Assembly (NCBI RefSeq): GCF_014701095.1
Contig: NZ_AP023439.1
Location: 5,196,001-5,260,000 of the forward strand
Reading direction: 5' to 3'
DNA length: 64,000 bases
Source of the DNA: Streptomyces tuirus
Lineage (GTDB): Bacteria; Actinomycetota; Actinomycetes; Streptomycetales; Streptomycetaceae
Translations under genes and position numbers: made by a program
Notes under the pieces: model-generated
Seen by the model: the letters and a program-made list of their open reading frames with translations, nothing else
What the model was told of the DNA's origin: nothing
Database searches by the model: none
In this document: positions 1-64,000 of the stretch, piece by piece
Layout: each line of letters begins with the position of its first letter
Numbering within the stretch: the first letter of the stretch is position 1

Positions 1-285
1 CCCGAGCCCGGTCCCGTGAGCGAAGCGGACGCGCTGACCGCCCTGCTCGGCGACCACCCCCGCGTCCTCGCCGCCACCGCCACGCATCACACCCCCGACC
101 GCCTGGCCCGGCACCTCCTCGCCGTCGCCGATGCCGCGATGCCCCTGCTCCCCGCCGTGCTGCCCCTCGGTGAGGAGAAACCCTCGGCCGCCCACCGTGC
201 CCGGCTCGCGCTCGCCGAAGCCGCCGGGACGGTGCTGGCCGGCGGCCTGTCCCTGCTCGGCATCGACGCTCCCGACCATCTCTGA
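1..285 (+). CDS. nrtL: ArgS-related anticodon-binding protein NrtL, 3' end only
   Basis: The reading frame is open from the first base, so the gene begins upstream of the window and only its last 94 codons are present. The fragment is an Ala/Leu-rich helical bundle with a segment reading [13 protein letters not shown] and ends in [10 protein letters not shown], like the DALR anticodon-binding domain at the C-terminus of arginyl-tRNA synthetases. A stand-alone DALR-type protein (NrtL) is usually found directly upstream of lysA in Streptomyces, and the stop lies 16 bases before the lysA start, suggesting co-transcription. The family name rests mainly on this synteny. Its role is not established; a stand-alone anticodon-binding domain cannot aminoacylate tRNA by itself. 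Confidence 0.7.
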
Positions 286-301
286 GAGACACGAACAGAT
301 C

Positions 302-1693
302 ATGAGCCGTTCCGCACACCCCGCCGGGCCCCGTCACGCCGATGTCCTCCCCGAGGGCCACTACTCCGCCCCGCCCGCCGATCTCAACGCGCTGGACCCC
401 AAGGTGTGGGCCCAGACCGTGACGCGGGACGAGGACGGAGTCGTGACCGTCGGCGGTATCCCCGTCACCAGGCTCGCCGAGGAGTACGGCACCCCCGCCT
501 ACGTCCTGGACGAGGCCGACTTCCGGGCCCGCGCGCGGGCCTGGCGCACCGCCTTCGGTGCCGAAGCCGACGTCTTCTACGCCGGCAAGGCGTTCCTCTC
601 GCGCGCCGTGGTGCGCTGGCTCGACGAGGAGGGGCTGAACGTCGACGTCTGCTCGGGCGGCGAGCTGGCCACCGCCCTCTCCGCCGGCATGCCCGCCGAC
701 CGCATCGCCTTCCACGGCAACAACAAGTCCGTCGACGAGATCACCCGGGCCGTCGAGGCCGGGGTCGGGCACATCGTCCTGGACTCCTTCCAGGAGATCG
801 TCCGCGTCGCCCACATCGCGCAGAGCCTCGGCAAGCGGCAGAAGGTCCTCATCCGCATCACCGTCGGCGTCGAGGCCCACACCCACGAGTTCATCGCCAC
901 GGCCCACGAGGACCAGAAGTTCGGCATCCCGCTGGCCGGCGGGCACGCCGCCGAGGCCGTACGCCGGGCCCTGCAGCTCGACGGGCTGGAGCTCGTCGGC
1001 ATCCACAGCCACATCGGGTCGCAGATCTTCGACATGTCCGGGTTCGAGGTCGCCGCGCACCGGGTCGTCTCGCTCCTGAAGGCCGTCCGCGACGAGCACG
1101 GCGTCGAGCTGCCCGAGATCGACCTCGGCGGCGGACTCGGCATCGCGTACACCAGCGACGACGACCCCCGCGAGCCGCACGAGATCGCCAAGGCGCTCAC
1201 CGAGATCGTCACCAGGGAGTGCGAGGCCGCGAAGCTGCGCACGCCGCGCATCTCCGTCGAGCCCGGGCGCGCCATCGTCGGTCCGACCGCCTTCACGCTC
1301 TACGAGGTCGGCACCATCAAGCCCCTCGAGGGGCTGCGGACCTACGTCTCGGTCGACGGCGGCATGTCGGACAACATCCGCACCGCGCTCTACGACGCCG
1401 AATACAGCATCGCGCTCGTCTCGCGCACCTCCGACGCCGAGCCGATGCTCGCCCGCGTCGTCGGCAAGCACTGCGAGAGCGGGGACATCGTGGTCAAGGA
1501 CGCCTTCCTGCCGTCCGACCTGGCACCGGGTGACCTCGTCGCCGTACCGGCCACCGGCGCGTACTGCCGGTCGATGGCCAGCAACTACAACCACGTGCTC
1601 CGCCCGCCGGTCGTCGCCGTCGACCGCGGTGAGGCGCGGGTGATCGTCCGCCGCGAGACGGAGGAGGACCTGCTGCGTCTCGACGTCGGCTGA
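302..1693 (+). CDS. lysA: Diaminopimelate decarboxylase
   Basis: 463-residue PLP-dependent decarboxylase that converts meso-diaminopimelate to L-lysine, the last step of lysine synthesis in the cytoplasm. Family signatures are clear: FYAGKAFL contains the PLP lysine, followed by [21 protein letters not shown] for phosphate binding and CESGD near the C-terminus. The length is normal for actinobacterial LysA with its short N-terminal extension. ATG 302 follows the nrtL stop by 16 bases. A frame open from position 131 exists, but starting there would overlap nrtL and add a low-complexity leader, so it was rejected. The gene heads an amino-acid cluster (lysA-hom-thrC-thrB), but a repeat-filled 301-base gap separates it from hom. 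Confidence 0.97.
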
Positions 1694-1720
1694 ACGGCAG
1701 AAGGCCTGGACCTTGAAGCC

Positions 1721-1851
1721 GAGAGCCGTGAGCGGAGGCCCAGAGCCGAGAGCCGAAGGCCGAGAGCCGTGAGCGGAGGCCCACAGCCGAGAGCCGAAGG
1801 CCGAAAGCCGTGAGTCGAAGGCCCAGAGCCGAAGGCCGTGAGCCGAAAGCC
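1721..1851. repeat. Tandem repeat, 41-base unit, about three copies
   Basis: Unit 1 (1721-1761) and unit 2 (1762-1802) are 41 bases each and differ at only one position. A degenerate third copy runs from 1803 to about 1851. Within the unit the sequence is built from shorter GAGCCG, AGCCGAAGG and GCCGTGAGC blocks, so it is also a hexamer-like simple repeat. It encodes nothing convincing in any frame. It probably arose by replication slippage. Confidence 0.9.
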
Positions 1852-1856
1852 AGCAA

Positions 1857-1890
1857 GCGGGCGGCGGAAGATCTCCTGTCTGCCGCCCGC
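1857..1890 (+). terminator. Hairpin downstream of lysA
   Basis: Perfect inverted repeat GCGGGCGGC (1857-1865) and GCCGCCCGC (1882-1890) with a 16-base loop, followed by an A-rich stretch rather than a U-run. It is the best candidate for the lysA transcript end, consistent with Streptomyces terminators that often lack a T tract. Confidence 0.5.
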
Positions 1891-1994
1891 GTGAAAATGA
1901 AATAGACATCTCACGATCCGGACCGGGGGCAGAAACTCCCGTCCGGTGAGTGAGACTGGTTCCACCGTAGACGGTAAAGAGGAAACGAGGTCGG

Positions 1995-3287
1995 ATGATG
2001 CGTACGCGTCCGCTGAAGGTGGCGCTGCTGGGCTGTGGAGTGGTCGGCTCAGAGGTGGCGCGCATCATGACGACGCACGCCGACGACCTCACGGCCCGGA
2101 TCGGGGCCCCGGTGGAGCTGGCCGGTGTGGCCGTACGGCGGCCCGACAAGGTGCGCGAGGGCATCGACCCCGAGCTCGTCACCACCGACGCCACCGCCCT
2201 GGTCAAGCGCGGCGACATCGACGTCGTGGTCGAGGTCATCGGCGGCATCGAGCCCGCGCGCGGCCTCATCACCACCGCCTTCGAGCACGGCGCCTCCGTC
2301 GTCTCCGCCAACAAGGCGCTGCTCGCCCAGGACGGCGCCGCCCTGCACGCCGTCGCCGAGCAGCACGGCAAGGACCTCTACTACGAGGCCGCCGTCGCCG
2401 GTGCCATCCCGCTGATCCGGCCGCTGCGCGAGTCCCTCGCCGGCGACAAGATCAACCGGGTGATGGGCATCGTCAACGGCACGACGAACTTCATCCTCGA
2501 CAAGATGGACTCCACCGGCGCCGGCTACCAGGAGGCCCTCGACGAGGCCACCGCCCTGGGGTACGCCGAGGCCGACCCGACCGCCGACGTCGAGGGCTTC
2601 GACGCCGCCGCCAAGGCCGCGATCCTCGCCGGCATCGCCTTCCACACGCGCGTGCGCCTCGACGACGTCTACCGCGAGGGCATGACCGAGGTGACCGCCG
2701 CGGACTTCGCCTCGGCGAAGGAGATGGGCTGCACCATCAAACTGCTCGCCATCTGCGAGCGGGCCGAGGACGGGGCGTCCGTCACCGCGCGCGTGCACCC
2801 GGCCATGATCCCGCTGAGCCACCCGCTCGCCTCCGTCCGCGGCGCCTACAACGCCGTGTTCGTCGAGTCCGACGCCGCCGGGCAGCTCATGTTCTACGGC
2901 CCCGGAGCGGGCGGTTCCCCCACCGCCTCCGCGGTGCTCGGCGACCTCGTCGCCGTCTGCCGCAACCGGCTGAGCGGCACGACCGGGCCGGGCGAGTCCG
3001 CCTATGCCGCGCTGCCGGTGTCCCCGATGGGCGACGTCGTCACGCGGTACCACATCAGCCTCGACGTGGCCGACAAACCGGGTGTTCTCGCCCAGGTCGC
3101 GACCGTATTCGCCGAGCACGGAGTCTCGATCGATACGGTTCGCCAGTCGGGGAAGGACGGCGAGGCCTCCCTCGTCGTCGTCACGCACCGCGCGTCCGAC
3201 GCGGCCCTCACCGGGACCGTGGAGGCGTTGCGCAAGCTCGACACCGTGCGTGGTGTCGCCAGCATCATGCGGGTTGAAGGAGAGTAA
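1995..3287 (+). CDS. hom: Homoserine dehydrogenase
   Basis: 430-residue NAD(P)-dependent enzyme that reduces aspartate semialdehyde to homoserine, the branch point to threonine and methionine. The N-terminus carries a Rossmann motif (LLGCGVVGSEV); the catalytic region includes SANKALLAQ and GIVNGTTNFIL. The last 80 or so residues form an ACT domain (HISLDVADKPGVLAQVATVF), the usual site of threonine feedback inhibition. Two adjacent ATG codons at 1995 and 1998 are both possible: the GAGG at 1987-1990 is 4 bases from the first and 7 from the second, so 1998 is equally plausible. thrC begins six bases after the stop, implying one transcript. Confidence 0.96.
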   Translation: MMRTRPLKVALLGCGVVGSEVARIMTTHADDLTARIGAPVELAGVAVRRPDKVREGIDPELVTTDATALVKRGDIDVVVEVIGGIEPARGLITTAFEHGASVVSANKALLAQDGAALHAVAEQHGKDLYYEAAVAGAIPLIRPLRESLAGDKINRVMGIVNGTTNFILDKMDSTGAGYQEALDEATALGYAEADPTADVEGFDAAAKAAILAGIAFHTRVRLDDVYREGMTEVTAADFASAKEMGCTIKLLAICERAEDGASVTARVHPAMIPLSHPLASVRGAYNAVFVESDAAGQLMFYGPGAGGSPTASAVLGDLVAVCRNRLSGTTGPGESAYAALPVSPMGDVVTRYHISLDVADKPGVLAQVATVFAEHGVSIDTVRQSGKDGEASLVVVTHRASDAALTGTVEALRKLDTVRGVASIMRVEGE

Positions 3288-3293
3288 CCAGCA

Positions 3294-4352
3294 ATGACCC
3301 ACCAGTGGCGCGGAATCATCGAGGAGTACCGGGACCGGCTGCCCGTCTCCGACAGCACTCCGGTCGTGACACTCCGCGAGGGCGGTACGCCCCTCGTGCC
3401 CGCGCAGGTGCTCTCCGAGCGCACGGGCTGCGAGGTCCACCTCAAGGTCGAGGGCGCGAACCCGACCGGGTCCTTCAAGGACCGCGGCATGACCATGGCC
3501 ATCACCCGGGCCAAGGAGGAGGGCGCGAAGGCCGTCATCTGCGCCTCCACCGGCAACACGTCGGCCTCCGCCGCCGCGTACGCCGTGCGGGCCGGGATGG
3601 TCTGCGCCGTGCTCGTGCCGCAGGGCAAGATCGCGCTCGGCAAGATGGGCCAGGCCCTCGTGCACGGCGCGAAGATCCTCCAGGTCGACGGCAACTTCGA
3701 CGACTGCCTCACCCTCGCCCGCGGCCTGAGCGACAACTACCCCGTCTCGCTGGTCAATTCGGTCAACCCGGTACGTATCGAGGGTCAGAAGACGGCCGCC
3801 TTCGAGATCGTGGACATGCTCGGCGACGCGCCCGACATCCACGTCCTGCCGGTCGGCAACGCGGGCAACATCACGGCCTATTGGAAGGGCTACACGGAGT
3901 ACGCCGCCGACGGCGTGGCGACCCGTACGCCGCGGATGTGGGGCTTCCAGGCCTCCGGCAGCGCCCCGATCGTGCGCGGCGAGGTCGTCAAGGACCCGTC
4001 GACCATCGCCACGGCCATCCGCATCGGCAACCCGGCCTCCTGGCAGTACGCGCTCGCCGCGCGGGACGAGTCGGGCGGCTTCATCGACGAGGTGACGGAC
4101 CGTGAGATCCTGCGCGCCTACCGGCTGTTGGCGTCGCAGGAGGGCGTCTTCGTGGAGCCGGCGTCCGCCGCGTCCGTCGCCGGTCTGCTGAAGGCCGCCG
4201 AGCAGGGCAAGGTCGACCCCGGGCAGCGGATCGTGTGCACCGTCACCGGCAACGGGCTGAAGGACCCCGACTGGGCCGTCGCCGGTGCCCCGCAGCCGGT
4301 CACCGTGCCCGTCGACGCGGCGGCCGCCGCGGAGCGCCTCGGCCTGGCCTGA
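3294..4352 (+). CDS. thrC: Threonine synthase
   Basis: 352-residue PLP enzyme of fold type II that converts O-phosphohomoserine to threonine. [12 protein letters not shown] contains the PLP-binding lysine, and [15 protein letters not shown] is the glycine-rich phosphate-binding loop. The length fits the short actinobacterial ThrC class. The ATG follows the hom stop by six bases and has GGAGAG upstream. Gene order hom-thrC-thrB is typical for actinomycetes, although here thrB is separated by 342 bases containing a hairpin. Confidence 0.96.
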
Positions 4353-4694
4353 CCTGCGGCGACGCACCGAGCGCCGGGGCAACGCCGGACACGTTCCGGC
4401 GTAAGACGGCGCTTGTCCGAGGGTGTTCCCCACGGGGGGTGCACAGGGGGCTTACGACACGCATCGTGCGCCTCCTGTGCGCCCTATGTCGCCACAGAAC
4501 CTTCCTTCGATAGGCTGTACTGAACCCGCCCGCCGCATATGCCTCCGCACGGAGCGCGGTGCCGCGCCGTCTCCGCGGCCGGGACAGCGGCCGGCCATCG
4601 CGGCCGGCGGCGGCCCCCAGGGTTCTCGTACGTCATCGAATGTCCACTGAACGTCATTCGACAATCACCGCAGCTCAAGGAGAGTCATCGAGCG
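4353..4694. other. thrC-thrB intergenic region with hairpin and candidate promoter
   Basis: There is no gene in this 342-base gap. A 40-base hairpin has outer arms GCACAGGGGG (4441-4450) and CCTCCTGTGC (4471-4480), which pair at 9 of 10 positions, plus an inner CACG/CGTG stem; no T-run follows. Downstream, TAGGCT at 4511-4516 is a plausible -10 box, but the matching -35 (GTCGCC, 4488-4493) is weak. The arrangement suggests that thrC ends here and thrB has its own promoter. Confidence 0.5.
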
Positions 4695-5624
4695 ATGGCC
4701 GGTCCAGCGTTCCGCGCCGCCGCCGTCCGGGTGCGCGTCCCCGCCACCAGCGCCAACCTCGGCCCGGGCTTCGACGCCCTCGGCCTCGCGCTGGGCTTGT
4801 ACGACGACGTGGTCGTCCGGGTGGCCGACTCCGGGCTGCACATCGACATCGCGGGTGAGGGAAGCGAGACGCTCCCGCGCGACGAGCAGCACCTTCTCGT
4901 GCGTTCCCTGCGCACCGCCTTCGACCTGCTGGGCGGACAGCCGCGCGGTCTGGAAATCGTCTGCGCCAACCGCATTCCGCACGGCCGGGGTCTCGGCTCC
5001 TCCTCGGCCGCCATCTGCGCCGGGATCGTCGCCGCCCGCGCCGTCACCATAGGGGCCGACGCCAAGCTCGACGACACGGCGCTGCTGGAGCTCGCCACCG
5101 AGATCGAGGGCCACCCCGACAACGTCGCGGCGTGTCTGCTCGGCGGCTTCACGCTGTCCTGGATGGAGGCCGGCGCCGCCCGCGCGATCAGGATGGACCC
5201 CGCCGATTCCATCGTTCCGGTGGTTTTCGTCCCCGGAAAGCCGGTCCTGACCGAAACGGCGCGCGGCCTGCTCCCGCGCACCGTTCCGCACGTCGACGCA
5301 GCCGCCAACGCGGGCCGGGCCGCCCTGCTCGTCGAAGCCATGACGCGCCGCCCCGAGCTGCTGCTGCCCGCCACCGAGGACCGTCTGCACCAGGAGTACC
5401 GCGCACCCGCCATGCCCGAGAGCGCGGCACTGGTGGAGCGGCTGCGGGGCGACGGCATCCCCGCGGTGATCTCCGGGGCCGGACCCACGGTCATGGCCCT
5501 GGCCGACGCCGAGACCGCCGACAAGGTCGAGGCCCTGGCAGGCGCGGAATGGGCCGCGAACCGGCTGCGCCTCGATCAGCAGGGCGCGAGCGTGCTGCCG
5601 CTCGCGGCCTCCGGCGATATCTGA
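4695..5624 (+). CDS. thrB: Homoserine kinase
   Basis: 309-residue GHMP-superfamily kinase that phosphorylates homoserine with ATP to give the substrate of ThrC. VRVPATSANLGPGFDALGLA is the GHMP N-terminal motif, and PHGRGLGSSSAAI is the ATP-binding glycine/serine loop. ISGAGPTVMAL is the C-terminal GHMP motif. ATG 4695 is preceded by AAGGAGA (4678-4684). The frame stays open upstream to 4539, but that part has no family similarity. The length is normal. Confidence 0.95.
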   Translation: MAGPAFRAAAVRVRVPATSANLGPGFDALGLALGLYDDVVVRVADSGLHIDIAGEGSETLPRDEQHLLVRSLRTAFDLLGGQPRGLEIVCANRIPHGRGLGSSSAAICAGIVAARAVTIGADAKLDDTALLELATEIEGHPDNVAACLLGGFTLSWMEAGAARAIRMDPADSIVPVVFVPGKPVLTETARGLLPRTVPHVDAAANAGRAALLVEAMTRRPELLLPATEDRLHQEYRAPAMPESAALVERLRGDGIPAVISGAGPTVMALADAETADKVEALAGAEWAANRLRLDQQGASVLPLAASGDI

Positions 5625-6027
5625 ATACGGCGCGGTTGCCGGATTTCGAGAGGGGGAATGTTTGTTGGATCCGGTAGTGTTAACCTCAAGTCTGCACCCG
5701 ACCCCACCATGGCGAGGTGCCTTGTGTCCCCGTCCGGGACAGACATTCTTCCGGGAGCCCCCCAAGCCGCACTGTGTTCTGTACGTCGGACCGTACGCCG
5801 TACAAGGGCACTGAGCGGGGCGCAGGGCATGCTCCGGAACCGGTGCGACCACGCCGCGTGACACTGACACTGGGTGCCACGGCTCAAGGAAGCGCCATCA
5901 CCAGATTCCTCCGCCGCTTAGGCGGACCACCGCCCCGGCACGGTTCACACCACACGGACCGAAGTCGGACAGCACAACCGGTCGCCGAGCCAGACAGGCC
6001 GACGTCCGCTCCAGGGAAGGACCCTTC
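5625..6027. other. Long rho leader region
   Basis: This 403-base gap precedes rho and holds no convincing gene. A SigR-like promoter candidate is at 5655-5681. The region after it is rich in short inverted repeats, such as the GTACG/CGTAC elements around 5790. A 67-codon frame at 5658-5861 lacks an RBS and protein character. Long leaders before rho fit known Rho autoregulation, but nothing here proves it. Confidence 0.5.
5655..5681 (+). promoter_or_regulatory. Possible SigR-type promoter of rho
   Basis: GGAAT at 5655-5659 is followed after 19 bases by GTT at 5679-5681. The Streptomyces SigR (oxidative/thiol stress sigma) consensus is GGAAT-N18/19-GTT. The spacing is at the long end, and no vegetative promoter was recognised nearby. 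A start near 5690 would leave a leader of about 340 bases. Confidence 0.35.
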
Positions 6028-8061
6028 GTGAGCGACACCACCGATCTGATGGGCGCACGTGTCGAGGAGACCGCTGCCGCGCCCGCCACGGACGCCTCCG
6101 CGCCTGCCACCGGTGCCGGCTCCCGGCGGCGCCGCGGTACCGGCCTCGAGGGCATGGTGCTGGCCGAACTGCAGCAGGTCGCATCCGGCCTCGGCATCAG
6201 GGGCACCGCGCGTATGCGCAAGAGCCAGCTGATCGAGGTCATCAAGGAGGCACAGGCGTCCGGCGGCGCCGCTCCGGCCGCGAAGGCCGACGCGCCCGCC
6301 GAGACCAAGCCCAAGCGCCGCGCCACCTCGCGGACCCGTACGGGCGACAACGCCGAGAAGGCGGACAAGAAGGCGGACGCGAAGGAGGCCCCCCAGGCCC
6401 CCGCGGACCAGGCCGACAAGGCCGTGGCCCAGCAGCAGATCGAGATCCCCGGCCAGCCGGCCGGCGGCCCCGCCCGCGACGGGGGGGACGAGGCGCCCGA
6501 GCGCCGTCGCCGCCGGGCCACCGCCGAAGCCGGAGCCCCGGCCTCCGCTGCCGCGGAGACCATCGTCGCCGAGGCGAAGAACGACACCAAGTCCGAGACG
6601 CAGTCGCAGCAGCAGTCCCAGGGCAACGACGCCAAGTCCGACGGCGGTGACGGCGGCGAGGGCCGTCGTCGCGACCGCCGGGACCGCGGCCGGGACCGCG
6701 ACCGCGACCGTGACCGCCGCGGTGGCAAGGGCGACGACCAGCAGGGCGGCCAGCGCGGCCAGCAGCAGGGCCAGGGCGGCGGCGGCCGTCAGGACCGTGG
6801 TCAGCAGCAGCAGGATGACGACGACTTCGAGGGCGGGCGTCGTGGCCGTCGCGGGCGCTACCGCGACCGCCGGGGCCGTCGCGGCCGTGACGACGTCCAG
6901 GAGCCGCAGATCACCGAGGACGACGTCCTGATCCCCGTCGCGGGCATCCTGGACATCCTCGACAACTACGCGTTCATCCGCACGTCGGGCTACCTGCCCG
7001 GCCCGAACGACGTGTACGTCTCCCTCGCCCAGGTCCGCAAGAACGGCCTGCGCAAGGGCGACCACGTCACCGGTGCCGTGCGCCAGCCCAAGGACGGCGA
7101 GCGGCGCGAGAAGTTCAACGCGCTGGTGCGGCTCGACTCCGTCAACGGCATGGCGCCCGAATCGGGCCGCGGGCGGCCGGAGTTCAACAAGCTGACGCCG
7201 CTGTACCCGCAGGACCGCCTCCGTCTGGAGACGGACCCGGGCGTCCTGACCACCCGCATCATCGACCTCGTCGCGCCGATCGGTAAGGGCCAGCGCGGTC
7301 TGATCGTGGCCCCGCCGAAGACCGGCAAGACCATGATCATGCAGGCGATCGCCAACGCGATCACCCACAACAACCCCGAGTGCCACCTGATGGTCGTCCT
7401 CGTCGACGAGCGTCCGGAAGAGGTCACCGACATGCAGCGGTCGGTGAAGGGCGAGGTCATCTCCTCGACCTTCGACCGCCCGGCCGAGGACCACACCACC
7501 GTCGCCGAGCTGGCCATCGAGCGCGCCAAGCGCCTGGTGGAGCTGGGCCACGACGTGGTCGTCCTGCTCGACTCGATCACCCGTCTGGGCCGCGCGTACA
7601 ACCTCGCCGCCCCGGCCTCCGGCCGCATCCTGTCCGGTGGTGTCGACTCGACGGCGCTGTACCCGCCGAAGCGCTTCTTCGGTGCGGCCCGCAACATCGA
7701 GGACGGCGGCTCGCTGACGATCCTCGCCACCGCCCTGGTGGACACCGGGTCCCGCATGGACGAGGTGATCTTCGAGGAGTTCAAGGGCACCGGCAACGCC
7801 GAGCTGAAGCTCGACCGGAAGCTCGCCGACAAGCGCATCTTCCCGGCGGTGGACGTCGACGCGTCCGGCACCCGCAAGGAAGAGATCCTGCTGGCCCCGG
7901 ACGAGCTGTCCATCGTCTGGAAGCTGCGCCGGGTGCTGCACGCGCTCGACCAGCAGCAGGCGGTCGAGCTGCTTCTCGACAAGATGAAGCAGACGAAGTC
8001 GAACGCCGAGTTCCTGATGCAGATCCAGAAGACCACCCCGACGCCGGGCAACGGCGACTGA
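6028..8061 (+). CDS. rho: Transcription termination factor Rho
   Basis: 677-residue hexameric RNA helicase that ends transcription of untranslated RNA. The GTG start has GGAAGGA upstream. Order: Rho_N helical segment (about residues 45-75, [19 protein letters not shown]), a long Arg/Asp/Gly/Gln-rich low-complexity insert (about 80-290, with many GRRGR and DRDRDR runs), an OB-fold RNA-binding domain containing [15 protein letters not shown], then the RecA-like motor with Walker [10 protein letters not shown] and Walker [12 protein letters not shown]. coli Rho is 419 residues, so the basic insert accounts for nearly all the extra length; such inserts are common in high-GC actinobacteria and probably add RNA affinity. 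A GC-rich hairpin follows the stop. Confidence 0.97.
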
Positions 8062-8090
8062 GGCAGGTCGACCGCGTAAGAACCGCACAA

Positions 8091-8122
8091 GAGGGCCGTC
8101 CCCCGAACTGGGGGCGGCCCTC
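8091..8122 (+). terminator. GC-rich hairpin after rho
   Basis: Arms GAGGGCCG and CCCCC (8091-8104) pair with GGGGG and CGGCCCTC (8110-8122) around a GAACT loop, with a single bulged T. No long T-run follows. It lies 30 bases past the rho stop and upstream of the protease gene. Confidence 0.75.
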
Positions 8123-8187
8123 TGTGCTGTTCGGGTGCGGATAGGATCACGCTCTCTTCGAACTTGTGATCCCGAGGGGGGACATTC

Positions 8188-9975
8188 GTGGGTACACCCA
8201 TGCCCGGGGGCGGTCGGCACAGACGCCGGATACGCATAGCACTGCCCGTCGCCGCGGCCGGTGTGGCCGCCGCCGTGGCCGGCGCGCTGCTGACGACCTC
8301 CGCCGGTGCGGCCACCGTGCTGCCGCAGCCGAAGGTCAGGCCCGCCGCCGACGCGCCGTCGCCCGCCGAGCTGCAGAAGCGGGTCGCGGGCGCCATGGCC
8401 GGTGACGACGTCGCCGGCAAGACGGGCAAGGCCGCGCTCACCGCGGGCACCGTCGCCGGCGGCATCGACGCGAAGGTCATCGGCGGCAACGAGACCACCA
8501 TCAGCACGGCCCCGTGGATGGCGCAGCTCCACTACTACGACGACCGGGGCACTTCCAGCACCGGCGACGACATCGGCTTCTTCTGCGGCGGCGCCGTCGT
8601 CGCGCCGACGAAGATCCTCACCGCCGCGCACTGCGTCAAGGGCTACAACTGGTACGCCAACGGTGCCGTCGTCACCGGCACCTCCAAGCTGCCCTCGGAC
8701 AACGGCGCCGACCTGCACGGCGGTACCGCCACGGCGGTCTGGCGGCAGTGGAACCACTCGTCGTACGACCCGACGGCCATCGACAACGACATCGCGGTGC
8801 TGACGCTCGACACCGCGGTCAAGGCCACGCCGATCCGCATGACGACGTCAGGTGACACCGCGTCGTACAAGGCCGGCGTCAGCGCCAAGGTCTACGGCTG
8901 GGGCCGCACCAGCTCCACCAGCGACGACATCTCCGAGACGCTGAAGACCGCCACGCTGCCCATGCAGTCCGACACGACCTGCTCCGGCGCGTACGGCAGG
9001 AACTTCGTCAAGGGCCACATGGTCTGTGCGGGCAAGCCCGCCACCGGCAGCGACACCGGCACCGTCTCGGCCTGCAACGGCGACTCCGGCGGCCCCCTGG
9101 TGGTCAACAACCGGATCGTCGGTGTCGTGTCCTGGGGCGTCACCGACTGCGTCGCCAAGGGCGCCTACAGCGTCTTCAGCAAGGTCAGCACGTACATCGG
9201 CGCCACCTACCCGCGCGTCGACGACGCCAACCTCAGCGGCGACAGCAAGGCCGACCTGTGGGTGCGCAACGCCTCCACCAAGACCGGCTACTCCAAGGAC
9301 TCCAAGGGGACGTCGTTCGCCGCCCGTCAGTCCTGGGGCAACTGGAACGGCGTGAACGTCGTCCTGCAGACGGACCTCGACCGCGACGGCTACCAGGACC
9401 TCGTCTACCGGCGCAGCAGCGACGGCGACGTCTTCTGGGCCTCCGGCCGTACGGGCACCACCAAGCAGATCGCCGACAACTGGAAGACCCGCACCCGGAT
9501 CGTCACCCCCGGTGACGTCACCGGCGACTACCTGCCCGACCTGCTCTCGGTCGACTCCGCGGGCGTCCTGTGGATCTACCCGGGCAAGGGCAACGGCACC
9601 TTCGCGACCCGTGTGAAGGTCGGCACCGGCTGGAACCAGTACAACTCCGTGCGCGGCAAGGGCGACTTCAACGGGGACGGCAAGACCGACCTGATCGCCC
9701 GCAGCAAGTCGGGCAGCTACCTCTACCTCTACAAGGGCACCGGCAAGGCCGGCTCGGGCGCCTTCTCGGCCCGCGTCAAGGTGCGCACGTGGGACGGCTA
9801 CAACGCCTTCGACGCGCCCGGCGACGTCACCGGCGACGGCAGGGCCGACTTCCTGGCCCGCACCCCCGGCGGCACGCTGTATCTGTACGCGGGCACCGGC
9901 AAGGGGACGAGCGAGATCTTTGCCACAAGGAAGTCCGTCGGCACCGATTTCAAGCAGTACGACATCTTCGGCTGA
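8188..9975 (+). CDS. Secreted trypsin-like serine protease with FG-GAP repeats
   Basis: 595-residue predicted exported protease. The N-terminus (RRRIRIALPVAAAGVAAAVA, ending near TSAGA) is a signal peptide. A chymotrypsin-fold domain follows with the full triad: His148 in TAAHC, Asp201 in DNDIAV and Ser300 in GDSGGP. The C-terminal 240 residues contain about five FG-GAP/VCBS-type repeats, for example DRDGYQDLV, DVTGDYLPDLL, DFNGDGKTDLI and DVTGDGRADFL, which usually bind calcium and form a beta-propeller-like module. GTG 8188 has a GAGGGGG ribosome site at 8173-8179. Flanking hairpins indicate a single-gene unit. Its substrate is unknown. It sits between rho and the LCP gene and may be a lineage-specific insertion. 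Confidence 0.9.
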   Translation: MGTPMPGGGRHRRRIRIALPVAAAGVAAAVAGALLTTSAGAATVLPQPKVRPAADAPSPAELQKRVAGAMAGDDVAGKTGKAALTAGTVAGGIDAKVIGGNETTISTAPWMAQLHYYDDRGTSSTGDDIGFFCGGAVVAPTKILTAAHCVKGYNWYANGAVVTGTSKLPSDNGADLHGGTATAVWRQWNHSSYDPTAIDNDIAVLTLDTAVKATPIRMTTSGDTASYKAGVSAKVYGWGRTSSTSDDISETLKTATLPMQSDTTCSGAYGRNFVKGHMVCAGKPATGSDTGTVSACNGDSGGPLVVNNRIVGVVSWGVTDCVAKGAYSVFSKVSTYIGATYPRVDDANLSGDSKADLWVRNASTKTGYSKDSKGTSFAARQSWGNWNGVNVVLQTDLDRDGYQDLVYRRSSDGDVFWASGRTGTTKQIADNWKTRTRIVTPGDVTGDYLPDLLSVDSAGVLWIYPGKGNGTFATRVKVGTGWNQYNSVRGKGDFNGDGKTDLIARSKSGSYLYLYKGTGKAGSGAFSARVKVRTWDGYNAFDAPGDVTGDGRADFLARTPGGTLYLYAGTGKGTSEIFATRKSVGTDFKQYDIFG

Positions 9976-10014
9976 AACCGCAGGTGAGCGAGGCTCACCG
10001 CGCTGTGACGAACA

Positions 10015-10053
10015 CGGACTGTGCCCACCGCCGCACGCGGTGGGCACAGTCCG
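10015..10053 (+). terminator. Strong intrinsic terminator after the protease gene
   Basis: A perfect 17-bp stem pairs 10015-10031 with 10037-10053 around the loop CGCAC, followed by TTGT. It is the clearest terminator in the first 20 kb. Confidence 0.9.
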
Positions 10054-10182
10054 TTGTGCAACCCTTTCCCGAGTTTCCCCGTCTGACCAGGTGGGGCGAC
10101 GATAGTGCGAGGAAGGGTCTTCTCCGGCCACGCCTGGCACTGACCGCAGGGGGTAACCGACCGTAGAAGAGCTGAGGAGTAC

Positions 10183-11319
10183 ATGTCTGCCGAGAGCACG
10201 CCGGGTCCGGGTATACCGGGCGATACCGGCACGAGCGGAGCGAGTGGCCGCGGCAAGGGCAAGCGCCGCAAGCCCCAGCGGCGACGCAAGGGCTTGATGA
10301 TCACGGCCTGGACCGCCGCGGGCATCGTCGTGATCGGCGGCGCCGGCGCCGGGTACCTGTACTTCCAGCTCAACGGCAACCTCAAGAGCGTCGACATCGA
10401 CCAGGCCCTCGGCGCGGACCGGCCCAAGAAGGCCGACAACGGCTCGGAGAACATCCTCGTCCTCGGCTCGGACACCCGCTCCGGCAGCAACAAGAAGCTC
10501 GGCGGCGGCACCGACGACGGCAGCTCCCGCTCGGACACGGCGATGATCGTGCACCTCTACAAGGGTCACAAGAAGGCCAGCGTGGTCTCCATCCCGCGCG
10601 ACACCCTCATCGACCGGCCCGCCTGCACGGACGCCCAGGGCACCGAGCACCCGGCCGCGCAGAACGCGATGTTCAACTCCGCGTACTCCACCGGCGGGGC
10701 CGCCTGCGCCGTGAAGACCGTCGAGTCGATCACCGACCTGCGCATGGACCACTACCTCGAGGTCGACTTCGCCGGTTTCCAGAAGCTCATCGACGACCTC
10801 GGCGGCGTGGAGATCACCACGACCAAGAGCATCGACGACCCCGACAGCCATCTGAAGCTGAAGGCCGGCACCCACACGCTCGACGGCAGACAGGCCCTCG
10901 GCCTGGTCCGCACCAGACACGGCGTCGGCGACGGCTCCGACCTGGGCCGCATCCAGCTCCAGCAGGCCTTCGTCAAGGCCCTGGTCAACCAGATCAAGGA
11001 CGTCGGCGTCTTCTCCAACCCCAAGAAGCTGCTCGACCTCGCGGAAACCGCGACCAAGACCGTGACGGCCGACTCCGACCTCGGCTCGGTCAACAAGCTC
11101 GCGTCCTTCGCGAACGGACTCAAGGGCATCAGCCCGTCCGACATGCACATGATCACGATGCCGGTGGTCTACGACCCGGCCGACCCCAACCGCGTCCTCC
11201 TCCAGAAGAAGAAGGCCGACCGGATCTGGAAGGCTCTGGAGAACGACAAGCCGATCCCGGGGTCGGCGACGTCGGGCACGGCGACAGGTGAGGCCAAGGG
11301 CGTCGTGAGCGCCCCGTGA
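10183..11319 (+). CDS. LytR-CpsA-Psr (LCP) family cell-wall ligase
   Basis: 378-residue membrane-anchored protein. A basic, Gly-rich cytoplasmic N-terminus (GKGKRRKPQRRRKG) precedes one membrane helix (about residues 42-62, MITAWTAAGIVVIGGAGAGY). The extracellular LCP domain shows SDTAMIVHL, VVSIPRDTLI and GLVRTRHG, whose Asp and Arg residues bind the polyprenyl pyrophosphate. Family members transfer teichoic acid or other glycopolymers to peptidoglycan. The gene lies a few kilobases upstream of a WecA/TagO-type transferase, which makes the lipid-linked precursors such enzymes use. ATG start with GAGGAG upstream. Confidence 0.93.
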   Translation: MSAESTPGPGIPGDTGTSGASGRGKGKRRKPQRRRKGLMITAWTAAGIVVIGGAGAGYLYFQLNGNLKSVDIDQALGADRPKKADNGSENILVLGSDTRSGSNKKLGGGTDDGSSRSDTAMIVHLYKGHKKASVVSIPRDTLIDRPACTDAQGTEHPAAQNAMFNSAYSTGGAACAVKTVESITDLRMDHYLEVDFAGFQKLIDDLGGVEITTTKSIDDPDSHLKLKAGTHTLDGRQALGLVRTRHGVGDGSDLGRIQLQQAFVKALVNQIKDVGVFSNPKKLLDLAETATKTVTADSDLGSVNKLASFANGLKGISPSDMHMITMPVVYDPADPNRVLLQKKKADRIWKALENDKPIPGSATSGTATGEAKGVVSAP

Positions 11320-11339
11320 GGGGCGGGGCCGGCCCGCGG

Positions 11340-11365
11340 GGAATAGGTCACGACAACCCCCGGTT
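11340..11365 (+). promoter_or_regulatory. SigR promoter of rpmE
   Basis: GGAAT (11340-11344), exactly 18 bases, then GTT (11363-11365) matches the Streptomyces SigR consensus GGAAT-N18-GTT. It lies about 105 bases upstream of rpmE. An rpmE gene is a known member of the SigR thiol-stress regulon in S. coelicolor, which supports the call. Confidence 0.8.
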
Positions 11366-11468
11366 TTGGGAGTAGGCCCCAGTCCTGGCAGACTGGTACG
11401 TCGGCTCCGGTTCACGCTCGCGCACCCCGCGTCAGCGACCCGGCGCCCTCCCGAACCTAGGAGACACC

Positions 11469-11690
11469 TTGAAGCGCGACATCCACCCCGAGTACGTCGA
11501 GACGCAGGTCAGCTGCACCTGTGGCGCGTCGTTCACCACCCGCAGCACCATCGACTCCGGCACCATCCGCGCCGATGTCTGCTCCGAGTGCCACCCGTTC
11601 TACACGGGCAAGCAGAAGATCCTCGACACCGGTGGCCGTGTGGCCCGCTTCGAGGCCCGCTTCGGCAAGGCCGCCGGCTCCAAGAAGTAG
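11469..11690 (+). CDS. rpmE: 50S ribosomal protein L31, zinc-binding form
   Basis: 73-residue ribosomal protein of the large subunit. It contains the zinc ligands of the C+ form: Cys pair in SCTCG and Cys pair in CSECH. The start is TTG at 11469, with AGGAG at 11459-11463. Streptomyces also carry a zinc-free paralogue elsewhere that replaces this one when zinc is scarce. A SigR promoter upstream and a strong terminator downstream make it an independently controlled unit; release of zinc from L31 during thiol oxidation gives this regulation a plausible reason. Confidence 0.96.
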
Positions 11691-11702
11691 CGAGCCCCAT
11701 TT

Positions 11703-11754
11703 CGCCGGTCCGCGGACGCGCCCCCACCGAGGGCGCTCCGGGACCGGCGTTTTT
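11703..11754 (+). terminator. Intrinsic terminator between rpmE and prfA
   Basis: CGCCGGTCC (11703-11711) pairs with GGACCGGCG (11741-11749), with further pairing inside, followed by a run of five T (11750-11754). It starts 13 bases after the rpmE stop. Confidence 0.9.
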
Positions 11755-11796
11755 GGTCGCCCGCCCTTCACCCCCGTCCGTACACAGGAGCCCAAG

Positions 11797-12873
<1,077 letters not shown>

Positions 12874-12926
12874 GGCAGGCACGAACACGTACGAGTGATC
12901 ACGTACGAGTAATACGGAGGACTTGC

Positions 12927-13808
12927 GTGCAGCAGTCATTTGGGGGGCGACCCCCAAGCCCCCGCAGCGTGCTGCTCGCGGAGGTGGCCCAGGCCACCCA
13001 GCGGCTCGCCGACGCCGGCGTGCCCTCGCCGCGTACCGACGCGGAGGAGCTCGCCGCGTTCGTGCACGGCGTCAAGCGCGGCGAGCTTCACTCCGTCAAG
13101 GACTCCGACTTCGACGCCCGCTACTGGGAGGTCATCGCCCGCCGCGAGGCCCGCGAACCGCTCCAGCACATCACCGGGCGTGCCTACTTCCGCTACCTGG
13201 AACTCCAGGTCGGCCCCGGGGTGTTCGTGCCCCGGCCCGAGACGGAGTCGGTGGTCGGCTGGGCCATAGACGCCGTGCGGGCCATGGACGTCGTCGAGCC
13301 GTGCATCGTCGACCTGTGCACCGGCTCCGGCGCCATCGCGCTGGCGCTCGCCCAGGAGGTGCCGCGCTCGCGCGTGCACGCCGTGGAGCTGTCCGAGGAC
13401 GCCCTCAAGTGGACCCGCAAGAACGTCGAGGGGTCCAGGGTCGACCTGCGGCAGGGCAACGCCCTCACCGCCTTCCCCGACCTGGACGGCCAGGTCGACC
13501 TGGTCATCACCAACCCGCCGTACATCCCGCTCACCGAGTGGGAGTACGTCGCCCCCGAGGCGCGGGACCACGACCCCGACATGGCCCTCTTCTCCGGCGA
13601 GGACGGCCTGGACCTCATCCGCGGCCTGGAACGCACCGCGCACCGGCTGCTGCGCCCGGGCGGTGTGGTCGTCGTCGAGCACGCGGACACCCAGGGCGGC
13701 CAGGTGCCGTGGATCTTCGCCGAGGACCGCGGCTGGACCGACGCGGCCGACCACCCGGACCTCAACAACCGCCCGCGCTTCGCCACGGCCCGCAAGGCAC
13801 TGCCGTGA
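12927..13808 (+). CDS. prmC: Release factor glutamine methyltransferase
   Basis: 293-residue SAM-dependent enzyme that methylates the glutamine of the GGQ motif in release factors. Motifs: VDLCTGSGAIALALA (SAM binding) and TNPPYIPLTEWE (the NPPY substrate motif). GTG 12927 has an ideal GGAGG at 12916-12920. The first 14 codons are encoded by a GC hairpin element (12940-12957 plus flank) and look unlike the family; GTG 12969, at LLAEVAQATQRLA, is where homologous sequence begins. The true start could be either. It follows prfA by 53 bases. Confidence 0.93.
   Translation: MQQSFGGRPPSPRSVLLAEVAQATQRLADAGVPSPRTDAEELAAFVHGVKRGELHSVKDSDFDARYWEVIARREAREPLQHITGRAYFRYLELQVGPGVFVPRPETESVVGWAIDAVRAMDVVEPCIVDLCTGSGAIALALAQEVPRSRVHAVELSEDALKWTRKNVEGSRVDLRQGNALTAFPDLDGQVDLVITNPPYIPLTEWEYVAPEARDHDPDMALFSGEDGLDLIRGLERTAHRLLRPGGVVVVEHADTQGGQVPWIFAEDRGWTDAADHPDLNNRPRFATARKALP
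12940..12957. repeat. GCGA-tetraloop hairpin inside the 5' end of prmC
   Basis: TTGGGGG (12940-12946), loop GCGA, CCCCCAA (12951-12957) form a perfect 7-bp stem, followed by a further CCCCC block. A similar hairpin-plus-C-block lies before atpA at 21538-21560. It starts 13 bases after the prmC start codon and may reduce initiation there. Confidence 0.7.
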
Positions 13809-13878
13809 GCACACCGGGCACCCCGCGCTCTTCGCGGACTTCATCCCAGCAGCACGTGTACGAGGAGGCCAGCTAAAG

Positions 13879-14526
13879 ATGGCACGGCGATACGACACCA
13901 ACGACGCGACCGACCGTGTGACCGGTCTGCGCGAGGCAGCGTCCGCCGTCCGCCGTGGCGAGCTCGTGGTGCTGCCGACGGACACGGTGTACGGCATCGG
14001 CGCCGACGCGTTCTCCTCGGAGGCGGTCGCCGACCTGCTGGACGCGAAGGGCCGGGGCCGCAACATGCCCACCCCCGTCCTCATCGGCTCCCCGAACACC
14101 CTGCACGGCCTCGTCACGGACTTCTCCGAGCTCGCCTGGGAGCTGGTCGACGCCTTCTGGCCGGGCGCGCTGACGCTCGTCGCCCGGCACCAGCCGTCCC
14201 TCCAGTGGGACCTCGGGGACACCCGTGGCACGGTCGCCGTGCGCATGCCGCTGCACCCGGTCGCCATCGAGCTGCTGACCGAGGTCGGTCCCATGGCCGT
14301 CTCCTCCGCCAACCTGACCGGCCACCCGGCGCCGGAGGACTGCGACGCCGCGCAGGCGATGCTGGGCGACTCCGTCTCCGTCTACCTCGACGGGGGCCCG
14401 ACCCCCGGCATCGTGCCGTCGTCGATCGTCGACGTGACCCGTGAGGTGCCGCTGCTGCTGCGCGCGGGCGCCATCTCGGCGGAAGAGCTGCGAAAGGTCG
14501 TACCCGACCTCGAGGTGGCGAATTGA
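13879..14526 (+). CDS. L-threonylcarbamoyladenylate synthase (Sua5/YrdC/YwlC family)
   Basis: 215-residue protein of the YrdC fold. Family members make threonylcarbamoyl-AMP from threonine, bicarbonate and ATP, the first step of the tRNA t6A modification. Recognisable segments are GELVVLPTDTVYGIGADA, KGRGRNMPTPVLIGS, FWPGALTLV and AVSSANLTGHPAPEDC, which line the nucleotide cleft. ATG 13879 has GAGGAGG at 13862-13868. The gene lies 70 bases after prmC and overlaps the next gene by four bases. It lacks the extra Sua5 C-terminal domain. Confidence 0.93.
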   Translation: MARRYDTNDATDRVTGLREAASAVRRGELVVLPTDTVYGIGADAFSSEAVADLLDAKGRGRNMPTPVLIGSPNTLHGLVTDFSELAWELVDAFWPGALTLVARHQPSLQWDLGDTRGTVAVRMPLHPVAIELLTEVGPMAVSSANLTGHPAPEDCDAAQAMLGDSVSVYLDGGPTPGIVPSSIVDVTREVPLLLRAGAISAEELRKVVPDLEVAN

Positions 14527-15203
14527 CGGCCCCTGGATCGGGGCGTGGCATAGGCAACGGGGAAAGCGCGGCGGAGATCACGACGACCTTCGTGGGACTT
14601 CCGCGCGACAGCTTCCGCATCCTCCACGTCAGCACCGGCAACGTGTGCCGCTCGCCCATCACCGAGCGGCTGACCCGGCATGCCGTGCGGGAGCGGCTCG
14701 GGATCCTGGGCGGCGGGCTGATCGTGGAGAGCGCCGGCACCTGGGGCCACGAGGGCGCGCCCATGGAGTCCCACGCGGAGACCGTCCTGGCCGACTTCGG
14801 CGCGGACGCCTCCGGCTTCACCGGGCGCGAGCTCCTCGACGAGCACGTGATCCGCGCCGACCTGGTGCTGACCGCCACCCGGGACCACCGGGCGCAGGTC
14901 ATCTCCATGGGGCACTCGGCGGGCCTGCGCACCTTCACGCTCAAGGAGTTCACCCGCCTGGTCAAGGCCATCGACCCGGCGACCCTGCCGCCCCTGGAGG
15001 AGGGCGTGGTCATCCGCGCGCGTGCCCTGGTCCGCGCCGCGGCCGCTCTACGCGGGTGGCTGCTCGCGCCGACCGCCGAGGCGGACGAGGTCTACGACCC
15101 CTACGGCGCGCCCCTGACGTTCTTCCGTTCCATCGGGGACGAGATACACCAGGCACTCGATCCGGTCGTCACGGCCCTCACGGGCGTCCCCGCAAAGACG
15201 TAA
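14523..15203 (+). CDS. Low-molecular-weight phosphatase-like protein lacking the catalytic cysteine
   Basis: 226-residue protein of the LMW protein-tyrosine phosphatase / arsenate reductase fold. The family P-loop is C-x5-R-S; here residues 37-44 read STGNVCRS, so Ser37 occupies the position of the catalytic Cys while Arg43 and the following Ser are kept. The DP general-acid motif near the end (VYDPYGAP) is also present. A fold without its nucleophile suggests a pseudophosphatase or phospho-ligand binder, although a changed chemistry is possible. TTG 14523 overlaps the upstream stop; GTG 14592 is an alternative start that keeps the whole domain. Confidence 0.85.
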   Translation: MTAPGSGRGIGNGESAAEITTTFVGLPRDSFRILHVSTGNVCRSPITERLTRHAVRERLGILGGGLIVESAGTWGHEGAPMESHAETVLADFGADASGFTGRELLDEHVIRADLVLTATRDHRAQVISMGHSAGLRTFTLKEFTRLVKAIDPATLPPLEEGVVIRARALVRAAAALRGWLLAPTAEADEVYDPYGAPLTFFRSIGDEIHQALDPVVTALTGVPAKT

Positions 15204-15273
15204 CAGCCGAGCGCTCCGCAGGCCCCGGGCCTACATTGGTCGTACGTGTCACCGTCGACGCCCGGAGCCCACC

Positions 15274-16512
15274 ATGACGGTCACCCCTGCCATCGAGGCC
15301 GACGTCCTGCGCCGCCAGGACCCCGAGCTCGCCGACATCCTGCTCGGGGAGCGGGAGCGGCAGTCGACGACACTCCAGCTGATCGCCGCCGAGAACTTCA
15401 CCTCCCCGGCCGTGCTGGCCGCGCTCGGGTCACCGCTGGCCAACAAGTACGCCGAGGGCTATCCGGGGGCGCGCTACCACGGCGGCTGCGAGATCGTCGA
15501 CGTCGCCGAACGCCTCGCGGTCGACCGGGCCAGGGCGTTGTTCGGCGCCGACCACGCCAACGTCCAGCCGCACTCGGGCTCTTCGGCGGTGCTCGCCGCC
15601 TATGCCGCCCTGCTCCGCCCCGGGGACACCGTCCTGGCGCTCGGCCTGCCCTACGGCGGGCACCTCACGCACGGCTCGCCCGCGAACTTCTCCGGCCGCT
15701 GGTTCGACTTCGTCGGCTACGGCGTGGAGGCCGAGTCCGGGTTGATCGACCACGAGCAGGTGCGCACGCTGGCCCGCACGCGCCGGCCCAAGGCGATCGT
15801 GTGCGGCTCGATCGCCTACCCGCGCCATGTCGACCACGCCTTCTTCCGCGAGGTCGCCGACGAGGTGGGCGCGTACCTGATCGCGGACGCCGCGCACCCC
15901 CTCGGCCTCGTCGCGGGGAGAGCGGCCCCGAATCCGGTGCCGTTCGCGGACATCGTCTGCGGGACCACCCACAAGGTGCTGCGGGGTCCGCGCGGCGGCA
16001 TGATCCTGTGCCGCGCGGAGCTGGCCGAGCGGGTCGACCGGGCCGTGTTTCCTTTCACACAGGGTGGTGCGCAGATGCACACCATCGCCGCCAAGGCGGT
16101 CGCCTTCGGGGAGGCGGCAACACCGGCGTTCCACGCGTACGCCCATCAGGTGGTGGCGAATGCGCGGGTTCTGGCGGCCTGGCTGGCCGCGGCGGGCATG
16201 GTCGTCACCACGGGCGGCACGGACACCCATCTGATCACCGCCGACCCGGCCCCGCTCGGCGTCGACGGGCGCACCGCCCGGGGCCGTCTCGCCGCCGCGG
16301 GCCTGGTCATGGACTCCTGCGCGCTGCCGCACGGCGACGCCCGGGGGCTCAGGCTCGGTACGGCCGCGATCACCACACAGGGCATGGGCGAGGCGGAGAT
16401 GGTCCGCATCGCCGAGCTGATCACCGGGGTGCTGCGGGGTGTGACGGAGACCTCGAGAGCCCGTGAAGATGTGCGGGAGCTGGCCGGTGGATTTCCGCCG
16501 TATCCCGCCTGA
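15274..16512 (+). CDS. glyA: Serine hydroxymethyltransferase (GlyA family)
   Basis: 412-residue PLP enzyme that interconverts serine and glycine with transfer of a one-carbon unit to tetrahydrofolate. Landmarks: AAENFTSPAVLAALGS, YAEGYPGARYHGGC, HSGSSAV for cofactor binding and CGTTHKVLRGPRGG with the PLP lysine. ATG 15274. It lies 70 bases after the phosphatase-like gene. Streptomyces generally also encode another GlyA elsewhere, so this may be a paralogue rather than the main housekeeping copy; the active-site residues seen are intact. Confidence 0.92.
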   Translation: MTVTPAIEADVLRRQDPELADILLGERERQSTTLQLIAAENFTSPAVLAALGSPLANKYAEGYPGARYHGGCEIVDVAERLAVDRARALFGADHANVQPHSGSSAVLAAYAALLRPGDTVLALGLPYGGHLTHGSPANFSGRWFDFVGYGVEAESGLIDHEQVRTLARTRRPKAIVCGSIAYPRHVDHAFFREVADEVGAYLIADAAHPLGLVAGRAAPNPVPFADIVCGTTHKVLRGPRGGMILCRAELAERVDRAVFPFTQGGAQMHTIAAKAVAFGEAATPAFHAYAHQVVANARVLAAWLAAAGMVVTTGGTDTHLITADPAPLGVDGRTARGRLAAAGLVMDSCALPHGDARGLRLGTAAITTQGMGEAEMVRIAELITGVLRGVTETSRAREDVRELAGGFPPYPA

Positions 16513-16641
16513 GCCGGGGTAGGCGCATCAGGGTGCACAGCCACCCGTGCAACCATCGTCGCTACCCGGAAGTCCCCACTCATATGCGCGCATCGCTAGG
16601 GTGTGGGGCTGAGATGGCCAGCGAGACCTGTGGGGAAGCCT

Positions 16642-17985
16642 GTGCGTGAATACCTCCTGACGCTCTGCATCACGGCCGCGGTGACGTATCTGCTGACAGG
16701 GCCGGTACGGAAGTTCGCGATCGTGGCCGGAGCGATGCCGGAGATCCGGGCGCGTGACGTGCACCGGGAGCCCACTCCGCGCCTCGGCGGTATCGCGATG
16801 TTCTTCGGCCTGTGCGCGGGCCTGCTGGTCGCCGACCATCTGACCAATCTCAACCAGGTCTTCGAGACGTCGAACGAACCCCGGGCGCTGCTGTCCGGAG
16901 CGGCCCTGATCTGGCTGATCGGGGTGCTGGACGACAAGTTCGAGATCGACGCCCTGATCAAGCTGGGCGGCCAGATGATCGCCGCGGGCGTGATGGTCGT
17001 GCAGGGTCTGACGATCCTGTGGCTGCCGATCCCGGGCGTCGGCTCGGTCGCGCTCACCCAGTGGCAGGGCACCCTGCTCACGGTCGCGCTGGTCGTCATC
17101 ACCATCAACGCGGTCAACTTCGTCGACGGCCTGGACGGCCTCGCGGCGGGCATGGTCTGCATCGCGGCCACGGCGTTCTTCCTGTACGCCTACCGCATCT
17201 GGTACTCGTACGGCATCGAGGCCGCCGCCCCGGCCACCCTCTTCGCCGCCATCCTGATGGGCATGTGCCTGGGCTTCCTGCCGCACAACATGCACCCGGC
17301 GCGGATCTTCATGGGCGACTCGGGCTCGATGCTGATCGGTCTGGTCCTGGCCGCCGGCGCGATCTCCGTCACGGGCCAGGTCGACCCGGACGCGCTCAAC
17401 CTGTACGTCGGGTCGGAGAAGGAGGCCGTGCACCAGACGGTCCCCGTCTATATCCCGCTGCTGCTGCCGCTGACGATCATCGCGGTGCCTGCCGCCGACC
17501 TGATCCTGGCGATCGTGCGCCGGACCTGGCGCGGGCAGTCCCCGTTCGCCGCCGACCGCGGGCACCTGCACCACCGGCTGCTGGAGATCGGCCACTCGCA
17601 CAGCCGCGCGGTGCTGATCATGTACTTCTGGTCGGCGCTGATCGCCTTCGGGGCGCTCGCCTACTCGGTCAACTCGGCGTCCATGTGGATCGTGCTGGGT
17701 GTGGTGTTCCTCAGCGCGATCGGGCTGCTCCTGCTTCTGCTGCCGCGCTTCACGCCGCGCACCCCGCGCTGGATGGAGCGCTTCGTGCCGCCGCGCTACC
17801 GGCGCCGCGGTTCGGTCGCGGCCCTCTCACCCGAGGCCTCCACCCCGGCGCCGACGGACCAGTCCGTCCCGGCCGGGGCCGAGAACCGCACGCCCGTGGT
17901 GTCCGGGGTGGCCGGCGTCAATGGGGCGACCGCCATCGGACCCCGTTCGCGTCTGGCCGACCGGCGCAAGGCGGGGACAAGGTAA
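16642..17985 (+). CDS. Undecaprenyl-phosphate GlcNAc-1-phosphate transferase (WecA/TagO/MraY family)
   Basis: 447-residue polytopic membrane enzyme with about 11 predicted helices. It attaches a sugar-1-phosphate, usually GlcNAc, to undecaprenyl phosphate, starting wall glycopolymer synthesis. Conserved loops: VLDDKFEID, ITINAVNFVDGLDGLAAG (catalytic aspartates), FMGDSGSM and GHLHHRLLEIGHS. GTG 16642 has GGGGAAG just upstream; the frame is open back to 16603 but those residues are atypical. The last 75 residues are Pro/Ala-rich and cytoplasmic. The atp operon follows, so co-regulation is unlikely beyond the hairpin at 18026. Confidence 0.93.
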   Translation: MREYLLTLCITAAVTYLLTGPVRKFAIVAGAMPEIRARDVHREPTPRLGGIAMFFGLCAGLLVADHLTNLNQVFETSNEPRALLSGAALIWLIGVLDDKFEIDALIKLGGQMIAAGVMVVQGLTILWLPIPGVGSVALTQWQGTLLTVALVVITINAVNFVDGLDGLAAGMVCIAATAFFLYAYRIWYSYGIEAAAPATLFAAILMGMCLGFLPHNMHPARIFMGDSGSMLIGLVLAAGAISVTGQVDPDALNLYVGSEKEAVHQTVPVYIPLLLPLTIIAVPAADLILAIVRRTWRGQSPFAADRGHLHHRLLEIGHSHSRAVLIMYFWSALIAFGALAYSVNSASMWIVLGVVFLSAIGLLLLLLPRFTPRTPRWMERFVPPRYRRRGSVAALSPEASTPAPTDQSVPAGAENRTPVVSGVAGVNGATAIGPRSRLADRRKAGTR

Positions 17986-18025
17986 GAATCTGACGAGAGC
18001 ATTGCCAAGTCGTGGGGTGGTGATG

Positions 18026-18042
18026 GGGGTGCGAAGCACCCC
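18026..18042 (+). terminator. Short hairpin downstream of the WecA-family gene
   Basis: GGGGTGC (18026-18032), loop GAA, GCACCCC (18036-18042). It lies 41 bases after the stop and upstream of the atp promoter, so it is a plausible terminator despite lacking a T-run. Confidence 0.5.
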
Positions 18043-18097
18043 AATACCAGACATGTCGGCGCTGTTCTCGCTCAGACGCGCAAGTTCACTCTCATGT

Positions 18098-18126
18098 GTG
18101 ACAGTCCGCACACCTCCAGGTAAAGA
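18098..18126 (+). promoter_or_regulatory. Candidate promoter of the atp operon
   Basis: GTGACA (18098-18103) matches the -35 consensus at five of six positions, and TAAAGA (18121-18126) lies 17 bases further on as a weaker -10. The predicted start near 18133 would place the Rex operator immediately downstream, where binding would block transcription. Confidence 0.5.
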
Positions 18127-18140
18127 CTGCATCAAATAGT

Positions 18141-18158
18141 TTGTGATACGGTTCACGA
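18141..18158. promoter_or_regulatory. Rex operator controlling the atp operon
   Basis: TTGTGATACGGTTCACGA is an 18-bp near-palindrome that fits the Rex operator pattern TTGTGA-N5/6-TTCAC(A/G)A. Rex is the NADH/NAD+ sensing repressor, and the S. coelicolor atp operon is an established target. It lies 126 bases upstream of atpI. Confidence 0.85.
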
Positions 18159-18283
18159 GAACCCCCCGGATAGAGCCGAAGGACCGCAGTGCGACGGTCC
18201 ATTGGTGTGAGGTCTCCACTCAGCCCGGGACTACGCTCGTCCATGACGACACCCCTGCCCCCTGCGAAAGCGGAGTTGCCGCC

Positions 18284-18721
18284 ATGCCGTCCAATGACGC
18301 CCGGAACCTCTTGCAGTGCGCTGTACCCACAGCCGCTGCCGGTGCGGTCGTGGTCGCCGTCAGTGGCGTGGTTGCCGGAGGCAAGGGAGCCGTCGGAGCG
18401 GCCGTCGGCACGGTGCTGGCCATCCTCTTCATGGGGATCGGCCTGTACGTCCTCCAGTGGACGGCAAAAACGCTCCCGCAGCTGTTCCAGGCCATGGGGC
18501 TGATGCTCTATGTCGCCCAGCTGCTGCTTCTCCTGATCTTCGTCGCCCTCTTCAAGGACACCTCTCTCTTCAACGCGAAGACGTTCGCCCTCGGGCTCGT
18601 CATCGCCACCGTCGTGTGGATGGCCGCGCAGGCTCGTGCGCATATGAAGGCCAAGATCTTCTACATCGATCCGGACTCCGAGAAGAGTGAGAAGCCCGAG
18701 AAGACCGGACCGTCGTCGTGA
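18284..18721 (+). CDS. atpI: ATP synthase protein I
   Basis: 145-residue protein with four predicted membrane helices (for example AVPTAAAGAVVVAVSGVVAG and LMLYVAQLLLLLIFVALF) and a charged C-terminus ending SEKSEKPEKTGPSS. AtpI helps assemble the c-ring in other bacteria. ATG 18284 has GGAG at 18272-18275; the open frame extends to 18143 but would run through the Rex operator region. It is the first gene of the atp operon, and sequence conservation in this family is low, so position is a large part of the evidence. Confidence 0.85.
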   Translation: MPSNDARNLLQCAVPTAAAGAVVVAVSGVVAGGKGAVGAAVGTVLAILFMGIGLYVLQWTAKTLPQLFQAMGLMLYVAQLLLLLIFVALFKDTSLFNAKTFALGLVIATVVWMAAQARAHMKAKIFYIDPDSEKSEKPEKTGPSS

Positions 18722-18946
18722 CGAGTAGGGGCGCGATAAAGGGCAGTAGGAACTCCTGCTATCGTCCGGTGCCAACTGCGGCATCGCGGGCGCGGGCATG
18801 TGAGCTGACGCCTGCTCGATCGCGAGGCTCGATGCCCCCAAGCCGCCCTCACATCCGTAACACCAGTCCGGTGCCGATCCGCGGCTGCGCGCCGCGCCGA
18901 CACAACGAGGTTGCCGTACCTATGCGTCACACCGAAGGAGCCCGCG

Positions 18947-19762
18947 GTGAGTGCTGACCAGACCCAGCTCGCCTTCGACTGGAGCTGTCGGATCATGTCC
19001 GACGGGTGTGGTTTTCCGGCACCGGGCCTGCACTCGTTCCTCTTCAAGCCGATTGCCACGGTTGGAGGGTTCGAGTTCAACAAGGTGATGCTGCTCGCCC
19101 TCATCACCACCGTCCTCGTCATCGGCTTCTTCTACGCGGCCTTCGGCAAGGCCAAGGTCGTGCCGGGCAAGCTGCAGATGGTCGGTGAAGCCGGATACGA
19201 CTTCGTCCGCCGCGGCATCGTCTACGAGACCCTCGGAAAGAAGGAGGGCGAGAAGTACGTCCCCCTGATGGTCTCGCTCTTCTTCTTCATCTGGATCATG
19301 AACATCTGGTCCGTGATCCCGCTCGCGCAGTTCCCGGTCTCGTCGATCATCGCCTTCCCGGCGGTCCTCGCCGCGATCGTCTACGTGACCTGGGTCTCGC
19401 TGACCTTCAAGCGGCACGGCTTCGTCGGGTTCTTCAAGAACGTCACCGGCTACGACAAGTCGCTCGGCCCGGTGCTGCCGCTCGTCATGGTCATCGAGTT
19501 CTTCTCGAACCTGCTCGTCCGGCCGTTCACGCACGCCGTGCGACTGTTTGCGAACATGTTCGCCGGCCACCTGATGCTGGTCATGTTCACCGTCGCCTCC
19601 TGGTACCTGCTGAACAGCTGGATGATCCCGGCGGCCGGTGTCTCCTTCGTCATGACCGTCGCGATGATCGGCTTCGAACTCTTCGTGCAGGCCGTCCAGG
19701 CGTACGTCTTCGTACTCCTTGCCTGCACGTACATCCAGGGCGCTCTGGCCGAGCACCACTGA
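18947..19762 (+). CDS. atpB: F1Fo ATP synthase subunit a
   Basis: 271-residue membrane subunit that forms the proton half-channels against the c-ring. The essential arginine is in HAVRLFANMFAGH. Five or six helices are evident, such as YVPLMVSLFFFIWIMNIWSV. GTG 18947 was chosen because AAGGAG (18935-18940) lies six bases before it; a TTG at 18911 in the same frame has no such site. A 225-base gap separates it from atpI. Confidence 0.96.
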   Translation: MSADQTQLAFDWSCRIMSDGCGFPAPGLHSFLFKPIATVGGFEFNKVMLLALITTVLVIGFFYAAFGKAKVVPGKLQMVGEAGYDFVRRGIVYETLGKKEGEKYVPLMVSLFFFIWIMNIWSVIPLAQFPVSSIIAFPAVLAAIVYVTWVSLTFKRHGFVGFFKNVTGYDKSLGPVLPLVMVIEFFSNLLVRPFTHAVRLFANMFAGHLMLVMFTVASWYLLNSWMIPAAGVSFVMTVAMIGFELFVQAVQAYVFVLLACTYIQGALAEHH

Positions 19763-20077
<315 letters not shown>

Positions 20078-20115
20078 TCACCGCTTACTGACACGCATCG
20101 ACGAAAGGCACTGAT

Positions 20116-20664
20116 GTGATCGCCAACCTGGTGCAGCTGGCGGCCGAGGAAGAGCAGAACCCGCTCATTCCTCCGGGCCCCGAGCTGCTCATCGGCACCA
20201 TCGCCTTCGCCATCGTGTTCTTCTTCTTCTGGAAGAAGCTGCTTCCGAACATCAACAAGGTTCTGGAGGAGCGCCGCGCGGCGATCGAAGGCGGTATCGA
20301 AGAGGCCGAGACCATGAAGGTCGAGGCCCAGAGCGTCCTTGAGCAGTACAAGGCACAGCTCGCCGAGGCCCGGCACGAGGCCGCGCGCCTGCGCCAGGAG
20401 GCGCAGGAGCAGGGCGCCACGCTCATCGCCGAGATGCGGGCCGAGGGCCAGCGTCAGCGCGAGGAGATCGTCGCCGCCGGCCACGCCCAGATCGAGGCCG
20501 ACCGCAAGGCCGCCGCTTCCGCGCTGCGCCAGGACGTCGGCAAGCTCGCCACCGAACTGGCCGGCAAGCTCGTCGGCGAGTCCCTCGAGGACCACGCCCG
20601 CCAGAGCCGCGTGATCGACCGGTTCCTCGACGAGCTCGAGGAGAAGGCCGAGGCCGGGCGATGA
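20116..20664 (+). CDS. atpF: F1Fo ATP synthase subunit b
   Basis: 182-residue peripheral stalk subunit. One membrane helix (about residues 22-42, LLIGTIAFAIVFFFFWKKL) leads into a long charged helix rich in Glu, Gln, Arg and Ala that dimerises along the F1 head. The start is GTG 20116 with GAAAGG upstream. Its stop overlaps the atpH start by four bases, so translation is probably coupled. Confidence 0.95.
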   Translation: MIANLVQLAAEEEQNPLIPPGPELLIGTIAFAIVFFFFWKKLLPNINKVLEERRAAIEGGIEEAETMKVEAQSVLEQYKAQLAEARHEAARLRQEAQEQGATLIAEMRAEGQRQREEIVAAGHAQIEADRKAAASALRQDVGKLATELAGKLVGESLEDHARQSRVIDRFLDELEEKAEAGR

Positions 20665-21476
20665 ACGGAGCGAGCCGCGAGGCCCTGGCAGCCGCACGTG
20701 AGCGTCTCGACGCGCTGACGGACTCCACGTCCGTGGACGCCGCGCAGCTCGCCGACGAGCTGGCCGCCGTCACCGCGCTGCTCGACCGCGAGGTGTCGCT
20801 GCGTCGGGTCCTCACCGACCCGGCGCAGCCCGCAGAGGCCAAGGCAGAGCTGGTCCAGCGCCTGATCGGCACCCAGGTCAGCGGCGCCGCCGCCGACCTG
20901 GTGGCCGGCATGGTGCGCTCGCGCTGGTCGCAGTCCCGCGACCTGGTGGACGCGCTGGAGCAGCTGGCCGACATCGCCGACCTCACGGCCGCCCAGCAGG
21001 CGGACAAGCTCGACGACGTCGAGGACGAGCTGTTCCGGTTCGGCCGGATCGTCTCCGGCAGCGCCGAGCTGCGCGCCGCGCTGACCGACCGCAAGGCCAC
21101 CGCCTCGGCCAAGAGCGAGCTGCTGCGCAACCTCCTCGGCTCACGGGCGCAGCCGACCACCGTGCGTCTGGTCACGCGCCTTGTGACCGCGCCGCGGGGA
21201 CGTAGCCTGGAGTCGGGACTCGAGTCCCTGTCCAAGCTCGCCGCCGAGCGCCGGGACCGCATGGTGGCCATCGTCACCTCGGCGGTGCCGCTGAGCGACA
21301 CGCAGAAGCAGCGCCTGGGCGCCGCCCTCGCGAAGCTCTACGGCCGCGCGATGCACCTCAACCTGGACGTGGACCCCGAGATCATCGGCGGAATCCGGGT
21401 GCAGGTCGGCGACGAGGTGATCAACGGCTCCCTCGCGGACCGCATCGAGGACGCCAGCCGCCGGCTCGCCGGCTGA
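20661..21476 (+). CDS. atpH: F1Fo ATP synthase subunit delta
   Basis: 271-residue peripheral stalk subunit joining the b dimer to the top of F1. The C-terminal OSCP-type segment is conserved: [20 protein letters not shown] and [20 protein letters not shown]. It is about 90 residues longer than E. coli delta because of an N-terminal extension found in actinobacteria. ATG 20661 overlaps the end of atpF. Confidence 0.94.
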
Positions 21477-21516
21477 GCAGCAACTCAATAGGCACAACGT
21501 ACTTACGACGGCCCTG

Positions 21517-21578
21517 GTTGGGCCGTGCAGAAGAATCCTGGGGGTCAACCCCAGACCCCAAGAAACTTCGGGCCCAAC
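21517..21578 (+). promoter_or_regulatory. Structured leader between atpH and atpA
   Basis: An outer stem GTTGGGCC (21517-21524) and GGCCCAAC (21571-21578) encloses an inner hairpin CTGGGG (21538-21543) and CCCCAG (21549-21554) followed by ACCCC. AAGGAG of the atpA ribosome site begins at the last base of the outer stem. The folded element may tune atpA translation or processing of the atp mRNA. Confidence 0.6.
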
Positions 21579-21598
21579 AAGGAGAGCAGGGAACCCAG

Positions 21599-23188
21599 AT
21601 GGCGGAGCTCACGATCCGGCCGGAGGAGATCCGGGACGCGCTGGAGAACTTCGTCCAGGCGTACAAGCCGGACGCGGCCTCGCGCGAGGAGGTCGGTACG
21701 GTCACCTTTGCCGGCGACGGCATCGCGAAGGTCGAGGGCCTGCCCTCGACCATGGCCAACGAGCTGCTGAAGTTCGAGGACGGCACCCTCGGCCTCGCCC
21801 TCAACCTCGAGGAGCGCGAGATCGGTGCCATCGTCCTCGGCGAGTTCAGCGGCGTCGAGGAGGGTCAGCCGGTGCAGCGCACCGGTGAGGTTCTCTCCGT
21901 CGCGGTGGGCGAGGGCTACCTCGGCCGCGTGGTGGACCCCCTCGGCAACCCGATCGACGGCCTCGGCGAGATCGAGACCGAGGACCGCCGCGCCCTGGAG
22001 CTGCAGGCTCCGGGCGTCATGGTCCGCAAGTCGGTGCACGAGCCGATGGAGACGGGCTACAAGGCCGTCGACGCGATGACCCCGATCGGCCGTGGCCAGC
22101 GTCAGCTGATCATCGGTGACCGCCAGACCGGCAAGACCGCCCTGGCCGTCGACACCATCATCAACCAGCGCGACAACTGGCGCTCGGGCGACCCGAACAA
22201 GCAGGTCCGCTGCATCTACGTCGCCATCGGCCAGAAGGGCTCCACCATCGCCGGCGTGCGCGGCGCTCTGGAGGAGGCCGGCGCGCTGGAGTACACGACC
22301 ATCGTCGCCGCCCCGGCGTCCGACCCGGCCGGCTTCAAGTACCTGGCGCCGTACACCGGTTCGGCCATCGGCCAGCACTGGATGTACCAGGGCAAGCACG
22401 TCCTGATCGTCTTCGACGACCTGTCGAAGCAGGCCGACGCCTACCGCGCCGTGTCGCTGCTGCTGCGCCGCCCGCCGGGCCGTGAGGCCTACCCGGGTGA
22501 CGTCTTCTACCTGCACTCCCGTCTGCTGGAGCGCTGCGCCAAGCTCTCCGACGAGATGGGTGCCGGTTCGATGACCGGTCTGCCGATCGTCGAGACGAAG
22601 GCCAACGACGTCTCGGCGTTCATCCCGACCAACGTCATCTCCATCACCGACGGCCAGTGCTTCCTGGAGTCGGACCTGTTCAACGCCGGTCAGCGCCCCG
22701 CGCTGAACGTCGGTATCTCCGTCTCCCGAGTCGGTGGTTCCGCGCAGCACAAGGCGATGAAGCAGGTCTCCGGCCGTCTGCGCGTGGACCTCGCCCAGTT
22801 CCGTGAGCTGGAGGCGTTCGCCGCCTTCGGTTCCGACCTGGACGCCGCGTCGAAGGCGCAGCTGGAGCGTGGTCAGCGCATGGTCGAGCTGCTGAAGCAG
22901 CCGCAGTACCAGCCGATGGCCACCGAGGACCAGGTCGTCTCCGTCTGGGCCGGCACCACCGGCAAGATGGACGACGTCCCCGTCGCCGACATCCGCCGCT
23001 TCGAGAAGGAGCTGCTGGAGTACCTGCACCGCAAGGAGCAGGGCCTGATGACCTCCATCCGCGAGGGCGGCAAGATGTCCGACGACACGCTTCAGGCCCT
23101 CGCCGACGCCATCGCGGAGTTCAAGAAGCAGTTCGAGACCTCCGACGGCAAGCTGCTCGGCGAGGACACCCCGGCTGCCGGCAAGTGA
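21599..23188 (+). CDS. atpA: F1Fo ATP synthase subunit alpha
   Basis: 529-residue non-catalytic nucleotide-binding subunit of the F1 hexamer. The P-loop reads [13 protein letters not shown], and [15 protein letters not shown] is the conserved alpha signature. ATG 21599 begins [18 protein letters not shown]; the frame stays open upstream to 21518 through the hairpin region but lacks family similarity there. Length is normal, with a slightly extended C-terminus. Confidence 0.98.
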
Positions 23189-23208
23189 CGACGGAAGGGA
23201 CCTGACTC

Positions 23209-24126
23209 ATGGGAGCCCAGCTCCGGGTCTACAAGCGTCGCATCCGATCCGTCTCCGCGACCAAGAAGATCACGAAGGCGATGGAGATGATCGCCGCCTC
23301 GCGCGTCGTCAAGGCGCAGCGCAAGGTGACGGCCTCCACCCCGTATGCGACCGAGCTCACCCGCGCGGTCACGGCGGTCGCCGGCGGATCCAACACCAGG
23401 CATCCGCTGACGACGGAGCCGGAGAACCCGACCCGTGCCGCGGTCCTGCTCCTCACGAGCGACCGCGGTCTGGCCGGCGCCTTCAACTCCAACGCCATCA
23501 AGGCCGCGGAGAAGCTCACGGCCGAGCTCGAGGCCGCGGGCAAGGAGGTCGTCAACTACATCGTCGGCCGCCGTGGTGTCGCCCACTACAACTTCCGCGA
23601 GCGCAAGATCGCGGAGTCGTTCACGGGCTTCACCGATGAGCCGTCGTACGCGGACGCCAAGAAGGTCGCGGCCCCGCTGATCGAGGCGATCGAGACGGAG
23701 ACGGCCGAGGGCGGCGTGGACGAGCTCCACATCGTCTACACCGAGTTCGTGTCGATGATGACGCAGACGGCGATCGAGGCCCGGCTGCTGCCGCTCAGCC
23801 TCGACGAGGTTGCGGCGGAGGCCAAGCCCAAGGGCGAGATCCTCCCGCTGTTCGACTTCGAGCCCTCGGCGGAGGACGTCCTCGACGCCCTGCTGCCGCG
23901 CTACGTCGAGAGCCGTGTCTACAACGCGCTGCTTCAGTCGGCCGCCTCCAAGCACGCCGCCACGCGGCGCGCGATGAAGTCGGCCACCGACAACGCCGGA
24001 GAGCTCATCGAGACGCTCACCCGGCTTGCCAACCAGGCCCGCCAGGCCGAAATCACCCAGGAAATCAGCGAGATCGTCGGTGGCGCGAGTGCCCTGGCCG
24101 ACGCGACCGCGGGGAGTGACCGATAA
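23209..24126 (+). CDS. atpG: F1Fo ATP synthase subunit gamma
   Basis: 305-residue central shaft. The N-terminal helix ([20 protein letters not shown]) and the C-terminal helix ([20 protein letters not shown]) form the coiled-coil axle. [13 protein letters not shown] is the family signature in the middle. Its TAA is directly followed by the atpD ATG with no gap, consistent with coupled translation. Confidence 0.97.
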
Positions 24127-25563
<1,437 letters not shown>

Positions 25564-25579
25564 GCCCCGTGCTCGTCGG

Positions 25580-25605
25580 AGGGGGCGGGGTTCGTCCCGC
25601 CCCCT
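25580..25605 (+). terminator. Hairpin between atpD and atpC
   Basis: AGGGGGCGGG (25580-25589), loop GTTCGT, CCCGCCCCCT (25596-25605): a perfect 10-bp GC stem followed by CTGTCAC. It sits within the operon 16 bases after atpD, so it is more likely an attenuator or mRNA 3' stabiliser than the operon end. Confidence 0.65.
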
Positions 25606-25674
25606 CTGTCACGCCTACTAGACTTGTAACCAACACCCGGCACTCCCGCCGGGTGGTGACCCGAGGAGCCACCC

Positions 25675-26052
25675 TTGGCTGCTGAGCTGCACGTCGCGTT
25701 GGTCGCGGCCGACCGTGAGGTCTGGTCCGGCCAGGCCACCCTGGTCGTCGCGCGCACCACGTCCGGCGACATCGGCGTCATGCCCGGTCACCAGCCGCTG
25801 CTCGGTGTGCTGGAATCGGGCCCGGTGACCATCCGTACGAGCGAGGGCGGGACGGTCGTCGCCGCTGTGCACGGCGGATTCATCTCGTTCGCGGACGACA
25901 AGCTCTCGCTCCTGGCGGAGGTCGCGGAGCTGGCGGACGAGATCGATGTCCAGCGCGCGGAGCAGGAGCTCGAGCGTGCGAAGGCGGAGGACGACGCGGA
26001 CGCCCAGCGCCGCGCGGACGTCCGTCTGCGGGCTGCCACGGCGGCGCGCTGA
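25675..26052 (+). CDS. atpC: F1Fo ATP synthase subunit epsilon
   Basis: 125-residue rotor subunit that regulates ATP hydrolysis. The N-terminal beta-sandwich contains GDIGVMPGHQPLLGVL; the C-terminal part is a charged helix pair. The start is TTG at 25675 with GAGGAG upstream. It is separated from atpD by 111 bases that include a strong hairpin, so its expression may be lower than that of its neighbours, as suits a subunit present once per complex. Confidence 0.94.
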   Translation: MAAELHVALVAADREVWSGQATLVVARTTSGDIGVMPGHQPLLGVLESGPVTIRTSEGGTVVAAVHGGFISFADDKLSLLAEVAELADEIDVQRAEQELERAKAEDDADAQRRADVRLRAATAAR

Positions 26053-26078
26053 CCCCGTCCGCCGTGTGATGACGTCAC

Positions 26079-26125
26079 TCAGCCGCGGCTGGGTACCGGA
26101 GAGATCCGGACCCCGCCGCGGCTGA
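26079..26125 (+). terminator. Terminator of the atp operon
   Basis: TCAGCCGCGG (26079-26088) pairs with CCGCGGCTGA (26116-26125), and the inner GGGT/CCGG segments extend the stem. A TTTTT run follows at 26141-26145. Confidence 0.7.
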
Positions 26126-26182
26126 GGCGGATGTGGGTGATTTTTACGTTCCGTTACCTAGGAGACGAGGAGGTCGGTGTCG

Positions 26183-26629
26183 ATGGTCCTCGCTCTGACT
26201 GTGTGCGGAATCGTGGTGGCCCTCGTGGTGGTGGGCCTGTTCGTCTTCGGCCTGCGCCGCCGGCTGATCCAGCGGTCGGGCGGCACGTTCGACGCCAGCC
26301 TGCGCTGGGACGCCCCCGCCGAGGGTGACACCAACGGCAAGGGCTGGGCGTACGGGGTGGCCCGCTACAACGGCGACCGGGTCGAGTGGTACCGCGTCTT
26401 CTCGTACTCGCCGCGTCCGCGCCGTGTCCTGGAGCGTTCCGCGATCGAGGTGGTCGGCCGTCGCGTGCCGGAGGGCGAGGAGGAGCTGGCGTTGCTCTCC
26501 GACCATGTGATCCTGGCCTGTCTGCACCGGGGCACGCGTCTGGAACTGGCGATGAGCGAAGACGCGCTGACCGGTTTCCTCGCGTGGCTGGAAGCAGCCC
26601 CGCCTGGTCAGCGCGTCAATGTCGCTTAG
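26183..26629 (+). CDS. DUF2550 membrane protein
   Basis: 148-residue protein with one N-terminal membrane helix (LALTVCGIVVALVVVGLFVF) and a soluble domain with the segments GKGWAYGVARYNGDRVEWYRVFSY and LERSAIEVVGRRVPEGEE, recognised as the actinobacterial DUF2550 family. Its function is unknown. ATG 26183 has GAGGAGG (26167-26173) nine bases before it; GTG 26177 in the same frame is too close to that site. The gene follows the atp operon in streptomycetes, which suggests a link with the membrane or energy state but is not evidence of function. Confidence 0.85.
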   Translation: MVLALTVCGIVVALVVVGLFVFGLRRRLIQRSGGTFDASLRWDAPAEGDTNGKGWAYGVARYNGDRVEWYRVFSYSPRPRRVLERSAIEVVGRRVPEGEEELALLSDHVILACLHRGTRLELAMSEDALTGFLAWLEAAPPGQRVNVA

Positions 26630-26664
26630 GGTCTACGACCCTTCGAACTTCTCTTTCATCCGGC

Positions 26665-28488
<1,824 letters not shown>

Positions 28489-28561
28489 GCTGCGCCTCCT
28501 TGATGGAGTTGTGGGGGCGTGACTGAGCCTCACGCCCACTCATGGTGCGGTGAGAATAGAA

Positions 28562-28594
28562 AGGTCTGGACCACCGGTCAATAGGTCTGGACCA
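28562..28594 (-). promoter_or_regulatory. Chitinase promoter direct repeats
   Basis: AGGTCTGGACCA occurs exactly twice, at 28562-28573 and 28583-28594, with start points 21 bases apart. On the coding strand of the chitinase it reads TGGTCCAGACCT, the known 12-bp direct repeat of Streptomyces chitinase promoters involved in chitin induction and glucose repression; it also resembles half of the DasR operator. The repeats lie 74-106 bases upstream of the start codon. Confidence 0.88.
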
Positions 28595-28612
28595 CCATGC
28601 CCCGGGATCGGT

Positions 28613-29263
28613 TCAGATCCCCAACTCCTGAGCCAGTACCGCCGCTTGCACCCGGCTGCGCAGCTCCAGTTTCCCCAGCAACCGGCTGACATGGGTCTTC
28701 ACGGTCGCCTCGGCCATGTCCAGCCGCTCCGCGATGCCCGCGTTGGACAGGCCCTCGCCCACGCAGGCCAGCACTTCCCGCTCGCGCCGGGTGAGCCGGT
28801 CCAGCACGGCCGGATCGGCCGCCGGCTCACGGGCCGGCTTCGCGGCGAACTCCGCGATCAGCCGCCGCGTGACCGCCGGGGCGATCAGCCCCTCCCCGCG
28901 CCCGACCGTCCGCACCGCCTCCAGCAGCTCCCGCGCCTCGGTGTTCTTCAGCAGGAAGCCCGACGCACCCGCCCGCAGCGCCCCGAAGACGTACTCGTCG
29001 AGGTCGAAGGTGGTCAGCACCAGCACGTCGGCGAGCCGCTCCGCCACGACCTGCCGGGTCGCCGACACCCCGTCCAGACGCGGCATCTGAACGTCCATCA
29101 GCACCAGGTCCGGCCGCAGCTCCCGGGCCAGCGCCACCGCCCGCTCACCGTCCGCCGCCTCGCCGACCACCTCGATGTCGGGAGCGCTGCCCAGGATGAG
29201 CACCAGGCCGGCGCGGACGGCGGACTGGTCCTCGGCGACCAGGACCCGGACGGGCGAGCTCAT
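28613..29263 (-). CDS. chiR: NarL/LuxR-family response regulator, ChiR type
   Basis: 216-residue two-component regulator. The receiver domain has the phospho-acceptor in LVLMDVQMPRLDG and the conserved lysine in GFLLKNTEA. The C-terminal LuxR helix-turn-helix reads LTRREREVLACVGEGLSNAGIAERL. It overlaps the kinase gene by four bases. Gene order kinase-regulator-chitinase on one strand, with the chitinase repeats directly after this gene, matches the chiS-chiR-chiC arrangement known in S. coelicolor, so the likely target is the chitinase. Confidence 0.88.
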   Translation of the reverse strand: MSSPVRVLVAEDQSAVRAGLVLILGSAPDIEVVGEAADGERAVALARELRPDLVLMDVQMPRLDGVSATRQVVAERLADVLVLTTFDLDEYVFGALRAGASGFLLKNTEARELLEAVRTVGRGEGLIAPAVTRRLIAEFAAKPAREPAADPAVLDRLTRREREVLACVGEGLSNAGIAERLDMAEATVKTHVSRLLGKLELRSRVQAAVLAQELGI

Positions 29264-30453
29264 GCGGTGTCTCCTTCGACGGTGTCGTGCACGGGGAGGG
29301 TGGCGCGTACGGCCCAGATCTTGCCGTCGGGCGAGTCCTCGGGGCCCGCCTCGAAGGTGCCGTCGAGCAGCGCGGCACGCTCCCGCATGCCGACGAGACC
29401 GGCGCCCGAGCCGGGGGCGCCCGGCCCGTCCCGGTCGCCGTAGGGACTGGTGATCCGGACGGTCAGCACGCCGTCGCGGCGGCCGAGGGACACGGCGACG
29501 CGGCCGGGGCCGGCGTGCTTGAGGGCGTTCGTCAGGGACTCCTGGACGATGCGGTAGGCGGCGAGCTCGACCGGCGCCGGAACCTTGCCCTGTCCGGCTT
29601 CGAGGGTCACGTCCAGACCGTTGGTGCGCGCGTTGCCGACCAGCGCGCCCAGTCCGTCCAGGGTGGGCGCGGCGACGGGCTCGGTGTCGCCGCTGTCGTC
29701 CCGGAGGATCCCGATCAGCCGCCGCATCTCCGCGAGCCCCGCCACGCTGTTCTCACGGATGACCACCAGCGCCTCCTGCGAGGTCTTCGGATCCTCCAGG
29801 GAGAGGGCGGCGGTGGAGTGGATGGCGATCGCGGACAGGTGGTTGGCGACCATGTCGTGCAGCTCGCGCGCCATCCGGGCGCGTTCTGCGGTGACGGCCT
29901 GGGTGCGGTCCATCTCGGCGAGCAGCGCGGTCTGCTCGGCGCGCAGCCGGGCCGCCACGGCGGCGTCACGGTGATTGCGGACGATCAGTCCGGTGGCGGC
30001 CGGCCCGAATGCCACGATGCCGGTGACCACACCGATCAGCAGCGCCTCGGGCTCACGCCAGACCGCGAACGGCACCACGGTCCCGGCGACCGCCAGCAGG
30101 CCGGTGATCCGGGGGATGCGGTGGGCCGACGCGGGCGGGCCGTACAGGACGGCCGCGTACATCAGGTCCGTGTACATCAGGATCGTGACCAGGTTGCCCT
30201 GGGTGAAGACGTCCAGGACGATCGCGGCGGTGCCGACCAGCAGGGCGGTGCGCGGAGACGACCGGCGCAGCAGCTCGCAGCCGGCCATGACGAACAGCGG
30301 CAGCAGCACCGGCCAGCGGCCCGGCAGCAGCACGTACGCCTCGGTGGCTGGACGGGTGGCCAGACCGAGCGCCCACAGCAGCAGCCCGCCGAGCAGACTG
30401 CCCAGGGCGATGTACACGTCGAAACGGCGTGGGCGGGGGAGTCGTACGGCCAT
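29260..30453 (-). CDS. chiS: Two-component sensor histidine kinase, ChiS type
   Basis: 397-residue HisKA_3-type kinase. Several N-terminal membrane helices (about residues 12-150) form the sensor with little extracellular sequence. The phospho-acceptor histidine is in ARMARELHDMVANHLSAIAIH, and the HATPase region contains IVQESLTNALKHAGP and GAGLVGMRERAALL. The start at 30453 gives MAVRLPRPRRFDVYIALG; upstream frame sequence is low-complexity. It pairs with the response regulator through a four-base overlap. Confidence 0.9.
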   Translation of the reverse strand: MAVRLPRPRRFDVYIALGSLLGGLLLWALGLATRPATEAYVLLPGRWPVLLPLFVMAGCELLRRSSPRTALLVGTAAIVLDVFTQGNLVTILMYTDLMYAAVLYGPPASAHRIPRITGLLAVAGTVVPFAVWREPEALLIGVVTGIVAFGPAATGLIVRNHRDAAVAARLRAEQTALLAEMDRTQAVTAERARMARELHDMVANHLSAIAIHSTAALSLEDPKTSQEALVVIRENSVAGLAEMRRLIGILRDDSGDTEPVAAPTLDGLGALVGNARTNGLDVTLEAGQGKVPAPVELAAYRIVQESLTNALKHAGPGRVAVSLGRRDGVLTVRITSPYGDRDGPGAPGSGAGLVGMRERAALLDGTFEAGPEDSPDGKIWAVRATLPVHDTVEGDTA

Positions 30454-30605
30454 GCCACCATCCAACACGGCCGCCGCCCGCGCCGCGTGATCCCCGCGTA
30501 GGGTCCCCGACTGCATCTTTCGATGTACCGCGGGTTCGTCAGTGGCGACGACGATCCGGGCCGCGCCGACCGGGAGCCTGGAAGGGTGACCGAGAGGAGC
30601 GAACC

Positions 30606-31211
30606 GTGATCGTCGCCTTGATCGCCGCCTGCGAGATCGGCTTCTGGGTGCTGCTGGCCGCCGGACTGGCCACCCGCTATCTGCTGAGGATGCCGCGCAC
30701 CGGCCTGGCGCTGCTGCTGTGCGAGCCGCTGCTGGAGGTCGTCCTGCTGGTCGCCACCGCGCTGGACCTGAAGAACGGCGCCGACCCGAACTGGACGCAC
30801 GGCCTGGCCGCGCTGTACATCGGCTACACCGTCGGGCACGGCCACCGCACCGTGAAGTGGCTCGACGGCCACGCGGCCCACCGGCTCGGCGGCGCCCCGC
30901 CCCCGCCCAAGCCCCCGCGCTACGGCATGGCCCGGGCACGCCACGAGGGCAAGGTGTGGCTGGGCACGCTGACCGGCGCCGTCGTCGCGACCGTGCTGCT
31001 CCAGCTGGCCATCTGGTACGTCGACGACCCGGGCCGCGTCACCTCCCTGGAGAGCTGGCGCTGGGTGGCCTGGCGCACCGCCGGGATCCACGGCCTGATC
31101 GCGCTGAGCTATGCGATCTGGCCGCGGAGGGCTCCCGCCGGGGAGACCGCGGAAACCGAGGAGGCTGGGGAGACCGGGGTGACGGTGGAGAAGGAGAGGG
31201 CGCGGGGTTAA
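30606..31211 (+). CDS. Predicted membrane protein of unknown function
   Basis: 201-residue protein that I do not recognise as a named family. It has about five hydrophobic helices: two near the N-terminus (IVALIAACEIGFWVLLAAGL and an LLLCEPLLEVVLLVATAL segment), one around HGLAALYIGYTVGH, and two later (TGAVVATVLLQLAIWYV and IHGLIALSYAIW). A cytoplasmic loop contains APPPPKPPRYGMARARHEG. The acidic tail is rich in Glu and Gly. GTG 30606 has GAGAGGAG at 30592-30599. It diverges from the kinase gene and converges with the adenosyltransferase four bases away. Confidence 0.8.
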   Translation: MIVALIAACEIGFWVLLAAGLATRYLLRMPRTGLALLLCEPLLEVVLLVATALDLKNGADPNWTHGLAALYIGYTVGHGHRTVKWLDGHAAHRLGGAPPPPKPPRYGMARARHEGKVWLGTLTGAVVATVLLQLAIWYVDDPGRVTSLESWRWVAWRTAGIHGLIALSYAIWPRRAPAGETAETEEAGETGVTVEKERARG

Positions 31212-31215
31212 GGGC

Positions 31216-31788
31216 TCAGCGCTCCCCGCCCGGCACCCACAGCACGTCTCCGACCTCCTTGTTCGCCGTCCTCGCGAGGATGAACAGGAGGTCGGACAGG
31301 CGGTTGAGATACGTCGCCGTCAGGGGGTTCATCACCTCGGCGTGGACCTCCAGCGCCGCCCACGTCGAGCGTTCGGCCCGGCGTACGACCGTGCAGGCCT
31401 GGTGGAGCAGGGCCGCGCCGGGGGTGCCGCCGGGCAGGATGAAGGAGCGGAGCTTCTCCAGCCGCTCGTTGAAGCGGTCGCAGTCCGCCTCCAGCTTGTC
31501 GATGTAGAACTGCTCCACCCGCAGGGGCGGGAACTCCGGGTTCTCCACCACCGGCGTCGACAGGTCCGCCCCCACGTCGAAGAGATCGTTCTGGACGCGG
31601 GTGAGGACCGTGACGATCTCCTCGTCCAGGCCGCCCAGCGCGATGGCCGTGCCGATCGCCGCGTTCGCCTCGTTGGCGTCGGCGTACGCGGAGATCCGCA
31701 GGTCGGTCTTGGCGACCCGGCTCATGTCGCCGAGGGCGGTGGTGCCCTGGTCGCCGGTCCTGGTGTAGATGCGCGTCAGATTGACCAT
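31216..31788 (-). CDS. Cob(I)alamin adenosyltransferase, PduO type
   Basis: 190-residue enzyme that transfers adenosyl from ATP to cob(I)alamin, making coenzyme B12. N-terminal TRIYTRTGDQGTTALGDMSRVAK is the PduO ATP-binding motif; later FILPGGTPGAALLHQACTVVRRAER and YLNRLSDLLFILAR are conserved trimer-interface and cobalamin-contact segments. The cofactor is needed by IcmA and other mutases, whose partner genes mce and meaB are also in this window. Confidence 0.94.
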   Translation of the reverse strand: MVNLTRIYTRTGDQGTTALGDMSRVAKTDLRISAYADANEANAAIGTAIALGGLDEEIVTVLTRVQNDLFDVGADLSTPVVENPEFPPLRVEQFYIDKLEADCDRFNERLEKLRSFILPGGTPGAALLHQACTVVRRAERSTWAALEVHAEVMNPLTATYLNRLSDLLFILARTANKEVGDVLWVPGGER

Positions 31789-32195
31789 GTGGCCAGCGTA
31801 GTTACGCTCAGGCGGTTCGGAACACGCGTGTGCCCACTGTCACCGACAGCGCCGTGAGACCGACGGCCACCAGTGCGCCGTCGAGCAGGGGGGGGCGGCG
31901 TACTCGCCGGCAGCAGGGCCGGCCGGCTGACCGGGGCCGCGCGAGCGGCGCGCCGAGACCGAGGCCGTCTCGCCCCGTACGGGCCTCATCGATGCTCGTC
32001 GTTCTCGACGACATCGAGGAGTTGTTGAGCGAGAAGGTGCTCAACTACGCCGTACGAGGCGCCCCGTGACCCCTCCTGGTGTGATGTCCGTCATGTGAGA
32101 CGTGACGCGCATTACTTACTGGTCACACAGCCCCTCACGACCGCTAGTGTCCGGCCGAGAAGCAGACATAAGCAGCGCGTCAGGGGAGTCGCACA
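31789..32195. other. Intergenic region between the adenosyltransferase and hbd genes
   Basis: Most of this 407-base region holds no intact gene. Its left part contains a possible remnant of a membrane protein on the minus strand (31808-31892), including a tract of G residues near 31889-31896. The right part should carry the promoter of the dehydrogenase gene; I could not assign boxes with confidence. Confidence 0.5.
31808..31892 (-). pseudogene. Possible C-terminal remnant of an ABC-2 permease-like protein
   Basis: The minus strand reads LLDGALVAVGLTALSVTVGTR followed by VFRTA and a stop, which looks like the last membrane helix and tail of an ABC-type permease. Upstream in the same frame the sequence turns into Arg/Pro-rich text without helices, and a G tract interrupts the region. 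In related streptomycetes an ABC transporter gene may occupy this place. It could instead be chance coding on a GC-rich strand. Confidence 0.3.
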
Positions 32196-33044
32196 GTGGC
32201 ACGGAAGCTCGCCGTCATCGGAGCCGGCCTCATGGGATCCGGCATCGCCCAGGTCTCCGCACAGGCGGGCTGGGAGGTGGTCCTGCGGGACGTCACCGAC
32301 GAGGCACTGACGCGGGGCACCGACGGCATCAAGGCGTCGTACGACAAGTTCGTCGCCAAGGGCAAGCTGGAGGCGCACGACGCCGACGCCGCCCTGGCCC
32401 GCATCACCGCGACCACCGACCTGGACGCCGTCGCCGACGCTGACGTCGTCGTCGAGGCCGTCTTCGAGAAGCTCGAGATCAAGCACGAGATCTTCCGTGC
32501 GCTCGACAAGATCGTGAAGGACGAGGCCGTCCTCGCCTCCAACACCTCCGCCATCCCGATCACCAAGATCGCGGCGGCGACGGAACGCCCGGAGCGGGTC
32601 GTCGGCACGCACTTCTTCTCGCCGGTGCCGATGATGCAGCTGTGCGAACTCGTCCGCGGCTACAAGACCAGCGACGAAACCCTCGCCACGGCCCGCGAGT
32701 TCGCCGAGTCGGTCGGCAAGACCTGCATCGTCGTCAACCGCGACGTCGCCGGCTTCGTGACGACCCGGCTCATCTGCGCCCTGGTCGTCGAAGCCGCGAA
32801 GCTGCAGGAGTCGGGCGTCGCGAGCGCCGAGGACATCGACCTCGCCTGCAAGCTGGGCTTCGGTCACGCCATGGGCCCGCTGGCGACGGCGGACCTGACG
32901 GGCGTCGACATCCTGCTGCACGCCACGAACAACATCTACACCGAGTCCCAGGACGAGAAGTTCGCCGCCCCCGAGTCGATGCGCCGGATGGTTGACGCCG
33001 GTGACATCGGACGCAAGAGCGGGCAGGGCTTCTACAAGCACTGA
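32196..33044 (+). CDS. 3-hydroxybutyryl-CoA dehydrogenase
   Basis: 282-residue NAD(P)-dependent enzyme that reduces acetoacetyl-CoA to 3-hydroxybutyryl-CoA or runs the reverse step. The Rossmann motif is LAVIGAGLMGSGIAQ; the active site contains LASNTSAIPITK and VVGTHFFSPVPMM with the catalytic histidine. NRDVAGFVTTRL and GFGHAMGPLATADLTG lie in the dimerisation domain. GTG 32196. The gene is monocistronic and ends in a perfect hairpin. It likely works with the thiolase at 49382 in the ethylmalonyl-CoA pathway or in butyryl-CoA supply for polyketides. Confidence 0.94.
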   Translation: MARKLAVIGAGLMGSGIAQVSAQAGWEVVLRDVTDEALTRGTDGIKASYDKFVAKGKLEAHDADAALARITATTDLDAVADADVVVEAVFEKLEIKHEIFRALDKIVKDEAVLASNTSAIPITKIAAATERPERVVGTHFFSPVPMMQLCELVRGYKTSDETLATAREFAESVGKTCIVVNRDVAGFVTTRLICALVVEAAKLQESGVASAEDIDLACKLGFGHAMGPLATADLTGVDILLHATNNIYTESQDEKFAAPESMRRMVDAGDIGRKSGQGFYKH

Positions 33045-33108
33045 AACCGCACATGCCCCGGTCCCATCACACGCCAGGGTGAATTCGGTATCGGTTCGCT
33101 TACAAGAA

Positions 33109-33143
33109 GCAACCTCTGACACCTCCACACAGTCAGAGGTTGC
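33109..33143 (+). terminator. Hairpin between hbd and the STAS gene
   Basis: GCAACCTCTGAC (33109-33120) and GTCAGAGGTTGC (33132-33143) form a perfect 12-bp stem with an 11-base loop. It lies 64 bases after the hbd stop and 50 before the STAS gene. It could end hbd or be an operator of the STAS gene. Confidence 0.65.
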
Positions 33144-33193
33144 ATCACCCACATCAGAACGCGGAGCACGATTCGCACGCACGGGGAGCGCAT

Positions 33194-33517
33194 ATGTACA
33201 TCAGGGGCGACCACGCCGAGCTGGTCGTCGGGGGCCGCCTCGACGTCCGGAGCGCGGCGGACGCCCGTACGGTCCTGCACTCGGCCGTCGACGACGGAGT
33301 CGGAGACCTGGTGCTGGACCTGTCCGAACTGGACTCCTGGGACGCCACCGGACTGGGCGTGATCATGGGGGCCCACCGGCGGGCCGGCCGCTGCGGCCGG
33401 CGCCTGGTGCTGCGCGGAGTACCACCGCAGATGCAGCGCCTGCTGGTGGCCACCCGCCTGCACCGGATCCTGGCGATCGAGGGCGGCATCGGGGTGGAGA
33501 CCCTTCCCCGCGTGTGA
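33194..33517 (+). CDS. STAS-domain anti-anti-sigma factor-like protein
   Basis: 107-residue single STAS domain (SpoIIAA/RsbV fold). Opening beta strand AELVVGGRLDVRSAADAR and central LVLDLSELDSWDATGLGVIMGAHRRA are typical. The phosphorylation site, normally D-S-S/T-G, here reads DATG, so Thr takes the place of the usual Ser. Such proteins free sigma factors by binding anti-sigma kinases. ATG 33194 has GGGGAG at 33183-33188. No sigma or anti-sigma gene is adjacent. The next gene encodes a large P-loop-like membrane protein. Confidence 0.87.
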   Translation: MYIRGDHAELVVGGRLDVRSAADARTVLHSAVDDGVGDLVLDLSELDSWDATGLGVIMGAHRRAGRCGRRLVLRGVPPQMQRLLVATRLHRILAIEGGIGVETLPRV

Positions 33518-33784
33518 CGCCTCCCGCGGGTGTGAGCCGGGCGACCGGGGAGACCCGGACGCACGTCGTCGAATCGTGCGACGCGCACAATCCTCACGAG
33601 ACCGTGACGTTACGGACGGCGCGGTACCCCGGACTGTCGTAGATACTGTGCGAAGGTTTAGGGTTCGGCTGCCCGCTGCCATGACACCCTTCGAGCGGGA
33701 CCGGACCAGAAGCGACAGCGCGGTGTGCAGCAAGGCCGGGAGGGGCTTTTCCGAGCACGCACACGCTTTTGGGGGGCTTGACCT

Positions 33785-36280
33785 ATGGATCCTGACAACC
33801 AGGGACCCGAGGAGTACGGCCACGACGGTGACGGCCATGCGCCGCGCCAGCGCCCTCCCAGGGAATCCCTCACACCCGACTTCGCGCAGCACGCGCCGGC
33901 GCTCGCCCGCACGGTGCAGCTCGTCTCCGGCGACTTCCTGCTGACCGTCAACCCCGTCGACGGCAGCGAGATCGAAGCCTGCCCGCCCACCGAACGGCCC
34001 GCCCGGCCCGTCAAGCTCACCGCGGCCGAACGCGCCGAGGTCGAGCGGGCGGCCCGCCCGCCCGTTCCGCCCGGCCCCGCGCTGCCGGCCCTGCCGCTGC
34101 TGGCCCGCCAGGACGAGCGCGAGCGCCTGGTGCGCCTGCTCGCCCGCGGCCGCTCCACCCGCCTCACCGGCGCGCCCGGCTCCGGCCGCACCCGCCTCCT
34201 CGACCTCGTCGCCGAGGACTGCTCCGACCTCGCCCCCGACGGCGTCGTCCGCCTCAACGGCTTCGGACGCACCTCCGACGACCTGCTGTACGACCTGTTC
34301 CACGCGGTGTACAGCGCCCCGCTGTACCGCCCGGCCCGCGACGAGCTGCTCACCCACGTGCGGGAGATCGGCGCGGTCGTCGTCCTCGACGACCTGGAGT
34401 TCGGCGGCGCCGCGCTCGACGAGCTGCTGGAGGCCACCCCCGAGTGCGCCTTCCTGCTCGGCGCCACCCCGGACGTGCCGGCCCCCTCCGCCGGAGCCGG
34501 TGTCGAGGAGGTCCTCCTCGGCGGACTGGAACGCGCGGCCGGCCTCGACCTGCTGGAGCACGCCGTCGGCCGGACCCTCACCGAGGACGAGTCCAACTGG
34601 GCGGGCGACCTCTGGTTCGAGTCCGAGGGCCTGCCGCTGCGCTTCGTCCAGGCCGGCGCCCTGCTCCGGCAGCGCGACCGGCTGCGCGCCGGCACCGGCG
34701 CCGTCGACGAGTTCGGCGTCTTCGAGGACGCGCCCCCGGCCGACCCCGCGGGGGCCTACGACCTCGGCGACGACGTGCCGTTGCCCGCGCTCGGCGAGGC
34801 CGCCGCGCCCGCGCCGCTGCTCGCCTCCCGGCTGAGCGCCTCCGCCCGCGCCACCCTGCGGTTCGCCGTCGCCCTCGGCGGCGAGGTCCCGCACCAGGCG
34901 CATCTGCCCGCCCTGGTCGGCGACACCCACGCGGACGCCGCGCTCGGCGAACTGGCCGCCTGCGGCCTGGTCTCCCCGGTCGGCTCCCGCTACCGCCTCG
35001 CGGCCGGCGTACCGGCCCAGCTGGAGGCCGCCGGGTACGCCGACGAGGCCGAGGCCGGCGCCCGGAGCGCCGCACAGCACTACTCCTGGTGGGCCGGGCA
35101 CCCCTCGGTCACCCCCGAGCGGGTGTGCGCCGAGGCCGACGCGGTCCTCGCCGCCCTGGCCCTCCTCGGACCCGCCACCCGGCCGGCCGCCGAGGGCGAG
35201 GAGAGCGCGGCCGTGCACCTGGCCCGCACCGCCGCCCCCGCGTTCGCCGCCGGACTGCACTGGAACGCCTGGGAGCGGGCCCTGCGCTCCGGCGCCGAGG
35301 CCGCCCGGCTCGCCGGGGACGTCGGTGAAGAGGCCTACTTCCACCACGAGCTCGGTGTCCTCGCCCTGTGCGGGGGCCGGCTCGACCGGGCCCGTGCCGA
35401 ACTGGAGGCCTCCATCGGCCTGCGCGGCGCCCTCGCCGACAAGCGCGGCACCGTCGCCGGCCGCCGTGCCCTCGCCCTGGTCGCCGACCGCTCGGGCACA
35501 CCCATCGGGCTCGGGCCGACCGCGGGGGAGGAGGTGCCCGACACCCGTGACGAGGAGTCGGCGTCCCCGCCCGGCGGTGTTCCGGCGGCCTTCCCGACGC
35601 TCCAGAAGCCGCCCTCCCCGACGCTGGTCACCCACCGCAGCTCGCCCGCGCCCTCACGCAAGGCCGGCGGCCTCAAGGGCCTCGCCCGGCGCAACCTCGT
35701 GGCCGCCGGCGCCGGCGCCCTGCTCGTGGCCGTCCTGGGCACGGTGGTGACGCTCGGCGCCACCTCCGACAACGACGCGAACCCGCCGTCCGACCAGGTC
35801 GGCGTCAACCCCTCCGCCAGCCAGGGCATCGACGGCGGCAGCCTCGGCGCCGACCCGGCGGCGAACGACGGCGACGGCGACAACGGCGAGCCGGCCCCCC
35901 GCCCGACGGACCCGGGCCCCGACGGCACGCTCGGCACGTCGGACGACCCGACGCCGACGGACTCGCCCAGCGGTTCGCGGGAACCGAGCGATGCGGCGTC
36001 GCCGTCGAAGCCGTCGTCGACCTCGAAGCCGCCGACGACGTCAAAGCCGCCCACTTCGAAGCCGCCGACGTCGAAGCCGCCGACCTCCAAGCCGCCGACG
36101 TCCGTGCCGCCGACCTCGCAGCCGCCCACCTCCGTGCCGCCGACCTCGGAGCCGCCCACGACCAGCCCGTCCACCTCCGACTCGGCCAGCGGCCCGGCGC
36201 CCAGCGCTCCCACGAGCACCTCGGCGAGCGCGCCGCAGAGCAGCACCGGTACGCCGAGCAGCCCGGAGATGGTGATCTGA
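33785..36280 (+). CDS. Large P-loop-like membrane protein with PPTSK-repeat extracellular tail
   Basis: 831-residue protein without a recognised name. An acidic N-terminus precedes a possible NTPase region: a Walker A-like GAPGSGRTR at residues 129-137, where Arg replaces the invariant Lys, and a Walker B-like AVVVLDDLEFGG. The middle (about 350-600) is helical and Ala/Glu/Leu-rich with TPR-like repeats. One membrane helix (about 638-660, VAAGAGALLVAVLGTVVTLGA) separates it from a Ser/Thr/Pro tail with about ten PPTSx repeats (about 740-800), probably outside the cell and likely glycosylated. It resembles STAND/AfsR-like architecture without a DNA-binding domain. A terminator follows. Confidence 0.75.
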   Translation: MDPDNQGPEEYGHDGDGHAPRQRPPRESLTPDFAQHAPALARTVQLVSGDFLLTVNPVDGSEIEACPPTERPARPVKLTAAERAEVERAARPPVPPGPALPALPLLARQDERERLVRLLARGRSTRLTGAPGSGRTRLLDLVAEDCSDLAPDGVVRLNGFGRTSDDLLYDLFHAVYSAPLYRPARDELLTHVREIGAVVVLDDLEFGGAALDELLEATPECAFLLGATPDVPAPSAGAGVEEVLLGGLERAAGLDLLEHAVGRTLTEDESNWAGDLWFESEGLPLRFVQAGALLRQRDRLRAGTGAVDEFGVFEDAPPADPAGAYDLGDDVPLPALGEAAAPAPLLASRLSASARATLRFAVALGGEVPHQAHLPALVGDTHADAALGELAACGLVSPVGSRYRLAAGVPAQLEAAGYADEAEAGARSAAQHYSWWAGHPSVTPERVCAEADAVLAALALLGPATRPAAEGEESAAVHLARTAAPAFAAGLHWNAWERALRSGAEAARLAGDVGEEAYFHHELGVLALCGGRLDRARAELEASIGLRGALADKRGTVAGRRALALVADRSGTPIGLGPTAGEEVPDTRDEESASPPGGVPAAFPTLQKPPSPTLVTHRSSPAPSRKAGGLKGLARRNLVAAGAGALLVAVLGTVVTLGATSDNDANPPSDQVGVNPSASQGIDGGSLGADPAANDGDGDNGEPAPRPTDPGPDGTLGTSDDPTPTDSPSGSREPSDAASPSKPSSTSKPPTTSKPPTSKPPTSKPPTSKPPTSVPPTSQPPTSVPPTSEPPTTSPSTSDSASGPAPSAPTSTSASAPQSSTGTPSSPEMVI
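36010..36175 (+). repeat. In-frame 15-base tandem repeats encoding PPTSx
   Basis: The 3' part of the preceding gene is made of 15-base units encoding Pro-Pro-Thr-Ser-Lys and variants ending in Val, Gln or Glu. About ten units are recognisable, with wobble-position differences between copies. They are coding repeats, with no spacers between the units, so this is not a CRISPR array. Confidence 0.85.
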
Positions 36281-36294
36281 CACCCGTACACACG

Positions 36295-36329
36295 ACAGGG
36301 CCGGGTCCGTTCCGCGGACCCGGCCCTGT
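36295..36329. terminator. Bidirectional terminator between convergent genes
   Basis: Positions 36295-36309 and 36315-36329 form a perfect 15-bp stem with loop TTCCG. It lies between the P-loop-like gene and nucS, which converge, and can serve both strands. Confidence 0.9.
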
Positions 36330-36347
36330 TCGTCGTCGCAGGGGTGG

Positions 36348-37019
36348 TCAGAACAGCCGCAGCTTGTCGTCCTCGATGCCCCGCAGCGCGTCGTAGTCGA
36401 GGACCTGGCAGCCGATGCCGCGGTCGGTCGCGAGGACGCGGGCCTGGGGCTTGATCTCCTGGGCCGCGAAGACGCCGCGCACCGGGGCGAGATGGGGGTC
36501 GCGGTTCAGCAGCTCCAGATAGCGCGTGAGCTGCTCCACGCCGTCGATCTCACCGCGCCGCTTGATCTCCACCGCGACGGTCCTGCCGTCGGCGTCCCGG
36601 CAGAGGATGTCGACCGGCCCGATGGCCGTCGGGTACTCGCGGCGGATCAGCGTGTAGCCGTCGCCGAGTGTCTCAATACGGTCGGCGAGCAGCTCCTGGA
36701 GGTGCGCTTCCACGCCGTCCTTGATCAGGCCGGGATCGACGCCCAGTTCGTGCGACGAGTCGTGGAGGACTTCCTCCATCGTGATGATGAGCTTCTCGCC
36801 CGCCTTGTTGACGACGGTCCAGACGCCCTCCTCCTCGCCGGTGCCCTCCTTCAACGTGCAGGGCGGCGACATCCAGTTCAGAGGCTTGTAGGCCCGGTCG
36901 TCGGCGTGGATCGAGACGCTGCCGTCCGCCTTCACCAGGATCAGGCGCGGGGCCGAGGGAAGGTGGGCGGTGAGCCGCCCGGCGTAGTCCACGGAGCAGC
37001 GGGCAATGACGAGACGCAT
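36348..37019 (-). CDS. nucS: Mismatch-repair endonuclease NucS (EndoMS)
   Basis: 223-residue nuclease that cuts both strands at mismatches and gives the non-MutS mismatch repair of actinobacteria. The N-terminal DNA-binding half ([20 protein letters not shown]) is followed by the RecB-like nuclease core with GPVDILCRD and VAVEIKRRG (catalytic Asp, Glu, Lys). The final residues KLRLF resemble the C-terminal peptide by which NucS binds the sliding clamp. Start 37019 gives the conserved MRLVIARC; a frame three codons longer exists. Confidence 0.95.
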
Positions 37020-37271
37020 GGTCGGCAACGCTACTCGACGGGCACCTGTCCACGCGATTCGCCCTGGAAAACACGTGTTCAGTAATGGCCGATTGTGTGC
37101 ACGAAGTGGTCAGCGGGAGTGTCTCATCTGCGCATTTTCCTGGTGCGGTCACCGTACGGTGCTTACCGTAGGAACGGGAGGTCGCGGTGCGTGTACGCAG
37201 CGTGTCCGGTATCGCGAACTCCCTTATCTGTCAGGCAACCCCTGCTCGTCGGGGGTGCGAGAGGAGAACTC

Positions 37272-37664
37272 ATGTCGCTCGACGTCTCACCGGCCCTACT
37301 CGAACAGGCCGAGCGAGGCGAGGTCGACGAAGCGGAATTCGTCGACTGCGTCCGGACCTCCCTGCCCTACGCGTGGGAGATGATCAGCTCACTGGTGGCC
37401 CAGCTGAAGGTGGACGGCGGCGCGTTCGCCGACAACCAGACGCCCCCGCCGGACGAGCAGGCACGCGGTCAGCTGCTGCGTGCGCTTGCGAGTGACGCGA
37501 TACGCGGCGCGCTGCAACGGCACTTCGGTGTGCGCCTGGCCTTCCAGAACTGCCACCGGGTGGCCGTGTTCCCGCTTGACTCCTCGGTCGACGAGAAGCT
37601 GGACCGCTTCACCTCGGTCCGCAGTCAGGTGCTGAACCAGTCACCCGAGTTCCGGGACTGCTGA
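37272..37664 (+). CDS. SCO5389-family protein of unknown function
   Basis: 130-residue soluble protein. It has no membrane helices or signal peptide. A conserved stretch includes SLPYAWEMISSLVAQLK and AIRGALQRHFGVRLAFQNCH. The sequence is known to me only as a conserved streptomycete family named after its S. coelicolor member. ATG 37272 has GAGAGGAG at 37259-37266; the frame open from 37095 runs through a promoter-like region. It diverges from nucS, with 252 bases between them. Confidence 0.82.
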   Translation: MSLDVSPALLEQAERGEVDEAEFVDCVRTSLPYAWEMISSLVAQLKVDGGAFADNQTPPPDEQARGQLLRALASDAIRGALQRHFGVRLAFQNCHRVAVFPLDSSVDEKLDRFTSVRSQVLNQSPEFRDC

Positions 37665-37747
37665 CGCGGCGCCACTGCTTGCCGCTCCGTACGCGGGAGG
37701 TGCAGTTCTGTACCGGAGCGGCAAGCCCCCAGGGGTCCACCAAGCCC

Positions 37748-38776
37748 TCACACGAGTTGGGGGAGCACCTCGGCGCCCAGCCGCCGCACGTTCTCCTCGG
37801 TCGCCGCCAGGTCCCCGGAGCCCTCGACGAGCAGCGCGAAGCGGGAGATGCCCGTCCGCTCGCTGGTCGCCGCCAGCCGGTCCGCGCACAGCCGCGCGGT
37901 GCCCACCGGGTGCAGCCCGCAGAGCAGTTCGGTGTACGCCAGCGGGTCGCGCATCCGGCGTGTGCGCCCGTCGACCGTGACATGCGCCTCCAGGCCCTGC
38001 TTCAGCCAGCCCGGCATCGCCTTCATCAGCGTCTCCGCCGCGTCGACCCGCCGGTCCGCGATCTGGCAGACGCCGGCCGAGACATGGGACGCACCCTGGA
38101 TCTCCTCCGGAGTCCGGCCGCAGGCCCGCGCGTGCTGCCGCCACAGCGCGACCATCTCGGCCTTCTCCTCGTCCCCCACGTGCATCCCGAGCAGCATCGA
38201 CAGGCCCCGCTCGGCGGCGAGCCGCACGCTCGACGGTGAGGTGCAGGCCACGACGAGCTCGGGCCCCGCGCCCTCCGTCAGGGCCTCCGACGGGCGCGGC
38301 ACCACCGGGACTTCGCGGAAGCGGAAGCGCTCCCCGTCGGCTGCCACGGACGACTCGCGCAGCCACCGGACCAGAAGCTCCAGGGACTCCGGGAACCCCT
38401 TCTCGTACGCCTCCAGGCCCGCGCCGAACACCTCCAGGTCGACCCAGGGGCCGCCGCGCCCGACGCCGAGCGTGAACCGGCCGCCGCTGGTGTGGTGCAG
38501 CAGCGCGGCCTGTTCGCCCAGCGCCACGGGGTGGACGGTGGGCAGCACACTGACCGCCGTGCCGACCCGGATGCTGCGGGTGCGGCCCAGCAGTAAGGCG
38601 GCCAGGGTGATGGCGGACGGGCACGTGCCGTACGGCACGAAGTGGTGCTCGGCCAGCCAGACCGTGTCGAGCCCGGCCTCCTCGGCCACCTCGGCCGAGC
38701 GGACCGCCCGGTGCAGCGCCTCTCCCTCCCCCTGACCGGGGAACTGGGCCGCCAACACGAAACTTCCAACGCGCAT
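37748..38776 (-). CDS. LLM-class flavin-dependent oxidoreductase
   Basis: 342-residue TIM-barrel protein of the bacterial luciferase-like family, which uses FMN or F420 on varied substrates. Typical segments: EEAGLDTVWLAEHHFVPYG, RIRVGTAVSVLPTVHPVALGEQ (reads SIRVGTAV) and RFTLGVGRGGPWVDLEVFG. Start 38776 (MRVGSFVLAAQFPGQGEGE) is preceded by GGAAAG; the open frame to 39067 is spurious. The substrate cannot be told from the sequence. Confidence 0.88.
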   Translation of the reverse strand: MRVGSFVLAAQFPGQGEGEALHRAVRSAEVAEEAGLDTVWLAEHHFVPYGTCPSAITLAALLLGRTRSIRVGTAVSVLPTVHPVALGEQAALLHHTSGGRFTLGVGRGGPWVDLEVFGAGLEAYEKGFPESLELLVRWLRESSVAADGERFRFREVPVVPRPSEALTEGAGPELVVACTSPSSVRLAAERGLSMLLGMHVGDEEKAEMVALWRQHARACGRTPEEIQGASHVSAGVCQIADRRVDAAETLMKAMPGWLKQGLEAHVTVDGRTRRMRDPLAYTELLCGLHPVGTARLCADRLAATSERTGISRFALLVEGSGDLAATEENVRRLGAEVLPQLV

Positions 38777-39041
38777 TGCTTTCCTGCTTCCTTGGCTCCG
38801 ACACGGAGCTCCCCCACAGCGCATAACCGTCTGACACGTGCCGAGGACACGGCCGGGCGGAGTATTTTGCGGATTGTCTGCAGAATGCGGCGTTCCGCCT
38901 GGAGTCCGGGGGAGAGCACCCGGGTGAGCCCGTCGCGCCCGCGTGGCCACAGAGGGCGATTGGTGGCGTACGCGTACCCCTGTGCGCTCCGCGTAGGCTG
39001 GATGCGGCCCGTGCTTCCTGTATAGCTCCGAGAGGTGTCCC

Positions 39042-39374
39042 GTGTCCCCGCGTCGCAACCGACCCAAGGGCGCCGCTTCGTCCGGCTCGAGTGCAGAGGG
39101 CGAGCGCCCCGGCCGTTACGGGGGCTGGCAGTCCTCGCAGAACTGGCAGGGCGAGAACTGGAGCGTGCGGCACGTGGCCGGCGCGAGCGCGCAGGGCAAG
39201 TCGTACCGCTGCCCCGGCTGCGACCAGCTGATCCCGGACGGGGTGCCGCACGTGGTGGCCTGGGCCGAGCACACGGGCGTCGACGACCGCAGACACTGGC
39301 ACAAGGCCTGCTGGAACGCGCGGGACCGCCGCACCCCGGGGGTGCAGCGGTCCCGTAACGCGCCGAGGTTCTGA
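39042..39374 (+). CDS. Small Cys/His protein, possible zinc ribbon
   Basis: 110-residue basic protein. The N-terminal 45 residues are Arg/Ser/Gly-rich and look disordered. The rest has CPGCDQLIPDGVPHVVAW, then HTGVDDRRHWHKACW, giving a C-x2-C followed by His and H-x2-C that could bind one zinc. GTG 39042 with GAGAGG upstream. Streptomycete homologues have sometimes been labelled ATP/GTP-binding proteins, but no P-loop is visible here. A nucleic-acid-binding role is a guess from the charge. It converges with the ABC permease gene, six bases away. Confidence 0.78.
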   Translation: MSPRRNRPKGAASSGSSAEGERPGRYGGWQSSQNWQGENWSVRHVAGASAQGKSYRCPGCDQLIPDGVPHVVAWAEHTGVDDRRHWHKACWNARDRRTPGVQRSRNAPRF

Positions 39375-39380
39375 GCGGAC

Positions 39381-40271
39381 TCAGACGTCCCGCTTCTCCT
39401 GCAGCGCGAAGGCGCCGGCGAACGCGACGGCCGTGACGCCGAGGATGATCCACAGCGGGTCCCAGCCGGTCGGGCCGGACTGGCCTGCCGTGTTGAGGGA
39501 GTTGGCGTAGAAGACGCTCAGCTGGCTCGGGATCGAGTACTCGAACAGGGCGTCGCGCACGCCCTGCAGCGACTCCGAGAACATGAACAGCGCGATCACC
39601 AGCGGGGCCAGCACGGTGCCGATCATGATGGTGATGGCGCCGGCCGAGTGCCGGATGATCGAGCCGATGAGGAGCGAGACCAGGCCGAGCAGCGCGATGT
39701 AGAGCGAGATGCCGACCGTGCTCTTCAGCCACTCGCCGCCCGAGGGTTCCTTGGCGCCGTTGCCGTCCAGCATGGCCACGTGCAGGAACGCGACGAGGGA
39801 GGCCGACACCAGCGTCACCACGAACGCGACCAGGAAGAACACGATGGCCTTCGCCGCCAGCACGCGTCCGCGGCTCGGGCACGCGACCATCGTGGTGCGG
39901 ATCATGCCCGTCCCGTACTCCGAGGCCGTGGTCAGCACGCCGAGCGTGATGATGCACATGCTGCCGAGCAGCAGTCCGAAGAAGCCGAGGGACAGCGCGT
40001 TCTCGCCGGACAGGTCCGAGGAGGAGCTCGACACCACGATGCCGGTGAGCAGACCGATGCCGACGACGAGCAGGACGAACACGCCGAGCGTCCACATCGT
40101 GGAGCGCACCGACCTGATCTTCGTCCACTCGGAGGCGATGGCGTTGCCGAGGTGCGTGCGCACGACCGGGATCGGCGAGGTGTAGCCGGGGCCGCCGGAG
40201 TGCGGGGCGGAACCGGGAGCCGCCTGCCAGGCGGGGGCGGCCTGCGGCATCTGGGGCTGGGGGCTGCTCAT
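39381..40271 (-). CDS. ABC-2 type transporter permease
   Basis: 296-residue membrane protein with a cytoplasmic Pro/Gln/Ala-rich N-terminus of about 40 residues (PQPQMPQAAPAWQAAPGS) and six helices. The segment NAIASEWTKIRSVRSTMWTLG is typical of ABC-2 exporters, and EYGTGMIRTTMVACPSRGR is the coupling-helix region. Its start overlaps the end of the ATPase gene by four bases. A second permease/ATPase pair of the same family lies directly upstream. The exported substrate is unknown. Confidence 0.9.
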   Translation of the reverse strand: MSSPQPQMPQAAPAWQAAPGSAPHSGGPGYTSPIPVVRTHLGNAIASEWTKIRSVRSTMWTLGVFVLLVVGIGLLTGIVVSSSSSDLSGENALSLGFFGLLLGSMCIITLGVLTTASEYGTGMIRTTMVACPSRGRVLAAKAIVFFLVAFVVTLVSASLVAFLHVAMLDGNGAKEPSGGEWLKSTVGISLYIALLGLVSLLIGSIIRHSAGAITIMIGTVLAPLVIALFMFSESLQGVRDALFEYSIPSQLSVFYANSLNTAGQSGPTGWDPLWIILGVTAVAFAGAFALQEKRDV

Positions 40272-41644
40272 CGGGCGTCCTCGGGCTTGGTCAGGTCGGA
40301 GGTCGGGGCGGCGGCGGGCGCCGGCGGGACGGGCTGCGAGGGGGCGGGGGCGGCCGGCTGCGCGGCGGGGGCCTGCGGCGCGGGGGAGGCGGGCGCGGGG
40401 GCGGCCTGGCCCGCGGAGGGCTGCGGCGCGGGCTGTGCGGCGCCCTGGGGCGCCTGAGGCGCCGGCTGGGCGTACGGATTGGGCGTTCCCGCGCCGGGGC
40501 CGCCAGGGGCGGTCGGAGCGGCGCCGTGAGCCCCTGGAGCGCCGTAGGGGCCCGCCGGAGCCTGGCCCGGTGCGCCGCCGGGTGCGCCCTGCGGCGGCGC
40601 CGGGAACGGCTGCCCGCCCTGCTGGGGCGGCGGCGGGGCGTACCAGCCCGGCTGGCCCTGCCCGGGCACCGGCATCGGCGGCTGCACGCCGGGCGGCAGC
40701 GGCTGCTGGAGCCCTTCCTTCTGGTCGATCGTCGAGCGGTAGTCGACGGCGCCCTGCGTCATCCGCATGTACGCCTCCTCCAGGGAGGCCTGGTGCGGCG
40801 ACAGCTCCCACAGCCGGACGCCGTGGTCGTGCGCGATGTCGCTGATGCGCGGCAGCGGCAGCCCCGTCACGCGGAGCCCGCCGTCCTGCTCGGGCAGCAC
40901 GTGCCCGCCCGACTCGGTGAGCGCGGCCGACAGCTTCTCGCGCTGCTGCGGCTCGGTGTCGGGCGTGCGCACGCGCGCGAAGTCGGCGGAGTTCGCCGAG
41001 ATGAAGTCGGTGACGCTCATGTCGGAGAGCAGCTGACCGCGCCCGATGACGATGAGGTGGTCGGCGGTCAGCGCCATCTCGCTCATCAGATGGGAGGAGA
41101 CGAAGACCGTACGGCCCTCCGCCGCCAGCGCCTTCATCAGGTTGCGGACCCAGAGGATGCCCTCGGGGTCGAGGCCGTTGACCGGCTCGTCGAACAGCAG
41201 CACCTGCGGGTCGCCGAGCAGCGCCGCGGCGATGCCGAGCCGCTGCCCCATGCCGAGGGAGAAGCCCTTGGACCGCTTCTTGGCCACGTCCTGCAGACCG
41301 ACGACCCCGAGCACCTCGTCCACCCGCCGGGCCGGGATGCCCGACAGCTGGGCCAGGGACAGCAGGTGGTTGCGGGCCGAGCGGCCGCCGTGCACCGCCT
41401 TGGCGTCCAGCAGGGCGCCGACCTGGCGGGCGGCGTTGGGCAGCCTGCGGTACGGATAGCCGCCGATCGTCACCTGCCCGGCCGTCGGATTGTCCAGGCC
41501 GAGGATCATCCGCATCGTCGTCGACTTGCCCGAGCCGTTCGGCCCGAGGAAGCCGGTGACGGCTCCGGGCCGCACCTGGAAGGAAAGGTTGTACACAGCG
41601 GTCTTGTCGCCGTAGCGCTTCGTCAGGCCGACTGCTTCGATCAT
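40268..41644 (-). CDS. ABC transporter ATP-binding protein with long Pro/Ala/Gln-rich tail
   Basis: 458-residue ATPase. The first 300 residues are a standard ABC domain of the drug/lantibiotic exporter type: Walker A GPNGSGKST, signature FSLGMGQRLGIAAAL, Walker B VLLFDEPVNGLDPEG, then the usual C-terminal domain ending near SLEEAYMRMTQGAVDY. The last 150 or so residues are almost entirely Pro, Ala, Gln and Gly (for example QPAPQAPQGAAQPAPQPS), an uncommon addition also mirrored in the permease N-terminus. Start MIEAVGLTKRYGDKT; a frame six codons longer exists. Confidence 0.92.
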   Translation of the reverse strand: MIEAVGLTKRYGDKTAVYNLSFQVRPGAVTGFLGPNGSGKSTTMRMILGLDNPTAGQVTIGGYPYRRLPNAARQVGALLDAKAVHGGRSARNHLLSLAQLSGIPARRVDEVLGVVGLQDVAKKRSKGFSLGMGQRLGIAAALLGDPQVLLFDEPVNGLDPEGILWVRNLMKALAAEGRTVFVSSHLMSEMALTADHLIVIGRGQLLSDMSVTDFISANSADFARVRTPDTEPQQREKLSAALTESGGHVLPEQDGGLRVTGLPLPRISDIAHDHGVRLWELSPHQASLEEAYMRMTQGAVDYRSTIDQKEGLQQPLPPGVQPPMPVPGQGQPGWYAPPPPQQGGQPFPAPPQGAPGGAPGQAPAGPYGAPGAHGAAPTAPGGPGAGTPNPYAQPAPQAPQGAAQPAPQPSAGQAAPAPASPAPQAPAAQPAAPAPSQPVPPAPAAAPTSDLTKPEDAR

Positions 41645-41762
41645 GCTCCGCACCCATCGCAAGGTTCAGGACAGCGGGGCACACGCCCCCGTAAGGGTTA
41701 GGAGGATATCGAGGCGCTGACGGTTCCGCCCAAGAGGAGGTAAAGGTCAGCCGCCCCGACAC

Positions 41763-42533
41763 CTAGGCGTCGCGCTTCTTCAGCAGCACATAGCCGCCGA
41801 TCAGCGCCGCCAGCACCCACAGCCCCATGATCCCCAGGCCGCCCCACGGGCCGTACGGGGTGTCGTCGTCGATGGGCGGGACCACCTGCATGATCTTGCT
41901 GCCGGCCTGGTCGGGAAGGAACCGGCCGACCTTCTTCGTCGCGTCGACGTTGCCCAGGATGTTGGAGATCAGGAAGAAGAACGGCATCAGGATGCCCAGC
42001 GACAGCATCGGCGAGCGCAGCATCGCCGCCACACCCATGGAGAACATCGCGATCAGCGCCATGTAGAGGCCCCCGCCGAGCACGGCCCGCAGCACCCCCG
42101 GGTCGCCGATCTCCGCCCGGTGCGAGCCCAGCATCGCCTGCCCCAGGAAGAAGGCGGCGAAGCTGGTGACGAGACCGACCAGCAGGGCCAGCCCACCGGC
42201 CACCGCGATCTTGCTGAACAGGAAGGCGCCGCGCTGCGGCACCGCGGCCAGCGAGGTGCGGATCATGCCGGTGCTGTACTCGTTCGACACGACCAGCACA
42301 CCGAAGACGATCATCGCGAGCTGACCGAGACTCATCCCCGCGAAGCTGATGAACGTCGGATCGAACTCCGCCCGGCCCTGCGCGCTCATCGAGTCGAACT
42401 CGTTCTTCGACAGCGCCGAGATCAGCATGCCGAGGGCGACCGTCACGACCACCACCAGCGACAGTGTCCACACCGTGGACGCCACCGACCGGATCTTGGT
42501 CCACTCCGACCGTACGACCTGTGTCACCGCCAT
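41763..42533 (-). CDS. ABC-2 type transporter permease
   Basis: 256-residue membrane protein with six helices, paralogous to the permease at 39381: both share SEWTKIRSV near the N-terminus and EYSTGMIRTSLAAVPQRG in the coupling region. It lacks the Pro/Gln leader. Start MAVTQVVRSEW lies two bases after the stop of its ATPase gene, giving a tight operon. It ends 118 bases before the second ABC pair. Confidence 0.9.
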   Translation of the reverse strand: MAVTQVVRSEWTKIRSVASTVWTLSLVVVVTVALGMLISALSKNEFDSMSAQGRAEFDPTFISFAGMSLGQLAMIVFGVLVVSNEYSTGMIRTSLAAVPQRGAFLFSKIAVAGGLALLVGLVTSFAAFFLGQAMLGSHRAEIGDPGVLRAVLGGGLYMALIAMFSMGVAAMLRSPMLSLGILMPFFFLISNILGNVDATKKVGRFLPDQAGSKIMQVVPPIDDDTPYGPWGGLGIMGLWVLAALIGGYVLLKKRDA

Positions 42534-42535
42534 GC

Positions 42536-43504
42536 TCAGCCCCTCTTCCAGCCGTCGCCCCACTGCTGCCGCGCGGGCCCGGGGCTCGCCGGACTCGTTC
42601 CGCTGTGCGCGTGGTACTCCACCGACTCCGCCGTCAGCTGCATGAACGCCTCCTCCAGCGAGGCCTGTTGCGGGCTCAGCTCGTGCAGCGTGATCCGGTG
42701 CTGCGCCGCCAGCTCACCGATGTGCTCGGCCTTGCCGCCGTCCACCTCCAGCACCCCCTCGCCGCTCTCCACGGCCACGATCCCGGCCTGGTGCAGCACA
42801 TCGAGCAGCCGCTCCCGCTGCGGACTGCGAACCCGGACGTACGAACGTGAGTTGCGGTCGATGAAGTCCGCCATGGAGGTGTCCGCGAGCAGCCGGCCCT
42901 GCCCGATGACGACGAGGTGCTCCGCCGTCAGGGCCATCTCGCTCATCAGATGGGAGGAGACGAAGACGGTCCGGCCCTGTGCGGCGAGCGACTTCATCAG
43001 GGTGCGGATCCAGTGGATGCCCTCGGGGTCGAGGCCGTTGACCGGCTCGTCGAACATCACGATCCGCGGATCGCCGAGCAGCGCGGCCGCGATGCCGAGC
43101 CGCTGCCCCATGCCCATGGAGAAGCCCTTGGTCTTCTTCTTCGCGACCCCCGTCAGCCCGACGGTGTCCAGCACCTCGCGCACCCGGCTGCTCGGGATGC
43201 CGTTGCTCTGCGCGAGGCACAGTAGATGGTTGTAGGCGGTGCGCCCGCCGTGCCAGGCCTTGGCCTCCAGCAGGGCGCCGATGTACGTCAGCGGGTCCTT
43301 GAGCTGCTGGTAGTGCTTGCCGTCGATACGGACGTCGCCGGCGGTCGGGTGGTCGAGCCCCAGAATCATCCGCATGGTCGTGGACTTGCCCGCGCCGTTG
43401 GGCCCGAGGAAGCCGGTGACGATGCCCGGTCTGACGGTGAAGGACAGGTTGTTGACCGCCACCTTCTCGCCGTACCGCTTCGTCAGCCCCTCGAGCTCAA
43501 TCAT
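42536..43504 (-). CDS. ABC transporter ATP-binding protein
   Basis: 322-residue ATPase closely similar to the one at 40268, so the two systems are likely a tandem duplication. Walker A GPNGAGKST, signature FSMGMGQRLGIAAAL, Walker B IVMFDEPVNGLDPEG, H-loop VFVSSHLMSEM. The C-terminal tail is only about 20 residues (GTSPASPGPARQQWGDGW), unlike its paralogue. The operon runs from this gene through its permease and possibly on into the second pair. Confidence 0.93.
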   Translation of the reverse strand: MIELEGLTKRYGEKVAVNNLSFTVRPGIVTGFLGPNGAGKSTTMRMILGLDHPTAGDVRIDGKHYQQLKDPLTYIGALLEAKAWHGGRTAYNHLLCLAQSNGIPSSRVREVLDTVGLTGVAKKKTKGFSMGMGQRLGIAAALLGDPRIVMFDEPVNGLDPEGIHWIRTLMKSLAAQGRTVFVSSHLMSEMALTAEHLVVIGQGRLLADTSMADFIDRNSRSYVRVRSPQRERLLDVLHQAGIVAVESGEGVLEVDGGKAEHIGELAAQHRITLHELSPQQASLEEAFMQLTAESVEYHAHSGTSPASPGPARQQWGDGWKRG

Positions 43505-43524
43505 GCCGCCACGCTAGAACGTGA

Positions 43525-43560
43525 CAAAGCCCTCTGCCACCCGAGCGGCAGAGGGCTTTG
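43525..43560 (-). terminator. Intrinsic terminator of filP
   Basis: CAAAGCCCTCTGCC (43525-43538) and GGCAGAGGGCTTTG (43547-43560) form a perfect 14-bp stem with an 8-base loop. It lies 31 bases past the filP stop on the minus strand and upstream of the ABC operon. Confidence 0.85.
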
Positions 43561-43590
43561 CCGGAGATTCAGACTCCGTGTGCCGGGCTG

Positions 43591-44526
43591 TTACCGGGAC
43601 TGCTGCGCCGGGACCCCACGGGAGATCGGCTCGTCCTCGGCCGGCGTACCGGCGGCGGCCACCGCGGCGCCCGTGAGCGTCGCGAGCATCTCGCGGACGT
43701 TCGTCAGCTGGGCGTTGATGCTGTCGCGGCGGTTGGTGAGGGCCGCGAGCTCCCGCTCGGATTCCGAACGGATGCGGTCGGCCTTGGCGTTGGCGTCGGC
43801 GACGATGTCCTCGGCCTGGCGCTGGGCCGTCTCCACCGTCTGGCGGGCGCGGCGCTCGGCGTCCGTGCGCAGCTTCTCGGCCTCCAGACGCAGCTGCTCC
43901 GCGCGGTGCTCGATCTCGGCCAGGCGCTTCTCGGCCTTGGCCTGACGGGAGGCCAGATCGCGCTCGGACTGCTCGCGGCGCTTGGCGAGGTTCGTCTCGA
44001 AGTCGGCGGCGGCCTGCGCGGCCTTCGCACGGGTCTCCTCGAAGAGGGCGTCCGCCTCCTCGCGCTTGGACTGCGCGTCCTTCTGCGCCTCGGAACGCAG
44101 CTGGGCGGCGTCACTCTTGGCCTTCTCGACGATCCGCAGACCCTCGTCCTCGGCCTTCGCCTTGCGGTCCGCCGAGTACGACTCGGCGTCGTTGCGCACC
44201 TGCTGGGCCGCCGACTCGGCGAGCTCGCGGTGCTGCTCGGCCGCGCGCCGGGCCTCCTCGCGCAGGTCCTTCGCCTCTTCCTCGGCGAGGCGGAGGATCT
44301 TCTCCACGCGCGCGCCGAGACCCGCGTACGACGGCTCGGCGTCGGTGACCTGGGCCTGGGCGTTCTGCGTCTCGAGGTGGAGCTCTTCGATGCGCTTTTC
44401 CAGAGCGGTGATGCGGGCGAGAGCGCTGTCACGGTCGGAGACGAGCTTGGAGATACGTTCGTCCACCTGAGCGCGGTCGTACCCACGCCGCACAAGCTCG
44501 AAGCCGTAGGGGGAAGTGTCGCTCAT
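43591..44526 (-). CDS. filP: Coiled-coil cytoskeletal protein FilP
   Basis: 311-residue coiled-coil protein that forms intermediate-filament-like networks near hyphal tips and contributes to cell stiffness. After a short N-terminus (SDTSPYGFELVRRGYDRAQV, a DivIVA-like motif), almost the whole chain is one heptad-rich helix dominated by Ala, Glu, Arg and Gln, for example RRAAEQHRELAESAAQQVRN. A non-helical tail of about 25 residues ends in GVPAQQSR. It lies beside scy, as in other streptomycetes. ATG start. Confidence 0.93.
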   Translation of the reverse strand: MSDTSPYGFELVRRGYDRAQVDERISKLVSDRDSALARITALEKRIEELHLETQNAQAQVTDAEPSYAGLGARVEKILRLAEEEAKDLREEARRAAEQHRELAESAAQQVRNDAESYSADRKAKAEDEGLRIVEKAKSDAAQLRSEAQKDAQSKREEADALFEETRAKAAQAAADFETNLAKRREQSERDLASRQAKAEKRLAEIEHRAEQLRLEAEKLRTDAERRARQTVETAQRQAEDIVADANAKADRIRSESERELAALTNRRDSINAQLTNVREMLATLTGAAVAAAGTPAEDEPISRGVPAQQSR

Positions 44527-44709
44527 GGGGTTCCTGTCGAATGAGACCGGTGAGGTGATAGGTGGAATCCTAGGGGCCGAAACGGTGTGTCATCGAGCGG
44601 ATGCGCGTTTGATCTGGAAAATGACACCCCTTTTGAGTGGCTATCCCCGAGATCGCTTGCCAAAGACTTGGCCAAAGGCCCCAGCACACACCGGATTCGC
44701 CCCGTTTCG

Positions 44710-47700
44710 CTAGCTATCCGAAGACTTGCCACCCGAACGGGGTGCGCCGACCGTCGCGCCCGCCTTGACTCCGTTGTCCTTGCCCGCGGCAGGGGCCTCG
44801 AAGGACTCCAACGCCTCCAGGACGTCCTGGACACGGGAGATCTCGGCGTTGATGTCCTCGCGGCGACGGACCAGCACCTCCAGTTCGCGCTTGCCCTCCT
44901 CGACCGTGCGCTTGGCCTCGCGGATCGCCTCGGCCTTGAGCTCCTCGGCCTCCCGGACCAGCGTGGACTTCTTCTGCTCGGCCTCCTTGAGTAGCCCCTC
45001 CGCCTTCTTCACCGCGGCGATACGGACCTTGCCCGCCTCGGAGTTGGCCTCCGAGACGATCTCCTTGGCCTTCGCCTGCGCCTTCGCCAGCTGCTCCTCG
45101 GCCGCCTTGACGAGCGCGTCACAGCGGTCGCCCGCCGACTTCATCGCCTCGGCCGACTCCCGGCGGGCCCGCTCGTGCAGCTCCTCGATCTCGGAGGTGA
45201 TGCGGTCGCGCAGCTCCTCGGCGCGCTCCCTGATCTGCGTGGCGTCCCGGCGCGCACCGACCAGCAGCTCGTCCGCGTCCGTACGGGCCTTCTCCACCGC
45301 CGAGTTGCCCTCGACCGTCGCCTCCGACACCAGCCGGTCGGCCTCGGTGCGGGCCGCGCCGACCATCGTGTCGGCCTGCGACTCGGCCTCCGCGGTGGTC
45401 TTGTGCGCCTGCTGCTGCGCCTCCGTCAGCAGCTTGTCCGCCTCGGCCGTGGTCTCCGTGATGAGCTTGTCGACCTGCTCGGCCGCCTCGGAGCGCCGCT
45501 TGTTGGCGTCCTTGCGGGCCTCGTCCAGCGTGCGGTCGGCCTCCTCGCGCGCACTGGTGACGAGCCGCTCCGCCTCCGCCTCCGCGTCGGACTTCACGCG
45601 CGCGGCCTCGGTACGGATGCGCTCCGCGTGCTGCTGCGCCGAACCGACCGTCTCGGCGGCCTCGGCCCGCACCCGCTCGGCCTCCGCGGCCGCCTCGGAG
45701 CGGACCCGCTCGGCCTCGGCGACCGTGTCCATGCGCAGCCGGTCGGTCTCCTGGACGGTCTCCGTCGTGAGCCGCTCCGCCTCGTTGCGCGCCTCGGTGA
45801 TGAGGGTGTCCGCCTGCGTCGCCGCGTCCGACCGGATGCGGTTGGCGTCCTCCCGGGCGTCCGCCCGGGTGCGCGAGGCGGCCTGCTCGGCCTCGGCGAT
45901 CGCGTCCGACGCCTCCGTGCGCGCCCGCTGGGCGTGCTCGGCGACCTCCGTGCGGATCCGCTCCGCCTCCGAGATCGCCTCGGACATCGTCCGCTCGGCG
46001 AGCGCCTTGGCCGCCTCGGTCTCCTCGTGCGCCTCGCGCCGCAGCCGTCCCGCGTCCTCGCTCGCCCGCTCCCGCTCGGCGTAGGCGTCGGAGCGGACCC
46101 GGTCCGCCTCCTCCTGGGCCTCCCGGCGCGTACGGTCCGCCGCGTGCTCGGCGGCGCTGCGCAGGCCGGTGATCTCCTCCTGGGCCTGCTCGTGCAGCCC
46201 CGCGACGGAGTCCCGCACCTGCTGGGCGTGCTGTTCGGCCGCCGACACCATCTCCGTGGCACGCCGGTCGGCCTCCTCGACCAGCCGTACGGCCTCGGTC
46301 TGCGCGTCCTCCACGCGCTTGCGCGCCGAGGCCAGCAGCTCCTCGCTCTGCTCGCGGGCCCGCTCGCGCTCCTGGTCGGCCTCCTGCCGGGCGCTGCCGA
46401 GGAGTTCCTCGGCCTCGCGGCGGCGCCGGTTGGCCTCCTCCTGGGCGGCGGCCAGCGTCTCCGAGGCCTCCATGCCGAGCCGCTCGGCGGCGGCCTGCGC
46501 CTCGGCGCGCATCCGGTCGGCGCTCTCCTGCGCCTCCGACTTCAGCCGCTCGGCCTCGTTCGCCGCCTCCGAACGCAGCCGTACGGCGACGGCCTCGCCC
46601 TCGGCGCGTGAGGCGGACGCGTCCGACGCGGCCTCGTCCCGCAGCCGCTCGGCCTCCGCCTCGGCCTGCTGCTGGAGCGTGCGGATCCGCTCCGCGGCCT
46701 CGGCGCGCAGCCGCTCGTTCTCCTCGGCGGCCTCACGGCGGATCCGCGCGGCCTCCTCACGGGCGTCCGACAGCGCCTGCTCGGCGGCCGTCAGCCGCTC
46801 CTCGGCCTCCCTCTGGAGCCGCGTCAGCTCCTCGGCGGCCTCCGCCCGACGGGCCTCTATGGCCCGCTCGGTCTCCGCGTGCAGTTCCCGCGCAGCGCGC
46901 TCGGCGTCCTCCTTGAGCGCCTCGGCCTGCTCGACGACCTCCTCGCGGTGCCGCTCGGCCTCCTGCCGGGTGCGCTGAAGGGTCTCCTCGGCCTGCCGGC
47001 GCAGGGTCGTCGCCCGCTCGATGGCCTCGGTGCGGACCTTCTCGCTGTCCGCCTGAGCCGTCGCGCGCAGCTCGTCCGCGTCCGCCTTGGCCTTGGCGAG
47101 CAGCTCCTCGGCGGACTTCGCCGCCTCCTCGATCTGCGCCACGGCCTCCTTGCGGGCCTCGGCGCGGATCTTCTCGCCCTCGTCGACCGCGTCCGCCCGC
47201 AGCTGCTCGGCCTCGCCGCGCAGCCGGCGGGCCTCCTCCTGCAGCTCGACCGTCTTGGCGCGGTACTCCTTGGTGTCGTCCTTCGCCGCGCCCTTGAGCT
47301 GCTCGGCGATGTCGTGCGCCTCGGCCCGCAGCCGGTCCGCCTCGGCCTCGGCCTCGGAGCGGATCCGCTCGGCCTCCTCGGCCGCGGCCCTGGTGGTCTT
47401 CTTGGCGTCCTCCGACGCCTTGTCCAGGACCTCCTCGGCGGTCCTGGCCGCCTTGGACAGCTGGGTCGCGGTCTCCTCGGCGGTGAGCGTGCGGGCCTTC
47501 TCGGAGGCCTCCGCGACGATCTTCTCCGCCTCGGCCCTGGCGTCCGCGACGATCTGCTCGGCCTCGGACTTGGTGTTCTCGGCCTCCTTCGTGGCCTCCT
47601 CGACCAGCCGGGCGACCTGCTCCTTGGCGGTGCGCGTGCGCGTCTCGTTCGCGGACTCGGCGCTCGACAGGGCCTTGGCGGCGGCCTCCTTGGCCTCCGC

Positions 47701-48558
47701 GACCAGCTTCTCCGACTCGGACTGCGCCTTGCGCAGCGCCTCCTCGGCCTCGGCCATCCGCTGCTCGGCGGCCCTGCTCAGCTCCTGGGCCTCGCGGCGG
47801 GTGGACTCCGACTCCGTGGCGCTGGAGGTGCGCAGCTGCTCGGCGTGGTCGGTGGCCTCCTGGGCCTGTGTGGAGGCGGCGTTGAGCAGGCGCTCGGCGT
47901 CCGTGCGGGCGCGGCGCAGGATCTGCTCGGCCTCCGCCCGGGCCTCCTCGGCCGCACTCGTCAGCCGCTGCCTGGCCTCCGTCGCGAGCCGCTCGGCCTC
48001 CGCGCGGGCGGTGGACATGGCCTGCTCGGCCTCGGCCCGGGACTCCTCCAGCAGCCGGCGCGCCTGCTGCTCGGTGCGGGCCCGCAGCTGCTCGGCCCAC
48101 GCCACGTTCTCGTTGACGTGCGACTCGACCGTCTGGCGGCGCTCGGACAGCTCCTGGTCCAGCTGCTGGCGGCGGGTCACCGCCTCCTGGTGCAGCTCGG
48201 CCTGGAGCCGGGCCGCCTGCTCGGCGTGCTCCTGGAGGATCCGCTGGGTCTGCGCCCGGGCCTCGCTCAGCTCCCGGTCGGCGTCCGCGCGGATCTGGTC
48301 GGCCTGCATCTGCGCATTGCGCAGCAACTGCTCGGCCTGCCAGCCGATGTCGCCCCCCTCGAAGGAGGGCCGGGTCATGATGGTCCGCCGCGCCTCGTGC
48401 AGCTTGGCGCGCAGCACCTCGACCTGGTAGCCGAGGTCCTCGGCGTGCTGGATCGCCTTTTCCCGCTCGGTCTTCAGCCGCTTCATCTCGGCTTCGAACC
48501 GAGAGAGGTGGTCGACGTCAGCCGCCGGCTCTCGCTCCTGGCTCTCGTAGCCCCGCAC
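44710..48558 (-). CDS. scy: Polarity scaffold Scy
   Basis: 1282-residue giant coiled-coil protein that, with DivIVA and FilP, marks hyphal tips and sites of new branches. The N-terminal HLSRFEAEMKRLKTEREKA and HAEDLGYQVEVLRAKLHEAR segment resembles DivIVA-type membrane-curvature regions. About 1100 residues of Ala/Glu/Arg-rich helix follow, with long-range repetition of blocks such as EAERLTTETVQETDRLRM and EAERVRSEAAAEAERVRA. The end has the DivIVA/FilP-like EVLVRRREDINAEISRVQDVLEALES. GTG 48558 with only a weak RBS. Homologous to FilP at its tail region, so the pair probably arose by duplication. Confidence 0.95.
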   Translation of the reverse strand: MRGYESQEREPAADVDHLSRFEAEMKRLKTEREKAIQHAEDLGYQVEVLRAKLHEARRTIMTRPSFEGGDIGWQAEQLLRNAQMQADQIRADADRELSEARAQTQRILQEHAEQAARLQAELHQEAVTRRQQLDQELSERRQTVESHVNENVAWAEQLRARTEQQARRLLEESRAEAEQAMSTARAEAERLATEARQRLTSAAEEARAEAEQILRRARTDAERLLNAASTQAQEATDHAEQLRTSSATESESTRREAQELSRAAEQRMAEAEEALRKAQSESEKLVAEAKEAAAKALSSAESANETRTRTAKEQVARLVEEATKEAENTKSEAEQIVADARAEAEKIVAEASEKARTLTAEETATQLSKAARTAEEVLDKASEDAKKTTRAAAEEAERIRSEAEAEADRLRAEAHDIAEQLKGAAKDDTKEYRAKTVELQEEARRLRGEAEQLRADAVDEGEKIRAEARKEAVAQIEEAAKSAEELLAKAKADADELRATAQADSEKVRTEAIERATTLRRQAEETLQRTRQEAERHREEVVEQAEALKEDAERAARELHAETERAIEARRAEAAEELTRLQREAEERLTAAEQALSDAREEAARIRREAAEENERLRAEAAERIRTLQQQAEAEAERLRDEAASDASASRAEGEAVAVRLRSEAANEAERLKSEAQESADRMRAEAQAAAERLGMEASETLAAAQEEANRRRREAEELLGSARQEADQERERAREQSEELLASARKRVEDAQTEAVRLVEEADRRATEMVSAAEQHAQQVRDSVAGLHEQAQEEITGLRSAAEHAADRTRREAQEEADRVRSDAYAERERASEDAGRLRREAHEETEAAKALAERTMSEAISEAERIRTEVAEHAQRARTEASDAIAEAEQAASRTRADAREDANRIRSDAATQADTLITEARNEAERLTTETVQETDRLRMDTVAEAERVRSEAAAEAERVRAEAAETVGSAQQHAERIRTEAARVKSDAEAEAERLVTSAREEADRTLDEARKDANKRRSEAAEQVDKLITETTAEADKLLTEAQQQAHKTTAEAESQADTMVGAARTEADRLVSEATVEGNSAVEKARTDADELLVGARRDATQIRERAEELRDRITSEIEELHERARRESAEAMKSAGDRCDALVKAAEEQLAKAQAKAKEIVSEANSEAGKVRIAAVKKAEGLLKEAEQKKSTLVREAEELKAEAIREAKRTVEEGKRELEVLVRRREDINAEISRVQDVLEALESFEAPAAGKDNGVKAGATVGAPRSGGKSSDS

Positions 48559-48791
48559 TGCGCGGTCCCATCCGTCCCCTGGTCGAAACTCTTACCGAAC
48601 GAGCTCCGTCCATCCGCCGAACGGGGCCCCCGGGGAATGGTGTCAGATCATCGGCGGAGCAGAGGCTGCTGCCCCGACGCTCGTCCCCCGAAACCCGGAC
48701 CCCGGTGGTCCTGCCGTAGCACGGCGGGACCGCGGTCACCCTGGACTGAGCGGCGACCGCCCCCAACCCTACCGGCCCCTATGTACGAGGG

Positions 48792-49232
48792 TCAGTGCTC
48801 AGATGACTCAACAGGCGCCGAAGTGACCAGTTCTGTCAGTACGCCATGACAGTCCTTGGGGTGCAGGAAGGTGATCCGTGACCCCATGGAACCGACCCGC
48901 GGCTCTTCGTACAGCACGCGTACGCCCTTGCCCTTGATCTCCTCGGCGTCACCGTCGACATCCGCCGTACCGAAAGCGATGTGGTGGACGCCCTCGCCGT
49001 TCTTCGCCAGCCACTTCGCGACGGTGGAGTCCTCCCGGGTCGGCTCCAGGAGCTGCAGGTAGGAGGCCCCGCCGTCGGAAGTCTCGTTGATCTTGAGCAT
49101 GGCCTCGCGCACGCCCTGCTCCTCGTTGACCTCGGAGTGGAACACCTCGAAGCCGTAGGTGGCACGGTAGAACTCGACGGTCTTGTCGAGGTCGAAACAG
49201 GCGATTCCGATGTGGTCGATTCGCGTCAGCAT
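48792..49232 (-). CDS. mce: Methylmalonyl-CoA epimerase
   Basis: 146-residue vicinal-oxygen-chelate fold enzyme that interconverts the (R)- and (S)-forms of methylmalonyl-CoA. Motifs: [19 protein letters not shown] with a metal histidine, [14 protein letters not shown] with another, and [19 protein letters not shown] with the final metal ligands. It is divergent from the thiolase gene and close to meaB, all part of short-chain acyl-CoA metabolism. Confidence 0.95.
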
Positions 49233-49381
49233 GGGTTCAGTGCAGCGCCCCAGAGGTGGTTACGCAACGTGCGCGCGATCACACCGACGGCCCGGTGACG
49301 GCACGGAGTGCCACTCAGTACATTCGAAGTAAACCCTCGTTCACTCCTCGGCTGTGCAGGCCGGTAAGGGGATCGCAGCTC

Positions 49382-50599
49382 ATGACTTCTGGAACGTCCG
49401 GAACTTCCGGAGCGAACAGCTCGGTGATCGTCGCGGGCGCGCGTACGCCCATGGGACGGTTGCTCGGATCGCTGAAGTCCTTCTCCGGAGCCGACCTCGG
49501 CGGCTTCGCGATCAAGGCCGCCCTCGACCGTGCGGGGATCGGCGGCGACCAGGTGCAGTACGTGATCATGGGCCAGGTGCTCCAGGCCGGGGCGGGGCAG
49601 ATCCCGGCCCGCCAGGCCGCCGTCAAGGCCGGCATCCCGATGAACGTGCCGGCGCTGACCATCAACAAGGTCTGTCTGTCGGGCCTCGACGCCATCGCGC
49701 TCGCCGACCAGCTCATCCGCGCGGGTGAGTTCGACGTGGTCGTCGCCGGCGGCCAGGAGTCCATGACCAACGCGCCGCACCTGCTGCCGAAGTCCCGTGA
49801 GGGCTTCAAGTACGGCGCCGTCGAGATGCTCGACTCCATGGCGTACGACGGTCTGACCGACTCGTTCGAGGGCGTCGCCATGGGCGCGTCCACGGAGAAG
49901 CACAACACCCGCCTGGGCATCGCGCGGCCCGAACAGGACGAGATCGCCGCGCTGTCGCACCAGCGGGCGGCGGCCGCCCAGAAGAACGGCCTGTTCGAGG
50001 CCGAGATCACGCCCGTCGAGATCCCGCAGCGCAAGGGCGACCCGGTGCTGTTCAGCAAGGACGAGGGGATCCGCGGTGACACCACCGCGGAGTCGCTCGG
50101 GAAGCTGCGTCCGGCCTTCGCCAAGGACGGCACGATCACGGCCGGTTCCGCCTCGCAGATCTCCGACGGTGCCGCCGCCGTCGTCGTGATGAGCAAGGCC
50201 AAGGCGCAGGAGCTCGGCCTGGAGTGGATCGCCGAGATCGGGGCGCACGGGAACGTGGCCGGGCCGGACAACTCGCTGCAGTCGCAGCCGTCCAACGCGA
50301 TCCTGCACGCGCTGAAGAAGGAGGGCCTGGAGGTCTCGGACCTCGACCTCATCGAGATCAACGAGGCGTTCGCCGCCGTGGCCGTGCAGTCGATGAAGGA
50401 CCTCGGCGTGTCCACCGAAAAGGTGAATGTCAACGGTGGTGCCATTGCCCTGGGTCACCCGATCGGGATGTCCGGTGCGCGGCTCGTGCTGCATCTCGCG
50501 CTGGAGCTGAAGCGGCGTGGTGGCGGTGTGGGTGCGGCGGCGCTGTGCGGTGGTGGTGGGCAGGGGGACGCGCTGATCGTGCGCGTGCCCAAGGCCTGA
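49382..50599 (+). CDS. Acetyl-CoA C-acetyltransferase (thiolase)
   Basis: 405-residue thiolase that condenses two acetyl-CoA to acetoacetyl-CoA, or cleaves it. Catalytic residues are in [10 protein letters not shown] (nucleophilic Cys), [16 protein letters not shown] (His) and [11 protein letters not shown] (second Cys). ATG 49382 follows AAGGGGAT. It is adjacent to meaB and divergent from mce. Together with the dehydrogenase at 32196 it would start the ethylmalonyl-CoA pathway. Confidence 0.95.
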
Positions 50600-50648
50600 G
50601 TCCCGGTACGTCCCTCATCGGTACGTCCCTTATCTGAACGGAGCTGTG

Positions 50649-51605
50649 ATGCAGGACGTCTCCACCCTGGTGGCCCAGGCCAGGGAAGGCCGGCCGCGGG
50701 CCGTGGCCCGGCTGATCTCCCTGGTGGAGGGGGCGTCCCCGCAGCTGCGGGAGGTCATGGCGGCGCTGGCGCCGCTGACGGGCGGGGCGTACGTGGTGGG
50801 ACTGACCGGGTCGCCCGGGGTCGGCAAGTCCACGTCGACCTCGGCGCTGGTCTCCGCGTACCGCAAGCAGGACAAGCGGGTCGGCGTGCTCGCCGTCGAC
50901 CCGTCGTCCCCGTTCTCGGGCGGTGCGCTGCTCGGGGACCGGGTGCGGATGTCGGAGCACGCGTCGGACCCGGGGGTGTACATCCGGTCGATGGCGACCC
51001 GCGGGCATCTGGGCGGGCTGGCGTGGTCGGCTCCGCAGGCGATCCGGGTGCTGGACGCCGCCGGCTGCGACGTGATCCTGGTCGAGACGGTGGGTGTGGG
51101 GCAGTCGGAGGTGGAGATCGCCTCGCAGGCGGACACGTCCGTGGTGCTGCTCGCGCCGGGAATGGGGGACGGGATCCAGGCGGCCAAGGCCGGGATCCTG
51201 GAGATCGGCGACGTGTACGTCGTGAACAAGGCGGACCGGGACGGGGCGGACGCGACGGCCCGCGAGCTGAACCACATGCTGGGGCTGGGGGAGTCCCGGG
51301 GGCCGGGCGACTGGCGTCCGCCGATCGTGAAGACGGTGGCCGCGCGCGGGGAGGGCGTCGACGAGGTCGTCGAGGCGCTGGAGAAGCACCGGGCGTGGAT
51401 GGAGGAGCGGGGTGTGCTCGCGGAGCGGCGGTTGTCGCGGGCGTCTCGGGAGGTCGAGACGATCGCGGTGACGGCGCTGCGGGAGCGGATCGGGGACCTG
51501 CACGGCGACCGGCGCCTCGGGGCGCTGGCGGAGCGGATCATCGCGGGCGAACTGGATCCCTACCGGGCGGCTGACGAGCTGGTGGCCGGGTTGACGGAGG
51601 GCTGA
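50649..51605 (+). CDS. meaB: G-protein chaperone MeaB of methylmalonyl-CoA mutase
   Basis: 318-residue GTPase (ArgK/MeaB family) that loads adenosylcobalamin into B12-dependent mutases and protects them from inactivation. P-loop GSPGVGKSTSTSAL, Asp motif LAVDPSSPFSGGALLGDRVR, DVILVETVGVGQSE and NKAD for guanine recognition. ATG 50649 is five bases from GGAG; GTG 50646 is too close. It follows the thiolase by 49 bases and may be co-transcribed. Confidence 0.95.
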   Translation: MQDVSTLVAQAREGRPRAVARLISLVEGASPQLREVMAALAPLTGGAYVVGLTGSPGVGKSTSTSALVSAYRKQDKRVGVLAVDPSSPFSGGALLGDRVRMSEHASDPGVYIRSMATRGHLGGLAWSAPQAIRVLDAAGCDVILVETVGVGQSEVEIASQADTSVVLLAPGMGDGIQAAKAGILEIGDVYVVNKADRDGADATARELNHMLGLGESRGPGDWRPPIVKTVAARGEGVDEVVEALEKHRAWMEERGVLAERRLSRASREVETIAVTALRERIGDLHGDRRLGALAERIIAGELDPYRAADELVAGLTEG

Positions 51606-51665
51606 GCCGGTGGTGGGGTGCGCGTTCCTTTCGCCCTCGCGTGGGGTGTGGGTCGGGGCCGCGCC

Positions 51666-51755
51666 GGGGGGTGTCCGTCCTCGGAACGGCGCGATGGGGT
51701 TGCGTACCGACTAACTCCCCGTTGACGCGCCAACCGCTGCGGGCGGACACCCCCC
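51666..51755. repeat. 90-bp nested inverted repeat
   Basis: Outer arms GGGGGGTGTCCG (51666-51677) and CGGACACCCCCC (51744-51755) are a perfect 12-bp match. Inside, GGCGCG (51688-51693) pairs with CGCGCC (51726-51731), and GGGG (51696-51699) pairs with CCCC (51717-51720), leaving a 17-base loop. The order of pairing is consistent with one long hairpin with internal loops. Confidence 0.8.
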
Positions 51756-51816
51756 GACACGACCCCTTGCGCCGTCCGGCGGCTAGCTGCGGGCATGCGT
51801 GCCGCTAAGGGCGGCA

Positions 51817-51864
51817 CGGGTGGGCGCAGCGGCACCCCGTTCCGCCGGGCTGCGAGCCCACCCG
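51817..51864. repeat. Intergenic hairpin repeat
   Basis: CGGGTGGGC (51817-51825) pairs with GCCCACCCG (51856-51864), and GCAGC (51826-51830) with GCTGC (51849-51853). Hairpins of this type are, as far as I recall, dispersed widely in Streptomyces genomes. The first copy of the 42-base direct repeat overlaps its right arm. Confidence 0.65.
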
Positions 51865-51969
51865 GCCTCAGCGCCGATGCCGAGCACCCCGAGACGCCGA
51901 GCTGAGGACCCACCCCGCCTCAGCACCGACGCCGAGCCTCCCGAGACGCAGGGTCGGTGCAACCGCTGA

Positions 51970-52605
51970 TCAGTCCTGGTCGTCGTCCTCGTCGTCGTCC
52001 TGGTCGTCCGCCGTGACCTTGCCCGAGGCGAGGTCGATCTTCCAGTCCTGCTCGGCGCCGCCGGACTTGCGGGTCTCGGCCTCCCAGGACGTGTTCTTGC
52101 CGTCGTCGTCGAGGTCCACGGACGTCACCACGCCCTTGCCGGCGGCGGCCTTCGCCGCCTCCTCGGCCGTCACCGACGAGCCCTTCAGAGCCGCCCGCAC
52201 CTGCGCCGTGTCGTCCTCGTCGTCGGTGTGCGAGCCGAGGACCTTGCCGCTGGCCGGGTCGACGCTCACGCTGTGCCAGGTGCTGTCGCCCGAGAGGACG
52301 TCGACCGTCCAGACGACCTTGTCGCCGTCGTCCTCGTCGTCCAGCTCGGCGGAGACCACCGTGCCCGACGTGTGCTTCAGCGCGGAGGCGATCGCCTCGG
52401 ACGCCGTCACGTCCGCCGACACCGTCTTCTCGGCGTCGTCGTCCCGGTCGCCGTCGTCGTCCCGGTCGTCGTCGTTCGACGCCTGCGTGGTGGCCGCCTG
52501 CCGCGCCGCGCCCTGGTCGCCTCCCGCGGTCGCGAGAGCCGTGGCCGTCCCGCCTCCGATCAGGGCGGCGGCGGTCACAGCGGCGATCACGATGTTGCGC
52601 TTCAT
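51970..52605 (-). CDS. Exported acidic protein with two PepSY domains
   Basis: 211-residue predicted secreted protein. Signal peptide at residues 1 to about 27 (KRNIVIAAVTAAALIGGGTATALA). Two PepSY-type units follow, KVVWTVDVLSGDSTWHSVSVDP with GKVLG, and SWEAETRKSGGAEQDWKIDLASGKV. Asp-rich stretches (DDDRDDDGDRDDD and the DDQDDDEDDDQD tail) suggest metal binding. It is divergent from an OmpR-type two-component system, and a shared inverted repeat lies between them, so it may be the signal modulator or a target of that system. Confidence 0.88.
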   Translation of the reverse strand: MKRNIVIAAVTAAALIGGGTATALATAGGDQGAARQAATTQASNDDDRDDDGDRDDDAEKTVSADVTASEAIASALKHTSGTVVSAELDDEDDGDKVVWTVDVLSGDSTWHSVSVDPASGKVLGSHTDDEDDTAQVRAALKGSSVTAEEAAKAAAGKGVVTSVDLDDDGKNTSWEAETRKSGGAEQDWKIDLASGKVTADDQDDDEDDDQD

Positions 52606-52666
52606 GCGGATTCCTCCCGAGTCGTTTTGTTTGCGACGTCTTCGACTCTGGCCGACGGAGGCTGAG

Positions 52667-52704
52667 AGGAACCTGAAGCCCCCTGAAGGGATCTTCAGGT
52701 TCCT
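52667..52704. promoter_or_regulatory. Likely response-regulator operator between the PepSY and regulator genes
   Basis: AGGAACCTGAAG (52667-52678) and CTTCAGGTTCCT (52693-52704) form a perfect 12-bp inverted repeat. A third CCTGAAG at 52682-52688 is a direct repeat of the left half-site, 10 bases apart, the spacing expected for OmpR-type dimers. It lies 62 bases from the PepSY start and 18 bases from the regulator start. Confidence 0.7.
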
Positions 52705-52721
52705 TTTGCCACTCTTTACGG

Positions 52722-53390
52722 ATGCGCCTGTTGATCGTGGAGGACGAGAAGCGGCTGGCCCTGTCGCTCGCCAGGGGCCTGACGGCCGAGGGGTACGCCG
52801 TGGACGTCGTCCACGACGGGCGGGAGGGGCTGTACCGGGCCTCGGAGGGCACGTACGACCTGGTCATCCTCGACATCATGCTGCCCGGCCTCAACGGCTA
52901 CCGGGTCTGCGCCGCCCTGCGCGCCGCCGGGCACGACGTGCCGATCCTGATGCTGACCGCCAAGGACGGCGAGTACGACGAGGCCGAGGGGCTCGACACC
53001 GGTGCGGACGACTATCTGACCAAGCCGTTCTCCTACGTCGTGCTCGTCGCCCGGGTCAAGGCGCTGCTGCGGCGGCGCGGGCAGGGCGCGGGGGCCTCGC
53101 CTGTGCATGTGCACGGGGACCTGAAGGTGGACACCGCGGCCCGGCGGGTGTTCCTGGGCGAGGACGAGATCACCCTCACCGCCAAGGAGTTCTCCGTACT
53201 GGAGCAGCTCGTGCTGCGGGCCGGCGAGGTGGTGTCCAAGTCGGAGATCCTGGAGCACGTCTGGGACTTCGCGTACGAGGGTGATCCGAACATCGTCGAG
53301 GTGTACGTCAGCACGCTGCGGCGGAAGCTGCGGGCGGGGCTGATCCGGACCGTGCGCGGGGCCGGATACCGGCTGGAGCGGTCGCCGTGA
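52722..53390 (+). CDS. OmpR/PhoB-family response regulator
   Basis: 222-residue regulator. The receiver has MRLLIVEDEKRLALSL, phospho-acceptor in YDLVILDIMLPGLNG and the lysine in LTKPFSYVVLVARV. The winged-helix domain contains LTAKEFSVLEQLVLRAGEVVSKSEIL and VEVYVSTLRRKL. The ATG lies 18 bases from the nearby inverted repeat, suggesting autoregulation. It overlaps the kinase gene by four bases. Confidence 0.94.
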   Translation: MRLLIVEDEKRLALSLARGLTAEGYAVDVVHDGREGLYRASEGTYDLVILDIMLPGLNGYRVCAALRAAGHDVPILMLTAKDGEYDEAEGLDTGADDYLTKPFSYVVLVARVKALLRRRGQGAGASPVHVHGDLKVDTAARRVFLGEDEITLTAKEFSVLEQLVLRAGEVVSKSEILEHVWDFAYEGDPNIVEVYVSTLRRKLRAGLIRTVRGAGYRLERSP

Positions 53391-54811
53391 GGCGGCTGTT
53401 CGGGTCCGTCCGGGCGCGGGCCACGCTGGGCGCGACCCTCGTGGTCGCGGTGGCGCTCGTGGCCGCCGGGGCCGCGGTGCTGCTGTCGCTGCGGTCCAAC
53501 CTGATCGGCGAGGCCGGCACGCAGGCGGAGCGCTCCGCGCGGGCGGTCGCCTCCGAGCTCGCCGCCGGGACGTCGTACGACAGGCTCTCGGGGCTGGACG
53601 GCGACGACGGGCCTGTGCAGGTCCTGGACGAGCACGGGCGGCTGGTCGCGGCCAGTGAGGATCTGGAGGAGATCAGCGGGACCGACAGCGGGCAGGTGAA
53701 GCCGCGGCCGGCGGTGCAGCCGACCGGGGACGACGATGACGACTCCGACGACGCGGGCGAGTCCCTCGAAGCCGGTGAGATCTCCGGGGAGAGCGTCTTC
53801 AGCAACGGGTCGGCGACCATCGACGGGGACGCGGAGGACTACCGGTTCGCCGCCGTCGAGGTGGAGACCCACGACCGGGGGCACCTCACGGTCTACGCCG
53901 GTTCCCCGCTGGCCGCCGAGCACGGGGCCGTGCGGACCGCGCTGACGGTGATGCTGATCGGCTTCCCGCTGCTGCTCGGTGTCGTCGCGGCCGTGACCTG
54001 GCTGGTCACCCGGCGGGCCTTGCGGCCCGTGGAGGGGATCCGGCGCGAGATGGCCGCGATCACCCAGTCCGAGGACCTCGCGCGGCGCGTTCCGGAGCCG
54101 GACACGCACGACGAGATCGCCCGGCTCGCCAGCACCACCAACGAGACGCTCGCGGCGCTGGAGACATCCGTGGAGCGGCAGCGGCGGTTCGTCGCCGACG
54201 CGTCCCACGAGCTGCGCAGTCCGATCGCCTCGCTGCGGACCCAGTTGGAGGTGGCCGCCGCGCATCCCGAACTGCTGGATCTGGACGGGGCCGTGGAGGA
54301 CACCGTCCGGCTGCAGCGGCTGGCGGCCGACCTGCTGCTGCTCGCCCGGCTGGACGCGGGGGAGCGGCCCGGCGACGCGACGGTCGACCTCGCCGGACTC
54401 GCCCGGGAGCAGGCCGAGGGGCGGTCGGCTGTCACCGTGGACGCGGAGAGGGTGGAGGTGGCCGGGTCGCGGGGGCAGTTGGGGAGGGTGCTCGCCAATC
54501 TGCTCGACAACGCCCAGCGGCATGCCCGGTCGGCCGTGACGGTGAATGTGCGGCGCGAGGGTGACCTGGCCGTGGTCGGGGTGGCCGACGACGGTGACGG
54601 GGTGCCGGAGGACGACCGGGAGCGGATCTTCGAACGGTTCGTCCGGTTGGACGCGGCCCGCAGCCGCGACGACGGCGGAGCCGGGCTGGGACTCGCCATC
54701 GCCCGCGACGTGGCCGTCCGGCACGGCGGCACGCTCACGGCAGGACGGGGGCCCGCAGGCGGAGCCCTGTTCGAACTCCGCCTGCCGCTCGTCCAGCGGG
54801 GATCGCGGTAG
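53387..54811 (+). CDS. Sensor histidine kinase of the PepSY-linked system
   Basis: 474-residue kinase. A first helix (about residues 10-33, ATLGATLVVAVALVAAGAAVLL) and a second (about 183-203, ALTVMLIGFPLLLGVVAAVTWL) bracket an extracellular domain rich in Asp, Glu and Gly (GDDDDDSDDAGESLEAGE), perhaps a cation or charge sensor. A HAMP linker, HisKA with FVADASHELRSPIASLR, and HATPase with NLLDNAQRHARS and GGAGLGLAIARDVA follow. GTG start overlaps the regulator. Confidence 0.93.
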   Translation: MRRLFGSVRARATLGATLVVAVALVAAGAAVLLSLRSNLIGEAGTQAERSARAVASELAAGTSYDRLSGLDGDDGPVQVLDEHGRLVAASEDLEEISGTDSGQVKPRPAVQPTGDDDDDSDDAGESLEAGEISGESVFSNGSATIDGDAEDYRFAAVEVETHDRGHLTVYAGSPLAAEHGAVRTALTVMLIGFPLLLGVVAAVTWLVTRRALRPVEGIRREMAAITQSEDLARRVPEPDTHDEIARLASTTNETLAALETSVERQRRFVADASHELRSPIASLRTQLEVAAAHPELLDLDGAVEDTVRLQRLAADLLLLARLDAGERPGDATVDLAGLAREQAEGRSAVTVDAERVEVAGSRGQLGRVLANLLDNAQRHARSAVTVNVRREGDLAVVGVADDGDGVPEDDRERIFERFVRLDAARSRDDGGAGLGLAIARDVAVRHGGTLTAGRGPAGGALFELRLPLVQRGSR

Positions 54812-54823
54812 CGGGCGCCGCGG

Positions 54824-55300
54824 TTACGGGCGCCCGCGCTGGCCGCGCAGGTGCTCCGCGATGGGCTTGAGGGCCTTGTCGAGCTCGGTCAGGGCCTCGG
54901 GGGACAGCAGGTCGATGAAGTGCCTGCGCACGGACGCCACATGGTGGGGCGCGACCTTCTGCATCGTCGTCATGCCGTGGTCGGTCAGGACCGCGTAGAG
55001 CCCCCGGCGGTCCGACTCGCAGTTCTCCCGCCGGACCAGGTTCGCGTTCTCCATGCGCGTGATCTGGTGCGAGAGGCGGCTCTTGGACTGGAGGGTGGCG
55101 GACGCGAGGTCGCTCATCCGCATCCTCTGGCCCTCGGACTCGGAGAGATTCACCAGGATCTCGTAGTCGTTCATTGTCAGGCCGAACGGCTGCAGGTCCT
55201 TCTCGAGCTGGTACGTCAACAGCCTGTTGACCTCCAGGTGGGTGCGCCAAGCGCACTGCTCCGCTTCGGTCAGCCAGCGGGTGGCCGTCTCGGTCTCCAT
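54824..55300 (-). CDS. absC: MarR-family regulator AbsC
   Basis: 158-residue winged-helix repressor. Core segments: FGLTMNDYEILVNLSESEGQRM, LASATLQSKSRLSHQITRMENANLVRREN. The length and chromosomal place match S. coelicolor AbsC, the zinc-responsive regulator that affects actinorhodin production and coelibactin genes. The start lacks any Shine-Dalgarno sequence, and a TAGACT box lies six bases upstream, so the mRNA is probably leaderless. Confidence 0.88.
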   Translation of the reverse strand: METETATRWLTEAEQCAWRTHLEVNRLLTYQLEKDLQPFGLTMNDYEILVNLSESEGQRMRMSDLASATLQSKSRLSHQITRMENANLVRRENCESDRRGLYAVLTDHGMTTMQKVAPHHVASVRRHFIDLLSPEALTELDKALKPIAEHLRGQRGRP

Positions 55301-55306
55301 GAATGA

Positions 55307-55312
55307 AGTCTA
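55307..55312 (-). promoter_or_regulatory. -10 box of a probable leaderless absC promoter
   Basis: On the minus strand TAGACT at 55312-55307 matches the Streptomyces -10 consensus and leaves six bases before the ATG, so transcription would begin at the A of the start codon. A TTCGCC about 15 bases further upstream is a weak -35. Confidence 0.5.
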
Positions 55313-55416
55313 CCTAAAATGTTGAAAGGCGAACTAGTGAGGGGTGGCGTGTGACCGCGCACGCCTGGCGAACAGCAGTGCGCAGACGTTCGATGTCACA
55401 CTCCGCAGACTACCGC

Positions 55417-56217
55417 TCACAGCCCGAAGCGACGCTGGAGGTCCCCCAGCTGTCCGGGAAGGCGCGGTACGCCGGACTGTCCGGCCTGGGGGCTGTGCGC
55501 TCCGCCGCCGGGCACCCCGGCCTGGTGCGGAACGGCCCCCGTGGCCTGCTCGGCCATCAGGGTCTCGGACGACTGGAGCAGCACCGTCCCGGCGCCGACG
55601 AACTCGAACTGGTGCTCCTCGCCGGAGGCCCCGCCCAGGCCCGTCAGCGCACGTAGACCGCCCATGACGCCGGTCATGTACCCATGGTCGTAGTGGTGGC
55701 ACGGGGAGGGGCAGTCGGCCCAGCCGACCAGGGCCTGGGGGTCGACCCTGATCGGGGGTTCCATGAAGACCACCGGTCCGTTCGACGCGGCCACGAACTT
55801 TCCGGTTCCGATGAGGGTCAGGAAACCCGGCACGATTGACTGCTTGAGCGACAGAGTTGGCTGAAAAGCAAGCAGGTTGCCGCTGCGAATGGTCAGGTTG
55901 CCGTCCTCGAGGTCGTACGAATTGACGTCGAAGGCCCGGTCGGCGAGGAGCATCTTGCCCGAGCCCTCCGCCACGACCCAGTCGCTCGCGTGCAGTGGCG
56001 AATGGAACGACGTGCGGACGAGACGGTCCAGCCGGCCGTGTCCGACGCCGTTGAAGTCGATCGACCCGTAGTAGGCGATCATCTTCCCCTTCTGCAGGAA
56101 CCACTGGCTCCCCTTCAGTTCCACGCAGAAGGTGTACGCGTTGACGTTGTCGTCCGCCGGCAGCGTCGCCGGGTCGAGGACCACGGGGCCGGCGCCGGGG
56201 CTTCCGTACGTGCTCAC
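55417..56217 (-). CDS. AIM24-family protein 1
   Basis: 266-residue beta-rich protein of the AIM24/TRAP-like fold. Segments YTFCVELKGSQWFLQKGKMIAYYG, GKMLLADRAFDVNSYDLEDGNL and GGASGEEHQFEFVGAGTVLLQSSE fit the family. The C-terminal 45 residues are Gly/Gln/Pro-rich and unlike the two neighbours. GTG start overlaps the stop of the second gene by four bases. The function of bacterial AIM24 proteins is unclear; the yeast relative supports mitochondrial inner-membrane organisation. Confidence 0.85.
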   Translation of the reverse strand: MSTYGSPGAGPVVLDPATLPADDNVNAYTFCVELKGSQWFLQKGKMIAYYGSIDFNGVGHGRLDRLVRTSFHSPLHASDWVVAEGSGKMLLADRAFDVNSYDLEDGNLTIRSGNLLAFQPTLSLKQSIVPGFLTLIGTGKFVAASNGPVVFMEPPIRVDPQALVGWADCPSPCHHYDHGYMTGVMGGLRALTGLGGASGEEHQFEFVGAGTVLLQSSETLMAEQATGAVPHQAGVPGGGAHSPQAGQSGVPRLPGQLGDLQRRFGL

Positions 56218-56864
56218 AGCTTCTCCTCCGACGCCTGGACGTACACCGCACCGCTGCCGCTCAGCTCCAGCTGGAAGGCCTCGCCCGAGCCGCGGCCCAC
56301 CATGTCCCGCCAGCCGAGCGCCGTGGACAGCTTGTTGCGGACGTCGCCGTGGTGGGCGACGTAGGCCTGCGGGTCCACATGGACCGGCCGCTGCGGGCTG
56401 ATCGGGATCTCGATGACGCCGCCGTGCGCCATGACCGCGACGGCTCCGTGGCCCTTCAGCGTCGTCGTGAACAGCCCCTGGCCGCTGACCTGGCCCCGCA
56501 CCATGCCCATGACGCCCCCCTGCGAGCCCAGGAACATCGTGCCCTGCTGGAGCGTGCCCTCGAAGGCCAGGAGGCGGTCCGCCTCCACGTACAGCGTGTC
56601 GCCGGAGAGCCGGATCACCTGGACGTGGTGCCCGCCGTGCCCGAACAGGACCGTGCCGCTGCCCTCGACGGACATCAGGGGGGTGTCCTCGTTCGCCACC
56701 CGGCGGCCGATCATCGACATGAGCCCGCCCTGGCCGCCCGCCATGCTGGGCGTGAACGACACCTCGCCCTTGTACGCGAGCATCGCGCCACGCTGACTGA
56801 ACAGCCGCTGTCCCGGCACGACCGTCGCCTCGACCATCTTCCCGTTGATCTCCCGGAAGGCCAT
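56214..56864 (-). CDS. AIM24-family protein 2
   Basis: 216-residue AIM24-family protein. It shares with its neighbours the pattern GQRLFSQRGAMLAYKGEVSF, GSGTVLFGHGGHHVQVIRL and RVANEDTPLMSVEG, and ends GEAFQLELSGSGAVYVQASEEKL. It is intact and lacks signal peptide or membrane helices. The ATG starts one base after the upstream gene's stop. The trio is probably co-translated and may form a hetero-oligomer. Confidence 0.87.
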   Translation of the reverse strand: MAFREINGKMVEATVVPGQRLFSQRGAMLAYKGEVSFTPSMAGGQGGLMSMIGRRVANEDTPLMSVEGSGTVLFGHGGHHVQVIRLSGDTLYVEADRLLAFEGTLQQGTMFLGSQGGVMGMVRGQVSGQGLFTTTLKGHGAVAVMAHGGVIEIPISPQRPVHVDPQAYVAHHGDVRNKLSTALGWRDMVGRGSGEAFQLELSGSGAVYVQASEEKL

Positions 56865-56865
56865 C

Positions 56866-57498
56866 TCACACGTCTCCCGCGATCGTGTTCCGCTCGCTCG
56901 GCTGCACGTACACCAGCCCGTCCCCCTCGAACCGCATCTGGAAGGCCTCGCCGCCGCCCTCTCCGAGCAGCGTGCGGAACGTCACACCGGACTGGAAGGA
57001 CTGCCGCAGATTCCCCTGGTGCGCCACGTACGCCCCCGGGTCGACGGTCAGCGGGTACTGCGCGCTCACCCGCAGCACCACCGCCGGGCCGTCCGACATG
57101 ATCGCCGCCTGGCCGTGGCCCTCGACGGTCGTCGTGAACAGCCCGTTGCCCTGCGAGGCGCCGCGCAGACCCGTGAACTCCGTGCCCGTGCGCAGCCCGC
57201 CGTCGGTCGCGAGCAGGTTGCTCGACTCGACGTAGAGCTTGTCGCCCTGGACGCTGACCAGGTTGATCTCGGAGGCGCGGTCCGCGAACCAGCAGGTCCC
57301 GCGCCCCTTCACCTCCATCAACGTCATCTGCTCACCGGTCAGCCGCCGGGTCACCATGCCCCGGATGCCCTCACCGCCGCCGCTGAGCTTCTTGAAGGCC
57401 ATCTCCCCGTCGTACGCGACCATCGAGCCGTTCTTCGCCTTCACGGCATCCCCGGTCATGTCGACGGCGAGCACCTTGCTGCTCTGAAGTCGGAACAT
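56866..57498 (-). CDS. AIM24-family protein 3
   Basis: 210-residue AIM24-family protein, first gene of the three on the minus strand. Segments: SSKVLAVDMTGDAVKAKNGS, MTLMEVKGRGTCWFADRASE, TVEGHGQAAIMSDGPAVVLR and EAFQMRFEGDGLVYVQPSE. ATG 57498 gives MFRLQSS; GTG 57504 two codons upstream is an alternative, and no strong ribosome site is seen for either. The open frame to 58494 overlaps plus-strand genes and is spurious. Confidence 0.86.
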   Translation of the reverse strand: MFRLQSSKVLAVDMTGDAVKAKNGSMVAYDGEMAFKKLSGGGEGIRGMVTRRLTGEQMTLMEVKGRGTCWFADRASEINLVSVQGDKLYVESSNLLATDGGLRTGTEFTGLRGASQGNGLFTTTVEGHGQAAIMSDGPAVVLRVSAQYPLTVDPGAYVAHQGNLRQSFQSGVTFRTLLGEGGGEAFQMRFEGDGLVYVQPSERNTIAGDV

Positions 57499-57620
57499 CG
57501 CCACGACTGGAAGGTAGCCGCAGGTCCGGCCCCCGGGACAGGGCCCGTGGGTGGAGAACGTCCCTGAGCGCACCCCTGGGGGCCGGGGGCCCGGGCGGTT
57601 TGCCACAATGGGCGGGACGC

Positions 57621-57638
57621 TTGTGCGCGTGTTCACAA
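57621..57638. promoter_or_regulatory. Rex-like site upstream of a DUF3817 gene
   Basis: TTGTGCGCGTGTTCACAA agrees with the Rex consensus at about 15 of 18 positions; the right half TTCACAA is perfect, the left half has C where A is expected. It lies 30 bases before the GTG start of the DUF3817 gene. This is weaker than the atp operator. Confidence 0.4.
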
Positions 57639-57667
57639 ACTGTTTCTCTCCACACCGAAGGTGACCC

Positions 57668-58012
57668 GTGGACCTCAAGACCGCCACCGCCATCCGCCGC
57701 CTCCGCCTGGTCTCGGCCCCCGAGGCGATCTCCTTCCTCCTCCTGCTGGTCTGCTCGGTGCTGAAGCGGACCACGGAGTTCAACGCCGTGCCGGTGATGG
57801 GCGCGGTGCACGGCGCCCTGTTCGTGCTGTACGTGATCTTCTGGGCCGACGCGTGGAACCGGGCGAAGTGGTCGCTGAAGACGGCCGGGCTGTACTTCGT
57901 CCTCTCGGTGCTGCCGGCCGGCGGGTTCTTCGCCGAGCGCATGCTGCGGCGTGAGGCCGAGGACGCGGTTATCGCCTCCCGGGCCCGCAAGGAAGACGTG
58001 GTGGGCGCGTGA
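57668..58012 (+). CDS. DUF3817 membrane protein
   Basis: 114-residue protein with three membrane helices: [34 protein letters not shown] and [17 protein letters not shown]. This is the DUF3817 family, whose function is unknown. GTG 57668. It overlaps the thiamine-binding-type gene by four bases, so they are translated together. A paralogue lies three genes downstream. Confidence 0.85.
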
Positions 58013-58302
58013 TCGTCGCCTTTTCCGTGACGCCGCTCGGGGTCGGCGAGGACGTGGGGGAGTACGTCGCCGACGCCGTGCGGGTGGTGCGCGAGTCGGG
58101 GCTGCCGAACCGCACCGACGCGATGTTCACGTCCGTCGAAGGAGAGTGGGACGAGGTCATGGACGTCGTCCGGCGCGCGGTCGCCGCGGTCGAGCGCCGG
58201 GCACCCCGGGTCTCCCTCGTCCTCAAGGCGGACATCCGCCCCGGCGTGACGGACGGCCTCACGTCCAAGGTGGAGACCGTGGAGCGGCACCTCGCCGAGT
58301 AG
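58009..58302 (+). CDS. MTH1187-family thiamine-binding-like protein
   Basis: 97-residue ferredoxin-fold protein of the MTH1187/YkoF group, some members of which bind thiamine. [20 protein letters not shown] and [21 protein letters not shown] match, and [20 protein letters not shown] is the C-terminal strand pair. GTG start overlaps the previous stop. No TPP riboswitch was seen upstream. Confidence 0.87.
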
Positions 58303-58387
58303 CGGCCCCGCACACGCACCCGACCCCGCCCGCCCGAAGGGCGAGACAGGGCTGACCGCCATGTGACCGGCCGGTAAGGTCGGGTTC

Positions 58388-58897
58388 GTGCCGAAGCCGC
58401 TCAGTCTCTCCTTCGATCCGATCGCGCGCGCCGACGAACGCTGGAAGCAGCGCTGGGGAAACGTGCCGTCCATGGCCGCGATCACCTCGATCATGCGCGC
58501 TCAGCAGATCCTGCTGGGCGAGGTCGACGCGGTGGTCAGGCCCTACGGGCTGACCTTCGCGCGCTACGAGGCGCTGGTGCTGCTCACCTTCTCCAAGTCC
58601 GGCGAGCTGCCGATGTCCAAGATCGGTGAGCGGCTCATGGTGCACCCCACGTCCGTGACGAACACCGTGGACCGGCTGGTCAAGTCGGGTCTGGTCGCCA
58701 AGCGGCCCAACCCGAACGACGGCCGCGGCACCCTCGCCAGCATCACCGACAAGGGCCGCGAAGTCGTCGAGTCGGCCACCCGGGACCTGATGGCGATGGA
58801 CTTCGGGCTCGGGACGTACGACGCCGAGGAGTGCGCGGAGATCTTCGCGATGCTGCGGCCGCTGCGCGTCTCGGCCGGTGACTTCGAGGAGGAGTGA
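58388..58897 (+). CDS. MarR-family transcriptional regulator
   Basis: 169-residue winged-helix regulator. The recognition region is KIGERLMVHPTSVTNTVDRLVKSGLVAKRPN, with NDGRGTLASITDKGREV for the wing. GTG 58388. It stands between two DUF3817 genes, 85 bases after the thiamine-binding-type gene, and could control them; the ligand is unknown. Confidence 0.9.
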   Translation: MPKPLSLSFDPIARADERWKQRWGNVPSMAAITSIMRAQQILLGEVDAVVRPYGLTFARYEALVLLTFSKSGELPMSKIGERLMVHPTSVTNTVDRLVKSGLVAKRPNPNDGRGTLASITDKGREVVESATRDLMAMDFGLGTYDAEECAEIFAMLRPLRVSAGDFEEE

Positions 58898-58940
58898 CCC
58901 GGGGCAAGATCCCCCGGAACGGGTCGTTACGCTCGACGGC

Positions 58941-59279
58941 ATGAAGAAGAGCGTGCTGACCCGCTACCGGGTCATGGCCTACGTCACCGGTGTGCTGCTC
59001 GTCGCGCTGACCCTCGGCATGATCGGCAAGTACGTCCTGCACCTGGGCGGCGCGGCTGATTTCACCCAGGTGGTCAGCATCGCGCACGGCTGGTTGTACG
59101 TCGTCTACCTGGTTTTCGCCTTCGACCTCGGCTCCAAGGCGAAGTGGCCGGTCAAGAAGCAGCTGTGGGTGCTGCTGGCCGGCACGATCCCCACGGCCGC
59201 GTTCTTCGTGGAGCGCAGGATCAGCCACGAGCTGGAGGGCCGGCTCGCCCAGGACGCGCCCGCGACGGTCAAGGCTTAG
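58941..59279 (+). CDS. DUF3817 membrane protein, second copy
   Basis: 112-residue paralogue of the protein at 57668, with helices VMAYVTGVLLVALTLGMIGK, IAHGWLYVVYLVFAFDLG and LWVLLAGTIPTAAFFVE. ATG 58941. The open frame from 58878 overlaps the MarR gene end. The two DUF3817 proteins share the HG(A/W)L(F/Y)V(L/V)Y motif, so one probably arose by duplication. Confidence 0.85.
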   Translation: MKKSVLTRYRVMAYVTGVLLVALTLGMIGKYVLHLGGAADFTQVVSIAHGWLYVVYLVFAFDLGSKAKWPVKKQLWVLLAGTIPTAAFFVERRISHELEGRLAQDAPATVKA

Positions 59280-59352
59280 GCGCCCCCGGACCGCCGCACG
59301 CGTGCGTGCGGCGGTCGTTCTCACCCGTTCGCCAGGTCACTGCCGTCAGCCA

Positions 59353-59382
59353 TCGACATTTACTAGGACGTCCAAGTAAATT
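59353..59382 (+). promoter_or_regulatory. icmA promoter with operator palindrome
   Basis: TCGACA (59353-59358) matches the -35 consensus at five of six positions and TAAATT (59377-59382) is a plausible -10, 18 bases apart. Between and over them (59359-59380) is a 22-bp palindrome: TTTACT, A, GGAC, GTCC, A, AGTAAA, symmetric except for one central pair. The -10 ends seven bases before the ATG, so the mRNA is probably leaderless. Confidence 0.65.
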
Positions 59383-59389
59383 CGAGGGT

Positions 59390-61090
59390 ATGGACGCTGA
59401 CGCCATCGAGGAGGGCCGCCGCCGCTGGCAGGCCCGGTACGACGCCGCACGCAAGCGCGAGGCCGACTTCACCACGCTCTCCGGCGACCCCGTGGATCCG
59501 GTGTACGGGCCGCGGCCCGGTGACACCTACGACGGGTTCGACCGGATCGGCTGGCCCGGGGAGTACCCCTTCACCCGCGGCCTGTACGCGACCGGCTACC
59601 GAGGGCGGACGTGGACCATCCGGCAGTTCGCCGGGTTCGGCAACGCCGAGCAGACCAACGAGCGCTACAAGATGATCCTCCGCAACGGCGGAGGCGGGCT
59701 CTCCGTCGCCTTCGACATGCCGACGCTCATGGGCCGCGACTCCGACGACCCGCGCTCGCTCGGCGAGGTCGGGCACTGCGGCGTCGCCATCGACTCGGCG
59801 GCCGACATGGAGGTCCTGTTCAAGGACATCCCGCTGGGTGACGTCACGACGTCGATGACCATCAGCGGCCCGGCCGTCCCCGTCTTCTGCATGTACCTGG
59901 TCGCCGCCGAACGGCAGGGCGTCGACCCGTCCGTCCTCAACGGCACGCTCCAGACGGACATCTTCAAGGAGTACATCGCCCAGAAGGAGTGGCTCTTCCA
60001 GCCCGAGCCGCACCTGCGGCTCATCGGCGACCTCATGGAGCACTGCGCGGCCGGCATCCCCGCGTACAAGCCGCTGTCCGTCTCCGGCTACCACATCCGC
60101 GAGGCCGGGGCGACGGCCGCGCAGGAGCTGGCGTACACGCTGGCGGACGGCTTCGGGTACGTGGAGCTGGGTCTGTCGCGCGGGCTGGACGTGGACGTCT
60201 TCGCCCCCGGTCTGTCCTTCTTCTTCGACGCGCACGTCGACTTCTTCGAGGAGATCGCCAAGTTCCGCGCGGCCCGGCGGATCTGGGCCCGCTGGATGCG
60301 AGACGTCTACGGCGCCACGTCCGAGAAGGCCCAGTGGCTCCGCTTCCACACGCAGACCGCGGGGGTCTCCCTCACCGCGCAGCAGCCGTACAACAACGTC
60401 GTACGGACGGCCGTGGAGGCACTGGCGGCCGTGCTCGGCGGGACGAACTCGCTGCACACCAACGCCCTCGACGAGACCCTCGCCCTGCCGAGCGAACAGG
60501 CCGCGGAGATCGCGCTGCGCACCCAGCAGGTGCTGATGGAGGAGACCGGCGTCGCCAACGTGGCCGACCCGCTGGGCGGTTCCTGGTACATCGAGCAGCT
60601 GACCGACCGGATCGAGGCGGACGCCGAGAAGATCTTCGACCAGATCAAGGAGCGCGGGCTGCGGGCGCACCCCGACGGGCGGCACCCCATCGGCCCGGTC
60701 ACCTCCGGCATCCTGCGCGGCATCGAGGACGGCTGGTTCACCGGGGAGATCGCCGAGTCGGCGTTCCGCTACCAGCAGGCGCTGGAGAAGGGCGACAAGC
60801 GGGTCGTCGGCGTGAACTGTCACGACGGGTCGGTCACCGGTGACCTGGAGATCCTGCGCGTCAGCCACGAGGTGGAGCGCGAGCAGGTCCGGGTGCTCGG
60901 CGGGCGCAAGGCGGCCCGGGACGACGCCGCGGTGCGCACCGCGCTCGACGCCATGCTGGCCGCCGCCCGCGGCGGCGCCAACATGATCGAGCCGATGCTG
61001 GACGCGGTACGGGCGGAGGCCACGCTCGGGGAGATCTGCGGCGTGCTGCGGGACGAGTGGGGGGTGTACACGGAGCCGGCCGGCTTCTGA
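59390..61090 (+). CDS. icmA: Isobutyryl-CoA mutase large subunit
   Basis: 566-residue catalytic subunit that interconverts isobutyryl-CoA and n-butyryl-CoA. The TIM-barrel domain has GYRGRTWTIRQFAGFGNAEQ, GGLSVAFDMPTLMGRDSDDP and LTAQQPYNNVVRTAVEALAA. It ends at EWGVYTEPAGF without the DxHxxG cobalamin domain, which is carried by a separate small subunit (IcmB) in Icm enzymes, not encoded here. Length equals that of known IcmA. ATG 59390 has only GAGGG directly before it, too close for a normal ribosome site, which fits a leaderless start. Confidence 0.92.
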   Translation: MDADAIEEGRRRWQARYDAARKREADFTTLSGDPVDPVYGPRPGDTYDGFDRIGWPGEYPFTRGLYATGYRGRTWTIRQFAGFGNAEQTNERYKMILRNGGGGLSVAFDMPTLMGRDSDDPRSLGEVGHCGVAIDSAADMEVLFKDIPLGDVTTSMTISGPAVPVFCMYLVAAERQGVDPSVLNGTLQTDIFKEYIAQKEWLFQPEPHLRLIGDLMEHCAAGIPAYKPLSVSGYHIREAGATAAQELAYTLADGFGYVELGLSRGLDVDVFAPGLSFFFDAHVDFFEEIAKFRAARRIWARWMRDVYGATSEKAQWLRFHTQTAGVSLTAQQPYNNVVRTAVEALAAVLGGTNSLHTNALDETLALPSEQAAEIALRTQQVLMEETGVANVADPLGGSWYIEQLTDRIEADAEKIFDQIKERGLRAHPDGRHPIGPVTSGILRGIEDGWFTGEIAESAFRYQQALEKGDKRVVGVNCHDGSVTGDLEILRVSHEVEREQVRVLGGRKAARDDAAVRTALDAMLAAARGGANMIEPMLDAVRAEATLGEICGVLRDEWGVYTEPAGF

Positions 61091-61094
61091 CGGC

Positions 61095-61718
61095 CTACGA
61101 CCCCAGCCCCTGCAACAGCACCCTGGTGAAGCCGCGGACCCATTCCTCGTCGGCCGGTTCCGCGCTCACCAGGGTGCGGTGCACCACCGCGCCCGCCACC
61201 ATGTCGAAGATCAGGTCCACCGTGCGGGCGGCCGACTCCGGGTCCTCCTCCGCCGGGAGTTCGCCCCGCGCCTGGGCCCGTGCGCGGCCCTCCAGGACCA
61301 GCCGCTTCTGGCGGTCGACCACGGACGCGCGGATGCGTTCACGCAGGGCCTCGTCGCGGGTGGCCTCCGCCACGACCGCCATCAGGCCGCTCCTCGCCTC
61401 CGGCAGGGCGAGGATCGCGGCGAACTGCAGCACCACGCCCTCGATGTCGGCGGCCAGCGAGCCGCAGTCGGGCAGCTCCAGCGCGTCGAACAGCTCGGCC
61501 ACGGCGTCGACGACCAGTTCGTTCTTGCCCGCCCAACGGCGGTAGAGCGTCGTCTTCGCGACGCCGGCGCGCGTCGCCACGTCTCCCAGGGTGAGCTTGG
61601 ACCAGCCCAGCTCCACCAGCGCCTCACGGGTCGCGGCCAGGATCGCCGTGTCCGCCTCGGCGCTGCGCGGGCGCCCGGAACGGACGGCTGGGCTGCGACT
61701 GTGCATGTACCCGACCAT
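61095..61718 (-). CDS. TetR-family transcriptional regulator
   Basis: 207-residue repressor. The N-terminal helix-turn-helix reads ALVELGWSKLTLGDVATRAGVAKTTLYRRW; the rest is a ligand-binding helical domain. ATG 61718 has GGGAA upstream; ATG 61706 and a frame to 61757 are alternatives. It converges with icmA, the two stops being only four bases apart. A perfect inverted repeat (61794-61810) upstream of it and of the divergent thioredoxin-type gene is its likely operator. Confidence 0.9.
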   Translation of the reverse strand: MVGYMHSRSPAVRSGRPRSAEADTAILAATREALVELGWSKLTLGDVATRAGVAKTTLYRRWAGKNELVVDAVAELFDALELPDCGSLAADIEGVVLQFAAILALPEARSGLMAVVAEATRDEALRERIRASVVDRQKRLVLEGRARAQARGELPAEEDPESAARTVDLIFDMVAGAVVHRTLVSAEPADEEWVRGFTRVLLQGLGS

Positions 61719-61793
61719 AAACCGGCGGTTCCCGCGCGGCCCCGTGAGGGAGATCACCGGGAGGTGGTGTCCCGGCGCCCCGGCGTGGCATTA

Positions 61794-61810
61794 CGCTACG
61801 ACTCGTAGCG
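61794..61810. promoter_or_regulatory. Probable TetR operator
   Basis: CGCTACGA (61794-61801) and TCGTAGCG (61803-61810) form a perfect 8-bp inverted repeat with one central base. It lies 76 bases upstream of the TetR gene and in the divergent promoter region of the thioredoxin-type gene, the usual place for an autoregulatory TetR site. Confidence 0.65.
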
Positions 61811-61941
61811 AAAGCCCGTGACGGACGTACACGGGCCTTGCCACACGCGGCGTGGGTGGGGACCCGGCGCCGAAGGGCACGGACCGGCCCGGCTTTTCAC
61901 ACCGTTTTTCACACGCGCGCGGGACGGGGGAGTATAGGCGT

Positions 61942-62919
61942 ATGCAGCCACGGAACATGTCCATGAGCGGAGTCGTCGACCTCGCCGCGGTGAAGGCGGC
62001 CCAGGAGGCCAAGGCGAAGGCGGAGCAGGCGCGCGCGCAAGCAGCCCGGGAGGGCGGGACGGGGGCGATCTCCCCGGCCGATCTCGTCATCGACGTCGAC
62101 GAGGCGGGGTTCGAGCGGGACGTCCTGCAGCGCTCCGCCGAAGTGCCCGTCGTCATCGACTTCTGGGCCGAGTGGTGTGAGCCCTGCAAGCAGCTCAGCC
62201 CGGTCCTGGAGCGGCTGGCCGTCGAGTACAACGGCCGGATCCTGCTCGCCAAGGTCGACGTCGACGCCAATCAGATGCTGATGCAGCAGTTCGGCATCCA
62301 GGGGATCCCCGCGGTGTTCGCGGTCGTCGCGGGGCAGGCGCTGCCGCTCTTCCAGGGGGCGGCGGGCGAGGCGCAGATCCGCCAGACGCTCGACCAGCTG
62401 GTGCAGGTCGGCGAGCAGCGCTTCGGTCTGACCGGTCTCACCGTCGACCCCGAGGCCGAGCCGGGCGGCGGCCCGGCGGCGGCCGCCGAGCAGCCGGCCG
62501 GTCCGTACGACGGGCTCCTCGAGGCCGCCGTGCAGGCGCTGGACTCGGGCGACCTGGCCGGTGCCGTCCAGGCGTACAAGAACGTGCTGAACGAGGACCC
62601 GGGCAACGAGGAGGCCAAACTGGGTCTCGCGCAGGCCGAGTTGCTCCAGCGGGTGCAGGGCTTCGACCCGCAGCAGGTGCGCCGGGACGCGGCCGAGAAG
62701 CCGGCCGACGTGCAGGCGCAGATCGCCGCCGCCGATCTGGATCTGGTGGGCGGCCATGTCGAGGACGCCTTCGGCCGGCTCATCGAGACCGTGCAGCGCA
62801 CGGTGGGTGACGACCGGGACACCGTGCGGATGCGGCTGCTGGAGCTGTTCGACGTCGTCGGGCCCGACGACCCCCGTGTGATCGCGGCGCGCAGGGCTCT
62901 GGCGCGCGCCCTGTTCTGA
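61942..62919 (+). CDS. Thioredoxin-fold co-chaperone with TPR region (YbbN/CnoX type)
   Basis: 325-residue cytoplasmic protein. After an Ala/Lys-rich leader, a thioredoxin domain (about 50-165) contains VVIDFWAEWCEPCKQLSPVL with an intact CxxC. A linker rich in Gly, Pro and Ala is followed by tetratricopeptide-like helices (GLLEAAVQALDSGDLAGAVQAYKNVL). E. coli YbbN lacks the CxxC pair, while this protein retains it, so redox activity is possible. ATG 61942 with GGGGGAG upstream. Monocistronic. Confidence 0.9.
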   Translation: MQPRNMSMSGVVDLAAVKAAQEAKAKAEQARAQAAREGGTGAISPADLVIDVDEAGFERDVLQRSAEVPVVIDFWAEWCEPCKQLSPVLERLAVEYNGRILLAKVDVDANQMLMQQFGIQGIPAVFAVVAGQALPLFQGAAGEAQIRQTLDQLVQVGEQRFGLTGLTVDPEAEPGGGPAAAAEQPAGPYDGLLEAAVQALDSGDLAGAVQAYKNVLNEDPGNEEAKLGLAQAELLQRVQGFDPQQVRRDAAEKPADVQAQIAAADLDLVGGHVEDAFGRLIETVQRTVGDDRDTVRMRLLELFDVVGPDDPRVIAARRALARALF

Positions 62920-62981
62920 CCAGTCGTTAAACGCGCGGGCCTGTGGTGCCCGCGTGAAAACTCTGCCGACAGAGGGTCACT

Positions 62982-63034
62982 GCGGCCGCGCTTTACCAAA
63001 ACTTGGTAATCGCGGCCGCTGTTACTGCGAGTAA
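62982..63034. promoter_or_regulatory. Nested palindrome cluster
   Basis: GCGGCCGC (62982-62989) and GCGGCCGC (63012-63019) flank TTACCAA (62993-62999), AAC, TTGGTAA (63003-63009), a perfect 7-bp inverted repeat. TTACT (63022-63026), GCG, AGTAA (63030-63034) follows at once. Confidence 0.6.
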
Positions 63035-63148
63035 GTCATGGACGTTGATCTGTCGGATTCTGTCCATCGATCAACAGCTTTGTACCGCCCCCCGGCAGCA
63101 CCCTGTGTGGCCGGCCGAGACCTATGGGTCGTTGTTCGGTTATCCGGC

Positions 63149-63166
63149 CGTTACTAGCCAGTAACG
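63149..63166. promoter_or_regulatory. Operator-like palindrome upstream of the DUF6230 gene
   Basis: CGTTACT (63149-63155), AGCC, AGTAACG (63160-63166) is a perfect 7-bp inverted repeat. It shares the TTACT...AGTAA core with the site at 63022, so the two may bind the same regulator. Confidence 0.6.
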
Positions 63167-63274
63167 AACCCCCTTGTGCGGGCGGCGAGAATGCACCACG
63201 ATCGGCCACGCTCGGTCCATTCCCGTACCCCGGCAGCCGGTTGGGTCGCGGACAACCTGGGTCCCCACCGAGCA

Positions 63275-63340
63275 GAGCCGGCGGCAGTGGCGCCGGCTCT
63301 TGGACAGGGGGGTCTTCGCCCTTCCGGCGAAGCCTGTCCA
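63275..63340 (+). promoter_or_regulatory. Two adjacent leader hairpins
   Basis: GAGCCGGCG (63275-63283) pairs with CGCCGGCTC (63291-63299). Next, GGACAGG (63303-63309) pairs with CCTGTCC (63334-63340) and CTTCGCC (63315-63321) with GGCGAAG (63327-63333), leaving a one-sided bulge. They lie 200-265 bases before the DUF6230 start. Confidence 0.6.
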
Positions 63341-63539
63341 GCAGGGTTGTGCGTGATGCGTGTCAGGCGCGACCAGTGGTTGTCGCTCGGGGGTGATCGC
63401 CGGTGATTCGGGCGCAGTTGCGCCGCCGAGTGCAGGCGCTCTCCTTCCCGAGGACGTAGCACTTCTCCCATCCCTGCCCGGCTGAGCCGCCAATCGGGGC
63501 GAGCCAGGACAGGAGATGTACGTCCGAGAAGGAGGAAAT

Positions 63540-64000
63540 ATGGAGTCCCAGGTGCGTGGCGGGACCAGATGGAAGCGGTTCGCTGTGGTCATGGTGCCCA
63601 GCGTCGCCGCCACGGCTGCGATAGGTGTCGCCCTCGCGCAGGGCGCTCTCGCCGCGTCGTTCAGTGTCTCCGGGCAGTCGTTCAAGGTCACGACCGACCA
63701 GCTCGTCGGCACGGGCTTCTCGCAGTACGGCGCCCTCGATGAGGGATACACGATGGACGGCAAGAAGGCCGTCCACCCGGTCGCCGTCTCGTCGTTCAAG
63801 CAGGCGACGATCAAGAACCTGTGCCAGTCGGTCGTCACCCCGAACATTCCGGTGCTCGGGAACGTCAGCCTGATCCTGCGTGCGGGTCAGGGTGCGAAGC
63901 CGGTGGAGGCCCAGAACCTCTACATCGACGTCGCCGACCTCAGCGCCGATGCGACGTTCGAGAACATCGACATCGGTGTGGCGGCCAAGGACGCCAACAA
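63540..64000 (+). CDS. DUF6230 family secreted protein, 5' part only
   Basis: The gene runs past the window end; 153 codons are visible. A signal peptide (residues 1 to about 39, RFAVVMVPSVAATAAIGVALAQ, ending GALAA) precedes a beta-rich domain beginning SFSVSGQSFKVTTDQLVG. The DUF6230 family is found in streptomycetes and has sometimes been annotated as cholesterol esterase, without proof. ATG 63540 has AAGGAGG at 63529-63535. Several palindromes lie upstream. Confidence 0.8.
   Translation, partial: MESQVRGGTRWKRFAVVMVPSVAATAAIGVALAQGALAASFSVSGQSFKVTTDQLVGTGFSQYGALDEGYTMDGKKAVHPVAVSSFKQATIKNLCQSVVTPNIPVLGNVSLILRAGQGAKPVEAQNLYIDVADLSADATFENIDIGVAAKDAN

Follow-up and report, generated by a model that had tools for sequence, protein, structure and literature searches.

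Proteins of the STAND class are known to act as sensors in immunity and defence, and some, such as MalT and AfsR, as regulators. Catalytically inactive STANDs are described as the third member of ternary conflict systems (PMC7159879), and Apaf-1 engineered at the P-loop (K160R) resists oligomerisation only partly and keeps weak activity (PMC5123071). The window analysed here is the whole 64,000-nucleotide stretch of Streptomyces tuirus contig NZ_AP023439.1 (positions 5,196,001 to 5,260,000); coordinates below are window positions. It encodes an 831-residue membrane protein of STAND type (here STAND-TM) next to a STAS-domain protein, a gene pair for which no literature was found. With a probability of roughly 0.6, STAND-TM is a membrane-anchored NB-ARC/Apaf-1-like switch acting as an envelope-tethered signalling scaffold, and the STAS gene is a separate, older neighbour. 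The STAND-TM ORF and its predicted cytoplasmic part possess the following features:

33785..36280, + strand: STAND-TM protein, whole ORF, 831 aa (ORF list)
33914..33979, + strand: N-terminal beta hairpin, residues 44-65, VQLVSGDFLLTVNPVDGSEIEA (near-invariant columns; strands in the model)
34094..34519, + strand: nucleotide-binding (P-loop) domain, residues ~104-245 (AlphaFold; Foldseek to Apaf-1 3sfz and PH0952 6mfv)
34169..34192, + strand: Walker A loop G129-APGSG-R135-T136 (Arg135, codon 34187-34189, replaces Lys)
34376..34393, + strand: Walker B VVVLDD, residues 198-203 (D202 in 152/152 and D203 in 151/152 sequences)
34628..34639, + strand: GLPL motif of the NB-ARC/STAND helical domain, residues 282-285 (G282 in 152/152, P284 in 151/152)
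34814..35014, + strand: winged-helix-like domain, residues ~344-410 (AlphaFold model)
35048..35494, + strand: TPR-like alpha-helical repeat array, residues 422-570 (paired helices, pLDDT ~90)

In the AlphaFold models, residues 100-575 are predicted to form an Apaf-1-like STAND core of P-loop domain, GLPL helix, winged helix and helical repeats. Foldseek with the core model retrieves Apaf-1 (3sfz, E 6.9e-8, query TM 0.50) and PH0952 (6mfv, 2.8e-7), followed by Avs3, NRC3 and RPP1; with a longer model, PH0952 and NLRs rank first. Whole-chain TM-scores are modest (pTM 0.44 and 0.56) because domain orientation is uncertain. The STAND order of P-loop, GLPL helical domain, winged helix and repeats is found by AlphaFold, Foldseek and the near-invariant GLPL. 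No Pfam AAA/STAND model matches above its gathering cut-off, and a search for curated families (NB-ARC, NACHT, nSTAND) gave just weak AAA_16 and AAA_22 matches below that cut-off; the paralogue L158 has a weak TPR_12 match. The preliminary description had listed TPR-like helices, which the models place at 422-570, and had proposed a structural comparison with STAND ATPases, which returned an NTPase fold with Apaf-1, PH0952, plant NLRs and Avs3 as best matches. By its fold the protein is classed as a STAND; the Walker A Arg makes it a variant.

The Walker A pattern of STAND-TM is GxxGxGR[T/S]; the canonical Lys of GxxxxGK[ST] is missing, whereas a sister clade has it. The Arg-for-Lys loop reported earlier is real, and it is fixed: Arg135 occurs in 152/152 STAND-TM sequences (non-identical, some partial). 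Besides Arg135, three Gly and Thr/Ser136 of the P-loop are invariant in this set, and VVVLDD, which conforms to the hhhhDD/DE form of Walker B, is invariant or nearly so. The invariant substitution could mean that the module has lost nucleotide binding and acts passively at the membrane, as a scaffold or decoy comparable to the inactive STANDs of conflict systems (PMC7159879). It fits this reading that L159 joins a related STAND module of the R type to caspase and PD-T4-6-like kinase domains. Yet there is no need for a dead site to retain the remaining P-loop residues and Asp202, and the gene belongs to the chromosomal core, has cobA, hbd, STAS and nucS as neighbours, and gives no PADLOC defence-system match; loss of nucleotide binding is a possible but doubtful explanation. 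Since sisters of the same layout keep Lys, Arg135 looks like a fixed change rather than decay, and the weak activity of Apaf-1 K160R (PMC5123071) implies that Arg need not mean dead. For the preferred switch, a fixed Arg with a kept Walker B points to a core that binds nucleotide but hydrolyses it slowly or not at all, and cycling would then probably be driven more by ligand or partner binding than by turnover.

The remainder of STAND-TM comprises the membrane and outside parts:

35690..35767, + strand: single transmembrane helix, residues 636-661 (hydropathy 2.24; positive-inside rule)
35768..36277, + strand: extracellular Pro/Ser/Thr-rich tail, residues 662-831 (composition, predicted topology)
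36029..36166, + strand: nine PPT(T)S[KVQE] units, residues 749-794 (unconserved among orthologues)

The one membrane helix noticed from the sequence is recovered at 636-661, with a predicted N-in/C-out topology (mean charge +4.6 in the 20 residues before the helix and -2.4 in the 20 after, 131 sequences). The PPTSx tail, also noticed, holds for S. tuirus in its nine units and predicted outside location, with a PPTS count of 7 against a shuffled mean of 0.25, but the repeat itself is not conserved. PPTS is absent from 72 of the 131 STAND-TM sequences, which show TP, PTK, SGGTG and others in its place; what persists is only the abundance of Pro/Ser/Thr (median 54%) and a length between 142 and 470 aa. 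A PGPDGxxGTxD motif is present in the tail of 94 out of 151 sequences, a set that includes sequences truncated before the tail. No folded domain that could serve as sensor was found in the tail of STAND-TM, which is a variable low-complexity spacer rather than a conserved ligand.

A relative of STAND-TM (E<=0.001) is present in 132 of 133 genomes of the genus, and STAND-TM is a core gene of almost all Streptomyces. In the streptomycetes examined it lies at one locus, and not in an island. Phages contain no match, and plasmids two partial ones of <40% identity. These data weigh against a membrane-anchored STAND that senses phages or other conflicts in the manner of Avs proteins and NLRs, although Avs3 and plant NLRs are among the structural matches and L159 joins defence-like caspase and PD-T4-6-like kinase domains to its R-type module. 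As STAND-TM also has no effector domain and no PADLOC match, a role of this kind is highly improbable.

The neighbourhood of the STAND gene consists of:

31216..31788, - strand: cobA, cob(I)alamin adenosyltransferase, conserved STAS companion (Pfam, TIGR00636; synteny)
32196..33044, + strand: hbd, 3-hydroxybutyryl-CoA dehydrogenase (Pfam/NCBIfam)
33077..33098, + strand: 22-bp conserved element GGGTGAATTCGGTATCGGTTCG, directly 5' of the STAS promoter (>=85% conserved, Streptomyces alignment)
33110..33134, + strand: ECF-type promoter of the STAS gene, -35 CAACC, -10 AGTC, N17 between CAAC and AGTC (motif counts)
33194..33517, + strand: 107-aa STAS-domain protein of the anti-sigma factor antagonist type (Pfam STAS_2 7.8e-16, TIGR00377)
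33585..33784, + strand: conserved region 5' of the STAND gene (leader/promoter), with TAGATACTGT and TTTAGGGTTCGG at 33639-33668 (>=85% conserved blocks, 26 loci)
36348..37028, - strand: NucS/EndoMS mismatch-repair endonuclease (NF002876)

The STAS protein, placed upstream on the same strand by the preliminary description, is indeed a single, stand-alone domain, and its gene has a Shine-Dalgarno sequence GGGGAG at 33183. It scores above the Pfam STAS_2 and STAS cut-offs and reaches 56.6 bits with TIGR00377 (cut-off 53.45). Its DATGLG conforms to the phospho-acceptor signature D-x-[ST]-G-L-G, so that T52 (33347-33349), at the position of the SpoIIAA phosphoserine, is a putative acceptor. T52 is invariant in the near Streptomyces set, and nearly every outgroup has Ser or Thr there (Ala in L147). 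No RsbW-type kinase gene adjoins STAS, the immediate neighbours being hbd and the STAND gene.

The promoter motif CAAC-N17-AGTC occurs in 77 of 92 Streptomyces STAS loci (control 0.7%). CAAC-N17/18-CGTC was found in 13 of 20 STAS loci of other actinomycetes (control 1.6%), and CAAC-N17-CGTC in 21 of 40 held-out STAS loci of Actinomycetes (control 3.6%). The element GGGTGAATTCGGTATCGGTTCG has one genome site only at <=3 mismatches (21 of 22 bases searched), and its reversed control none. CAAC-N17-[CA]GTC combines the AAC -35 and GTC/TC -10 of sigma-E promoters with the spacing of the hrdD sigma-E promoter (PMC6767563 Table 1); the -10 of Streptomyces STAS genes is AGTC, not CGTC. The STAS promoter resembles those of cell-envelope stress, which lends some support to a link with the envelope. 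The S. coelicolor genes SCO5385-SCO5387 (numbers assumed from nucS SCO5388) were looked for as sigma-E dependent in the main text of PMC6767563 and not found. Scans for sigma-70 promoters and terminators found nothing, and Rfam gave no match at E<=1 in either leader; PMC11109978 mentions dauA, a candidate riboswitch that precedes a STAS gene in Streptomyces. For the STAND leader the RNAalifold energy lies below that of column shuffles, but this is no evidence of a structured RNA because the pairs scarcely vary and column shuffling destroys stacking, and covariation was not seen.

STAS and STAND genes are adjacent and co-oriented in 76/76 near Streptomyces loci, where the STAS protein is 92-100% identical. 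Together with the envelope-stress type of the promoter and the suitability of T52 as phospho-acceptor, this is what one signalling unit would predict, in which STAND-TM governs STAS phosphorylation or sequestration and, through it, a kinase of the RsbW type and a sigma factor. Adjacency alone, however, is weak evidence of pairing, because the whole neighbourhood is syntenic. In all 20 loci sampled from other actinomycete families, the STAS orthologue stands beside cobA/hbd/nucS with no STAND homologue nearby, and neither blastp nor a filters-off profile search found one beside STAS in those families. The STAND paralogues L158 and L159 do not adjoin the STAS gene, another gene apparently separates the two in at least one locus of a streptomycete (L166), and each gene possesses a separate conserved upstream region. 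A single unit is unlikely, and STAS is best taken as the older gene, kept without STAND by other actinobacteria.

Of the transmembrane signalling unit first proposed, an undescribed transmembrane protein of STAND type is supported, and the pair as one unit is not. Conservation of the pair extends to the near Streptomyces and fails in the sampled loci of other families and for the paralogues. The link from envelope to sigma switch is weakened by the separate upstream regions and gains some envelope support from the sigma-E-like STAS promoter.

From the computed fold, motifs, predicted topology, distribution and promoter motif we infer the nucleotide state, oligomerisation, signal and STAS target as follows. 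The nucleotide-binding, winged-helix and TPR-like parts of STAND-TM would be cytoplasmic, with one helix anchoring the protein in the membrane and a disordered Pro/Ser/Thr-rich tail extending into or through the wall. The TPR-like array may receive a cytoplasmic cue, or the wall-embedded tail may sense a change. The core, binding nucleotide, would then alternate between closed and oligomerising states and recruit partners at the membrane. STAS would be a separate partner-switching protein (anti-sigma antagonist) transcribed from the ECF-type, sigma-E-like promoter. Its position beside STAND-TM would result from insertion or origin of the STAND gene next to it in the Streptomyces lineage. A direct relay between the two is possible. 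That STAND-TM is a sensor of wall tension or damage that oligomerises without ATP turnover and signals to the ECF-driven STAS, as a Streptomyces-specific ECF/SigB-like bridge, is very unlikely.

STAND-TM is a membrane-tethered STAND that belongs to the core genes of an entire genus, the members of which are multicellular and produce antibiotics. Its P-loop carries a change that laboratories make to impair STAND proteins, and in it nature offers a test of whether turnover is required for STAND switching. The ECF-type promoter conserved at the STAS gene suggests that envelope stress is wired to the partner switching of sigma factors.

The STAS protein shares with BldG, ArsI and SpoIIAA a single STAS domain and the D-x-[ST]-G-L-G signature, and differs in its cobA/hbd/nucS linkage, the lack of an adjoining anti-sigma kinase gene and its ECF-type promoter. 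STAND-TM has an altered catalytic site in common with iSTAND, the inactive STAND of the ternary MoxR-vWA conflict systems (PMC7159879), but STAND-TM is a core gene with an intact Walker B, and MoxR or vWA genes are absent among its immediate neighbours (cobA, hbd, STAS, nucS). Apaf-1 (3sfz) has the same order of P-loop domain, GLPL-type helical domain, winged helix and helical array; STAND-TM deviates by its Walker A Arg, TPR-like array, membrane anchor and extracellular tail, and possesses neither CARD nor WD40. The archaeal PH0952 (6mfv), whose Walker A we expect to be canonical, likewise has a STAND core followed by a TPR array, but the match includes no membrane helix. The full layout of STAND, helical array, one transmembrane helix and extracellular part recurs in L164/L215, L163, L194, L205/L206 and the plasmid-borne L271 ('choice-of-anchor D domain-containing protein', WP_332880965). 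The Lys-bearing sisters differ from STAND-TM in their GK[S/T] Walker A, in other outside parts and in loci away from nucS.

The genome of the window, a single contig of 7.56 Mb, is clearly that of a Streptomyces, with Streptomyces massasporeus and S. iakyrus as nearest relatives in the collection.

Features of the STAS-STAND locus (window coordinates)
31216-31788, minus strand: cobA
32196-33044, plus strand: hbd
33077-33098: GGGTGAATTCGGTATCGGTTCG, a 22-bp element immediately before the STAS promoter that Streptomyces conserves and that occurs only once in the genome
33110-33134: promoter motif of ECF/sigma-E type, CAAC-N17-[CA]GTC, which recurs across Actinomycetes ahead of the STAS gene linked to cobA
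33194-33517, plus strand: STAS gene
33585-33784: STAND leader, about 200 bases, with blocks conserved in near Streptomyces loci
33785-36280, plus strand: 831-aa reading frame (STAND gene)
36348-37028, minus strand: nucS
within 37095-37664, plus strand: SCO5389-family ("NucS shadow ORF") reading frame

Elsewhere in the window, Rfam matches are found to the che1 sRNA (63301-63402) and the L31-Actinobacteria ribosomal protein leader (11401-11447); the STAND leader matches no RNA family in Rfam.

The 831-aa protein is, judged by its predicted structure, a STAND protein. Its sequence alone gives sub-threshold matches to AAA_16 and AAA_22, the weak AAA_16 signal being present in all 41 members of the genus alignment. 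With an AlphaFold model computed from 41 orthologues, the first STAND matches are PH0952, plant NLRs and Avs3; for the core model (residues 100-575) murine Apaf-1 ranks first (E 6.9e-8, TM 0.50 normalised to the query), followed by PH0952, Avs3, NRC3 and RPP1. Two further motifs, Walker B (VVVLDD, 198-203) and GLPL (282-285), stand in register and hardly vary, and the comparison with STAND ATPases proposed in the preliminary description thus came out positive. Fold, topology, motif and distribution are firm computational results.

A search of 133 genomes of the genus found a relative of the STAND core in 132 (E<=0.001); beyond the genus, families elsewhere in the order and class give weak matches only. 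The STAS gene adjoins the STAND gene in all 76 near loci with a sufficiently long contig, and all nucS-linked copies examined in more distant streptomycetes keep this order, although at locus L166 the two seem to be separated by a further reading frame. STAS orthologues (42-60% identity) were examined at 20 loci of roughly ten other families. Each of these loci has cobA close by and mostly also nucS or hbd, and none has a STAND homologue within the 10-18 kb covered. In three of them read gene by gene, the gene after STAS is, from its sequence, putatively B12-dependent mutase-like (two) or Na+/H+ antiporter-like (one). L158 and L159 are STAND paralogues without a STAS gene of the window's type. 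The Streptomyces adjacency is therefore a property of a syntenic region, too little to support calling the pair a functional unit; by these sequence comparisons the STAS gene predates the pair. It belongs, with cobA and nucS, to an old syntenic group. A direct relay between STAND and STAS is unlikely. The STAND gene possesses its own conserved blocks in the roughly 200 bases before the start, including TAGATACTGT and TTTAGGGTTCGG; their conservation is consistent with separate control from a promoter of its own.

The STAS promoter motif was first spotted by eye in the very loci of the first count: CAAC-N17/18-CGTC lies within 200 bp upstream of STAS in 13 of the first 20 outgroup loci (1.6% of random windows from the same loci), and CAAC-N17-AGTC in 77 of 92 Streptomyces loci (control 0.7%). 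Forty further loci were therefore tested; 21 contain CAAC-N17-CGTC, all with a spacer of exactly 17 (3.6% of random 250-base windows), including 16 of the 18 at least 50% identical to the window's STAS. This motif has the same spacer and the same bases as sigma-E promoters of S. coelicolor, for instance hrdD (GGCAACC..CGTCTT; PMC6767563). The Streptomyces -10, AGTC, differs from the commonest one, and the STAS gene was not found in the main text of that paper, so another ECF sigma factor may use the promoter. A precedent for sigma-E touching partner switching is the ApgA gene, co-transcribed with bldG and reported in the sigma-E regulon (PMC10771440).

A transmembrane helix follows the helical array in STAND sequences long enough to reach it; by this criterion 20 short loci ending before the helix, and the caspase-kinase fusion L159, gave none. 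Mean net charge is +4.6 before and -2.4 after the helix (131 sequences), and an N-in, C-out topology is therefore predicted. As a spacer rich in Pro, Ser and Thr, the tail measures 142-470 residues. PPTSK units like those in the window are confined to some relatives: at least three PPTS occur in 24 of 131 sequences, none in 72. A short PGPDGxxGTxD motif (94 of 151 sequences) presumably resembles calcium-binding loops.

Arg in place of the Walker A Lys, noticed in the preliminary description, was borne out: Arg135 is present in all 152 non-identical sequences, some partial, and the glycines beside it are equally invariant, as is Asp202 of Walker B. The substitution is fixed and no fluke. A wider profile search found the normal Lys in proteins that share this layout (a STAND part, helical repeats, a single transmembrane helix and an outside part), namely L194, L205, L206 and L215 (one gene with L164), likewise in L163. 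In a Lys relative on a plasmid of Streptomyces sp. NBC_00564 (L271, 1879-4239) the P-loop reads GYGKTT; this protein also has a hydrophobic segment, and its outside part is annotated choice-of-anchor D. The tree places the Arg proteins of the window's family in one group (support 94/96, slightly below the threshold set by the program) and the membrane proteins with Lys in a second (99/97). A remote NB-ARC protein of the window's genome (L082/L216) carries Arg too, on a long branch elsewhere; L082 (169-2235, contig G000:C1 around 1.42 Mb) is a soluble NB-ARC/TPR protein with Walker A GRPGSGRT. In Streptomyces locus L159 (genome G069, 5612-8785), a caspase-like domain and a PD-T4-6-like Ser/Thr kinase are fused to a STAND module of the window's family with the Arg-type P-loop, and the product looks like a conflict-system protein.

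We infer that the STAND protein probably binds nucleotide with impaired hydrolysis, and favour, with a probability of about 0.6, a membrane-tethered scaffold that would turn over slowly or not at all. Its natural Arg135 has a man-made counterpart in Apaf-1 K160R, in which activity is weakened, not abolished, and resistance to oligomerisation is only partial (PMC5123071).

Follow-up and report, generated by a model that had tools for sequence, protein, structure and literature searches.

A Streptomyces-Restricted Interspersed Hairpin Repeat between meaB and a PepSY-Domain Gene of Streptomyces tuirus

Introduction

The ERIC/IRU, RUP, Correia, and similar MITE-like repeats are imperfect palindromes of about 100–130 nt, non-coding and dispersed between genes; their descriptions include terminal repeats and duplications of the target. 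REPINs and REP-BIMEs with their RAYT were described by Bertels and Rainey in 2011, and the portion of that paper drawn on here (PMC3116915) presents them as short extragenic hairpin repeats that are present in many copies, have inverted arms separated by a spacer, and persist in a lineage. Families of dispersed stem-loops have also been surveyed in prokaryote genomes; in the sections of this survey that were consulted (PMC1590033), the only place found to name Streptomyces was the reference list. For Streptomyces itself, I-shaped intrinsic terminators, which lack a U tract, are reported in the consulted part of PMC8269248, where, for S. clavuligerus, 353 of 535 structured ends were without a U tract.

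This paper will focus on a repeat in Streptomyces tuirus, located in a window of 64,000 nucleotides (contig NZ_AP023439.1, positions 5,196,001 to 5,260,000). The repeat, designated module A, represents one member of a non-coding family of hairpin repeats that are interspersed in the genome and restricted to Streptomyces. In size, palindromy, and dispersal it is like the ERIC/IRU, RUP, and Correia repeats, a likeness of description and not of sequence, but no target duplication was seen for module A. It also belongs with the surveyed stem-loops in being a dispersed stem-loop family. REPINs are the systems closest in form to module A, with which they share the properties named above; however, the RAYT gene on which REPINs depend is missing from most genomes rich in matches to module A. 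Compared to REPINs as presented in the source, module A has no association with a Y1/RAYT gene, is conserved as a whole unit of 113 nt and not as two REP seeds, and shows homogenisation in place, and covariation on one strand is documented for it here. Module A resembles the I-shaped terminators in being a GC-rich hairpin that is located at gene 3′ ends, in many cases where two genes converge. Unlike module A, these terminators, as characterised in the consulted text, do not form a family related in sequence and sharing an invariant internal loop.

Anatomy of the Intergenic Region

The gene for the MeaB GTPase (meaB, 50646–51605, plus strand) lies to the left of the element and a gene for a PepSY-domain protein (51970–52605, minus strand) to the right. 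The two genes are convergent, each with its 3′ end facing the element. From left to right, the gap consists of flank U (51608–51649), module A, flank D (51767–51782), module B (51783–51839), and a 52-nt tandem repeat; a strand was assigned to module A alone.

Module A is a hairpin of 113 nt (51655–51767, minus strand), composed of an outer stem, a conserved internal loop, an inner stem of 6 bp, and a variable apex. Its core, which extends from GGGTC to CCCCT (51650–51767), is the unit found identical among recently homogenised copies, and is likewise assigned to the minus strand as the better-pairing one. The arms of the inverted repeat (51655–51680 and 51741–51766) comprise 26 nt each, are 85% complementary, and are spaced by 60 nt. 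The nested inverted repeat given in the preliminary description is thus present, with a size of about 112 bp in place of the 90 bp stated there.

The outer stem, S1, is formed on the minus strand by a 5′ arm of 23 nt (51744–51766) and a 3′ arm of 23 nt (51655–51677), in which the upper 12 nt are nearly invariant and the lower part covaries. The perfect match of the outer arms over 12 bp, already recognised in the preliminary description, corresponds to a block of 12-13 bp in S1, in which GGGGGGTGTCCG (51666–51677) pairs with CGGACACCCCCC (51744–51755). By virtue of S1, module A has terminal inverted repeats, a feature of MITEs. The sides of the internal loop carry, on the minus strand, the conserved motifs CCGAGGA (51678–51687) and CCCGCAG (51732–51743), both derived from the consensus and the invariant columns. 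They are followed by the arms of the inner stem, S2, which read GGCGCG (51688–51693) and CGCGCC (51726–51731) on the plus strand and are assigned to the minus strand, as is the variable apex (51694–51725). In the apex, a hypervariable segment of 8 nt (51698–51705) lies beside ACCGAC (51706–51711). The apex sequence differs among most copies of module A, and in the main clade it contains the variable stretch of 8 nt followed by ACCGAC.

Flanks U and D are loosely conserved and can pair with each other. They are similar, not conserved, and among the 88 of 141 copies that were usable (53 being without clean landmarks) each flank paired better with its own partner than with permuted ones, a result reached in 3 of 5000 permutations overall and in 107 of 5000 within species. 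With the apex considered as a guide, the left and right halves also fold slightly better together than when permuted. In the copies of the genomes G007, G397, and G396, flank U is part of a longer conserved sequence that continues upstream (gatgcctgcggcg...ggtgggggtgcgcgtagcgcc), and the repeat unit may therefore be larger in these lineages.

Module B is a second dispersed repeat, which occurs both beside module A and alone. It contains the second hairpin that had been noted in this gap, identified as CGTGCCGC-TAAGG-GCGGCACG at 51798–51818. When module B (51783–51839) is compared to the loci in its own genome, one shared hairpin is followed by a right arm in two alternatives, gggtgggcgcagcggcac or ccgtcccaaagagagcggcac, as if the arm had been swapped. 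The two copies of the tandem repeat (51832–51883 and 51884–51935) are 81% identical; the direct repeat had been correctly seen before, with its length given as 42 instead of 52 nt.

Dispersal of the Repeat

A search of the own genome (7.56 Mb) with this stretch gave 34 matches, the best with an E value of 9e-133 apart from itself. For an element beyond chance, these matches are more decisive than any fold. The fold of 51640–51790 has a z score of −3.78 on the minus strand and of only −2.02 on the plus strand. While the latter value would suit a chance palindrome in GC-rich DNA, this explanation is refuted by the dispersed homologues and by the covariation described below, and its probability is negligible. 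Module A is represented in its own genome by 15 full copies and one fragment of 29 nt, and module B by 28 matches, the tandem units included; each module occurs with or without the other.

In relatives, 6 of 21 genomes were matched, with none among 8 genomes of other genera. A search at the family level gave matches in 12 of 150 genomes, two of which, from another genus, were matched only by fragments of 24–31 nt. Within the genus, modules A and B together matched 74 of 150 genomes, and a pattern scan of named genomes identified 108 stretches, all of them in Streptomyces, with S. coeruleorubidus, S. iakyrus, S. lomondensis, and S. tuirus among the species represented. When the order was searched with the covariance model of module A, 64 of 197 genomes were matched, all belonging to its own genus (one of 6 genera). 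Streptomyces genomes have been heavily mined, yet for this family, which has matches in about one third of the genomes sampled from the order, no description was found in open-licence PubMed Central, the scope of the search. With the Rfam covariance models, 51400–52100 gave no match at E values up to 1.

No match of module A was found in the plasmid and phage collections searched. One viral contig of IMG/VR (L383) carries a copy of module A at 7763–7841. At a distance of about 50 bp from this copy is a set of genes on the minus strand, one of which appears, as judged from its sequence, to resemble the gene for a single-strand binding protein; no tRNA was present in the stretch of the contig that was examined. 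No protein-coding part was seen attached to the repeat. The preliminary description, which proposed either a structured RNA or a dispersed element of the non-autonomous kind, is supported by the dispersal, which was observed directly, by the lack of a visible coding part, and by the conserved pairing.

The form of the repeat raises the question of whether it is a REPIN in the strict sense, for which a RAYT, an IS200/IS605-like transposase, would move a REP doublet in the form of single-stranded DNA. This picture agrees with its size, the nesting of the hairpin, the position outside genes, the large number of copies, the variability of the apex, and the strand specificity of the wobbles, and one Y1_Tnp gene is present in its own genome. 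However, any Y1_Tnp match was identified in only 6 of the 32 genomes with at least 9 matches to the model of module A versus 44 of 133 genomes without module A (a hand count; the matches per genome are those listed, among which one palindrome may be matched on both strands, and are not copy numbers). Genome G325, with 8 identical copies, has no Y1_Tnp match, and the 1.5-kb flanks of the Y1_Tnp locus in the own genome contain no match to module A or B better than an E value of 0.006. A RAYT was thus rejected as the driver, being not associated with the repeat and with 26 of the 32 match-rich genomes devoid of any Y1_Tnp match, and a true REPIN is very unlikely.

Conserved Pairing and Its Strand

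The absence of conserved pairing in relatives had been named beforehand as evidence against the first reading of this locus, and covariation analysis revealed that such pairing is present. For 77 distinct cores, 94.4% of the cells in the named structure are paired, and 70 cells show two-sided changes versus 16.1 expected from shuffles. The covariation score was 0.115 compared to 0.050 for shuffled alignments (0/500), and slid versions of the structure reached at most 0.031; the fitting of this alignment to the model favours the named structure, and the shuffles do not allow for relatedness. A MAFFT alignment of 23 diverse cores, left from 27 after four truncated or recombined ones were dropped, gave a score of 0.109 versus 0.057 (0/500). 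Without guidance, RNAalifold recovered 31 pairs, 5 of them with two-sided changes. For each of the pairs 10–117, 12–113, and 41–89, UG, UA, CG, and GC were all seen. In both sets, the upper 12 bp of S1 (GGGGGGUGUCCG) hardly vary on the minus strand, whereas the lower part of S1 varies with compensation.

Among the non-Watson-Crick cells of the minus strand, 102 are GU versus 7 AC, which would be GU on the plus strand. This implies that it is on the minus strand that pairing is important. The strand specificity of the wobbles agrees equally well with RNA and with single-stranded DNA, and the compensatory base changes, which in module A are above the controls, are also expected for structured single-stranded DNA. 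The invariant internal loop, in which CCCGCAG faces CCGAGGA, suggests a fold that may be recognised by a protein or an enzyme. Such a loop goes beyond the needs of a terminator and offers the best lead to a hidden partner, and module A is of interest as a possible protein-binding RNA or single-stranded DNA motif with defined invariant residues.

These data bear on the possibility that module A is a functional structured RNA, such as a 3′-UTR element or a small RNA, which would be bound by a protein at the internal loop and kept under selection, the similarity of the copies reflecting a shared binding partner. Two-sided changes in the stems, unpaired residues that are invariant across lineages, the tolerance of GU but not of AC, and the location at gene 3′ ends all speak for such an RNA. 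However, there is no Rfam match, copies get lost and sit at different loci by lineage, and selection alone does not explain 8 cores at unrelated loci that are identical including the variable apex. A structured RNA in this sense is possible but doubtful.

Homogenisation in Place and Loss of Copies

The first set of 141 copies was assigned to 36 orthologous loci. For 117 copies of the main type, core identity was 0.957 for the same species at different loci, 0.945 for different species at the same locus, and 0.940 when both were different. When species labels were permuted within loci, the species excess was reached in 0 of 2000 permutations. Homogenisation is only partial, since a weaker same-locus excess remains in the main clade (0.0083, 0/2000).

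The clearest case was identified in G325, where 8 cores are identical over 114 nt, with GGGTC and CCCCT as the left and right limits of the identity. Five of these 8 cores are located at loci orthologous to copies of the S. tuirus genome, which carry other cores. This indicated that hairpins have been overwritten at fixed sites. Smaller identical sets are present in G397 and G396, with identity extending farther into one flank. How repeats remain similar when no transposase can be recognised may be studied in this family as a natural experiment.

In G325, left halves of module A are also tandemly duplicated just upstream of full copies at three loci (L319, L326, and L329). An insertion of one module A into another was considered for them and rejected, as no matching right half was identified; they look like local tandem duplications, as far as can be judged from their arrangement.

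Three core-less copies were identified (in L020, L036, and L240). They had been considered as empty insertion sites, but retain the left arm and are joined within short direct repeats, so that deletion is likelier than an empty site.

The distribution over loci and the core-less copies are relevant for a MITE-like mobile element, which would have been moved by a putative DDE or other transposase. The occupied loci differ by lineage: 5 of 19 loci in G007 are common with the main clade, and none of the loci examined in G067 (0/4), G271 (0/5), and G238 (0/5). This implied that sites were gained over long times, as the lineages are largely at different loci. Against a MITE-like element, neither a target duplication nor a clean empty site was recognised, no transposase was recognised beside the copies (in neighbouring genes, inspected by eye), the first 141 copies are confined to the 36 loci, and plasmids and phages gave no match. 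Module A shows half of the features of MITEs, and a MITE-like origin is unlikely.

The replacement in place would result from gene conversion among the copies, for which cutting of an extruded hairpin may be the trigger. What counts against conversion is that the boundaries in G325 are sharper than expected of ordinary gene conversion. Alternatively, module A could be a self-rewriting element, for which a dedicated putative enzyme or RNA-binding protein of Streptomyces would read the internal loop and overwrite other hairpins with the copy of one, precisely between the two stem ends, a master with a new apex sweeping fixed gene-end sites; this proposal is quite unlikely. With conversion as the preferred process, hairpin slippage would delete copies, as in the three core-less remnants, and new sites would be gained rarely.

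Location at Gene Ends and Probable Role

With other lineages added, 227 copies were assigned to 73 loci. The 70 loci that could be classed, based on gene calls by a small codon-usage script and not on an annotation, comprise 26 convergent, 37 tandem, and 7 divergent arrangements; the null for these arrangements used gaps of at least 150 nt and is unfair to convergent pairs, and 7 loci in which the script did not find module A (L231, L233, L236, L290, L345, L346, and L353) were left out. At least one gene 3′ end is adjoined by 63 of the 70 classed loci, a feature expected of an intrinsic terminator.

Module A is a multi-copy hairpin with compensatory conservation on one strand, replacement in place, loss of copies, and a location mostly at gene ends. 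It is best explained, with a probability of about 0.5, as a REPIN-like hairpin repeat without a RAYT, whose copies are kept alike by conversion and are tolerated, or used in the manner of a terminator, as 3′-end hairpins. Where it is transcribed, it would act as a U-less (I-shaped) terminator or as a 3′-end stabilising hairpin, at this locus between meaB and the PepSY gene, which are convergent. Its copies represent a candidate set of strong 3′-end hairpins for work on gene expression.

The strand of module A was also considered in relation to gene orientation. The raw count, with right-hand neighbours on the minus strand in 105 cases versus 24 on the plus strand, was rejected, since orthologous copies are counted repeatedly. 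Counted per locus, module A between tandem genes gave 23 minus versus 14 plus arrangements, which is not significant (p 0.19). In 110 of the 150 listed places, module A points with the replication fork (own genome 12/15, G316 16/19, G007 11/20). This is a hint of a replication-direction bias in the main clade but not in G007, and the copies are not independent.

At the meaB locus, module A is absent from 26 of 29 readable relatives, the own genome counted. Another, unrelated long perfect hairpin is present in 9 of these 26 loci only, and thus the need for a hairpin at this locus is not general. In six of the loci without module A (L170, L174, L180, L184, L192, and L193), these other long perfect hairpins have stems of 18–31 bp, and they possibly represent further dispersed families.
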